DNA of 64,000 nucleotides. Source: Coffea arabica. Lineage: Eukaryota; Streptophyta; Magnoliopsida; Gentianales; Rubiaceae. This document shows, one piece after another, positions 1-64,000 of this stretch. Under the pieces are notes generated by a model that had not been told where the DNA came from, ran no database searches, and was given only the letters and a program-made list of their open reading frames with translations. The DNA is taken from positions 1,366,501 to 1,430,500 of the forward strand of contig NC_092317.1 in assembly GCF_036785885.1 (NCBI RefSeq), read 5' to 3'. Positions within the stretch are counted from its first letter, which is position 1; every line of letters starts with the position of its first letter. The position numbers and the translations under genes are program-made.

Positions 1-115
1 GATATCTGCACATGCCAAAGAAAAATTAGACAATTAACATAAGGAAAATATCCATAACAAGTTTCCCACCACTTGCCAAGCATATTACCAATCTGCATTT
101 ACTAATCATACTTAC

Positions 116-3100
116 TGGCGAATATAGTCATTGGTCCATGAACTGTTACATTGTGGAACTTTCCGAAGAGCCAAAGCAGCAGCCTACATCCAAAGTCAAC
201 AGTTATTTGGCTGAGGCTCTATCCTACCAAGTCAATTAGCATGTCATTTATTTTGAGACTTCAACTAGGCAAAAAAATCATCCACCATATTGTTTTTTCT
301 TTTGGTCCTACAGTCATCCACCATATTGTTATCCCTTGCTAAATGTGTTTGTTTTACTAAAAGAAAGAATCTATCGAGCTTATATTAGAAAATGACCATA
401 ATGTCTTTTTAAAGGTAAAGGATTAAAACCTAGAATGTGACCATTTAAGGAAGCCTAGAATAGACCTGGACTCAGGCCATGGCAACCTTCCAGCAGTAGT
501 CAGGTTAGAACAGCTGGTGAAACAAGACATGACAATGAGTGGATTATTGTTCACAGCCAGCTGATAGCAAGCTAAGACTGCAGGGTTATAACTGCCCACT
601 AATGATGTTGCTAGGATATGTAAGAGAGAAGCCACATCGTAAATCAAGTATTGCATTATTCCCCAACTATGCTAATCCTAACACCTAATGTGGAAGACCA
701 AGCTTGTTAAACATCCACGAATATGCAACCCAATCCCACCACCTATTCGCCTCCCAAACAACAGATGTTAAAAGAGAAAGAAGAGAAAGGGTCTCCTCCA
801 ACAGAATTTGGCAGTCTAGAACAAGGATCAGAATATAAGATTTGCTTTGGAGATTATGCTTATACCAAAAATGATTTTGAATGCCTGAAGTATCATATTT
901 TCACTCATACCTTAATTACAAGATCGTTCACAGATATCCTTTTCCCGCCTGAAGCTTCTTGTAATGAGTTGAGCTGGGAGCGCAATCTGCACAAGAAGAT
1001 CATAAAGAACAGAGTTCAGTAATCAAAGACCTGTTCAAATTTAGCATTAATACAAGGTGAAGACCATCACTTACTCCATAAGTTTGTCCACACATGTATC
1101 TACAGTTAGATAGTAATGTGGAATTGTTTGCTTTGAGAGCAATAACCGTGATGCCGTCACCTGTAAAGATTGTAAAACATATTAGCCACAACCAGAATTT
1201 GCAAAAAGATGAACGGACAGTACTTGGCATGCTGCTGGCACAACTAAACAGAGATTAAGGATCCAAAATAGAAGCTTCTCTAACTAAAGAGTACTTTTAG
1301 ATGCATGATTAGCAGAGAAAATGCCTCAAACAACCTTTCTTATTTGGGAAAGAGGGATGTCAGCATAATCCAAAGATGTAGCTGTTGCAGTGGCAGCCTT
1401 GGGAGCAGGTGCTTCCTTCCCACGAGAAGCTACAAATCATAAAAGAGTAACAAAGTGAAGAGTCATTTCAGCTGTCCAATTTGTGCACAGTTTAAAGGTA
1501 GGGACCACCTACTGATGCACACCAGCATTAGCCCCCCCCCCCACACACACACACACTCTCTCTCTCTCTCTCGTGTGTGAATATCATGTACATGTATCTC
1601 TTACACATCTACCAAACACAAATACTAAACTCTCATAAGCATCAAGCATGAGTATAAGGACATCTCTTCCAGTCAGAAAGGAATACCCAAATAATCTTCA
1701 ATGTCAGCCTTCACAATGACTCCATCAGGACCAGTTCCTTTTATGTCCGCAATGGGTACCTGCATCCAAAATAAGATGAAGTAAACTGGAAAAGCATCCA
1801 GGAATCAAAACCAGTAGATACAAAAGGTAGAACCCAGGAAAGAATATAGATTTCAAAAGTTCAAATATACACAGTGGCAAACCATACATTATGCTCCTCG
1901 GCAATTTTCCTAGCCAGAGGACTAGCAAAAATGCGACCTTCTGCTGCAGGAGCTGCACTTGGCTTAGAAACTTTTTGCTCTGTTGCAGTGACAGGTTCTC
2001 TTGCAGCCTCGTCTTTAGCGGGAGATGGAGTGGAGGGCTCTTTAACTGGAGCTGCAGAAACTGATTCGGCAGGCTTGTAGTCTTTAAATTTTGAAACATC
2101 TTCCTCTTCTTCAACAGTTATAGCAATCACCTGCAGAATATTTTTCAAGAAAGATATACAATCTCTTTGTGCAAAAAAGGGTTGTCATTATCACATTGCC
2201 TAGCTAAAGTCACGTGCAGCTGATAACAATCGCTAAATCACAGAAAATTTGCTACAGGATATCTTAAAGCATCTCTTTGAACGGAAAGAACAGCAAATTA
2301 ACATTGCAAATATCAACTATTTGACACAAAGAGTCCAGTAGTCAAAGATGCGTGGCACATAACAGTGTGAATTGAATGACTCAGCATTGAATCTGTGTCA
2401 TTTAAAAGCTTAATGAAGAAGGAAGGAACAGTAACTTCACAAACTGGTACCAGTTGATTAATAACATGACACAAGTAACTTCAAATAAAATATCAACTGT
2501 TTTACACGAGGTGTCCAGCAGTCACAGATTTGGTTGTGTATAATAATGCAAGTAGAAGGACGCATCATTCAATCTGTGGTGTTCAACAATTTAACAAATC
2601 AGGGAGAAACAGTGACTTCACAAAAGGGTGAAATTGGACAGATACCAGAAATTTATGGCCAAATGCAGTAGAAACCTATGGTTTTTAACCAGAGTCTGGA
2701 TGGTTTTCTGAATTCACTAATTCACAATTCACCAACTGTTCAGTGAAAACAAAATACTGAACTTCTGCAAGGGTTCAATTTCTCAGAATTCAGAAAATAA
2801 AGTTTGAGATCTTTAATGATGTCAGGGAAGACATAAAGAATACATTTACAAGGCCTTTCAGGGACAATAAACAGAAAAAACATTATCCATTTTACTAATA
2901 GATACAACATCTGCCAATGTGAGATATTTCTAATGAACGGGTCAAACAGACCTAATTTACTTCATTTAAAATGCATTCTTTTCAAATAACAGTCAAAAAG
3001 CAGAAAGAAGAGAGAAAGGCAAGGGAAAAAATTAATATAGATCAGGCCAATACCTCACCAACTTTTATTCCACTTGCTCCATCCCCTTTTAAAATCTTAG

Positions 3101-5958
3101 CCAGATATCCTTCCTCCATGCATTCCATCTCTACTGTTGCTTTATCCTATGCATTAAAATCATTATAGAACTTGTACATACACAATAAAGCACATTGAAA
3201 GAAAGGAAAGTAAGACTAAATAAAAGGCAACATCATAAGAAAAAATGAATAAGCATCTTGAGGACCCTACTGTTTCAACTTCACAGAGGACTTCACCAGG
3301 AGAGATTCTGTCACCCTCTTTCTTCAACCACCTTGCAATATTTCCCTACATCATTGGAAAGAAAACCTAGTATGATTATCTCAGACTCCGAAAAGGGTGG
3401 TCTAGTTCTGAGCATTCAAAAGGCACATACCTCTGTCATTGTAGGTGAAAGGGATGGCATCCCAACCTCCTGATGTGGAGGAAGGCCTGAATTTAGGGGA
3501 AAAAAAAAGGAGGGAGATTCATCATCTTTGGTTTTCAAACTTCCTAGGTAAAGTTGACTATTCGACAGAAAATAATCACTGAACCCTAAACCCTAAACCC
3601 TTAAAGATGCTACCAAAAAGAACTAATCACTGAAGATCCTCGTGATTGTAAGATCATAGGCATGTTAAGGCCAAATCAAGCAGAGACTAAAACAGATAGA
3701 GAAGCATCACTCATTTTCTTCTATGCTTTTACTTTCTATGGTTCAGGAATGTGGGAGCAGGGTACATAACAAGCATACCTTATCTTGGTGGGAAAACTTT
3801 AAAAGTGAATAAGCGATTTAGACCTCGTCGATTGCTTTTAAGAATCAGACTCATGCAGCAACATAACTAATAAAACCACGCGCACAAAAGAGAGCTATAT
3901 TTCAATCATTTCCATTCATATGGCATGCACAAACTGACCTGCTTCAGTTGAAAAACATCTTCCCATTGGCAACGGTGACCTGGCATTCAAAACTATTATA
4001 CAAAAAAAAATAATAAAGAAAGGTTTACTAGACATAACAAAATCTAAACTAAGTTCACAACAAACCATGAACTTCTAGTGTTGAATAAGATGCCAGCCAT
4101 AGGAACATCCAACTTCCTTCCAGTCCTTATAGAGTTTGCTTTTTGTGTTCCTCTAACTGATATCTGCAGGATAGAATTCAAGTAGTCCTTAACCCACAAC
4201 AGTGTCACATGCATAAATTAAATAGGATAGTATTTTATAAATCCAAATAGAGCAAGCCTTGTGAAGAAAAAGGAGAAAAAGTCAGATTTGGCAAGTATAA
4301 CTACGAAGCAAAGAGGGCTAATGCTGATTGATCAAGATAAATATGTAATTATAGTTAATTAAGTCAACAAGAAAAAAAATACTCAATCTAGAAAAGGGGC
4401 GCAAAGGGGGGCAAGTATGCCAATTACAATAGTACCATGGGAGGATCTATTGTTCTACATCTGTTACTAAATCCTGCTGTGCCTCGAAAGCGTTCTTTAG
4501 GAGATGCAAAACCAGCTTTCTGAAACTTCAAAATGTCTACAACACAATGGAAACAGCTTCAAGAATCAGAAAGTGGTATACTTTGAGTGATTATACTCGA
4601 AAAAATAAATAAATAAATGAAAATAAAATACGAGAAGATAAGTCCAAACACTTACCATCTCCTTTGTCAGCAGACAACCTAGCTTCATTACTAAACCAGC
4701 GGACTAAAGACAGATTGTCATGCCGTACTAAGTTGGAAGTGTTATGGATCTGAACAGTAGTTAAGAAACACAAATATGGAAGGTGAGCAGTATCACTGAT
4801 CAAGTAACGGCAAGCAGTAGCTCAAAACATAGAAGTCATTTACGCTATGCATAATTTCTTGTCTAAACCACATATATAAGTTCATAAATCATAACTTCTT
4901 CATGACAGGAAAAATAAGAAAAGCAATTCATTAGCATTTTGTTCATCTTTAACTAGTGATTGTAAAATTAAACCATAATGTTACTTCACGAAGTTCATCT
5001 CTATGCAGGCCATTAAAATTTTTAGGACCTAATTTATCAGTTGTCAGCAATTCCGGCATACTTATCAACAGCACTTCCAAATTAGGGACTTGATAACCAA
5101 AATAGTGCTCACAATCTGACACTTGGAAAAGAAAAGGTGAAGACTAACTTGGAAGATCAATTGCAAAGCCAGACTAATGCACAAACATTTGAAAGTCAAA
5201 GTAAATGAATTCTGTAGCACGTCTAAAACTATTAGCGATGACAGCATAACTGTGTTGATATTCCAAATGCAAAAGATTAAGTAGAAACATGTCCTGTACT
5301 GGCAACCCAAAGGCTTTTGCTTTTGCCATAGACTCCTCCCCATCAGGCAATTCAGAGTACCCACTCAAAGAACAGGATCAGATAAACAGAAGATCTTAGG
5401 CAAAATGGAAATAACCTAACAATAGGAGCAAGTAAGAAATGGCATCAACCTCCTGGTATTACTTACGACTAAACTTAATCTAACATAAGAAACACAATTT
5501 TGCAAGAATGCTACTTCACCAAAAACTACGGCTATATACTCGAGCTAATCAAAGCAAAGATCATACTATCATCTGCTGAGAAGATCCAGCCAGAGCTAGA
5601 ATATTTCAAATGCCCCCTTTTTCTCTTACGTTTTTTTTTTTAATCACGCAACTGGATGAACATAGCAGTCATCTTTTACATACATCACCTTTTGGACACA
5701 GTAATAAATGGTAAATATCAATGTCTCAAACAGTAAATCCACCAAACCTCATCATTGTCCTTTTATTTAATTGCATTTGTGTCAAACATCCTATTGTATG
5801 ACAATAAATAACAAATTAAATGGGGCTTGACATAGATTAACAATACAATAGCTGGAGTGATATGAGAAATTATTCCGTGAAACCAGAAGTTGAGCATTGG
5901 TTAAACAGATGCACCATACCTTTCTGGAGTGACGGAGGACGTGAGACGCACAACTCAT
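116..5958 (-). CDS. Dihydrolipoyl acetyltransferase (E2) of mitochondrial pyruvate dehydrogenase, 5' part
   Basis: E2 core of the mitochondrial pyruvate dehydrogenase complex, which transfers acetyl groups from its lipoyl arm to CoA. I join 14 exons (high to low): 5920-5958, 4656-4749, 4436-4536, 4066-4163, 3939-3979, 3431-3486, 3271-3345, 3054-3146, 1888-2130, 1687-1759, 1335-1429, 1075-1160, 911-986, 116-183. All borders are GT-AG and the phases agree, giving about 412 residues. Order of parts: a targeting presequence ([13 protein letters not shown], then VRWFSNEA); a lipoyl domain with [16 protein letters not shown] and the lipoyl lysine in [10 protein letters not shown]; an Ala/Pro/Glu linker; the E1/E3-binding domain ([23 protein letters not shown]); and the start of the catalytic domain ([36 protein letters not shown]). 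The catalytic HxxxD motif lies beyond the left edge. The presequence is split over several short exons. Family assignment is secure; the first exon is the least certain because it is short. Confidence 0.92.
1532..1573. repeat. Compound microsatellite C-run/(CA)n/(CT)n
   Basis: A run of C, then CA repeats, then CT repeats, inside an intron of the E2 gene. It is likely to be length-variable. Confidence 0.9.
3582..3600. repeat. Short telomere-like motif in E2 intron
   Basis: Two to three consecutive copies of the plant telomere unit (CCCTAAA) lie in the intron upstream of the lipoyl exon. The array is too short to be a telomere relic of any size. It may be a telo-box or chance. Confidence 0.6.
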
Positions 5959-8518
5959 GATGTAATAGCACCCAGTTCCAATAGCCCTTTGCACTCTTGA
6001 AATAGCAACTTTGACAACCTCCCTGAAGTGGTGATATTCATGACTAATCAGTAATAATATGAGCAATAAATTGTTTCGTGAGTGAATTAAATATAATTAA
6101 GATCACCGACTATCTTCTCCCTAAAAAGGTTTCAGAACTCAACAAGTTGTTCTTATAAACTTAAACATTACACTTCATGCCAACCTAATTACCTGAGAAA
6201 GAAAATAACACAAATACAAAAAAGTATACGTATATACTAACATGAATGGGCTCAAACAAATCCAACGTAATATTTCGTAACAAAGTTCAACAAAGACTAA
6301 CGAGCAAAACTATCATACCACATCAGAAGCAATTCATTACCTGCAATTGATATTTGTGTCCAGAAAAAGATCAATAATGCTTGAATTTACGTCACAAAAT
6401 CAAAATGTAAATTAAAAAACATACATGGGAAATGAGCCTAACAGGGCAAATCAAATTCTGATAGAATTTCAGTCAGGAAAAATCAAAACTAAAAATCTAA
6501 AATAGGCGAAATGTTAATTAAAACCTTAAGTTTGTTGGGTTAATGCTCTGGCTGGTTTATAAACCAGGCAGCAGAAAATCTAAACATTAATAAAAAAAAA
6601 AAAAAAATCCCTAGCCCAAGGGTCCATGATTGACAGTGGAAATTCAGCGCAAAATTACTAGCATATTTATTAAAAACAACAACATTAATAATTTTTCTAA
6701 AACAAATAGGTAAATGGAACAGCTAACAAAGGATTCGAGGTTTGACGACGTGGATACCGACCGGCGGCGATTATTGGGCAGCTTTTGAGCTTGTCGTCCA
6801 ACCTGACTCCTTTTCGGATCTCTGCTGCGTCTGGAAAAAAAGAGAAGCCGACTAATTTTCTGCTGCGTTTGGTGGACAAGTTTTTCTTTTTCTTTTCTTT
6901 TTTCACCTATTCAGAGTACAGAATTGTTTAGTGATTAAAAGTTTACTCTGATTTTGTACTTTTTACTTTACATCACTGAGGTTTCAGTAATATCATTTTG
7001 GCCCATCATATTTAGATATCTAGCAGATTTTCCCCAAATATAGTTTTTGAGTGAAAGCTTTTGTTTATCCGTGACGACAAAACATGGATTGTTTATTAAA
7101 CTAGTCTCAACTTGTGAAGTTGTGGAATTCTGATATAGCCATTTTGGCCCCTCGTATTCTTCAGTTTTGTTTCCAGAAATAGTAGTAGCATGTTGGGAAA
7201 AGGGCTAGCAGAAAAAGCATGCAATCAAGTTTTATTGCAAATTTGACGTCGTATTGTTGTTTTCATCTTTAATTTCAAATCCAAGACGAGAAAATAAAAA
7301 TTGTTTCCATCGGCACATTATATGAGGTTTTAAAAAAAAATGTATTTTTTATTATCACGTACAATTGTATGATAGCAAATTCTTTCAAGAAATAATACGG
7401 TGGACTTTTGATGGAATTGGCCAGTAATCATGTGCAATATTGCAAAGTAAAACTTAATAGAATCAACAAATCACTCCATTCGAATAGCACAAGAAGTCAA
7501 TTTATTTGATGTAGCATAAGTGTCAATTGTTGAGCAACAAGCTCAAATCCTAAATTAAAAACACATGAAATTTTCTTAAACAGAAAGGAGTGGAAAAAAT
7601 AGATGCGCATAAGCTCAATTGTAAAATATTTTAACATCATAACTACTTAGAGTTACAAATGAATCAAATTGCTCGTGAGCCGATTCGATCAAAGGTTGAC
7701 TTGAATTTAGTCAATATTGAATTCAAACCAACAAAATTGGATTATTAAATTTAAGTTGAGCATAAAAAAGTTCAGCTCGTTAGCTCGTGAGCCGATTTCA
7801 TTATATATATATTATTTTTATTTTAATAGTGAAATTATAATGTATACCCCTAATATTTTTATTATGTATTAAAAAATAAATATTTTATTCATTTTAACAA
7901 ATAATATAATTATTTTTATTTTTTTAATTCGAATGGATTCGAGTTCGAACTAAACTAAAGTTGAATTTGAGGTCGAAATCAAGTTCAGATTTTACATTAA
8001 AAATTCGTTGAATCGACACTTAGATAAATTATACAAAAATTCAACTCAACTTGTTTGCAACTCTAGTAACGCTATCTCTCTTTGCCAAATAGTAGGTGTA
8101 CTTGTCAAATAAAGGAAAAGTTATCCATAACGGCCCGATTTTAGTACTTGCCAAATAAAAACAAACTGCGGCACCGCTGAATCCTCAATTGGCAAAAAAG
8201 ACAAATCAGAAGGACTAAAAGTAAATGACCCCAATATCCGGTCTGAAACTTCACCGTGCGGGAGCCAAAGCACACCGGAGAGTTTCCTCTGGAAAAAAGC
8301 TTCCAACGCTCTTCAAAATATCCCAATTATCCAAACCTACAAAACCAGATGAAAATCCATAAATCTAATATCATACATTGGTTTTAGTCATCCGGAAGCA
8401 ATGATATATAATTTATAGGCTCAAAAATTATGTAATTTTCTGCTGTAAATTATGAATTTATGTAGATACAAGGTCAGACAGATAGAAATATAGTTTTTTT
8501 TTTTTTTGTTTGGTTGTA
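5959..8518. other. Intergenic: divergent promoters of E2 (-) and TRB (+), repeat debris
   Basis: The stretch next to the E2 start codon, up to about 6.9 kb, should hold its 5' leader and promoter. A polypyrimidine/polypurine patch lies near 6880-6910. The middle is AT-rich with a degenerate repeat at about 7670-8060. I see no further coding exon. Confidence 0.5.
7670..8060. repeat. Degenerate AT-rich dispersed repeat
   Basis: The phrase GCTCGTGAGCCGATT occurs twice (about 7671 and 7782) around AT-rich filler, and related wording (CAACTCGATAAAAACTGGTA) occurs near 36766. This looks like remains of a dispersed plant repeat of unknown class. No ends or target duplication are visible. Confidence 0.3.
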
Positions 8519-10582
8519 ATGGGGAACCAGAAGCAGAAGTGGACGCCGGAGGAGGAGGAAGCTCTAAAAGCAGGAGTGAAGAAGCACGGCACCGGAAAAT
8601 GGAAGAATATACTCAAGGACCCGAGTTTGCCCCTTTTCTCACCAATCGTTCCAACATTGACCTCAAGGTTCAGCTTTTTGTCTTGCCATTGCTTCTACCT
8701 TTTTTTTTTTTTCAATTTAAAATACCACCCAATTTGATTTTTATAAGTCTTATTAATGGTTATGCGCCTATTCCTCACCAATTTGAATTTTTTTTTTGGT
8801 TGTGTGAAAATTATTTAAGTTATGCACCTGTTTTCAACCCAAGTTCTTTCCCATGGCCATGGCTATCGGTCCTTTAAGAGCTTTACTGTGGTTAGCCTGA
8901 ATGGCGTGAGAACTGTGGCATTATTTCTTTTGTGTGACAAATTAAAAACACTTCTGGTGGAATTTCCTCAACTGGAAGTAGCTATGATCTCTTATATTGA
9001 AAACTTACCACTAACAAATTGTTATATTTGATTAATTTTTCTTGTTCGTATGTTTAGGATAAATGGCGGAATGTGAGCATCAGTACTGGACAAATCTCTA
9101 AAGTTAAATCCATGGCTCCTAGAATAAAACAATCGACAGCTATAGCACTGCCCATTACCCCAATTTCTGCTGTTCCTATTTTAGTTGTTGAGGATGATGC
9201 AGTAGATGATCCATCCAAAAGCCCACAGGAAGGAAGGAATGCTCCGCGGTTAGTGTTTTTCAGTTTTCTCTTCTGATACTTGTGCATGTAAACTCTTTGG
9301 TTTTCAAGCTTTTGATGAGTTACCTTGCACAATTCAACATTAACAAGTATAGGGTTTGTGCAAACCAGCAACTTTACACTCTAAAATATGGGGAAAAAAG
9401 AAAAGACATTGGAATAACTGTCCATGTATGCACTGACACTGGCAATCTTGACCAGTTATCACAGATCCACGAAAGTCTTTATAGTACAATCTGAGCTTAA
9501 AATTGGTTGTTTTAGTCAGATATTATTTGCATTATAAGCATATTTAGAGGCTGTAAATAAGGTCTTATGCATTTGATAGCTAGCATGCTAGTATTTTAGT
9601 TCATGAAAAGAATATTTTTAATTATATCATAGTAAATTCTTTATTTCTGCAAGAAGCATGTGATATACTGGATTAGTTTGACAAAACATTCTGTCAATAT
9701 TTTTCTCTACTGAATGACTACATGCGCTCACCAGGTATGACTCTATGATCTTTGAAGCAATTACAGACATTAAAGATCCAAATGGATCTGATATTGGTGC
9801 CATTGTTCGCTTTATTGAGGTCAGATGGAGTTGCTTATTTTAGCTTCTTTGAGAACATCTTCTGGTTTTTAATAGTAATTATTCCGTCTACAGCAACGGC
9901 ATGAGGTTCCCCAAAATTTCAGAAGGTTGTTGAGTTCAAACTTGAGAAGACTTGTTTTGAAAGGCAAGCTTGAAAAGGTTACGTCAACACTGATAAAATT
10001 TTCTGAAAAGGTGAATAACGACTGATTCTTGTCACCTAGCATATGTCTGAAGTAATTGTTCCTTGCAAATTCAAATTAAACGCAGGTCCAGAATTGTTTT
10101 AAGATGAAAGATGCAGCATCGGGAGCGAAACCTCCTATGCCCAAAAAGAAAGATGTTTGTTCCAGACCATCACAGAATTTTGGCTCAGTGACCTCAATTG
10201 AAAAATTGAAAGATGCTGCTATTAATGCCGCATACAGGATTGCTGAAGCAGAAAACAAATCATTTGTAGCAGCTGAAGCAGTTAGGGAGTATGAGAGGGC
10301 TGTTAATATAGCCGAAGACACAGATTCAGCACTATTACTAGTTAAAGACATCTATGATCGATGTAAGTTTCTATATTCTTTTGTCACTGTTCTGCCGCCA
10401 CCACTGGATACTATGATGACTGTTGATTCCTCTATTATAGAAGTAATTGTGCACAGCAAATTTATGTTCTGCAAAGATGGTGGTTGAATTTGGAGGTTCA
10501 GGTCATAGTATTATACAAGTTCCTCCTTTTGTGCGTTTGTGCAGGTTCGCAAGGTCAAATGGTCCTCTTGAGTTGCAGATAG
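8519..10582 (+). CDS. TRB: TRB-type single-Myb-histone telomere repeat-binding factor, frameshifted in exon 1
   Basis: Plant TRB/SMH proteins bind telomeric repeats and telo-box promoters through an N-terminal Myb domain and dimerise through a central H1/H5-like domain. Exons: 8519-8667, 9058-9248, 9735-9819, 9894-9977, 10086-10362, 10545-10582. The Myb part reads [28 protein letters not shown], then in another frame [16 protein letters not shown] joined to DKWRNVS. The histone-like domain is [47 protein letters not shown] coiled-coil tail follows ([20 protein letters not shown]). Exon lengths sum to 824, one short of a multiple of three: one base is missing around 8619-8625 (GGACCCGAG; expected GAC-CCN-GAG). 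As written, the product stops soon after exon 1. An assembly slip in a C run and a real null allele both fit. With the base present the protein would be about 274 residues. Confidence 0.85.
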
Positions 10583-11033
10583 GCAGTCCTTCAAGTTGCT
10601 AATAGTATATATAAATGTTAACGAGGAAGTTTTCTTCAGTTTCCTTGTATCTTAGAGCTGACTAACCTGCACAGCAACAGGTACAAGTAACTTAGTAGAT
10701 CAGCTAAGAAGGATGTTTTAGGGTGCATGAACTGTCCAACGATTTTGAACGTTGTGATCATTACCTAATTCTTGCTCTGTATCTTTCTTTGATCAACGCT
10801 CTGCTCTAGCTATGAAATGTTGGCTGTTTAGCACAACATGGTAAGCAACTACTTCAACTGGTCCAGGATTTTCTAGTTCCTGGTCGCCAACCTTGGCTAA
10901 CAAACGTTAACTTCAGGCCTCGCTGCTCATGATACAGAAAAAGTAGAAACTACTGTGTGAGGATGGGTCCCTGTTAGGGTAACGTTTTCAATCTTCAAAA
11001 GTTGGAGTTATTTAAAGTACTAGTTTATTTCCG

Positions 11034-11215
11034 TTTGGATTAGCTGTTTTTGAGGGTGTTTTAAAAAATTTTACTGTAACAAAGTTTTTAGAATATATTT
11101 TGGGATATTTTGTAAACATTAAAAAAAATTTAGACTATTTTTTAGAGTACCTTTTAGAGTATTTTTTAAAAATTTTTATAATATTTAAAAAATTAGTTTT
11201 TGATAAACAGCCTTT
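11034..11215. mobile_element. Possible degenerate MITE
   Basis: It starts with CGTTTGGATTAGCTGTTTTT and ends with an imperfect inverted copy (AGTTTTTGATAAACAGCC); the inside is AT-rich and contains TTTTACTGTAACA. This resembles non-autonomous elements common in asterid genomes. No clear target duplication. Confidence 0.4.
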
Positions 11216-11411
11216 TGATTAATACTTGCTACATTGAGCTACACCAACTAACATCAACACAATACTAGTACATACAAATTTTGACTTTTGAATATAAATG
11301 ATCTAGACAACAAAATTTGTGTTATTAGCATGGTCTTAAAACGTTTAGAATTTGGATTGAAAATTATGCATAATTACGATTGAGTGGCGAAAAATTAACT
11401 GCAGGATAGGA

Positions 11412-11437
11412 ATATATATATATATATATATATATAT
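11412..11437. repeat. (TA)n microsatellite
   Basis: About 13 TA units upstream of the eIF4A promoter. Confidence 0.9.
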
Positions 11438-11856
11438 CAATAATATATCATAATTTCTTGCTGTACACAAGGGATGTGCAAATTGATGCGCTTGGCTCGA
11501 CTCTGATTATTTTTATTTTTGTATTCATGAATTTATTGATCAAAGCAAATTCTAGTTTAAGGAATTAAATGAACGTGCTCAATGAACTTGGAAAAGCCAT
11601 TCGCAAACAGAGCGTTTCTTTACCCAAAAACAATAGAGCGACTTTGAAAATCACGGAAATTTGGCAAGTTCAGAAAAGATAAAAAAAAAAAAAAAAAAAA
11701 AAAGTCGGCGGATGATCCAGTGGGTCCCAGGAGTGGGGAAACGGAAGACGAGTATGAGAGGAAGGGAAGAAGGGCAAAGTGGGAAAATCACGGAAATTAG
11801 ATTCCACAGGGACAGGGTTTTGGGACCGAAGCAGCAAAATCTCGTATGGAGTAGTC

Positions 11857-11864
11857 TATAAAAA
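11857..11864 (+). promoter_or_regulatory. TATA box of eIF4A
   Basis: TATAAAAA precedes a CT-rich leader (ACAAATCTCTCTC) by about 25-30 bases, the normal plant TATA-to-start spacing. It fits transcription of the eIF4A gene from about 11890. Confidence 0.7.
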
Positions 11865-12000
11865 GGAAGAGATGAGTCGCGAACACAAATCTCTCTCATG
11901 ATTAGAAGTAGTTACGAACGTACTTTCGGTTCTTCAGCTCAATCTTAACAGACAATAAAAGCTTCCTTTTTCCTCTTACATTACCAATCAACAATTTCAG

Positions 12001-13247
12001 GTTCGTCCGCCGCTCTCTCTCTCCCCTTCTTCTCCTTCTCAATGGTATTGGATATAGATTTCTTCCTTATCGGGTCTCGTTTACGGCCAATGGTTTTGTA
12101 GATCTACGTGTTTCTGTTGTTGTCTGCGCATCACAGAGTGTATTAGGAATGCTATTAAACCAATTATTGCGTTTTTCAGTTAGCTCTTTTGCCTGTTTAA
12201 TTTAAAGCAACTCTGAAAATTTTCCCATTCTATTTCTTTTTTGAATTTTTTTTTTTTTGGGCCAAGGGGAGGGGTGATTGGGACTTGGGTACCGTGGCGG
12301 CGGCGAACTTGTTGGTTTTTTCAAGCAGTTTGTGATTAATAAAGCAAAAATTTGGGTTTTGGAGTTGTCTGAAGGCGATATCTTTTTATAGAAGGGGTAA
12401 TTTGTTTAGCTTTTTTAGACTCCTTTTGGATTTGTTTCTTTTTCGTTTTTTATCGTAATGGGATGTGTTGGGGTCTTCATGCACACAATTCACCTTACGG
12501 GTTTCGTTCAGAATGCAATTCTTTTCTTCGTGAATATGTCAAAAGATAAAACTGTTAATAGATTAGAACAAGGCGGCTCGAGTTCAAATCATAAGTGTTT
12601 TTTCTTGATTTTCGTTTGACAACTTTACAGGGCACACAAGATATTGTTGTTTTTGCTTCTCCAAACGAAACACATCTAGCAAGTTTTTGTCTTTTACAAC
12701 AACCACATAGCATAGACACTTGCCACTAAAACACCCGCAATCCGTCCTTTTTAGTTCTCATCATAGCCTCTTAGATTCCTGGTCACTATCTTCATCAATT
12801 TTGCTTTCTACCTTATTAGTTCTTTTCATAGCCTAAATGGACTGTTATTTCCTTTGGATGGTTCTTGATTTTGGGGAGAAGGCAAAGGAGCTTCTTTTAG
12901 GTTGAGGACGTATATCCTCATCCATTGTTAGAAAGCGACCTGCCTCCTGGAATATCCCCAGATATAGAAACGGAAGTTTAATGCTTGTGCACCGTATTGT
13001 GTGGTTTGCAAGTTTGGCTCTTCTGTTACACATTCCACCACCTTCTTCATCTCTTTTGGGATTCAAAAGCCCCCAAAACAGAAAAAAGAGAATATTTTGA
13101 TTAAATAAAATGCTTCCCTTTTGCTTTGAGTTGAAGCATACTTCAATTAGTTTCTATGGACTGCCTGCTTATTTCTTTCCATCTAATGCACTAGCATTGC
13201 TCTTGGTTTACTGCCGTTGGTCTTATTATTTCATACGGACAAAGCAG
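12001..13247 (+). other. 5' leader intron of eIF4A
   Basis: The leader exon ends AATTTCAG before GTTCGTCC at 12001, and an acceptor (AAAGCAG) at 13247 lies 9 bases before the ATG. The intervening 1.25 kb is T-rich with no coding exon. Long first introns in the leader are known for plant eIF4A genes and can raise expression. The donor is inferred from sequence only. Confidence 0.6.
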
Positions 13248-13256
13248 GTAGCAATC

Positions 13257-15877
13257 ATGGCAGGTATGGCACCAGAAGGGTCACAATTTGATGCTCGTCA
13301 ATATGACACCAGAATGAAAGAGTTGTAAGTTTTTCTTGTATCTCAGGGACTGCCTCGATGAGTATTCTAGAGATGTTTTATCATCATGGGATGTTATAAT
13401 TTGATGGTATATGTAAACATATTACTCTTTTCTTGATGAATATTCGGTGCAGGCTGTCAGCTGATGGACAGGATTTCTTTACTTCATATGACGAGGTTCA
13501 TGATACTTTTGATGCTATGGGTCTACAGGAGAACCTTCTTAGGGGTATTTATGCTTATGGTATGTGTATACTGTCTTAAAGGAGTTCATCTATACCTGCT
13601 TGCTGGTTTTAGTTAGATTGAATTGTAAATTCTCTAAATTGTTTGAGCACATATGTCGATAGGACCAATAATTGGAGAAAAGAAAAGGTGTCTTGTGATA
13701 CCATGTCAGTTTGCTAGTGTTGGAGTCAATTTGGGGAACATTGAATGGAATATTCTCTTGCCAGTGGATTTTGTGATTATTGTTTACTTAGTTATTTTGC
13801 TTTTGTTCCCCCCAACCTCCTCTCCCCAAAATTTTGGATATCACTTTTTATGTTTTTGTCCCATAATTCTACATCTTACCTCTTATTTTTGTTTCTCTCT
13901 CTCACACATGTAAAGGATGTTTTGCTTGTTAAGTTGACAATGTTTTATCTTCCTTTTGAAGGTTTTGAAAAGCCCTCTGCAATCCAGCAAAGGGGTATTG
14001 TTCCATTCTGCAAGGGTCTTGATGTTATTCAACAAGCTCAATCTGGAACAGGGAAGACTGCTACTTTCTGTTCAGGAATTCTGCAGCAACTTGATTATGG
14101 TTTGGTCCAATGCCAAGCTCTAGTTCTGGCACCCACTCGGGAACTTGCACAACAGATTGAAAAGGTTATGCGAGCTCTTGGTGACTATCTAGGTGTGAAG
14201 GTTCATGCTTGTGTAGGTGGGACCAGTGTTCGTGAGGATCAGCGCATTCTTTTAGCTGGCGTTCATGTAGTTGTTGGCACCCCTGGTCGTGTTTTTGACA
14301 TGTTGCGAAGGCAGTCACTTCGATCAGATTCCATTAAAATGTTTGTGCTGGATGAAGCAGATGAAATGCTGTCACGTGGTTTCAAGGATCAGGTATATTG
14401 GTTCTTGTTTGTATTTGAGTCTGTCTCTAGTGTCTGCTGAACGTTTCTTCATGAAAGCTCTATGTTGATCTGTTTTATTGCTGGTGAGGCACTTGTGATG
14501 TTTGCGTAGTAATGTGTTCAAGGTTCATTGTTCACAAAATATCTACTCATCCAATGTTGAAGGATGATATTGTATCTCTATAATGACGCAATGCTCTGCA
14601 GTCCAAATGTATTATATTTGAACTAAATATCTTGTAACTTGAAATATGATTATTCACTTGTCACCCTTCTTCATAGGAGTTGTGGTGTTCCTTCTCTGGT
14701 GGGGTAACTTTGAATAGGACTGCTAGTGGGAGTTGAATTCATGAGATTACTGTGCCTCTGTAAGGTTGATGGTTTCCTGAGAGATATAATATTGTGGCAT
14801 TGATGCTACTTCTTCTGTCTTTGCTGTATCATCTGTACCGAGCTATGATTTTCTAAGTTCTGTGTGTTTTGAGCTTTTCTTTTGTGCCTATCACCAACCA
14901 ATTTTTGATAATTCCTAAAATTAGCAAGTTGTTCAAAATCTTGGAATGTATTGTAATCTTTGTTGTATCATCTCTACTGAAGTGGTGAATTTATTGTCAG
15001 CGTAGCAGTGGCATTAAAATTCTTGACCTGGTTTTGTATGTTTAGTTCTTTTGTCAATTGGTTGCGCTTTCTGCTCTTTGTGGAAGATGTTATACTGTCT
15101 ATTTGATGAAGCAGAGTCAGTTTTTTTTTTTCCAATATTGTAAACTTGAAGAGTGACGCTTGGTTTTTGCTTGAACATTTTCTTGAGGTTTTGAGAATTT
15201 TTTGGATACTGAGGACTTGATTTTGTCTTTATTGCCAGATATATGACATTTTTCAGCTTCTACCTGCCAAAGTTCAAGTAGGAGTTTTCTCCGCTACCAT
15301 GCCACCTGAAGCCCTTGAAATCACTAGAAAGTTTATGAATAAGCCAGTCAGGATTTTGGTTAAGCGTGATGAATTAACTCTTGAGGGAATTAAACAGTTT
15401 TATGTGAATGTTGAAAAGGAAGAGTGGAAGCTTGAAACTTTATGTGATCTCTATGAGACTCTAGCCATCACCCAGAGTGTGATTTTCGTGAATACTCGAC
15501 GCAAAGTTGACTGGCTTACTGACCAAATGAGAGGCCGTGACCACACAGTCTCAGCTACGCATGGAGACATGGATCAGAATACCCGGGATATAATAATGCG
15601 CGAATTTCGCTCTGGTTCTTCTCGTATTCTCATCACCACTGATCTCTTGGCTCGTGGCATTGATGTCCAGCAAGTATCTCTCGTCATAAATTATGATCTT
15701 CCAACTCAGCCGGAGAACTATCTTCATCGCATAGGAAGAAGTGGACGGTTTGGAAGAAAAGGAGTTGCTATAAATTTCGTGACAAGGGAAGATGAGAAAA
15801 TGTTGTTTGATATTCAGAAGTTCTACAATGTGGTTGTTGAAGAACTTCCACAAAATGTTGCTGATCTCCTTGGATGA
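13257..15877 (+). CDS. eIF4A: Eukaryotic initiation factor 4A (DEAD-box RNA helicase)
   Basis: ATP-dependent RNA helicase of the eIF4F complex, which unwinds mRNA leaders for ribosome scanning in the cytosol. Exons 13257-13324, 13453-13559, 13962-14392 and 15239-15877 sum to 1245 bases, giving 414 residues, the family's usual length. Seen motifs in order: N-terminus [19 protein letters not shown] motif [12 protein letters not shown]; Walker [28 protein letters not shown]; then [14 protein letters not shown]-terminus ending in ADLLG. The [10 protein letters not shown] start and the overall match fit cytosolic eIF4A rather than the exon-junction paralogue eIF4A-III. The third intron is the longest (846 bases). 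The start codon follows the leader-intron acceptor closely and has a good context (ATCATGG). Confidence 0.97.
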
Positions 15878-17436
15878 GGTTGATTTTGGCTTTTCTTAAA
15901 TTGAGGTGGTTACTTAATTCTTCTTTTACCCGCCCAAAAATATGTATTATACATAAAACTTTCATTTCTTCCTTCTATTGGCTTTTCCGCTTGTTCGTTC
16001 ATTCATTAGATAGAGTCTTACAATCAATAATGGTTCTTGATTTTGCAGCATGGTGGACGCGTCTGTCAAGTGTCAACTTAGCGGTTCAGCCTGGCGGACG
16101 TATGCCACTCCAAATTTTGTTGCTTGTAGGGATTGATTCTGAATTGGCATTCTTTTGACACACCAAATTTTGTCTAATACTACTAGCATTTATTTTTGTA
16201 GCTTGTTTACTCTTCGGTTCGGAGGCATTTTTTGATATCATTATAGAGTGGTAATTTTATGATTTACTACTAGTTATGCTTTGCTCCATTCCATCTTGGC
16301 CTGCCTTTTGTTTTTCCATAGTTAATTGAAAAGAAGGAAAGAAAGAAGAGAGAATTTGAGGCACCAGATTTCGACCTCTCTCTATGACATTGGTTTGGTC
16401 TGTCATTTGACCTTCAAGTGTGTGTTGAATCTTGCAGAGTCGTCATATAAATTATAAATGTATGTAGCGGACAAAGGGGTGTAACACACGAATTTTCCAA
16501 TTCGGGTTGCCAAAAAAAAAAAAAGAAGAAGAAAACGTTTGCTTCGATTATGACAACCCTTTAAACAAAGGCTCAAGTTCTTTTTGCCTTTTGACTCTCT
16601 GTATCCCTTAACGAAACAACTGCTTTGAATAATCCGTGCCGGATTAGCTGGTTCAATGGCTCTGACCGTTGCACTGCATGGTTCATTTCTATCGCAAGTT
16701 TTTCAGTTTATGCAATCAAGTTCAGTTTCCGGTAATTACCATTGCTCCGGCTAGTTGGACAGCTGATACACCACACCGATTATTCATTCACTTTATCATA
16801 CCCATAACACTCTCTCTCTACATTGCTTACAATAATACACTAAGTCATAATAAGCACATTCTCTCTCTCCCTAGTTATATACTACTTGCTAGCAGTACAA
16901 TAGTACTTTTCACTACACCGGTGGTAATTCAATACTTAAATTGCAGTAATTTTTCATCAACAAAACTTTTCTCCGAGCCTTAAATGGGATCTCAACATGA
17001 ATTTTGAGTGCATTTATGTCAATTACACTAACAGTAGCGCTGGGATCATATTAAAAGATTAGCCATAATGTTGGGAGACAAATGTCCGCAGTTTGGGGCA
17101 GGAAAGAGTGCTGGATTAGTTTTAACTTATCTTTGGCCTTCGTTCCCAAGAAGTTTAATAGGAGGAGTATATGTTATCAAGACAAATGTTTCCTATGCTG
17201 TCTCAGCATCCAAAGTGACAAATTTGGACTCAATGGTAATGGCTGGGCTGCGGCAATGGCACAACTGTTGCAGGTTGAAACTTTTAATGGTGCGTTGCCG
17301 CCGGGAGCGGGGGCGGCTTGAGAGATTCAACCCATGGATGCGTGGCAGATTAGGTCTGTTTGACCAGTCATCATGTTACGAGGCATCGCTACAACATGCA
17401 ATGTTAATTATTATTACGACAATCGAAGAAATAAAA
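15878..17436. other. Intergenic: eIF4A 3' UTR and unassigned sequence
   Basis: The first few hundred bases are the probable eIF4A 3' UTR. The rest, to the Stowaway element, has short open frames without recognisable domains or codon structure. I see no gene in it. Confidence 0.5.
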
Positions 17437-17438
17437 TA

Positions 17439-17767
17439 CTCCCTCCGTCCCACTTTGACAGTCCTGTTTTCCTTTTTCGTATATCTCACATTGTAGTCCA
17501 CTTTCCAATTGAAGAATGTAATTATATTTTAATTTTTTTAAAATACACTTATTCAATGTAAGTTGTTGTTACTATAAATCTATCCATTTAATGAGAGTTG
17601 ATTCTTTTTTTACCATCAATTTAAGTTCTCATAAAGTTGTACTCTAATTAATGTGAGGGCATTTTAGAAAAATAACTACCTAAATTTATCGTTCCAACAA
17701 AATTAACTACTTTTTCTTAAACTGTGTGAAAAAAAAAATCAGGACTATCAAAGTGGAACGGAGGAAG
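17439..17767. mobile_element. Stowaway-type MITE (Tc1/mariner)
   Basis: The left end CTCCCTCCGTCCCACTTTGA is inverted at the right end (TCAAAGTGGAACGGAGGAAG), flanked by TA on both sides (17437-17438 and 17768-17769). This TIR and the TA duplication are the Stowaway hallmarks. 329 bp, non-coding. It lies upstream of the DUF3511 gene. Confidence 0.93.
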
Positions 17768-17797
17768 TAGTAGCAGTAGTGCTAACAAGAAAGTGTC

Positions 17798-17953
17798 CCA
17801 CATTTTACAGTAAACTGCCATCAAGAAAAGTCATCATCTACAAGCACTCCATTAATGATTAAAGGATTTTCATTACCACATTTTACAGTAAACTGCCATC
17901 AAGAAAAGTCATCATCTACAAGCACTCCATTAATGATTAAAGGATTTTCATTA
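17798..17953. repeat. Perfect 78-bp tandem duplication
   Basis: Two back-to-back 78-bp copies starting CCACATTTTACAGTAAACTG, identical as read. They lie between the Stowaway element and the DUF3511 gene, within 300 bases of its start codon. Confidence 0.95.
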
Positions 17954-18223
17954 GTACTAGTAGTAGTATATCGCATTAAAGAATTGAAAAATGAAAAAAA
18001 TAAAAAATTAAAGCATCAGACAATGAAACCATCCATCCCCCATTTTTTGAGTTGTTTCCATTTACTTGCTCACTAGACAAGAGCCACGCCATTGAATTCA
18101 ACCACTTGAAGAAAAATCATCAAATCCTCAATCCTCGTAGCTTTCCCCACCTGTATCTTCTCATCCTCTCTCTTCTCTCTCTTCTTTTTGCTGGTTGATC
18201 TTTACTGATTTGAATTAATCTTG

Positions 18224-18616
18224 ATGGAGAAATATACTAGATCTAAATCAACAAGGGAAGGAAGGATGCAGCATGGAGAAGATGGCTACTATGGAGACGG
18301 GGCAGCATCAGCAGTAGCAGGCCCTCTTAGCATGCATGAACTCAGGAGCTATAGCACTTCTTATACATCCTATATCCAGCCTCCTCCTCCTCCTCAGCCC
18401 CCAGCCTACGCGCAGGATTTAACTAAGGACGGGAAGATGAAGAAAAGCAAGAGCAGGGTTGCTTCCAGTTCAAAAAGTTGGAGCTTTAGTGATCCCGAGT
18501 TGCAGAGGAAGAAGAGAGTTGTCAGCTATAAGGCCTATGCTGTTGAAGGCAAAATGAAGGGTTCTTTCAGGAAAAGTTTCAGATGGATCAAGGATGTTGT
18601 TCATGGATTGTGGTGA
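18224..18616 (+). CDS. DUF3511 domain protein
   Basis: Single-exon gene, 130 residues. The C-terminal half carries the plant-specific DUF3511 signature: KSWSFSDPELQRKKRVVSYK, then VEGKMKGSFRKSFRWIKD. The N-terminal half is low-complexity, with a YTSYIQPPPPPQPP stretch and a Lys/Ser-rich patch (KMKKSKSRVASSSKS). It is very basic and has no signal peptide or membrane segment. The function of the family is not known to me. The start follows a pyrimidine-rich leader (CTCTCTTCTCTCTCTTC) and is the first ATG in frame after a stop. The length is normal for the family, many members of which are intronless. Confidence 0.88.
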   Translation: MEKYTRSKSTREGRMQHGEDGYYGDGAASAVAGPLSMHELRSYSTSYTSYIQPPPPPQPPAYAQDLTKDGKMKKSKSRVASSSKSWSFSDPELQRKKRVVSYKAYAVEGKMKGSFRKSFRWIKDVVHGLW

Positions 18617-19582
18617 TTCATTCATTTATCTTGGCATTGATTTTGTCTGTTTTATCACCCCAAGGAAGAACCGCAATGAAAAAAAAAAAAGCAAAAAAGA
18701 GATTGTTTTGATCTTGTTTCCAATCATCTTTTTAATTCTTAATTATCTTTTGTTTTTTTTCATTATTGTCGTATAGTAATGTCTTAGCATCTGGAAGGAA
18801 AAGAACGAGGAAAAAAAAGATGTCGTTACATAATGGGTCTTGTCCTGTGAAGTTGTCCCCATGGGCCATGACCGAGTCTCCTCTCCTTCATAAACATGAA
18901 TACATTTACTTACTTGAGAATTATATACCATCCTATAAATATTACTGTCTCATCTTACGTTTCTCTTGGGCAAAGCTATTGGATTGTCTTCTTCCTTCTA
19001 TTCTATTTAATTTTTTTTCAAGGTGTGGAAGAATGGAATCATCTGTGGTTTCCTTCTATATATATATATATATACTTGGTTCCACCATCTGGGATTACGA
19101 AAATGGTTCTAGATTATTGCTGCTTTTCATTTTTCCAAAGCCATCCACCATATGAACAAATCAGGAGTAATACAAGAAAAGGTAAAGAAAGAGAGCTGTT
19201 GGCCTGTTAATTTTGGTGTGTTGATGAAGATAAGGTTGAGGCATTTTCTGCTTGTACCATTGCACATAAAAGAAAGTAGTATTAGTAGTAACATCCAATG
19301 CACTTGGTACAAAACCGCTAAAAGCCTCTCTATCTCAAAAGTTTCTGTGCTATTCATCACGCGTGTCCTGACTACTGGCTCTGTGTTGATGATGATTGCA
19401 AAATGTCAGCCGATTTTGTACATTTTTCTGCTGTTTATTTGTAAATTGCAAGATGGAATTGTTTCTTCTAGACTCTGTGGATTCCAGCTAGCTCCTCCTG
19501 CTGTGATTAGTCTGCTCATCCGACCAACTAGCACGCGTCGTCAATAGGAATAGGGTCGGTTAGTGACATTAGGCTAGACGCC

Positions 19583-19742
19583 TTGTTTGGATAGAGTATT
19601 ATTTGAAATAATTACTGTAGCACTTTTTATGATTTGATGTATGTGAGATAAAAAAGTGATTGAAAATATAAAAAGATGGGTTGGAAAATGTGTTTATGAT
19701 TCAAGCGAAATAATATTTGGAATAATTTCACTATCCAAACAC
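19583..19742. mobile_element. Short 'TGTTTGGAT' MITE, copy A
   Basis: Starts TTGTTTGGATAGAGTATTAT, ends CACTATCCAAACA. Inside is the family core ACTGTAGCACTTTTTATGAT followed by TGTGAGATAAAAAAGTGATTG. Non-coding. Same family as the copies at 20226, 37402, 46141 and 54324. Confidence 0.75.
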
Positions 19743-19921
19743 TTGGCTTCAGCTTCTAGTTTTGGGTGAAGAAAAGACAGAATAATGCTCAGTTCTCACA
19801 TAATTTGAGTGTTGTCTTGTTCAAACCTGTTTGTGTAATTCTTACAACGTAATTTATCAGTGATATGTAAACTCGTACACTTTTGATTTTTGGAAACTAG
19901 CCAGCATCGACAGAACTCAGA

Positions 19922-19949
19922 AGTAGTAGTAGTAGTAGTAGTAGTAGTT
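19922..19949. repeat. (AGT)n microsatellite
   Basis: About nine AGT triplets in intergenic sequence. Confidence 0.9.
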
Positions 19950-20225
19950 ATTCTTACGCTTATTTATTATAGTATCATAACAATAATATCATCATCGCAT
20001 TATTATTATTATTAGTGTTATCTTGAGTTGTTATTTCTGTAGCATTAAGCAATGCAGTGTGCTGTAAATTAAATGTCCACTTGATTTCTGTTGGAAAAAC
20101 TGCATTGCTTTCTTCACCAAGCCGGCCTACTAATGCATGTCGTTGACTTTGAGAGTGCCGGTCAATTGAGTGCATTTACCAGTCGTTACTACCTACCCTA
20201 TTACTAGCAATTAGGAGTCAGTGAG

Positions 20226-20465
20226 TTTGTTTGGATAAGAGTTTATTTGGATGATTTATTTGAGATATTTACTGTAGCACTTTTTGTGATGTGATGTGTG
20301 TGAGATAAAAAGGTGATTGAGAAGATAAAAAGGTGATTGGGATTTGTGAGGCAAAAATTTTTTTTTGTAAAAAAATTACTGTAACGATTTGATATATGTG
20401 ATATAAAAAGGTGATTAAAAAATATATTCACAAAAAATATAGCAATTTTTGTTTGAAAAATTGCC
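20226..20465. mobile_element. Short 'TGTTTGGAT' MITE, copy B (degraded, partly duplicated)
   Basis: GTTTGTTTGGATAAGAG, then ACTGTAGCACTTTTTGTGAT and GAGATAAAAAGGTGATTG. The AAAAAGGTGATT phrase appears three times, so the inside seems partly duplicated. The right end has decayed. Confidence 0.5.
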
Positions 20466-21356
20466 GTCCACTGGGTCGTAATGCAAGTATCTCCATGATC
20501 AGCAATCCGGGGCACGGCTTTCTTTCATTTGTTTACTCACTGAAATAGTAATGGAGATTCTAAACGTTATAAAAATGGAAAACAGGCAAAGATCTCCCAG
20601 TCACCTTATCAATGTCAGTAGTATAAGTTCAGTTGGGGTTTCGAGATAATAATCCAGCAGGCCGCACAAACGCTTCCTTCTGGAGTTGAAAAGAAAACGT
20701 CACCCCTGCATTTTACCAGTCAATATCAACTTCCAAGTTCCAAACACAAAGGAAGAAATTTGGAGCCATTCTAGTCATCGAGGGAATGGTCATTTTGATT
20801 GTTAAGAGCACGGGATTTTGTGCTCAGACCCACCCCTCGGGGACATCCTATGTATAAAATAAGATACAATAATAATATGATTGGCACACGCACGCTTGAA
20901 GATCAACCTTTTGCAAATGTATTAGTAGTAGATTAAGCTACGTGCTGCAACCTTCAAATGTACCAAATTGAGCTCAACCAAACCAATACATACCTCTTAG
21001 TCACCATTGTACATAATACATAGGCCACAGTTCTGCTCAAGGTGGTCGACATAAACCTTAATGTAGGAGACTGACATATATATATATATAGGTGGGAAAC
21101 AAGAAAAATGTGAACGCTAAACGCCAAGAACCACTCGAACGCGCATTGACAGAAGGTAGCGGAAAAATGCATCTAAACTTTCATTGACAACCCCTGTCGT
21201 TCCCTCCTCATTTCAAGTTCAAATTACGCTCCCAATTTCTACCCCGTTCACCCTCAGCTAGGTGGATGGATAACAGGCCTCCAACATTACCCCGAAGAAC
21301 CACAGGCTTGCTCATTATACCAAGATTTGCAGTAAGAAATGAATCACACGCAGTAG

Positions 21357-25518
<4,162 letters not shown>

Positions 25519-27006
25519 TCCAGTTCGGCTGGAATATTCAACAATCCAACGCAAACCCTAACTTAATAATTTTATCTCTTAAAGAATCAACAAAATTAAA
25601 TTAAATTGAAACAAAATCCTAGCATATGAACGCTTGTTATGTAGACGAAATGCGTTGTAAAAACGACTCGAGGATATAAAAGAACCGAAAAATATACATA
25701 TATCAACGTAGTGAAAGTCTTTTTTTAAAAAAAAAAATTTTCCCCTTCCTAAAGTAGCTTAAGAAAAATGAGAAAAACCTAGCAACTCGCCTAATTCTGC
25801 ATTAATTGAAAAAACTGGCAAAGGTAAATTGGGGGTGGTTTTGGTTTTTTTTTTTTTCTTTTTTTTTTTTGTTGGTGGGGTTTTTGGGGAGGAGGTGGTG
25901 TGGATGGGAAGTTCTCAGGGGGCAGGAGGGGATGGTATCAAATCATGGCTTCTCCGTGGGAGCTTTGATCCAATCGAAGCACTAGCGGTTTTTACACTTA
26001 TTAATTGCTTTTTATTTATTCATTCATTTACCCAGTTTTACCGTACGTTTTTCTACTGCGACTACAACTCTTTTGGCTGCAGTAACCTCTTTTTTTCCTT
26101 CTTTTTTTTTGGAACCCCAGAGAGGGGAAGGGGTGGTGGGGGGTAAATGTGGGGGGTAAACGGGGGATTCTTCTTCTTACGTCGTTTTAGAAATCTTCTG
26201 ACAAGACGACATTGTACGAGTTCGTTTTCGGCGCGGACAACCCTTTTGCAGTTTTGTTTTCGTAGCTGTCTGTCCGATATCTTTGCAGTCAATGTGACGT
26301 CATAGATATGTATGTAAAAGTGTATGGATTGCTGTTTTCTGTCGAAAAATTACATCATTTTTCGTAATCACATTTCCTTACTAGCTTTTTTTTTTTTCAT
26401 GTACATCAAATCGTTATAATAATTTTTTTCATAAAAAATGACAGAAAATGCAATCTAAACGGGCCAACTTTCGGTTTTGAATTCTAAGGCAAGACAGACC
26501 ACAGCCGACGGGTCGTTGGAGCAGCACTCTTGTCCTTTCAAATTGACGCTCTGTTATAAAGAAGAGAGAGAGGTGAAATTGTTTAACAAATAATTAAAGA
26601 ATTTTTCCTAATGGGTGTCTAACTCTAATAATCACCCCGAATTTTACCCCACATTGACAATTACTCCAACTCTCTCTTGTATTTATACACTTTTTTTTTT
26701 CAGCGGCAGTAAGGAGGAGGAGGAGGGCAAAAATATGCATTGGCTATATTTCAAAAGCTTGCAATAGACAGCTTAATATTGAATCAATACATACAACAGC
26801 CAAAAAGCTTTGACGTAATGAATGAACCTCTCTCGCTCGCTATGTACTATGCTAGTATACTAGGCCAAAAAAATGTTAAGAATGAGCCGTAGAAGGGACC
26901 ATATATCAAAAACTGAAGATGGCCTAAAAAGGAAAAGAAAAAAAAAATATGCTATACTAGAAGCCAAAACAGGAAGAAAAAAGAGTTTAAAAAAAAAAAT
27001 TCACAA
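25519..27006. other. Intergenic: CKL promoter side and ALA 3' side
   Basis: The left part should carry the CKL leader and promoter: long T runs near 25850 and a G-rich stretch near 26110-26160. A MITE-like element sits at 26322-26460. The right end is the probable 3' UTR of the flippase gene. No coding exon was recognised. Confidence 0.5.
26322..26460. mobile_element. Short MITE, sister of the copy at 44499
   Basis: Left end GTATGGATTGCTGTTTTCTG, right end AGAAAATGCAATCTAAAC. The middle (TCACATTTCCTTACTAGC; CATGTACATCAAATCGTTAT) matches the 44499-44637 element in order and spacing. Non-coding. Confidence 0.7.
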
Positions 27007-30000
27007 TCAAGATGAAGCCAAGGTGCTACGTCCTCCCAAGGTTGAATATTTCTTTTGCAATTTCCCTTTCAATTGCCTGATTCTTGCGTCCACCCGTGCA
27101 GTGAACCCGATTTTGGTCTTTTGCCTTGCCTTGGATCGCTCCCTCCTCCACATATGCCGATCCTCAACATCTTTCCCATAGTACTTGATCTCTTGAATGA
27201 CGTGGTGGTCCATGGGATTGAAACATCTTTGGAATGCTATGTGAGTTAAGTAGGGGAGGTTGCATGCGACTGTTACTATGAGGGTAGTAGACCAATATAT
27301 TGGGGCAGGGGCTAAAGCTTCCACGAGGATTTTGTAGGCATTACCGGAGAAGACCGGAGACATCTCCCCGTAAATGAAGAGAAAAACGTACCAAGTCACA
27401 ACGCTGCCCCATACCAGGAAGTGCTGTATCCAGGTGAAGTGACTCATCGTCAGTGCAATCTGGCAGTTCACAGCCCAGATGATGCACGTGAACATTGTTG
27501 TGCCCACAGCACTCATATCCGCAGTCTGACCTCCAGCTCGGAAAGCTTGGTCGTAAAATATGATAACGTTGAGGAAGAAAATGATGAGGGATGTGTATAG
27601 ACCGTTCCCCATCCACCCGAATATCCTATACCAGTCGAAGAACAAGTTTTTGGGCCCTTGTTGGTACAGTGCAGGAAACTGCATAGCGGGTTACTTCTGT
27701 ATCAGCATGGAGCGCTAGATCCGTTGTTCGCTAGAACAAAAACATAGCAAACACCAGAAAAAGAGCATAACTTTAAATCTAACCTGTAAGCACACTTCAG
27801 AAGAAACGTCCTGCTCGAATACTCCAAGCGAAATGACAGGCAACGAAGTGAGCACAACGTTGAATAGTATCATATACCAATCGTCATATACGGATTGTCC
27901 AGAAAATCCAGTGAAGGCCTCGAAGTAGAACAGAGTGAGGCCAAAAGCAATATTTTTGTAGAAGAAATAGCATATCTGAAAGAAATTGGATCGTAAGAAT
28001 TGACAGGCGAATGAAGCAAGGTAGCAGATATGGACCAGAGAAAAATATTTGACTTTTCAATAGTAGCATAAGCATTTGCCAAGAATGGAAAAGACACGAG
28101 CATCCATGACCGAGTATTACCATCTGGGCAATTCTCTTGTAGCACCAATGACCATGTATGACTAAGAGTCTCTCCAGAAACCGGAACTGTGCAATAGAAA
28201 AGTCGCTTGCCATCACAGCCTGTAAAGAGGTGATAAATTTGTCATCTTGAACACAACAGCTCAAAACCAAACCATGTTTACTAAAGTGAATTTATGAAAT
28301 CCTAGTAGGCAACATAGTCCATAGACAAAAGAAGTACACGTAGGGAAGGATAAGCAAAGTGCAGCCTGGAGTTATGATGCTTCCATGCAACATACAGTTA
28401 ACTTACTTGACATTTTGAAGGAAGTTGAATAATGACATGTAATTATAGAACAGTTGGAGGTTTTTGTAAATAGGCCAGAAGACGTCAATAACAATTAAGA
28501 GGCAACTACTTTGACAATTTCAGATGCTTCCTAACATTCCGCTTCATTTATTCCCATCATCTAAAGATAACACACTAACTACCCATTCTTATCTAATTGA
28601 AAATCCAGGCTACATGTAATCCTTTCAGCAGAATAGATGTTTTATATTCCAAAGAGTAAGCCTGAGTGCTTTAGCAGGCCTTCAATGCAAATAGCAGTTG
28701 TTTTATAAACAACATATGATGGCAAATGCAAATTAATTGCTTTCGGAGGGATGAGAACTTTCAAAAGTGGAACTTTTGCAGCTGCATCTGACACATCATT
28801 ATGCAGACTATTCTGCAAGTCCTCATATTTCAAATGGAAGTAAGTAAGATACTTCACAAACCTGCATTCCTTCCACACCACTGATGCCAACACCGATATC
28901 TGCTTCTTGAATCATTCCAACATCATTTGCACCATCACCAATGGCTAGGGTTGTCTTTCCAGTACCTTCTTTTACTAATCTCGTCACCTAATAAAGGTCA
29001 ATGGAAACAGAATGGAGAAAGGACAAGAGAGAAAGTCAAACGTAGTAGAAAAGCAGCTAAGTCTAGATATGAGTAGCACAAAGAAGATCTTAAAGAAAAT
29101 CCCATAGGCAAATAGAACACATTACACACAAGAGCCTTCTGCTTAGGAGAGACACGGCAGCATATGACAGATGCACAGTCAACTGCTAAATTCAAGAACT
29201 GGTACTTCATATCATCTTCCAGGGCATAAGTCAGAGATTTCCCATCAATGATCAATGCAAATGCAGCATGGGGGTCCTTCTCAAGTTTGATCATTTGAGA
29301 TGCATTGGCAATTTGCATCGAAATGCTGTCCTTTACAGCCTGATGAGTCAGATAAAAACAAAAGGAGAATGCAAAATTTAGTAAGCTTCAGACTAAGCTT
29401 TGCATAATTTTCCAGTAGATAGCTACCTTTTTTGGATCTTGAGCTAATGAGTCTGCATTTGCTGCTATACATATCTGCTTCATACCCTGTCGAAGCAAAC
29501 TACAAGCAAATCTGTACAAAAGAAACAATAGTTTGAGCTTTGTGATTATGCAAGCATTAATTGTCGAGTCCAGACAAAACCAGCTTACTATAGGAGGAGA
29601 CTGACCCTATGTTAATTGCAGTTTCCATCTTATCACCTGTCAGCACCCAGAGCTTAAGTCCAGCTTGTGCCAGTTTATCAATGCACTGAGGCACCTAAGA
29701 AACGACAAGCTATGGAAGGTAAGACAAACTTTAAAGCAACAATTATTCAGGCATCAAAAAATTCATTGTATACCCCTTTCTGCAGTTTGTCCTCCACAGC
29801 AGTTGCACCAACAAGGATCAGTTCCCTTTCCATCATATCAGATACACGTTCAAGCATTCCTTCCCTATCACCACCGATTGAAGTTTTTGCTTTGCAAAAC
29901 TCCTCATTCCAGGCAGTATACTCAGCTTCATCGAGCTTCCTGTAGGCAAGTGCCAGTGTACGCAGACCAACTTCCCCGTATTCATTCAAATGCTTTGTGG

Positions 30001-32452
30001 TGGATTCAATAAACATTTTCCCATTTTTTGACAATCTATCAAAGATGATGCTGTGTAATCCAAGGAAAGGAACAACTTCGTTAGGCTAGGCCACATCTGA
30101 GTAGAAGCAATCAGAAAAGGTCTCAAAACAATTCCTGTCTGATGTCTAATTACACAAGCCAGAAGCTTGCATGCAGCCAAATGTACAAGCTCAACCACCC
30201 ACCACACCACAGGACTGCAACATTTCTTTTTCCCTTTTGATGTTTCCCAAGGTGTTGCAAGTGAAGCACAAAAGGATGAATTGCTAATAAAATATATGCA
30301 TATTCTCTACAGGTACTCTAACTTGATTGTTTTTCTTGGAATGCAACATAACACTATATTTAGACATTTCGGAAGTGTGGACCAGGCGATAAAAAACACA
30401 GACAGACACAGATGTTGAAAAGGAACCTGTCTGCGCCTTTGCATAGAAGAAGAATATGTCCATTCTCATCACGAAGAATAACAGACATTCGTTTCCTTTT
30501 GCTTGTAAAATCTAGCAGGTTGAGAACTTTGAACTCCCTGGAATTTTACACAAAAGCATAAGACACAATTAACCAAACAAGGGTAAATAGATTTGTGACC
30601 TCCAAAAATAAAACCCTCACCTTTCAACAGGCTTGTCAAAAGAAGGATATCTCTCCCGAACAAATACACTTGATTGAGTTCTTTTACAAAATTCAAACCC
30701 GAATTCTCTAGCAGCAACCAGAAATGCGCCTTCATCGGGTGACTCTGCTTCGTAAGTAAAAGTGCCAGTTTCTTCATTTAGCTCAGGAATTGCAGTATGA
30801 CAAAGAGAAAGTATTCTAAAAAATAGTAAGATGAAATCTGTGTTGGGCTCTTTTAACCAATTTCCATCCATAAGATGGTCATCCTCAAAGCTGAACCCTT
30901 TTATAGCAGGTTTTCGGTCTGTTTCATCTTTTGAGGTAATAACAGCCTCTAATTCTATTTCTGATGCCCGAAGTTCCTGCCCATTGGTTTCCCAGGGAAG
31001 GGTTGTATGATTCTTTGGAGTCACTACATTTGCTAACTCAGGATCTGGCCCCTCAAGGTCCATTGCCATCTGCTTTGCTGCAGCGACTTCCACGTCGCTA
31101 GCTTTCTTGCCATATGAAGTTCCAGCAATTGAGCACTTGAGGAAGTCCATCTGGTTACATGTCAAAGTTCCAGTTTTATCAGAAAGGATCGTATCAACTT
31201 GGCCTAACTCCTCATTCAAGTTTGATGTCCTTGCTTGAGCAGGAGTTCCAGTCTCTTCATCATACATGTTAATGTCCTTATTGATGAACAATGCTTGCAG
31301 GACCTTGACAACCTCAATTGACACGTATAGGGATATTGGTATTAAATATCCATATAATATGAGAGCTGTGACTAGATGAAATGTGCCTGACAACTCGGGC
31401 CTGAGTGGATTGTAGAAGTTCTGGCTATCCGGGGCTTGCAAGTACCACCAGTTTGGCAACTGGTACTTCACCTTGATAGCAAAGCCTATTGAGCTAATCA
31501 GAGAAATCAAGACAAGAAGGGTAAAAAGTATGTATATTATTTTGTCCATCTGCTTTTCAATCTTACTCCTTTTTGATGGTGATTTGGTTGCATTCTGCAT
31601 AACCTTGCTATCATGACCCGTAAATATCACCACTCCATAGACATAGGCGGTATTCCTGAGCTTTGAGTCTCTGAGGAGAATCTGACTGGGATCAAGAGGA
31701 TAAACCTGACGATCATATTCCAGATTACCCACAAAAGTGTAAAGATTAGGATTGGGATCTTCGCATCTTATTGTAGCAGTGAAGTCCTTGAATGACAAAT
31801 CTTCATCAAAAGCTAGAGTTGCCTCCAAAGCTCTTTTTACCTTCAAATTTGTCTCTCCATCCAAGTTCATAGTTTCCACATAACAGATTCCATCTTCATA
31901 ACTAGATGATAAAAGAAGGATATCTGCAGGAAAAAATTTATCCTTTTCCACTTTCACTATATCTCCAACCCGAAGCTTCCTCCATGACCTATAACCAAAT
32001 ACACCATCTCCTTTATGTACACTAGTTTTACGTAAATTAACCTTCATATCCTGCATAAATCTCCGCCAATCTTCCAAAGCTTCCTTTGCCATACTCAACC
32101 CAACAACAAAGGCTAGGGGAGCAATCATGCTGACAGCTGAGAATGGAGCAACTGGAGTAAGTGACAGGATTGCTGCCAGGAGAAAATATAAGTTGGCAAC
32201 ACGTCTGAATTGCTCAAAAATAGCCTTGGGTAGAAATGTAACAATATTGTACTTTGTAGTGGATATATAATTTGATCGGTATCTAAGAGGTTTCTTTTCA
32301 TGAACATGAGGCTGGTTACAGTAAACCATTCTTGAATAACCAGGGCCTTGGAACTGATGTGGCCCCTCGGTCTCTTGAGTGGTTGGCCGGAGACATGCAA
32401 ATGTGTACAGGTTGCTCCTGCGGAGCTTCGCTCTTATCCTGCCCCTCGCCAT
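27007..32452 (-). CDS. ALA: P4-type phospholipid-transporting ATPase (aminophospholipid flippase, ALA family)
   Basis: Membrane pump that flips phospholipids to the cytosolic leaflet of secretory-pathway or plasma membranes, working with an ALIS/CDC50 subunit. Ten exons (high to low): 30621-32452, 30427-30537, 29774-30050, 29606-29694, 29427-29511, 29130-29339, 28862-28987, 28121-28219, 27784-27975, 27007-27678. The sum is 3693 bases, 1230 residues, normal for plant ALAs. Motifs: N-terminal [20 protein letters not shown] and [13 protein letters not shown]; actuator NLDGETNLK; phosphorylation site [13 protein letters not shown]; nucleotide-domain [19 protein letters not shown]; hinge [20 protein letters not shown]; then a helix-rich C-terminal membrane domain ([33 protein letters not shown]). 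The tail is basic. All catalytic motifs are intact. It resembles the ALA8-12 clade rather than ALA1-3. The leader at 33000-33450 probably contains an intron. Confidence 0.97.
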
Positions 32453-34097
32453 TCTGATGGGTTTTCAGCTTTATATGAAGATAACAGCTGATCTAATCAT
32501 CAGAAGAAACCCACAACGCTATCTTCACCGCCCCCCTCAAATGGCCTCCTAGTTCATATCATTGTTCTAGAAGAATTAAGTTAAAATTCTTGAAGGACGA
32601 CTGAAGCCGAGGAAAAGATAATTGCAGCAAATCAGCATGACATTACCTGAAACAGCCCGTGTACAGAAACATAAATTAATGACTTGACCAGACTAGTACT
32701 CAAAATTGAACCATTAAATTTATCAGGCTGTGACTTCAATAAAATCAATCATAATGAAAACTAGCAACTCCAGATTCTCAAGATTTCAACTAATTTTGAT
32801 AGGATCACCATGAGGCTCAACTCCTTTTAAAACCCCAATCACAACTGCATCTTCGGCAAAGCACAAAAGACAACATTAAAATCAAGATGGATCAAAAGAA
32901 GAATCAGCTTAAATTTCCGAGAAATAAAGGCTAAAAATCCAACCTTTTCCCATAACATCTCTGAGGCCCGCTTTAATTTCCTCTCAAACTCACATGTACA
33001 TCGAATTATAGACTTTCGAATTGAAGAAAACCATCACATTGCGTTTCCCGGCTGAAATTGCCGCAAAAAAAAATCCTGAAACAAAAAACAAATGCCGACA
33101 ATTTAATTCACGACAAGCAGATTAATTTCTTACAATCCAATAAAATATTCCCGAGAAAGAAGAACCAAAATCCCATTTACCAAGGATTTAACTGCACCCG
33201 CACCCGCATTAATTAAATGCAGAAACGAACAAGAAGGCGTGGAAATCAGATAGATAAATAAAAGGGGTACCTTGAATGAGGTGGGTCTCAAGACTAAAGA
33301 AGTCACAGCTCTAACGAGAAGTTTAGAACAAACCCAATTCGAATAACAATTAGATTAAACAGAAAAGTTGCAGAGATCGCAATGGAGGAGAGAGAAAATT
33401 CAAGAGAGATGTGAAAGAGAGGGAGGAGAGACCGAGAAAGGGCGACTTAGGCAAGAAAAAGAGCCCTTTCTCCGTCCCAAGTGCGAACCTATGCCAGCAT
33501 TTCACGGTCACTCTCTCTTCCTTGCGTTTTAATTAACATGCTATTAAGAAGGTGCTTTTAGTTTTTTTTTTTTCCTTTAATGTAAATTCAAGTAAATGTG
33601 TACTACGGAGTAGTAAATATTTTGTTGTCTATTTGCCTTGGATTAAAAAATTTTATGAAGGCTAATTGGGAATAATACCAAAATTAATTAATCATTGTAG
33701 TGCTCCGATAGGAGTTAGTTACGGGAGTAATAAGTATCCGTTGAGAGCTAAGTAAAAAGGAAGTAGTTGTGACGTGGCAATTCCAATGTGAGAAAGAAAA
33801 GGCAAAGAAAAACGAAAGAAGACTTGACAACAATTGACATCTTGCGATTCGTCCGGAGCCGGAATCGGGTCTTCTGAATCTGAGCTCATAATACATAATG
33901 ACAGAATCAACCTCCTTCTACAAAGGCCATGTTTGAAACTTCATTTTAGCCATCAAAGAAAATTGAAAATGGGAGTTGAGAAAATTTATGGCTAGTCTAA
34001 TTTAGAGAATTATGATTAGGTTTGCTTAGCTTTATTCCTTTTTTTTTTTTTTTTCTAAGACGATAACTATTGTATAACTTATTCTATCCTATATTAG

Positions 34098-34310
34098 TAT
34101 ATTAGGGGGAGGGGGTGGACCTGAAGAGATCCAAGAGTAATCAAGAAGGGACTGAACCGCTACCTAACCAGACGGGTGCATGATTTTTTGAGCAGAGCCA
34201 CTTAATGTGTCAATTGGTGGAAGGCAAGGTTTGAATCCTTGACCTCCCATCTTACTAAGTTTTAATGCTTTGGTGATGGCCACCAGTCAAAGGTTGGTGG
34301 TTGCTTAGCT
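34098..34310. repeat. Dispersed repeat of unknown class
   Basis: Begins with a GGGGGAGGGGGTGG tract and contains GGCAAGGTTTGAATCCTTGA and GACCTCCCATC. Related wording (GGGGAGGGGGAGG, GAGGTCAAGGATTTAGCCC) occurs at about 60915-61030, so it is dispersed. GGTTTGAATCC resembles a Pol III B box, so it could be SINE-derived. Confidence 0.35.
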
Positions 34311-35492
34311 TTATTCCAGAGGGTGATTTTTTTTTCTTTTTTTTTTATGTTGGTGGTGATGAAAATGGAAATGTCTTTTTTTTTTTTGGAAGAGTGTACT
34401 ATTTTCTTTAACATACATAAAATGGTTTTAAAATTCAGAATAATATTTTACTTGCACGTGACTAACAAACAGTAATAAAATTCATAGTTTTATTTGAACG
34501 AATTCATGCTATCATTCAGCTGCATCAAGAATTGAGTTGGAGAAGGTAAGCTAGGACTTTTAGTTTAGTTGGTCTAGGTGAACTGATTCACTATTTTGAT
34601 GATTCAACTCTTTCCACTTGATTTGTTTGGTTTGGGCTGGGATAAGAATTCTCAAATGATAAGGACACTGGATGGGCAAGTACCATTTGCACCGAAACCA
34701 TGAGCAAATCCTTTGAAATTCCACTCACTAAAGATAGGTAGGGGAGCCAAACTTGCCCTAAAATCGCAACCGTGGTCAACACTCAACACTAGGGAGGTGT
34801 TGGTCCCAGTTAGAGTACGTGGCAACCACAACAAAAGATAAAACAACAAGGGATGATTGGATATTCTGCCGCGGTTTGTCCCCACATTTAAAGTCATTTT
34901 AACATGCCATCCAATCCAATCTCCATGCCACCCAATCCATCCTCCTCCTCGTCCCACACTTTCTTGGAATTATCAGCCATTTTATCTTCTCTCCAGGTGT
35001 TTGAGTTCTTTTTACGTCTTTACCCCCTCACAAAAAGGCCTCGATAAATAAGGCTTATTTGGATTAAGAAATTTAATGAAAGATTTGAATTTCGCTCAAA
35101 TCGCATTTGGATTTGTAATCACCTAATTATCAAAATACATGTTAAAGACTACAATAATTGATGATTTACAATTTAAAAAACCTTTTAAAGTAATTTAAAA
35201 TTCTTTGTCAACTCTCTCGATGTAAATACAGCCTAAGTTCATTTCAATAAGTTTACTACTAGTTTACTAGTAAAAACAAGTACTATTTTTTTCTCTATGA
35301 CTCAGTTTAACTCCTTTTTTTTTTCTTTCCCTCCTTATAAGGTTTGGAGTATCTTGTTAATTTTTTAGAAAAGTTTACTAGTTTTTTTGTTCGGAGGATT
35401 GACAAGCTTGAAGTTTACTACTAATTTTCATCCAATCAATGCCTAAATAATCATCGGATACACATAAATACGATCAGAGTGAAAATAAGAGT

Positions 35493-35770
35493 GTGTTTGA
35501 TAAAATTGAAATTTGAAATCCAAAATCTGAAGTTTGGATCTATTAAATTATTGATTTGTTAATTAATACTAAATTTAATACATCTGAGCGCATATAACAT
35601 TAAGTGATAAGTTGAATAGTTTGTTGATTAAATTTGAAAGCATGTTTTGTATATAAAATTCAGTATCACTTTATTAATTCAAATGTTTAATTTTTTGTTA
35701 TCAGATGCTCTGAAACATATTAAGATATGAATTCATTAAATCGAAACACTGCATCGAGTTATCAAACAAG
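35493..35770. mobile_element. hAT-like MITE with TGTTTGATAA ends
   Basis: Left end GTGTTTGATAAAATTGAAAT, right end GAGTTATCAAACAAGAC, i.e. inverted TTGATAA ends. About 280 bp, AT-rich, no coding capacity. The superfamily is inferred from the end sequence only; no convincing 8-bp target duplication was seen. Confidence 0.5.
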
Positions 35771-35974
35771 ACCTAAGTCTTGATCAAAACAACTCGAGAA
35801 TACGTGATGTGTGCATATCCAGGCAGCACCATCATCAGAACCGTTAAAGATGACCATTGGTAGTATTACTTTGGTTTTTCTGTAATTCCCTTTTTTTTTA
35901 ACTCCCCCCACCCCCGGCCGGGAACCCCATCAATTCAGCGTTAGCTCTTTAAAAGTCTCATTTGGAAGAGGGCT

Positions 35975-36110
35975 GACCCAAGACGTTGGCTCGCAAAGAG
36001 AGTATCGTTGGAAGTTTCCTGGAACCTTACGGTTCGATTCCCACCATTTACGGCGAAATAATTATTTCTAGACCGATACGTTCATATTTTTTATTAATTA
36101 TATAAAAAAA
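35975..36110 (+). mobile_element. Possible tRNA-derived SINE fragment
   Basis: ACGTTGGCTCGCAAAGAGAG resembles a degenerate Pol III A box. About 40 bases on, CTTACGGTTCGATTCCCACC contains a good B box. The flanks do not fold as a tRNA (the T-stem is mismatched). An AT-rich tail follows. Confidence 0.35.
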
Positions 36111-37401
36111 AGTGGTCAAAATGTATAAAAACACAAAATTGTGTTTCATGTTTTGTTTGTCTGTGGGAATAGTTGTGGCATTAATCTTGCCGGCTTGTAA
36201 CATTTTTCGTTTACACTTCTCCCCAGTCTCGAATGCCGTCCCGACGATTTCCAAAGCGTTTATTAATTTTTTTTTCTCTCCACTAGGCCCCGAATTTTCT
36301 TATATTTTTCTCACATTTTTTGCCGTGCTACGATGATTATTTTTTTCATATGGAATTTTTGGTCATCCATGATTATTATTGCCATTTGTCCTTCCATCAG
36401 CCCGTTTGATAACTCGACGGTCAACACACGTCGATGGGATTGATTGATTGAATATTTCCACTCCCACACGCTTCAAACCCTTCTTAACTCCAAATCCCTA
36501 AGTAGTCCGTCCCTGCACAAGCCACTCAATTCCGCCAAAAATGCTCACGGCACTTTTTTTTTTTTTGTTTTTTTTTTTGTGTTTTGAGCGATCAAACGGA
36601 GTCTCTGCCTACCTTCGATCATAGAACCCAATACCAGAGTTAAAAAATAAAAAATCAAACTATTCGATATTTGAATGAGACAAAATGCATAAGAGCTCAT
36701 TTGAATTTGATTTGCTAACTAATCAAATCAAACTTGAACAAAATAATCCAATTTCTACTTGATCTCAACTCGATAAAAACTGGTACGGTCTCGGCTCAAA
36801 ATATAAACAAGTCAAATTTAAATATAATTTTAAATTTATTCAAATAATTAAATAAACTTGAACACATGAATGTTTTGACTTGTTTAAATTCGTTTATACT
36901 CCTGCCCCAAATGCACAAGCCCACCATACCACATCGAGATGATGATACTACTATTAGGAGTCGCAATTGAGACCTTTGAGCCAACACCCGAGTGCCAAGC
37001 TAGAGGATCCAGAGGAGCCTATAAAGAGGCGAGCGGATTTAGGGCTTGCACCGTTGTTAGTGATCAGCTATGGTCACACCATGCAACATAGACTCTTAAC
37101 ACAGCGACAAATGTAGATATTAAATTAACCAATTCAGACACCAAAATAACAAGATGCAAAAAGACAAATACTTTTGCCATTGTTGAAATTTGTACCTACA
37201 AATTCAATCCCAATTATTCCATTTTAAAATAGAATTCACTTACAAAAAATGACTTTAATAACCCAATATATTTAAACAATAGACACAAATATAAAGAATT
37301 CCTAAAAGTCAGTAGGCACTTCATCTTTTAGTTTACGTATAAATTGGTATTTCACTTAATTTCTTTAAAATATTCATCTTATACACTACTAGTAGTAGTA
37401 A

Positions 37402-37573
37402 GTGTGTTTGGATTGTAAATTATTACACTTTATTTACACACACTAACTTGTTTGCATCATCAACACATTTTTCAATCACCTTTTTATCTCACATACATCC
37501 TATTAAAAAAGCGTTATAATAGTGTATCCTTTTTTTATAAAATTGTCTCAAATAACTTACAATCCAAACACAC
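37402..37573. mobile_element. Short 'TGTTTGGAT' MITE, best-preserved copy
   Basis: Perfect 17-bp inverted ends: GTGTGTTTGGATTGTAA at the left and its reverse complement at the right. 172 bp. Inside, CAATCACCTTTTTATCTCAC is the reverse complement of the core seen in copies at 19583, 20226 and 46141. Non-coding. Confidence 0.85.
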
Positions 37574-38208
37574 AATCCTAATTCGCAAAGTTACACGTAA
37601 ACACGTTTCTCCAGTCACGCACACAAAAACATTTTCCATGTTAGTGGCTTATCAACCATAGGTGCAGCCCTGGACAGGAGCGGTCAGAGAATGAAATCTC
37701 GGGCCTGCCGTTGTTTCCACTTAGTTGTCATGGGGAGCGACCATTGACATTGAGCAGTTGCAGGCGAACCGTGTGACGGTACAGAGAGTCTGCCAACCTC
37801 AATTGCTCATTTTCAACCCTCATGCTTTAAAAGACAGCTCATCGTCAGTACATACCATTTGACGTAACTCTGGCATGACCACGACTTCAGTCAAACAATA
37901 AAGAACGGATCATTCCTTTGAGAAGAAGAGGCAACAAAGGGTTGAATAAAGATTTCAAATAATTTTCCACAAGGTTTTGCAATTTCCGTGGTATTGACAA
38001 AAAGATTTCAAAACAGAGCACTATATTTGGACTTTGCTTTCTAATTCTGAATGAGGGCCACGGGAAGCAAGCAAACAGTACATGAGAAAGAATTGAACGT
38101 GACTGAAGTTAACAAGAGGTACATGAGAAACAGTACATGAGGTACGAGAAAGAATCGGTCGGTGGGACAAAAAAGTAAAGTGATAATTTTCTCTAAGGAC
38201 TGACAGCT

Positions 38209-40866
38209 TCATCTAAGCAGTGATCTTGTCAAATGCTCGCGTGCTGTGGCCAGAGCTTGAGAAATGGTCTGCATTTGGAAAACGTTGAAGCGGCGGGTCA
38301 GCACAAAGGAAATAAAACCTCAGTAAGAATAATCTCCTAAAGTGTTAGTACTAATTTTACCAAAAGACTAAAGGTACTGGACAACACATGTTTATTCACA
38401 TCACACACGCACAAGATAATACCATAACCATAGCTAATTGACGTTTGAGTAACGACCCAGATGCGATCTCCAGTCTTTGGATGCATTTGCAGGTAATATT
38501 GGAAATGAGATTTGAGAAATTTTTTTTTTCTTAAAGGTGAAATATAAGCAAATTAAACCTTTATTAATCTTTCTCAAGCAAATTAAAATCTTTATTATAT
38601 ATGTCAACCACACGTATATGCCTCTTTAAAATATCCAGTGATAAGTAATAGCAAGTTATGATAGAGAAAGTAAGAGAACGAAATTACCTGCTCGGACAAT
38701 GGTGAACCATCATCCATAGTATGGGTGGCTACCTTTCCAGCAATTATACTGCCATCAGTCTCAAGAACGATCCTGACAATCAAAAGAAAGAGGTAAACAA
38801 ACCACAAGTCATGCATTCGAGCGACTTAGCATGCGTGACATGTTCAAAAAGTAGCATAACAGAAGATCCATTCAGAAATTGGACACGCAATGTAGGAACT
38901 CCCAACCATTTGATATGAAGACTTCATAACAATATAAATCTAAGACGAAAAGATGATTTTTAGTACATAACAGCAAGATGTAGTCCACACAATAAACAAG
39001 TGCAAGCCCATTGAGAAATTGTTCTAAAGCTTCCATTGGATGTGAAGAATTTTTCAGTTTCACCTTTGACAGAGGAATAAGGCTTCCTAGCATCCCAGTT
39101 CCAATCTACTTCAAGGGGAAAGTGTATCTGTCAACAGCTCCCCGAAATTTGGGGTCCGGCATGTCAAAGGTGAGAATAAATGACATGAAAATGGTGAAGC
39201 TTTAGCATTTGGCATCGTGAAAGCAGTTTGCAAATGCAATACCCCATTGATCTTAACCCACTCTTCATGAATAGCTCGAATGATAATTGGCAAAAACAAT
39301 ACTGTTAAGCGCAGACATTATTTAGAATTAATTCACATAGAAAATTATTTAAAGGATGGTTAACTCCACTAACTGTTGGTCAGAATCCTATTAGATAAAA
39401 CACCAATTTGCAAAATTTACTAAGCAAACAATCAATCAACTGACTGCATGAAAGATTGAAGCATCGATCCCTCAAAAAAAAAGAAGATTGAAGAGAACAA
39501 TATCACATACAAAGCTTAAAATTACACATCAAAACGACAAACTGGAAGTTCTATTAAGAGACAGGCTTCTATCTCTATCATCAACCCCAACCTCCTTAAG
39601 ACTTGGGAAGTAATCCATGAGAATAAAAGAATTTTCAATACAAGGTTTGAGGCAAAGCTACACACTGGCAGTATATGTCATAGCAGAAGCAAATAGCTTA
39701 CCCCCCATCAACAATCTCGTCAAGGCACAGCAGAATCAGATCTAAGTTCTCAAGTGCCTCCCTTTGGTCCACATTGTTCCTGAAACAAAGCATGCTTGAT
39801 TAACTAAAAGAAAGACAATACCTTCAAGGCAGCATTGGTCCAGTTAAATCCAAAAGGAAGCCTACATATTCAAAGTGCAATACCTGAGAAGCAAGGCAAC
39901 AGCATCATAAAAACCTTGGAGAACAGTAGTTAATATCAGCTCGTTTTCCTCATCACCTCCAGTCACAAAGAAGTGTAGATCTTGAACAAACTTGTACACA
40001 ACAATGTTGCTCTCCAGCATTGCTATCTCCGCTGGAGATCAAAACAACAAAAGAGATTACAATTTTTCCCCCAGGGAGAAAAGGCGGGGGGCTCAAGAGG
40101 AGAGTGCCCAGAGGCAACCCGAATGGGCCCGTCGCTCACTAGTGGATTCATCAGGCCGACAGTAGCACCTGATCCCTCTCCAGAATCAGCCTAAATCACA
40201 TGAATGTGCAGAGTATTCTATCCTAAAAAACGTTGAGACCGACTTATCAGCACTGATCTCTTAGAATTCACAAAAGCCCACATTTGCACTCCCTTAAAGC
40301 AGGAAATGTAAATAGACGTTCCTAAATCCGAATCAGTCCCATGATTCTTTCAGGCTAATTCCACTTCCAGTAAACAATATAAGAGCATAGTTTATCGAAT
40401 TTCCCTGACGACGAATAAACGTTGGACCCTTCAAAGATATCTTGATAGAAAATCGATTACTATTAAAAAATGAACTACATGGGATTCCTGGAGAAGCAAG
40501 GTTACCTTCAGTGCGGGCATTTGTCTTCTGAGTTTTTGTGAAGATAGACTTCTCAAAAGCTAACCTTGCAGCGTTTGTAGGCCAATCATCACAAAAATAC
40601 TTAACCGCCACCCGCTTTCCTTCAGAATCCAATAAGAGGATGTTCTTTATGGTAGGGCAAGCCTCCTACAAAAATTCCAGGATTACCACCCACAATTCAA
40701 AATGCAAATGCAGTACTTATGAGCCAAGAGTGAGAAATGGGAAATATGAATAGATCGGGGGAAAGCAGTTCGACGAAATGCCAGACAGACATCGTCGGAT
40801 CTAAATCTGCGTCATGATTAAGAAAAGAAACCTTTCACCTACGCGAGAGATGGAGAAGGCAGACAT
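38209..40866 (-). CDS. COPZ: Coatomer subunit zeta
   Basis: Small subunit of the COPI coat, which forms vesicles for Golgi-to-ER and intra-Golgi transport; it pairs with gamma-COP. Six exons (high to low): 40843-40866, 40506-40665, 39884-40031, 39702-39779, 38688-38772, 38209-38268. The sum is 555 bases, 184 residues. The longin-like fold of the adaptor small-chain family is seen from [20 protein letters not shown] through [73 protein letters not shown] and the terminal [21 protein letters not shown]. The first exon encodes only MSAFSISR, a short N-terminal extension, and is the least secure part. The fourth intron (38773-39701) is unusually long at 929 bases and holds unassigned open stretches. 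Length and all blocks are normal for the plant family. Confidence 0.95.
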
Positions 40867-41696
40867 GGTTTTTTGAGCTGGAATGTGATTTCTGACGGAG
40901 TGTATATCCTGTCGGAAAGTTGATCGGGGATCGGCGTCTTCAGGCGGGTGGGCTTTTTTTTTTCGGTTTGGGGGACCGGTGGTTTTGTTTTAAGTAGCTC
41001 TTTGCGGCGTTGGCTTGGGTGAGAAAACGTTCGTTGGTGGTGGTAATATATGGGCTCTCATTCATCTTGAAAGAAACTTAGCAGAAAGCTATGGGCTATA
41101 ACTTCATGAAGTTCAATGTTGTGGGCCTAAAATCAGCCCAATCAGTTATCACTTCTAATAAAACCTGGAAGTAGTAACTTGCATGCTTGCTCACGACGAG
41201 AATTACTACTACTTGTTATTATTAAGCTTTATTTATAGGGAATTTTTTTTTTTTTTTTTTTTTCGTGTGAGATAAGGCGGATGTTGATAAGTGCCAGATG
41301 GGGCAATTAAAGGTCTGTGACGACATTATAGTGCATGTCAACAAACTTTGTATTCATTACCACTACAAAGCCCATGCAAAGAGCCAAATTAATCCACAAT
41401 TTCCAGCTATTTGTTAGTAATAGGCGTTGAAAAGTTTACTTGGATTGATTGATTTGTTGGGTTCTATTAGATCTAACTGCTTGGATCTTGATGGTCATAT
41501 GCCCATGCTAGAGCTGTGTCAGGAGAAAAGCTTTATGTGATTTAAACCAAATGAGAAGTTGAAAAACCACCACCGAATTTATCCAAATAAGAAGATTATT
41601 GACTCTTCAGAGTGGTAGTTACATTATGGAATGAAGCTTGCATCTAGTTTCTCTTCAGCATATCAGCTGCAAGTGGGGCTATATATGTGGGATCAT
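40867..41696. other. Intergenic: COPZ promoter and EPFL 3' UTR
   Basis: Contains the presumed COPZ promoter/leader (G-rich near 40960-41040), a 20-base T run near 41245, and the EPFL 3' UTR. No coding exon was seen. Confidence 0.5.
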
Positions 41697-42245
41697 CTAT
41701 GGAGTGTAGAAGGTAGGGCCGCACTTGCATTTCCAGCCCTCAGGTTCATAGTTTGCATACTGCACTCCCACCCGGCCGTGGGTGGTTGGCACCTGAATGG
41801 CTTCACATGGCATGCATCCAAAGCACTTGTGGTCGCAGCTTGGTGGACTTGATCCTATTCTTCTGCTAACTTCTTCCTTCTCTTCTCCTCCTCCTCCTCC
41901 TCCGTTCTTTACTTCCTCTCCTACTCCGCCGGGTGGGAGAGGGACCTTGTCCACCAAGCTCACGCTTTTGTTCAAAGACGGGGGACTCTGCTCTGTCCCT
42001 GAGGACCCTGACCACAAAAAAAAAAAAAAAGTGTCAACAAATCAGAGCACCCAAAAACGCAGAGTTGACGCACGAAAATGCTGCACTGGAAAGAAGTCAC
42101 AAGGTAGAGAGAGCCCTGAAAGAAGGAATTCACCTGAGTGAAAAGCATGGCCACCATTTGGCACGAGGGGCCTGCAGCTGGTTATGCAAACCAAATTTAG
42201 CATGTGCATGATTGAGATAAAAAGCAAGAATTGACAGCCCCTCAT
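41697..42245 (-). CDS. EPFL: EPIDERMAL PATTERNING FACTOR-like secreted peptide precursor
   Basis: EPF/EPFL peptides are cysteine-rich secreted ligands for ERECTA-family receptor kinases, which control stomata, organ growth and vascular patterning. Two exons, 42134-42245 and 41697-42007, sum to 423 bases, 140 residues. Exon 1 encodes a signal peptide (MRGCQFLLFISIMHMLNLVC, then ITSCRP). Exon 2 begins with a Ser/Pro/Val pro-region, a Gly/Glu-rich linker (GGGGGGEEKEE) and a basic SRR site. The mature region follows: IGSSPPSCDHKCFGCMPCEA, IQVPTTHGRVGVQYANYEPE, GWKCKCGPTFYTP. It has six cysteines in the EPFL pattern, with the GSxPPxC start and YxPExWxCxC end of the family. It looks closest to the EPFL1/2/3-type group, but this is from memory. 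The start is the ATG nearest to the hydrophobic core. Confidence 0.9.
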
Positions 42246-43148
42246 TTCTTCAAACAAGTTGAATGATCAGTGTGTGATGATGATAATGAGGCAACCCCAA
42301 AGTTTAAAACTTAAAAGACAAGAAGGAAAACGACAACGGTGGAATGAATGATTTGGGGATGGGAAGGATTACAGTCACTGCGGGGCCTTATGCATGATTG
42401 CAAGATAGTAGTATATAAAGAGGGAAGAAAAGGGCAAGACTTGCTGCCCGTTTGCCTATACACCACTGGTATGCTGGCACCACATACATCTCAGAAATTT
42501 CTCGGACTTCACTCGGCCATTTGATTTGAGTTGCATCGATAGATTTTGCTTATCAAACAAGGGATTCTCTTATATCTGCCAGAAAAAGTGTACAAAGAAC
42601 CATATGGTTAACTCTGCTTCCCTCAATTGACAAGTCAATAGCTCTTGTCCTTACGACTATTTTGTTTCTCGATTGCTCCTCCTCTCATCTACACTCTACA
42701 GCTGCTTCTGTCTTTGGATACAAGCAAACTTTTCTCTCCCAATCTATCTCTGAGTCAGATGTGGGGTCCCTTCAGGCTAGATCTGCTTTAACATTTTTTG
42801 GGATTCAGAAACTCGTACTACTAGGCTGCAGAGTCTTCTTATTTTCTCCCTGATGGCTTTCCGTAAGTGGAAGAAAAGAAATCCAGGCACAGATCCTATA
42901 ACTTGCTAGTTGTAAGTCACTCTGATCTGTTGAGTATCAATGTCCGAGACATTAAATCATTCACCTGCTGCTTCTCACAACCTGGACCATCTACCTCTAC
43001 CTGCCTTTCATGTTGATCTATGAGATATGAAACTTTTTCAAATGCGTCCCGAGTATTTCTCTATTGTGCGACTTCCTGCATGGTGCAAACAATCTATTTC
43101 CTCTGTTCCTGCAAGGACGAGAACAAAAACTAAAAATGGCTCATAAGC
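42246..43148. other. Intergenic: EPFL promoter side
   Basis: Probable EPFL upstream region. A plus-strand TATA-like box lies at 42412-42420. A plus-strand frame stays open over roughly 42530-42855 but has no ATG start and no recognisable domain. Confidence 0.45.
42412..42420 (+). promoter_or_regulatory. Plus-strand TATA-like box without assigned gene
   Basis: TATATAAAG is followed by a G/A-rich stretch. It faces away from EPFL, so it would drive a plus-strand transcript into 42445-43100. No coding product was recognised there. Confidence 0.35.
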
Positions 43149-43627
43149 GGAAAAATGGCCAATTTCATCCCTAAACTCTTTTTTGTTATAGTGTCAATTT
43201 AATTCCTAATTTTTATTTCTAATCAATTTGATACGTAAACCTATTTTGCGATACCAATTAAAAACTTTCGTGACAGCGGCACCACCTAAAATTGATTTAA
43301 CTACTAATTGACCAACTAAAAAGTCACGAGATTAAATTTTAAAAAAGCCTTGTCTAAGTGATTCTTCAAACGATTTAAAACTTTTATCTAGTGATTTTTT
43401 ATATGATTTATTTCATTTATTATAACCCCATGAATGATATTTTCAATATACTCCCATTTAATTACTCAACTAAGAGTTAAATCAGTTTTAAGTGGTGGTG
43501 CTGTCACAAAGGTTCTTAATTGGAACCGCAAAATAGGTTCACGTATCAAATTTATTAGGAATAAAAGTTAAGGACCAAATTGATGCTAATGCAAAAGTTT
43601 AGGAACGAAGAAATTGGCCATTTTCCT
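43149..43627. mobile_element. Mutator-like MITE (long TIRs, 9-bp target duplication)
   Basis: Starts GGAAAAATGGCCAATTTCAT and ends with the inverted GAAATTGGCCATTTTCCT. Imperfect inverted repeats extend for roughly 150-200 bp at each end, leaving a short AT-rich middle. Flanks: CTCATAAGC (43140-43148) and CTCATAAGT (43628-43636), 8 of 9 identical. Long TIRs with a 9-bp duplication are typical of Mutator-like elements. No coding capacity. Confidence 0.85.
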
Positions 43628-43684
43628 CTCATAAGTTGAAACTCTACCGTTACCCGTGCATCAATGGTCAGTCTAATTTATAAA

Positions 43685-44949
43685 GGGAAATTTGCCAAAT
43701 TGATCTCTAACATTTTCACAAAAATTTTTTTTAGTTTTTAACATTTAAAATTAACCAGAATAGTCCCTAACATATAAATTATGAGCCAGTTTGGTCATAA
43801 TACTCGTATTTGCTCATTTTTTCGACTAAAAATAGCACACCTCTCTCACATGGATATAATTTTAAGGGCAAAATCGGAAGACATTCGTTAATCCATGGTT
43901 TTAGACTCTTAAAGAAAGAGAATATTCTCTTCAAAGCTCAAGTTCTCAATGGCTACTCTTCCATAACTCCACCCACTCCTCTTAGAGTCAATCTTGAGTC
44001 ATTTTCCCTGCACCTACTCCATCAGATGCATTCCACCATCACCACTAATCCAAAGCATGATGATCTCAAGAGAACCAGAAAACTTGAAGTTTGAAGAAGG
44101 TGAAATTTTGCATTTTGCAATCCTTCATGAAATCCCAAATTGTTGAATCCTTCAGAAGCTGCGATTGTCCATCCTAGCATTCTCCATACTGTTCTTTCCA
44201 TCGTTGATGACATCCCATCCTACCGCAAGATTTTTATCAAAAGTCTATGGTTTTGTTACTTTCAAGAATGTTAAGTCTTTCTTGCTTGGCTTAGAAAACC
44301 CCAGCAATAAAATTGATGGATTTGTCAGCAATAAAATTGGTGGAGAATGTGCCAACCAACTGAGATGAGTTCTGAGACTTTGTTGAATTATTTTGAGAGG
44401 TATGGTGAAATTGAAGAAGGGCTTGGGGGTTTGATATGGGGACAGGGAAATCAAGGAAAGTGCAAAAGCTGCTTTGACTGAGAAGGTGAATTCTGCCTTG
44501 TTTGGATTGTTTGTTTCCGTCGCAAAATATTATCGTTTTCCGTGATCACATTTCCCTATCATCCTTTTCCCTCACATATATCAAATTGTTACAGTAATTT
44601 TTCCATGAAAAATGACGGAAAATGCAATCCAAACACAATATTTATTTGTTGATGGTTTCCGGCTAGTTTGCAAAATGGTGTCGAGGGAAAAAGAGAAAAG
44701 TAATAGGAATCCAAAGGGGATTTTGCCTGTAAAATCATGGATTAACGAATGTTTTCCGATTTTGCTCTTCAAATTATGCTCATGTGAGAAAGGTGTGCTG
44801 TTTTTAGTCGGAGAAATGAGCAAATACGAGCATTATGACCAAATTGGCTCATAATTTATTTGTTAGGGACTATTCTGGCTGATTTTAAATGTTAGGGACT
44901 AAAAAAGGTTTTTTGTGAAAATGTTAGAGATCAATTTGACAAATTTCCC
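43685..44949. mobile_element. Pack-MULE carrying fragments of a UBA2-like RNA-binding protein gene
   Basis: Ends GGGAAATTTGCCAAATTGAT and its inverted partner, with about 218-bp imperfect inverted repeats (43685-43904 and about 44733-44949). A perfect 9-bp target duplication ATTTATAAA lies at 43676-43684 and 44950-44958. No transposase. The interior holds plus-strand pieces resembling a UBP1-associated protein 2 (UBA2) gene: EAAIVHPSILHTVLSIVDD then YRKIFIKSLW (about 44140-44250); GFVTFKNVKSFLLGLENPSN then KIDG (about 44250-44320); and ETLLNYFERYGEIEEGL then TGKSRK (about 44369-44467). The last piece belongs between the first two in a normal RRM. The copy has stops and cannot encode a protein. 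A MITE (44499-44637) lies inside. Confidence 0.85.
44499..44637. mobile_element. MITE inserted in the Pack-MULE
   Basis: TTGTTTGGATTGTTTGTTTC at the left, AAATGCAATCCAAACACAA at the right (inverted TTGTTTGGATTG ends). The inside (CGTGATCACATTTCCCTATC; GAAAAATGACGGAAAATGC) matches the element at 26322-26460. It is younger than the Pack-MULE because it lies within it. Confidence 0.8.
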
Positions 44950-45951
44950 ATTTATAAAATGCTGCTCAAATACTTGTGTAGTCTCTGACTCTCATTACTA
45001 CTTCAAAATTTTGTATTCTTGGCGTCGTATATCTTGTACTGTGGCACTTTCGAATACAGGCGGGGGGTAGTATGTCTACATCTGATACACTGGGGACCGA
45101 CCTTTGTTTGTCCACTAACACAATTTTCAACCTAGAGGTTTAATCGTAGCTCATTAGATCCTTTAGATCAAGAACAAAGCAACCCTTTTTCTTATCCTGG
45201 GTAAAGAAGAGCACCTGATATCATCAGCATTGAATTTCCAGTTTGTTTTTGAGGTGGAAATCGAGAAGTGAATGATAACCCCAGCTATCTAGCTTCTTGA
45301 GAGGTGTGGTACTCATTGAAAAGAAGCATTTACTATTATATGAGCATGAGGAGCCAATTATTTCATACTTATAAAGGCTTCTTGAGGTATGTAATGCAAC
45401 TGCAAAACCGAAGCGGAGAAGAAAGCTTCAAGAAAAGGAAAGCTGATTGCACCATTCAATGCTCTCTCATCAGACACTTTTTAGTATGCTAATTACTGAG
45501 CCACTGATGACTAGCTGCTACATAAGTCGAGATAGCTGGCGATAGACTCTTGTACTCGCACTCAACCCGCTATCAGTCATTGGTGAACTGTTACCTAGTA
45601 AAAGAATAATTTTGGTGGGTAATGCAGCGCGAGTTGATAAAGATTAACTGCACCTGATATGCGTTCCAAGTCCCCCTCCCTCCCCCCCTCTCTCTCTCTC
45701 TCTTTTTTCATACTTTTTAATTTTGTATCCTACAATCCTAGGATGGTTGCAACAGAAATGATGCTTTAACAGTAGCCAGGATTTTAATCTTTGTGAGAGG
45801 GTCTTCCAGAATTGCTAAACCAACTCGCTAACTCAGCCTGTCTTGCATTGAGCGGGATGAGTTACATTACTCTAGAGTCTGCACGATTTGGTTTAGCAAT
45901 CTTTGCGAAAACTGGTAATCCCTGGTGATCTGATGATTTGATCGCTCACTG

Positions 45952-46066
45952 AAAAGCCCCCGAAGAAAGTAGTCCTTCACTTCCACTATACTCTGCATCT
46001 CCTTAGCTTCAACCATTACTCACAGAGCACCAAAAAGCCCCCGAAGAAAATAGTCCTTCGCTTCCA
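45952..46066. repeat. Two-copy direct repeat, 81 bases apart
   Basis: AAAAGCCCCCGAAGAAAGTA (45952) recurs as AAAAGCCCCCGAAGAAAATA (46033), each continuing with GTCCTTC and CTTCCA. About 35 bp per copy with two mismatches. Confidence 0.8.
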
Positions 46067-46140
46067 TTTCTTATGCAATGCTTTTTGTTTCTTCGGCTTT
46101 TGACCTGCCACCCCCTTTGCTTTTTGTCCACCTAATATGC

Positions 46141-46285
46141 TTTTTGTTTGGAATAATTACTGTAACACTTTTTGTGATGTGATATATATGAGATAAAAAG
46201 GTGATTGAAAATATAAAAAAGTATATTGAAAAATGTATTTATGATGCAAGCGAAATTTTTTTTTAAAAAAATTTGCTATCCAAGC
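46141..46285. mobile_element. Short 'TGTTTGGAT' MITE, degraded copy
   Basis: TTTTTGTTTGGAATAATTAC, then ACTGTAACACTTTTTGTGAT and GAGATAAAAAGGTGATTG; the right end reads GCTATCCAAGCAAGCC. Same family as 37402-37573. Confidence 0.65.
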
Positions 46286-47318
46286 AAGCCAATTAATACT
46301 CGAAGAGAAGATGTCTAACCGAAACTTACAGGTTTTTTTTTTTTTTTAGATAAAGTACCTTTTATCCCCTAGTTTAGTGTTTTATCACATAACTCCTTAT
46401 GATTTAAAAATCTATTTATAGTTTGAATTAAAACGTCACCGTTAGTTTTTATTTTAAAATTAACGTTCAATAATAAAAAGTCAAAATTAATTTAATAAAT
46501 TGACAAATATACCCTTTCATTACCTACTTTTTCTTCCTATTAACATAAAAAAGAAGAAATAAAAATAAAAATAGATAAATAAGAACCGAAAAATACTATT
46601 AAAGATTTAATTTAAAAACCTATGATGATATTTGTAGTCAAAAAAGATTTTGTATTTTTGGTTTCTTATTTATTTGTTTTATATTTTCCTTCCATCTTTT
46701 TTTGTTTCTTATTCATTTATTTTTTATTTCCCTTCCCTCTATTTTGTATTTGGAGAAAATTAAGATTTTGTAGACTAAAGTTTAGGTTTTTAAAATCATC
46801 TCCTCTTCTATTCTCTTCTGAAAAAAAAAAAAGAAAATAGAGAAAGTAATGGAAAAAAGAAAAAAAAGTAGTGCAAGGATAAATTTATTAGTTTCATTTT
46901 TACTTTTTACTATTGACCGTTAATTTTAACGAAAAAACTAACTATCACACTTTAACCCAAACATGAAAGAGTTATATATAAGTTTTTAAACCATAAAGAG
47001 GTTACGTGATAAAGAACTAAATCAGAAGGAGGTAAAAGGTAATTTAACCTTTTTTTTTCTGAAGCAATAAGAATTGAAGAAGAGGAGAAAATATTGGAAA
47101 GTAGACTACTTAGAAAATGGAAAGAATGTTTTGAACTTCTGATTCTTGAAGGGATAGGCTGATAAGGGTATTTCAAAGTTCAAAGCCTTCTTTTTTTTTT
47201 TTAAAAAAAAGGTTCATAACCTTCCTCTAGTGGACGCTAGTTTGCATCCTTTACTTTCCAGACTTCGGCACCCCATTTTACGCCAATAAATGTCTTGAGC
47301 GACTCAAAGATGACGCCT

Positions 47319-47535
47319 GTGATCCTGTTGGGTCACTCCCTCAAATGTCAGTTCGTAACCTTGTTGGGTCATTCCCTTAGTATAGGTTAAAAGTAGAAAT
47401 AGCAATAAGTGTAGATAATCACAATAGACGAAAAAAAAATTCAGTAGCCCGTGACTATGACCCTGTTGAGTCACTCCCTTGGTATAGGTTACACTAAGAA
47501 TAAAAGTAGATGCAAATGATAGCAATAGACGGAAA
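47319..47535. repeat. Degenerate repeats of a GTTGGGTCACTCCC motif
   Basis: Three copies of CCTTGTTGGGTCATTCCCTT-like sequence at about 47323, 47359 and 47461. The last two continue with AGTATAGGTTA and GGTATAGGTTA, then a CAATAGACG(G)AAAAAAAA end, giving a unit of about 100 bp. Confidence 0.65.
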
Positions 47536-47773
47536 AAAAAAAGACTCAAATATGATGTCTCCAGATAATAGAGGTTTTTTCTACGCAAGAACACGCATCT
47601 CTCATGCACCTATAGGGCAAGATTTGTAAAACATCTCTGAATCAGCCAGGATATCAAAGGCTAAAATCACATTGTTCAAGGGAAATCCCCCGGAATACCT
47701 TCCCTCTTTATTCACGGTTTCATTTCATCAGAGCACCTCAGGAACAGAGACCGGCCCCCAAATCTAAAGGTAA

Positions 47774-47884
47774 TCAAACCAATCCTGCAAAGTCGTAGCA
47801 TCCAATAAATGCAAGTCCAACAAGGAACAAAACAGCTCCAATAAGCAAAGCACATTTTCCCCTAAGAAGGTTACTCCGCTCGGA
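47774..47884 (-). other. Possible terminal exon encoding a membrane helix
   Basis: A minus-strand frame of about 36 codons ends in a TGA and reads NLLRGKCALLIGAVLFLVGL, AFIGCYDFAGLV. This is a convincing transmembrane helix with a basic N-flank and a clean stop. There is no ATG, and the only nearby acceptor (CCGAG at about 47879) is weak. It could be the last exon of an unrecognised gene or an alternative 3' exon of the 48712-49625 gene. Chance is possible at this length. Confidence 0.3.
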
Positions 47885-48711
47885 TCAGACACAACGGCAG
47901 TAACAAAAAGCAAACAGATGTAAACATGAGATTTTCCTTCAACGTGTGCGTAAATTGAAATTTGTTATTTAGCTACTTCACAGGACAACCAAAGAAGTCC
48001 TTGCAGGAAAGCCCAACAGGCTCAAATGCTGCATTCAACACCATGACTCCCACAACTTTAAAGTTGGATTCGAAGTGGGATTACAACAAGCTTCAACAAA
48101 AACTGTGAGGAGTAGGAAGCCTCTTCTTCTTAGAATCACGAAAAGAAAGAAGTAAGGCAGAATTGTTACAGCAGTATAAGACAATAATTGGTCGCATTTC
48201 TTCACTTCATTGCAGACTGAATAAATTCATAAAGCTGACACCTAGCAAACATCTGTCAAGAGAATCGTATCCAAATAGATGTATCTTCAACAATCCAGAG
48301 CACAAGAAACTGGCTAATGTAAACTTTGCTGCATAGTCTTGGATTATATGCGCAAAACTATCTAAGCCGCTTAATTCATGCTTCATGACAAGTTTGAGAA
48401 AAAGCATCAGGGACATGCAAGTGTGAATGCACAATCCCAAAGAAACATATCGTGTACATAAATATGAATGTTGGGAACCATTTAACAAGAATTAAAAACT
48501 GTTCGCTAATCCATGGTCAATCACGTTCTAGAAGTAGAGTCATCAACAATGTACTTTAAAGAATCCACAACTGGCATGCCACAGAACGTTTGTGTAGCAA
48601 AGGACAAGAATTTTATATTCCAAATGTTAAAGATTAGAACTGTTGGGGTCAAATAGGAAGGTGCTTCACATAGCATTCCTGAAAAGCAACTAAGGGCAAA
48701 ACAGAATCATA

Positions 48712-49625
48712 CTATTTCTTGGGGTGAACTGCTTCCACAACAGCTTCAATCTCTTCCTTCACTCTATGAAATACACTCGGTCCCTTAACTTCATCAACCG
48801 GTGTCTTATCATCAATGTCATCGCTTGTTCCGTGGGTTTCCTTGTGGTGACGAGGTGATTTCCCAGCATGAAAGACTGCCTCAATCTCTTCTTTAGCTCG
48901 TTCAATCAAATCAGGTGATTTCACATGTTTCTTATCTGCATCAGATCAACAACAATGACCCCAAAAACATATAGTCAACAACATTACTTTCTTCGTTCCA
49001 CCGCATAGCGCAAACCTTAAAGACAACGACAATAAAACCCCCAATACATCATAGTCCTAGGAATATTCGAGGATTTTCGGAATCAGTAACTCGTATGTTA
49101 GGTTTGGGTCCAAAAAGAACAAAACTTTTTGTTCAATACAATGCAAAGCTCATTTTCATTTTATCTGGACGGCATGCAATATACAAAAGTCAGAGCTGCC
49201 TAGAGGATAGATATAGCATCTCCAAGATTAGATTTTGGGATGGTACTGAATAAATTAAAAAAAGGTTCTGCAAAATAGTATCCTTTACCAGACGGATGTA
49301 CTGATTTTGTACTTCTTAATCAATAGCACCCCGACCCCATGAATTCAGAATAATGTTAACTCTTACAACAAACCCAAGATTATTTCTTTTTGGCATAATT
49401 TTCAGTTATCACATGCGGATTAAAGAATGTTTTGCACAATCATTCGTGAATCACACACACCAAAATGAACAGAAAGGAAAGGAAAAAGAAATGAACTGAG
49501 AAAGAGGGAAAGGGTCCCAGAAAGAAAAGCAATAAACTAATAGTATAAAGATGTCCAAAGGTAAAAATGGTCGAAAATTTACCCGGAGACGAGGATGAGA
49601 ACCCTTTCGTACTGTCTTCTGCCAT
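48712..49625 (-). CDS. Small conserved plant protein with repeated RxKEEIEAV helices
   Basis: Two exons, 49583-49625 and 48712-48935, sum to 267 bases, 88 residues, with the phase kept across the intron (donor CCGG/GTAAAT, acceptor GATGCAG). It opens MAEDSTKGFSSSSPDKKHVK. The unit SPDLIERAKEEIEAVFHA is repeated later as SVFHRVKEEIEAVVEAVHPK. Between them lies a His/Lys-rich stretch (SPRHHKETHG) and an acidic DDIDDKTPVDEVKGP. The end is HPKK. No signal peptide or membrane span; it is predicted to be soluble, with two short acidic amphipathic helices. I believe similar small proteins occur across plants, but I do not know a function or symbol. The internal duplication and clean splicing argue for a real gene. 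Confidence 0.75.
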
Positions 49626-51687
49626 AGGTATAATTTGAAACTTGTAATCAGGCACTATCCTTTGTTTATTTTCTCTTCTTAATGGCTGATCTATTTTGTG
49701 TTTTTCGGAAGCAATTAAAATGGACACTTGGTCGGTGAAGATTACTGGGCCTAAATGGTTTGGGTACACCCAAATCTAATGCTTCAGAAATACATGTGTC
49801 CAACCAAAAAGTTAAGGTTGTCAAGAACTGGGCCTAGTTCACTGGTCCTATTATACAAATTAGTTGCTGGCCCTCCCCAGCTTCCTTTTCTTTGTCCTTG
49901 TACAATTTAAAAAATAAAAAAAAAGCAAAAATCAATTTAACGTTGAGCGAGCAAATAAAAATAATTAAAGTTAATAAGAAAACCCACCCTTCAAATTTTT
50001 TTTTCAAAAAGTAAATAACTCAATTTAATAAAAAAAAGTCTTACTTACTAGAAAAATAGAGTTCTCAGAATAAAAGTAAAGATTTTATTTCCTATTCTAT
50101 TATAGCAACATGTTTACAACCAATTTGGGGAAAAAAAAAACCAAAAACAATACAGTAGGTTGTTTTTTTTAACTATGGGTAATTAATCACCTTTCTAAAA
50201 AAGTCTTAACCCAAATTCGGTTTTAAAAAGTAAATAACTTCTAGAAAAGTAGAGTTCTCGGAACAAAAGTAAAGATTTTATATAGCAACTTGTTGTAAAC
50301 CAACTTTTTTGTAAATATTTTATTTCCTATTGTGTTATAGCAACTTCTTACTAATTACTCACGTGATGGACTTGTAGGTAATTAATCATCTTTTATTTCA
50401 GATTTTGACTAGCAACATTTGATTGATATTTTAAAAAATTTTCAAAAAAAATTAGTTGCCAGCACTGACCTGATTATGGTAGTAATTCGTAAAAATCAGT
50501 CATTAAAATTAAATGTGCTTAGAAATTTAAACATTTGAGGCCATATTTATTTTCATCTAAACTTTAATGACCAGTTGGATTCATACTCTAAACATATGGA
50601 ATTAAAACTGCAGTTCGCTTGAAAAAAAAAAAAAAAAAGTCGCGAATTTTTGTATATATGAAACCGCAGAGTCATATGGCGACTGGTTCAAAAGAACGTG
50701 CCAAGCTCGCACCTTGAAGTTCATTGGTAGTAGACGTTTTGCACTGGGGAAAAAAGGGGTTGTTTGCTTCCTGGGTGTTAGTGTTGAATTTCTGTGAATT
50801 GCTATTATTCAGGTATGATCGATGAATGATTGCGATACAGTTTTGCCGTTTAATTAGAAAGAAATATTTGAAGAAGATGCCGATCGAAGATATATGTCTT
50901 TCTTCAGGAAACGACTTGAACATTTTCCAAGGAAAAACATTTTGTGTCCAAACAAACATTTGACATTCTCTTTAAACTACAAAACTTCGATTCATTCACT
51001 TCATTTAATTAAGAACCCTCAACAGTCAAGGATAAAGAGCTTCTTGGACCCAGAATGTTAGGCATGAAACTGTCCAAACCTGTTCAAAAGTTTTTACTCA
51101 TGCGTTAGATTCGACGATAATTTTTACTCTCATTAGGTTTATGAGTTAGATCTTTTGGTCTAGCAAAACCATAGGTGAAATATGTCCAGAAATTTCGTAA
51201 ACTGCAGAGGGTTTTATTTGAACACTACTGGGTCAAAAACTGAAACGTCGACGAAATTTTTATACAAGTCAGAAAAGCAACAGTTGGTTCTTAATTCTTG
51301 GTTCAATTCAACAAAACCCCTTCAATGGGACGGGTTTCTACTTGAGCAATTCTTATCAAGAATGAAGAACCTTCTCCAGTCCGTATTTTTTGTGTCCCCT
51401 GTCATTTACTTTAGTTTGTTTCTCACCTTGTCTCATTACTATATAAAGGACTTCAGCAAGTATGAAAACCTCGTCAAGCTGTTGCATTCAAACCCGGACT
51501 TTGTTGGATGAACTTGTTTGGGAATTTTCAGGTAAACAAATAGTGTATGTTTTTCAGTCTTCTTTGCTAGTTTAACATTAATTGCTATTATTATTTTCCG
51601 TATGACTTCCCGATGTTCTTGTACTGGATGGAGGAACTGTCAAGATTGACTCTGTGAACTCTCTCCCCTGAAACCCGATTCATTTAG
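49626..51687. other. Intergenic between divergent small gene and IQM gene
   Basis: AT-rich, with a repeated phrase (AAAGTAAATAACT; AGAGTTCTC; AAAAGTAAAGATTTTAT) at about 50010-50090 and 50225-50280. An open plus-strand frame at 51182-51511 could be an upstream part of the IQM gene but shows no family match. No coding exon is supported. Confidence 0.45.
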
Positions 51688-53504
51688 ATGATACCTGAGG
51701 CCACAAATTTATTGCATGCAATGCTGGTCATGAAAGAACTTGATGCAGCTCTAGCTAGATTGCAGAAAGGCGACAATATTTCCCCAACCAAATGTCGACC
51801 GGAAGAAATTGTTGATACAGTGGAGAAGCTACGGTTTGATTCTAAGCCATTATGTTTTGTCACCTATGATAACTTGTTCCCCAAGCATAGCTCATTCATA
51901 TGGCCACACGGTTATATATGTAGGTGGAGGATCTTAGATGTTACATCTCTTATGCGAAGCTCTGTAACATTCGTCAGCCTTGAGCAACCGGAAACTGCTG
52001 TTTCACGTTGGTCACGAGCTAAAATTCGAGTTGCCAAGGTACAAATTTCATGGCTGGTTTTGAATCCTTTTTTCTTGTCAATTAAAATTGACCTCCTGAT
52101 TTCTTGCGTTTTGTCTCTTGATTAGACGAGAAAAAAAATAGTTGACCCTGAACAATTTTCATGTTTGGCAGTTAGTAAAAGGTTTGTGCGTGGATGAGAA
52201 GGCTCAAAAATTAGTTCTCAAGTACTGGCTAGAAGCAGTAAGCAAATTATGAAAATAATCAAATACTGAACTTCAGCTCGAAAACAAATCCTCTTAAGCT
52301 GCAAAGCTAATGCCTTTATTTATCCCTTGTCTATTCTTTGCTCCTTAATTTCCCATGCCAGATTGATCCATGCCACCGCTACGGTGGAAATTTACACCTT
52401 TATTATGTTGAATGGCTCAAGAGCCAGAGCCCTCAGCCTTTCTTCTACTGGTAAGTAAACCCACAAATTAATATGCTCAAGTTTATGTTCCAGAATTCTG
52501 CTCTTCCTAATGCTTTTCTTTGTTTTTGACCGCATAAAATTGAGGAAATATGAAGGCTAGATTTTGGAGATGGTAGAGAAGTCTCACTCGATCAGTGTCC
52601 AAGGATTTCTCTGCAAGATCAATGCATCCAATATCTTGGCCCGGTAATTGTCCATCATGAGTGATAAGATGGTGCGAGATAAAATTCAGCCTTACCACGG
52701 CAAATTAAGTTGATAATCTCTCTCTATTTTGTTACTTTTCTTGATCAGAAAGAGAGGGAAGCATATGAAGTAATCATAGAGTGTGGGAAGCTTGTGTACA
52801 TGCGAAGTGGTTGTCCTGTGGACACTCCTGAGGATACTAAATGGATATTTGTTCTGAGCACAAGAAGGAAATTGTACGTAGGAGAGAAGAAAAAAGGCTT
52901 GTTTCAGCACTCGAGCTTTTTTGCAGGAGGGGCTACTATTGCCGCTGGACGACTGATTTCTTGTAATGGAACCCTTCAGGTAATTAAGCTTGCATTTATG
53001 TGTTAACATGCTACATAATAAACTAAGGATGTTTTCTGATGGGTGACATTATTCTAAGGGCTTTGTTGCTACATTCCAGGCTATATGGTCGTACAGTGGC
53101 CATTATCGTCCACCGGAAGAGAATTTCGTGGAGATATTCGCTTCTTAGAGGGACATCATGTGGACTTGAGCCATGTCAAGGTATTTTTATCTTTTTTTTC
53201 TCGTTTCAATCTGAATTTAAACACTAAATTTTACATACATACGTGGAATGCATCTAAACTCATTCATGTGTCATTTATCATCATCGGTGTGTAAAAGATA
53301 AAATTATCGTATCAATCTCGATCATATGCTATGCTATGTTGTTTGCAGACATTCCCTTTAGATGACGACGTTCCTCCGCCACCGCCACCACCACCACGAC
53401 GAAACGCTCCTCCAGAAGAGCGGCGAGATTCAGAGACCGTCAGAACTCCTCCACGAAAAAATCCGTCAACCGCCGATAATCCATACGACGCTAACAATCT
53501 CTAG
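51688..53504 (+). CDS. IQM: IQM-family protein gene, IQ motif not recognisable, one frameshift
   Basis: IQM proteins are plant calmodulin-binding factors. Well-supported exons: 51924-52038, 52172-52237, 52362-52450, 52556-52643, 52749-52979, 53080-53180, 53349-53504. They read [129 protein letters not shown]; then, in a shifted frame, [19 protein letters not shown]; and a tail with eight prolines. Exon 53080-53180 is 101 bases where 102 is needed; one base is missing in GAATTTCG near 53126. Upstream, [11 protein letters not shown] (about 51739-51771) matches the family just before the IQ motif. The expected YKSYRTRR-type IQ helix does not follow; the frame stays open but unlike the family. 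It is either a decaying paralogue or a locus with an assembly indel. The start at 51688 is uncertain. Confidence 0.78.
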
Positions 53505-55280
53505 AGAGCAGTAACGGAACCATTATTCATCGTCACAAATCTACAAAATTGAAGAAGACTCCTCCTCACGCCATGGGGGCAGGTCGTTAGCAAGCTAAAG
53601 TCCCAACTTGTAAACATTTTATTATTATGTCCCATGACTAGTATTAGGTATTTTTTTTTAACTCCAGTAACTTTTCGGCCCAAATCCAGCGAGAGGCTAG
53701 GACTTTCTTTAGTCGGAAACTTCAATGTTTTAGACAAAAAACTTTTTTTTATTATTAATGTTTGCTGTTCATGGTTAAGATGAATAAATTACTACTAGTT
53801 GTATGTTCAAAAACGGATAATAGCAGTAATAAATTTGCTACTTCTATCATTCTATGGTTATGATCGAACAAAAATGGCACTGTAGCCGGCCAAACATTTC
53901 AAGGAAAATTTGCGAAGGCATTTTTTTTTTTTTTGGATTAAGAAAAAATAAGCAAATTTAAGAAAGGAAGAAACAAGATTAACACTTATTGCTTCCCAAC
54001 CCCCCCTCCCCCCCCAAAAAAAAAAAAAAAGATCTACACTATATCCGTTCTCAAGAAGAATGTTTAGATTTGGCTTTCATTCAATATTGCCATTTATCTG
54101 CAGTGCATCAGAACAAAAGGAGTAACTTGACAAGAAGTGAAGCTTGGGCGTACTTAAGTTTAGGCATGACAACCTCAAATAAGAAAAAAAAAAAATTAAC
54201 AGTTTCTAATATTCTTGATTTTTTACCCTAGTAAAGCATGTTAAATACTTAGACAAGATATATAGGTAAGTGAAAAATTGGAGCGAAGCTAACAATAAAG
54301 AGTCGGAACGTTTTGGTTGGATTGTCAATTATTTGTAAAATTTTATTTGTTTATATCATCAATACATTTTTTAACTATTTTTTTTATCTCATCTATATCA
54401 CATAAGAAAAAGCACTTTTCTTCAAAAAAATATGCCAAATAATATCCCAAATGGAAATTGAGCATTAAATTCTTGGATAATGGCCTTTTTGTTTTTTTGG
54501 TCTAGCATCATCAACACTCTACCCTACTTTGATGCTATCGGGGAGGGAGAGCTGCACGTAGACCTGGGCAATGGTCATATATGGGGATTGGGGAACTCTT
54601 TGATCAATTGAGGAGGATTTTCATAAGACGAACGAACCACAGAAACAGAATGAAGGACAAATACGGGGGCATGTGGTGGATCATTGGGCACGGAAGGTTC
54701 TGACGCTCCAGAATCAGAATGGGCCAACTCCAATCTCAAAAGAAGAGGATTAGAAGACGAGGTCAGGTCCCCCCCAGGAGCGTAGTTTTGAATTTGATAA
54801 ACGAACCCGATCAAATTATAAGTAATTAACCTACTAATTACTCATCAAAGCCCAGTCGCGCGTGCCGTACACTTCATCGAATCCCATTTTCCCGAACTTT
54901 TTTTTGGTTTTTTCACTCCCTCCTCCTACTCCTAGTCCTAGGCAATTTAATGATTTATTTAAATATATAAAGCTAAAACAACGTCGGTTCCTTTGCCTTT
55001 GCCAGAATTAAGGTAACCAAAAAGGTCATGATCTCGTTTTTGAAACGGCTATCCGTTACAAAACTGACCTTTATTATTATTTTTCTTTCCTTCCAAATTT
55101 CAAAATTTAAACTCCTTAACACCTCTGCATCTGGGGAGTATTAAACTCTCCAAACCCCTTTCTCCCCATTTAAATCCTTCTACAATTTGCTCGTCTTCTC
55201 AACCCGTTTTTCTTCACACAAAACATCTCGTTTGAAAATCAAAGAGAGCCCCGAGTTAAGAACAAGGGGTCGTATTTCTA
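53505..55280. other. Intergenic: IQM 3' end and IQD promoter
   Basis: Contains homopolymer runs (C/A near 54001-54030), a MITE copy in reverse orientation (about 54324-54460), and a CT-rich, CAAAACATCTCG leader before the IQD start. An open minus-strand frame at 54575-54814 shows no recognisable domain. No gene is supported. Confidence 0.45.
54324..54460. mobile_element. Short 'TGTTTGGAT' MITE, reverse and degraded
   Basis: GGATTGTCAATTATTTGTAA at the left, TTTTTATCTCATCTATATCA and AAAAAGCACTTTTCTTCA inside, TATCCCAAATGG at the right. The order matches 37402-37573, with worn ends. Confidence 0.55.
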
Positions 55281-57308
55281 ATGGGTGCTTCAGCAAAGTG
55301 GATTAAATCGTTGATTTCACTCAAAAAGACTCAGTCTTGCGATCATGTAAGCTCAAGTTTGATTCCATGTTCACTTGCTTTCGTACCATGTAATCATGAA
55401 ATTTTCCTCCTTTTTTAGGAAAAGGGTAGTGGGAAGAGCAAAAAATGGAAGCTATGGAGGACTACATCTGGTGGGCTGTCAGTGATGTCCAGAGGGGTGA
55501 AAAGAGGCGGGCGGACGCCTGAATCAGAAGAATCTGAATCTTCATCATGTGGGTATGAGAGTGCCATGGCCGCAGCTGTGGCTAGAGCTCCGCACATAGA
55601 CTTCTCAGTGCTCAGGCAAGAATGGGCTGCTATTAGAATCCAGATCGTATTTCGAGCTTTTCTGGTAACTGTTATACATTTTCACGATTAACTACTCGCT
55701 TATTAAGCACATCCTGCAGTTACAGTTGTGATCTTGTCTTAGATAACAAAATAAATTTGCCTAATTCTGTTATTCTTTTCTTCGTTGCATTTGGAATTTG
55801 AAGTCTAGTACTGCAATTATGTGTACAAGTTTACTCCTGGAATGCAAGAGTCGAAGTTAAAAAATTTGTTGTTCCTTTGTAATTTTTCTCCTTCTTTGTT
55901 AAGAGGTTGTATGTTGGATCATTCTGACAACTAGCCGTTCAATTATGATATTCATACCCCTGGATTTTTATTAGGCTGTATTTGGTACCTGGTCGTGGGA
56001 CAAATACCTCATCAGATGGTTTGTAGAAATAAATTTTCTTTCCTTGTTCTTAGGCAATCGTTTTAAAATCAAGTTAAATTCTGATGGTCTAAAATTTCTA
56101 TTTTTTGAGAGATTTTGTTTCTGACTCGGGGCATATTTATGACAATTGTAGGCAAAACGTGCTCTTAGGGCCTTGAAAGCACTAGTCAGGCTACAGGCAA
56201 TATTTCGTGGTCGACAGGTTAGAAAGCAAGCTGCTGTGACCCTGAGGTGTATGCAGGCTTTGGTGCGAGTTCAAGCTCGAGTTAGAGCTAATTGCATCCA
56301 AACATCACTAGAAGGACAGTCTCTGAAAAATTGTGTATCAGAAAATGAAGACCAAGCTGATATGATCAAACAGGCAGAGGTATACTGGGCTGTGATTTTC
56401 AGTCAAATATCATGTATTGATTCTGAATTGAAAAAATTAGTGAACTTCCATGTTTTTGTGCTGTAAATTGCAGACTGGGTGGTGTAACAGTTGTGGTACA
56501 GTGGAAGAAGTAAGAACTAAGTTACAAATGAAGCAAGAAGGAGCAGTCAAAAGGGAAAGGGCCATTGCATATGCACTTGCTCAACGGGTAATGTACTTAA
56601 GATAATTCTTGGCATTTCTTATCAGATTTCAGTAATATGATTCACATGTTTTGATTACAGCAATCTAGAAGGAAGCCGTATTCAAACAGGGCATTATCTG
56701 GTGACAATATGAACAAGCACAATTCTGGACTAAGCTGGCTGGAACGTTGGATGGCAACCAAGCCATGGGAGAGTAGGCTGATGGAAGGATTCCATACGAG
56801 CTCATTGGATATGACTCCAATTTCTTCGAAATATGACCGCGACAGTGTTGGGTCCTTTTCAAATTCATTAGAGAATGATTCGGTCAAAATTAGGCGAAAC
56901 AAGGTTTCTACTAGGATTTCTGCACGACCGTCAACAGATGATAAGCTTATTCGAACATCCTCTGATCCAAGGTCTGAATGTTTATACGATGAGAGCACCA
57001 CATCAACTTCATCCTTGTCAACTTCTGAAACTCCAGGGTCAAATGAGGCTCCAGTGGATGGATATGGTATTAAGCTTAGCTTCATGAATGCCACAGAATC
57101 TATCAAGGCCAAGCAGAGAGCTTCCCCATATCAGTCTCGTAGCATGCAGATGCGCTCTGCTGATAACCTACAATTTTACAGGAAGCCAAGCTCATTTTCT
57201 GGAAGCATAAACAGGAGGAGTGCTGATTCAGATCTTCATTCAGTCCAGTTGTGCAAGGATCTTTATCCACCTGTTCAGTTGGGTAAATATAATCGTATGA
57301 GAAGTTGA
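55281..57308 (+). CDS. IQD: IQD protein (IQ67-domain calmodulin-binding scaffold)
   Basis: IQD proteins bind calmodulin and microtubules and shape cells and organs. Exons 55281-55346, 55419-55664, 56152-56379, 56474-56587 and 56661-57308 sum to 1302 bases, 433 residues. Seen: N-terminal [19 protein letters not shown]; a basic [10 protein letters not shown] patch; the IQ67 domain with [39 protein letters not shown] and [20 protein letters not shown], i.e. three IQ-type helices; KTLQ-like [34 protein letters not shown]; and a Ser-rich tail ending KYNRMRS. The intron splitting the IQ67 domain after AFL is at the conserved family position. Wording of the N- and C-termini recalls the IQD6-8 group. 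Length and motif set are normal. The start is the first ATG after the leader, with a good context (CTAATGGG). Confidence 0.95.
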
Positions 57309-58190
57309 AAGATGGTATGCAGCAAGCTATTGACTGCTAATTACAGACTTAAATCCTGTCTACCGCTCAAGAAGATGGTCTAGAACAAATTCAACATCTT
57401 GTTGGCTTGATTTTGCCCTGCTGTAGAGAATAGCTTTATTTATCAAAACACTTGGTTGCTTTGCCTATGTTATTACAGACGCTTTAGGTTCATTGAAAAG
57501 ACAGTTGATACTAAGAATAGTTCTGCTCCTTAATACTTGGTACAGAATTAATAGAAATGAGCTTGTCTATCTTAGTGCGCGGGGGCTGTCTGGTGCTTTT
57601 CAGGTCATCTTCTCTTCTATTGTGCAGTGAAAAGTTGCTGTCTTGCTGCTGATGCCTGAAAGCTAAAATAATTTATGTTTGTTGTCAAGATTTTTGTTGA
57701 CGCGTTATGGATTGTGTACTTGTCGACCAAAAAATTTTACCTTCTCCCGTTTCTCAAATTTCTAGTTGATCGATCACCTTTTATTCTTCAAGTCATAAGC
57801 AGGCCTCTGTTTGGCTTGCAACTCTTGGGAAGGGATAAAAAAAACTCATAGGATTCTTTTGATACTTCTCCAATTACCTTTTCATTTCACGTGTAAAATT
57901 TCCATTTAAGTGTTACAGGAATATTTTTTTCCGAATCTCTTCCAAAAAATACAACAGTCCATTTAAGTTCTCTAACGTAGTTTTATACACCTAAAAACTT
58001 CAAGAAAACAATAATATATCATAACGAAAAAGAAGCTCCGTTACAGCAGGCATCAGTCACTATCGGTAGGAGCCGAGCCTCACCAAAAAATGACATAATT
58101 GAGCCTGCATCTCAAATTCTGCTCAAGCTCTTCTCCCTCGCAATGTGAAGTTATTGATATGAAATACTCCCCAAATGTGCAATCTTTCAA
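57309..58190. other. IQD 3' UTR and spacer
   Basis: The probable 3' UTR of the IQD gene is followed by AT-rich spacer up to the Mutator-type element. No coding exon was seen. Confidence 0.5.
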
Positions 58191-59007
58191 GGGTTAAATG
58201 CAGAAAACTCCCACAAATTATTATTCCAGTTGCACTATGCACCCTAAACTATTTTAATAGGCATTTTACACCCTTAGTCAACCAGACAAATAATAAAAAA
58301 ATTAACTCCATCCAAATAATTAATGAAATGACCAATTTATCCTCCATTAAAAGCTTGTAAGTGACAAAATTATCTTTTTGGTAAAAAAAAGGAAATTGTT
58401 ACTTTAATTGGATCAATTTTCACTTCATAATAAAATTCTAATTGAAGACATAATATAACAGCAAATTACATGATCACTTTTAATGACAAGTAAACAAAAA
58501 AAGAAGAAGAAAGGGAATCAGCTCAGGTCAAGAATCTCAGCTACCCTATTTTACTACAAATTTCAAGTTAGCCAAGTTAAAAAAAAGACTGCTATCAAGG
58601 AAACGGCACTGTGAAATCCTATTTATTCCTCTAATTTCGAGCTGTACTTTCATTTCCTTTCTATACGATTTAGGTGCTCTATTGAAATTTTTGAATGCCC
58701 CTATTTTGACCCCAATAGTCTTAATTTTCATTCAAAGTGAAGCAATATATGTATATATATGTATATTTAAATGTGTTATTCAGAGTAGTAATCTTTTCCA
58801 CCAAAATGGTATTTTGCCCACTTAAGTTTTTAATGAAGCGTAAATTATTCATTTAATCAATTACTTGGATGAAATTAATTTTTGTGTTATTTTTTAGTCG
58901 ATGAAGTATATAAAGTGCCTATTAAAATACTTTAGAGTGTAAAGTGCAACTGGTATAATAGTTCCTTTTTTTTTTGGGGGAGGGGGGGGGGGGGTTACAT
59001 TTAACAC
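58191..59007. mobile_element. Mutator-like non-autonomous element with perfect 9-bp target duplication
   Basis: Target duplication ATCTTTCAA at 58182-58190 and 59008-59016, identical. Terminal inverted repeats of about 100 bp: left GGGTTAAATGCAGAAAACTC, CCAGTTGCACTATGCACCCT and TTTTAATAGGCATTTTACAC; right-end reverse complements agree (AACCAGTTGCACTT-type wording, AATAGGCACTTTATA). A T/G homopolymer run (about 58964-58994) sits within the right TIR. 817 bp, no transposase. Confidence 0.9.
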
Positions 59008-59016
59008 ATCTTTCAA

Positions 59017-61853
59017 ATATCTACACACATTTGTACCAGAAAATGAAACTTTTTCATATCAACTAGCTGTGCTTTCATTTCACAGTCTTTTTTTTTTTCG
59101 GGGATCATTTCCCAGTCCCATGCAACTTAGTTGTGAAAACCACATAATTATGATATATTACACCGCTCACTACCATGGTTTATTCCGTAAAGCCGTACTT
59201 AACTGCAATGGCTTTTCTGTTATTGTTCGTAATTGTGATGTATATATCTTAATGCAGACTACTGAATCATTTTTACAGAATTCCTTTTTTCTTAAAGAAA
59301 ATTTTTTTTTTTTAAAAAAAAACAGTTGTTTTACATCAGTTAACTGTAGTGTAGCTTAAGGCATGTAATTTAAGAATGTAGGAAAGGGATGAGAAGATTC
59401 TTCAAATTTTCAATCACTTTTACGTAGAATTTGTTTGAAATAGACCACTCGAGAGGATGGTTCGAGGGTCAGTTTCAAAATCAAGCACTCGTTTGAGCAA
59501 ATACAGATGAGAATCTCAAATTCGTTAACATTTTGACAGGCATAAACTGCATGGCCTACGTGCCCAAATGCTAATTTTGATCGCTGCCCATGTGAGAATA
59601 TTGCAGTTTATGAAGGCAGGAAATCGGGATGCCTCATTGAAAGCAGAAACAAAAAATATTTTTGGCATCATTTGATGCCGACTTGGATGTGAATGAAATA
59701 AATGAAAGGAGTTGGTTGATTTCGAGTATACAAGCGGTCTTTCCCCTCATTGGATTGCCATGAACAGAAGGAAGACACCATGGGCCTGTGATGCAGTGGG
59801 GTCTGTCCGAGATAGGCTGTATCCTGCAGACCCTTTTCTCTCGGCAGTTTTTGTTCTTGTTTCGCTATCTTTTGGAGAAATTTTTCATTTTTCTTGCATA
59901 CGAACGTGTAGTTTCCGTCCGGCTTGCATGACTAATGAGTAATGAGATTGACAAAACTTGATATTTATGTTGGGCCATGTCCATGTGGTTAGCTGTTTCC
60001 ACCGTTAGAGACTAAATATTTATAGTTTCCATTTTCTGTTCTATGGTTTGCTGGTTTTTTGGATGCTAATTTGCTATTTTTAACTCCTGGTCTAGCTGAT
60101 TTATCAGGTTTTGGTTTGCTATATAGCCCTTAAGGTTTTGACTGGATTGAAAATTTTTGGGGAGAAATAGTTTGAAATGTTCTTTTCGAACATTTGCGAA
60201 ACTACTTTTTATTTCGCATGCATTATCATTTTTCTTTAAAAACTCTCAATCAAGAGAGTGCGACGATTATAAAACTCCTGTGACAATCAAAACGAACCCA
60301 AAATTATCCCTGCAAACTCAAGATTGTAACCTATAGGACTACCTATCGTCTGATTTGGAACATTATTGTTCCCGCCTCTTCTTTTCTATGACAGCTAGTA
60401 TTTTGACCACGGTTCTCTCTTTTCTTTTATTAGTATTAGTTGTGAATTTATGCAAAGCATGAAGAATTCAAGAAAAGATGAAAAAAAATGTTCATGAATA
60501 TTTATGTTTGAATGTGCCTGAGTGTTGCAACACCTATTAATCATTAGAACTTCTCTACATACATTTATTTTAATGTAATATTATTATTCACAATTAAACT
60601 ATGCAAGGTATACAAAAAAGCTCGGCACATGTTCTTTGACTTAATTGTTAGATTTTCATATGACTAAAAACCTAAAACAAATATATATGTGCTCAATTAA
60701 ATATCAAATATGCGAAATTTACTAACCTTCCAGTAACGTTAATGAAGCAACAATTAAAATAAAACCAAACAAGATTGATACATGTGGATAGAATAATTAA
60801 GTGAATTTATAAATAAAGATATAGTTTGTTGGAATACAGGGGAAAATCATAATAAAATGTAATTTTTTTTCGCCGCAATGATAGCATTAGTATAAACTAT
60901 TCTAGTTTAATCTACGGGGAGGGGGAGGGGGAGAGGGGCCTAACTGACGGAGGATCCCATCGGAGGTCAAGCAGCCACAATTAAGTGGCAAAATAGGAGG
61001 TCAAGGATTTAGCCCAAGAGACTGTTGGCTTAATAAAATGTAATTCAAATGTATTAAAATGGATTGAGTTGTCAGAAGAGAGAGAGAGAGAGATTGTATA
61101 AAAATTACCCGTTTGGCTTTTTAATTTAGTTCAACATGATAAAATGGTCTGCTTCGTCGGCATAGCTTTCAGGAGGTCAGTTTCGGCGGCCCTTTGCCGG
61201 GTGATAGACTGTGGCTGAAAAGGTATAGGAAGCGTCTGATACAACTGCAAGTTTGTTTAATTGACAATGTGAATCTGTGACAGTAGCATAAGATTCGGAA
61301 GCTGTGTATACCTTGAAATTTGGCAAAAAGCAAATTAGTTGGAAGAGTTCCTCAGAGTAATATATAATATACTGTATATGATATGGGGCACTTTTTTGTC
61401 ACATTTGTTTCCTCAATCAATTGTTTGGAGTTTTGCTGTAAAAGTTTTTTTTTTTTTTTTCTTCCCTCCTTTTGTAGAAGTTTAAGTGATAATGTGATAG
61501 CGAAACAAGATTCGAGGCGCAGAGTAATTATTGAGAGTGGGCTCAGCCTCGACCAAGAAAGCAATCATCTTTACGAAGAAAAAACAAGGGAAATTCTTAG
61601 AGTAAAAAATGGGCATCTTTTTTTGCATTTGTGAGCAACCTATGAGATCTTAAAAGCTCAATGTCTAGTCAATACATAGCTGACAGGTGTCCGCAGAAGG
61701 GACAATTAATAATAATGTTAAACAAGTCAATGAACAGTCTAAAACATGCTGTAAAGTCTATAATCATCCTTTTTTTTTTTTTCTTGATTCAAATGCGCAT
61801 AATAATTAATGCATGCCCCGATTCATTTGAGAAACTACTAAACCTTTTTCTAA
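59017..61853. other. Intergenic, no gene recognised
   Basis: AT-rich spacer with a second copy of the G-rich dispersed repeat (about 60915-61030) and homopolymers (about 59305-59330, 61447-61462). Short open frames (for example 59712-59942) show no domain, splice or codon pattern that I trust. Confidence 0.45.
60915..61030. repeat. Dispersed G-rich repeat, second copy
   Basis: GGGGAGGGGGAGGGGGAGAG, then GAGGATCCCATCGGAGGTCA and GAGGTCAAGGATTTAGCCC. It shares the G-rich head and 'GAGGTCAAGGATT' (reverse-strand form in the other copy) with 34098-34310. Confidence 0.35.
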
Positions 61854-61855
61854 TA

Positions 61856-62554
61856 CTCCCTCCGTCCCGTTTTGTTAGTCTTGGTTTTTTTTTCACACAG
61901 ATTAAGAAAGTGTAATTAATTTGGTTGGAAACATAAATTTAGATTAATAATTTCCTAAAATACCCTTACGCTAATCACGAAGAGTGCCAATTAATATCAG
62001 TTACAACTAATGAGTTAGTATTGGAAAAACTCAATGTATTCAATGTAGTGGGTTAGTATCTAAAATCCCTCCCTTTTTTTATAACTGACGTTTAAGGTTT
62101 TGCACACCAATTAAGAAAAGTTTTTCATTGCTTAAATCTGTACACTACTTTCCTTTTGTACCCTCATTAATTATCCAATTCTCCCATGTTTTATCTCACT
62201 AGAATACGGAGGGGCAGATAATTACTAGGGTTGTTACAAAGAGAGAAGCAATAATTACTAGGAGTAGTAATTAAGAACCCTGTATTGGAAAAGAGAGATA
62301 AAAGGGTAAAATTGTGAAAAAATAATAAATACTGTATGGGGATAATAAAACGACAGATAAAAGTACACTAGAGCAAATTTCTTAAACGTCAATTATAAAA
62401 AAAGGGAGGGAGTAACAATGTATTAATAACAAGATATTTAATAAGGGTATTTTAGACAATTTGAAAGATTACTACATTTTTTAATGGGAGAGTGAACTAC
62501 GATTTGGGACAGACGAAAAAGGAAAACAAGACTATCAAAGTGGGACGGAGGGAG
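61856..62554. mobile_element. Stowaway-type MITE, interrupted by another
   Basis: Left end CTCCCTCCGTCCCGTTTTGT, right end ACTATCAAAGTGGGACGGAG followed by GGAG, with TA at 61854-61855 and 62555-62556. 699 bp in total, of which 62065-62412 is a second element. The outer ends match the element at 17439-17767. Confidence 0.9.
62065..62412. mobile_element. Inner Stowaway-like MITE
   Basis: Left end ATCCCTCCCTTTTTTTATAA then CTGACGTTTAAG; right end CTTAAACGTCAATTATAAAA then AAAGGGAGGGAG. Inverted repeats of about 32 bp with two mismatches, a subfamily different from the outer element. TA at 62413-62414; the matching left dinucleotide reads AA. 348 bp, non-coding. Confidence 0.85.
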
Positions 62555-62556
62555 TA

Positions 62557-64000
62557 TTTCTTTCGTGAAAATGACTCATACCAAAGCCCCATATCATTTC
62601 CCAAATAGTACAAGACAAAAAAAAAAAAAAAAAAAAAAACAGAACTCATCCATGGGTGCTGTCCCAAGACAGATCTACAAATAAAGAAAAGAAGCCCTGG
62701 TGCCATTAATTGTTGCATGTGCCAGCTTTAAAATCAGGATCTTGATTGTGTCCTTTTTCTTTCATCGCAAGCTAAGCCATGCATTGCTCGTTCGCTTGGA
62801 TTAATGGGTGGGGTTATGAGCATTAACTTTTACTAACTTTCATGTTCAATAAGAGAATTCTTGCTGCTTTTAATGGGGATTTCATAAACGTAGAAGAGAG
62901 AGAGAGAGAGAGAGAGAGCATTAAAAGAACAAGGAACAAATGTCTCAGACTTCTTTTGAATATTTAGCACCTTTCCCTGTTCAAATCCTTCTCCTCTCAA
63001 ATTCTTTTTTCATTCTTCCTCATCATTGGTCCTTCTCTTCATGGCATCTTCTTTCCAATCATCATATTTCCCATATTTCCAATCAAGCCACCAACTCAAT
63101 TTGACAGGAACCAATTAAAGTTTTTGCATCTTCTTCTTCTTCTTTTTTTTTTTATCTTTGTTGGAAAAACAATGGAAATGCATCCAATATAGAGTAGAGC
63201 TTTGGGTCTGGAAAAAGAATTGCTACGCCCGATATGAGGAGTCGTCCACACAAAAACTCAAAAAGAAGAAGACTTTCTTCTTGGCTTTGAAGTCGTTGCT
63301 GGGATTTTTTTCCATTTTTCACTGTCATCGGAGAAGTGGAAGTCTCAAACATCAATATATATATAATGCCGAATGAAAGTAGCAACAGCTAGCTATGTAA
63401 ATAAACTTGGCTCATCTTATGCACGCTTTCTTTATTTCTGAAGCACAGCAAAATTCTGAAAATGGGACAAAACTAGACAAGCTTTGTATGTTCCGCTAAT
63501 AATCCAAACTAGAAATAGAATAACTGATTCAAAAATGAATCAGGAGTTCCCAAGTTCTTGTCGAACGAAATAATCCTAATTAATTATCTCTCGATTGCAA
63601 GCCTTGCTTCACTTGGTCGCCTAAACTAGAAACGTGTCCTTAGAGTAGTTCACATTTCCAATTCCTGGCAGTTTGTGATGACGTGAAAGTTGTCGAGTAT
63701 TAACGCTTACTGACCATTTGGAAAATTACTTATTTCATCAGTGCTTGAGAAAAAGTGATGGTTAGGAAATTTTGTGCAGTCTTATCTTTAGGCAGTTTTT
63801 GTTTTGTGTGACAAGTAAATAGCTTATGACAATTTTTATTTACTTTAGGAATTAGAAGCTAAGTCCTATTTTGTATAAGTTTAGAAATTAGTAGTTGTTT
63901 CCTATTATTACTTGATTATTAGCCAACTAAGATTACTTCTAAATAGGTGAAGTTTGCATACTATAAAGGTGTGCGCACAAAGAGAGCCAGGTAGTCTTTA
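62557..64000. other. Right-end spacer, no gene recognised
   Basis: Contains a GA microsatellite (62894-62919) and a CT-rich stretch (about 62985-63050) that resembles a plant leader. A tiny frame begins ATGGCATCTTCTTTCC near 63041 (about 25 codons, MASSFQSSYFPYFQSSHQLN...). A gene could begin beyond the right edge. Nothing here is firm. Confidence 0.4.
62894..62919. repeat. (GA)n microsatellite
   Basis: About 13 GA units. GA repeats are common in plant promoters and leaders. Confidence 0.9.

Follow-up and report, generated by a model that had tools for sequence, protein, structure and literature searches.

A multicopy Pack-MULE family in Coffea arabica with collinear cargo from a UBA2-like two-RRM gene

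Introduction

According to PMC3310237, Pack-MULEs are non-autonomous MULEs that carry genes or gene fragments. The same text gives a size peak of 1000-1200 bp for the Pack-MULEs of tomato and describes PM-ZIBP, a tomato family of 14 copies, 13 of which have tandem TIRs. In rice, 36% of Pack-MULEs (481 of 1337) are multicopy, a figure quoted in PMC8277862. In maize, captured sequences, those of Pack-MULEs among them, can serve as reservoirs of siRNAs that affect donor genes, as reported in a review (PMC13317346). UBA2 proteins (UBA2a/b/c, UBP1-associated protein 2) have two RRM domains (PMC4473998).

Here, we describe an element that belongs to the same kind and whose cargo derives from a two-RRM gene. 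It lies in a stretch of 64,000 nucleotides, referred to below as the window, which corresponds to C8:1366501-1430500 in the host genome that was searched (1.198 Gb, 131 contigs).

Results

Boundaries and insertion site of the element

The element spans 1265 bp (43685-44949). An earlier note on this DNA had called it a Pack-MULE with TIRs of about 218 bp and a perfect 9-bp target duplication (TSD), and the TIRs, the TSD and the host-gene cargo all bear this out. Its features are as follows, blocks being numbered along the parent gene described below.

43676-43684, no strand: left copy of the TSD, ATTTATAAA, 9 bp
43685-43902, plus strand: left TIR, 218 bp, the inner ~11 bp of which overlap captured block 1
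43892-44246, plus strand: captured block 1, parent ORF nt 19-398, N-terminal region and RRM1 start (RKIFIRNLG)
44245-44328, plus strand: captured block 2, parent ORF nt 504-587, remaining RRM1 (YGFVTFKN...KIDGF), with a 107-bp deletion before it
44333-44455, plus strand: captured block 3, parent ORF nt 685-806, RRM2 start (MSSETLLSFFEKYGEIEEG...), with a 95-bp deletion ahead of the block and a 4-bp insertion inside it
44455-44490, plus strand: captured block 4, parent ORF nt 837-872, RRM2, with a 31-bp deletion before it
44491-44643, no strand: secondary insertion, 153 bp, in the window copy only (1 of 23)
44644-44717, plus strand: captured block 5, parent ORF nt 873-946, RRM2 region and beyond
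44721-44730, plus strand: TTTTGCCTGT, whose letters equal parent ORF nt 986-995 (by eye), abutting the right TIR
44731-44949, minus strand: right TIR, 219 bp
44950-44958, no strand: right copy of the TSD, ATTTATAAA, 9 bp

The two TIRs are identical at 196 of 219 aligned columns, with 22 mismatches and one gap. Long repeats of this sort are a mark of TIR-type MULEs. A repeat search of 43200-45500 found a single TIR at each end, and no transposase domains were seen in the element. As a control for chance TSDs, 2,000,000 random pairs of 9-mers from the window were compared, 61 of which matched.

We found an empty site on the paired C7. The left flank matches C7:1392301-1393982 at 97% and the right flank matches C7:1393992-1395620 at 96%, and a query made of the joined flanks aligns straight through, with a single ATTTATAAA. 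This uninterrupted site means either that C8 gained the element or that C7 lost it precisely; precise excision from C7 could thus be an alternative to a gain on C8.

The 153-bp secondary insertion, overlooked in the earlier note, emerged from the comparison with the 22 other copies, all of which lack it. Its core (44495-44638, ~144 bp) is a dispersed repeat with at least 40 other matches in the genome at 90-96%. The insertion was left unclassified because no clean TSD could be seen by eye at the borders of 44491-44643. A 76% relative of the ~144-bp repeat is present in the window at 26321-26460.

Other repeats surround the element. A palindromic repeat (43149-43626; arms 43207-43320 and 43457-43570, 83% complementary) lies immediately to its left, has many matches in the genome at 65-78% and is found on C7 too, and the right flank holds two more dispersed repeats (46144-46286 and 46337-46600). 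Pfam (E 0.01) gave no match for the nearby ORFs at 40336-40665, 42530-42850, 48715-48945 and 49443-49775.

Parent gene

The claim that the element carries coding fragments of a host gene was confirmed. A translated search of the host genome for the parent, proposed in the earlier note, was run, and the captured peptides were found to derive from a gene on C9 and C10, at two loci without TIRs that also appear in the host-genome search with the element (C9:51022030-51022957 and C10:46099800-46100718). Both parent ORFs are uninterrupted (396 codons on C9 and 402 on C10 as listed, the latter from a TTG start), each has two RRM_1 stretches, and they are 99.3% identical over 916 nt. Within RRM1 of the parent, RKIFIRNLG (residues 126-134) is followed by YGFVTFKN (169-176) and KIDGF (190-194); within RRM2, MSSETLLSFFEKYGEIEEG (residues 239-257) is followed by GTGKSRG (264-270).

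Among the best 105 of 266 candidates, four other genes come nearest (C3:13.46, C4:13.34, C9:51.01 and C10:46.09 Mb), sharing 47-49% identity with the parent protein. When these four UBA2-like paralogue loci (L054-L057) are translated, RRM1 comes before RRM2, as in the parent; two of them (L054 and L055) are on the minus strand. The UBA2-like RRM source given in the earlier note is thereby strengthened as far as the two RRM_1 stretches and the similarity to paralogues go. The name UBA2 itself is used provisionally for the parent and its paralogues.

At four further loci (C9:50845932, C10:45904630, C5:38524696 and C6:43072480), frames resemble residues 1-150 to 1-182 of the parent at about 50%; the one at C6:43072480 contains stops and the other three do not. 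No TIR match at any of the four was among the element matches listed, and they could be truncated paralogues.

Cargo order and copy family

The sequence between the TIRs of the window copy is made up of the five parent blocks and the nested repeat. All five blocks lie on one strand in rising parental order, an arrangement with a chance probability of 1/1920 (2 of 5! x 2^5) if order and strand were random. The parent match extends to nt 995 in the copy on C12 (L023).

A search for copy number, likewise proposed in the earlier note, placed the element among at least 23 two-ended copies; this is a lower bound, since the copies were scored from the best 40 of 3277 DNA candidates and the best 105 of 266 candidates by parent protein. 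The 23 copies analysed are L001-L021, L023 and L025; two elements without a cargo match (L039 and L040), 12 truncated copies and one short match at C4:37417742 were left out. The matched blocks are collinear with the parent in 23 of 23 copies (BLAST blocks), 21 copies measure 1090-1170 bp, and the aligned cargo is 85.4-89.6% identical to the C9 parent across copies. Fourteen copies, including that in the window, have TSDs identical at 9 of 9 positions at unshifted ends. In the other nine, the TSDs either agree at 7 or 8 of 9 positions or can be matched only by changing their length or shifting the ends, in some cases within T-runs.

The copies form a ladder of deletions. The 95-bp deletion and the 4-bp insertion are common to all 23 (MAFFT indel list), and the 107-bp deletion in RRM1 is present in 21. 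In the C5 copy (L025), the RRM1 middle is still at its expected position and agrees with the parent at 94 of 106 nt; the C12 copy retains parent nt 485-503 and has a larger deletion of its own. The MAFFT indel list had given the C12 copy the 107-bp deletion, a reading overruled by the BLAST blocks; because nt 485-503 are kept, the deletion is counted in 21 copies and not 22. Sixteen of the 23 copies, L001-L016, are set apart by the 31-bp deletion, and 15 of these also have a deletion of 22 bp. The ladder is based on deletions and not on the tree, since support was weak at deep nodes. Within the 23 copies, the nearest to the window copy is L003, at a distance of 0.032.

Because the 95-bp deletion and the 4-bp insertion occur in every copy, they may go back to the capture itself: template switching could have joined two collinear pieces of the one gene (nt ~19-588 and ~684-995), and the other deletions would have followed later. 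An early deletion accounts for the gap equally well, and we give the two-piece capture tentative, minority credence. The reading that we prefer is a single capture of one stretch, from which pieces were subsequently lost.

Three sets of copies have flanks in common: L002 and L003 (C3/C4), L010 and L016 (C4/C3), and L017 and L020 (C2) with L019 (C1), the distances between their elements being 0.031, 0.055 and 0.012-0.027, respectively. With shared-flank copies counted once, the 23 loci amount to 19 insertion events. The occurrence at several loci, the different TSDs and the empty C7 site indicate that the element moved as a unit. The loci under comparison sort into near-collinear chromosome pairs. 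Shared flanks on paired chromosomes imply that the family was already moving before the pairs separated, while the partner of C8 lacks the window insertion. The family is a tidy record of Pack-MULE ageing, with one parent gene, one cargo and a deletion ladder, and its pair-shared insertions and the one empty site allow moves to be ordered relative to the separation of the paired chromosomes.

The two elements set aside for lack of cargo, L039 (C2:10383127) and L040 (C2:10443171), are ~1.27 kb long and have related TIRs; neither gave a match to the UBA2-like cargo. The 12 truncated copies contain element positions 1-361 only and, among the matches listed, are clustered at C10:34.41-34.72 Mb (8 copies) and C9:37.27-37.50 Mb (4 copies). 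No second TIR was found within 7-8 kb beyond the 6 of these 12 that were examined (L045-L048, L050 and L051). The truncated copies may be passengers in a tandemly repeated segment.

A relative with transposase domains

A 31-base pattern of the element ends, with up to 3 mismatches allowed, occurs 330 times forward and 330 times reverse in the genome, compared to 0 and 0 for the pattern written backwards. At least three long pairs of the pattern exist, at C4:6797857-6805598, C5:30022211-30028001 and C9:41597635-41603197. Both ends of the C9 element (5.56 kb) match the pattern with 0 mismatches, its two TIRs share 90% identity over 255 bp, and it is flanked on both sides by the 9-bp TSD GGTATAAAA. 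Its ends are 79-83% identical to those of the window element over 190-205 bp. Pfam recognized DBD_Tnp_Mut (PF03108; 1.4e-5, just at the cut-off), MULE (PF10551; 4.8e-11, and a second piece at 4.7e-4, under the cut-off) and SWIM (PF04434; 9.4e-10). The ends of the window element are thus related to those of an element with a MuDR-type transposase. The transposase is spread over three reading frames and, with DBD_Tnp_Mut at the cut-off and one MULE piece below it, may not be intact. This relative is not among the best 150 MULE-domain matches of the genome, which means that many other MULE transposases are present. The similarity of the ends suggests that relatives of this type may have been the source of transposase.

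At least 10 pairs of the end pattern are spaced 1163-1166 bp apart on several chromosomes; they may belong to a second non-autonomous family with these ends that is more uniform.

Exact matches to the parent and possible small RNAs

The window element has 51 exact 21-mers in common with the C9 parent ORF, the longest exact match being 34 nt, and 37 with the C10 parent ORF, the sequence of which was begun two codons late. Transcripts driven by the TIRs or reading through the element could conceivably yield small RNAs acting in trans to silence the two UBA2-like parent genes. These shared 21-mers speak for such an action, the inverted repeats could form a hairpin, and the maize siRNA reservoirs reported in PMC13317346 provide a precedent. 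However, all 23 copies jointly touch only 154 of the 1171 21-mer start positions of the C9 ORF, and both parent ORFs remain open and alike, and we consider trans silencing unlikely. Still more doubtful is the broader idea that the cargo shared by this family of at least 23 copies would feed small RNAs tuning the parent genes on both of the paired chromosomes, in which case the ladder would record the parts retained.

Coding potential and mutation pattern of the cargo

The longest stop-to-stop frame of the window copy has 97 codons; a 235-aa open frame indicated for two window rows in the search with the parent protein was not upheld, being longer than this maximum. In subfamily B, four of five copies have longer forward frames (159 codons in L019-L021 and 132 in L018), and the longest reverse frame, in L003, has 154 codons. 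These frames are what would favor the cargo being a new coding gene retained by selection. Against this, changes fall evenly on parental codon positions 1, 2 and 3 in L017-L021 (36/42/38, p=0.76) and in L001-L016 (82/84/105, p=0.19), so that neither of the two main subfamilies has a codon-position bias, and the window copy offers just its 97-codon frame. Over all 23 copies the counts are 183/183/229 (p=0.04), a position-3 excess that leans weakly against a fully neutral reading. Coding selection is thus not supported, a retained gene is very improbable, and the cargo fragments are frame-broken and without clear coding constraint.

In L001-L016, C>T and G>A make up 65% of the changes from consensus. 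The transition rates at C/G in these copies are 0.090 in CG, 0.098 in CHG and 0.054 in CHH, compared to 0.007 at A/T, figures obtained without a non-transposon control. This bias is the pattern that would be expected of methylated, silent transposons.

Origin of the apparent permutation

The peptides quoted in the earlier note are present in the window, in different forward frames with stops between them. The internal change that it placed at the RKIFIKSLW/GFVTF junction also exists: the RKIFIKSL/YGFVTF join is the 107-bp deletion within RRM1, absent from two other copies. The downstream piece (MSSETLLNYFERYGEIEEG at 44365-44421, with TGKSR) scores 86 against parent RRM2 and 47 against parent RRM1. 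Real as the join is, the proposal that permutation or two captures put the RRM1 middle downstream has next to no credibility, since that piece is RRM2, 23 of 23 copies are collinear, the C5 copy has the RRM1 middle where it belongs and a collinear parent gene was found. The permuted reading came about because the RRM2 piece of a two-RRM protein was compared with RRM1; with parental order and strand kept, neither two captures nor a rearrangement is needed. The note had stated that it would be contradicted by a contiguous host gene whose blocks follow the same order, and the parent comes close to being one, apart from the deletions. When one protein has two similar domains, a deletion can pass for a permutation, a tempting misreading that is corrected here.

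Discussion

A proposed history of the family

We are highly confident in the combined explanation of a Pack-MULE with collinear cargo from a UBA2-like two-RRM gene, probably amplified with a MuDR-type transposase, with a deletion ladder, a late window copy and cargo that is not protein coding. An ancestral MULE would have copied one stretch (~nt 19-995) of the UBA2-like gene between its inverted repeats, probably in a single capture event. Copies would then have multiplied with transposase from full-length MuDR-type relatives having similar ends, and pieces of the cargo would have been lost stepwise during amplification. The window copy appears to be a late product that moved into C8, leaving the 9-bp duplication, and it alone among the 23 copies gained the 153-bp insertion of another repeat. 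What is present today, a collinear, frame-broken cargo seemingly not kept as protein, looks like silenced transposon DNA.

Comparison with known systems

Like UBA2a/b/c, the parent has two RRMs, in the same order as the captured blocks; unlike them, it is a diverged paralogue, with 47-49% identity to the four loci on C3, C4, C9 and C10 given above. Compared to MuDR-type autonomous MULEs, represented by the C9 relative, the window element has the same end pattern, similar ends and a 9-bp TSD, whereas the transposase domains were seen in the relative only. In the largely open-access literature covered, no title or start of an abstract names this Pack-MULE family.

With the Pack-MULEs of rice, tomato and Arabidopsis, the family has in common its non-autonomous nature, long TIRs, 9-bp TSD and host-gene fragment. 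It is of the same kind, here multicopy with at least 23 two-ended copies, and the size of 21 of these is near the tomato peak given in PMC3310237. It is a new Pack-MULE family of an ordinary, well-documented kind of transposon, and apart from the misreading lesson and the ageing record, this is ordinary transposon biology. Going by the same paper, PM-ZIBP is similar in that a gene fragment was amplified to more than 10 copies and the parent gene identified, but it has tandem TIRs in 13 of 14 copies, whereas the window copy has one TIR per end, and the subfamilies described here are marked by internal deletions.
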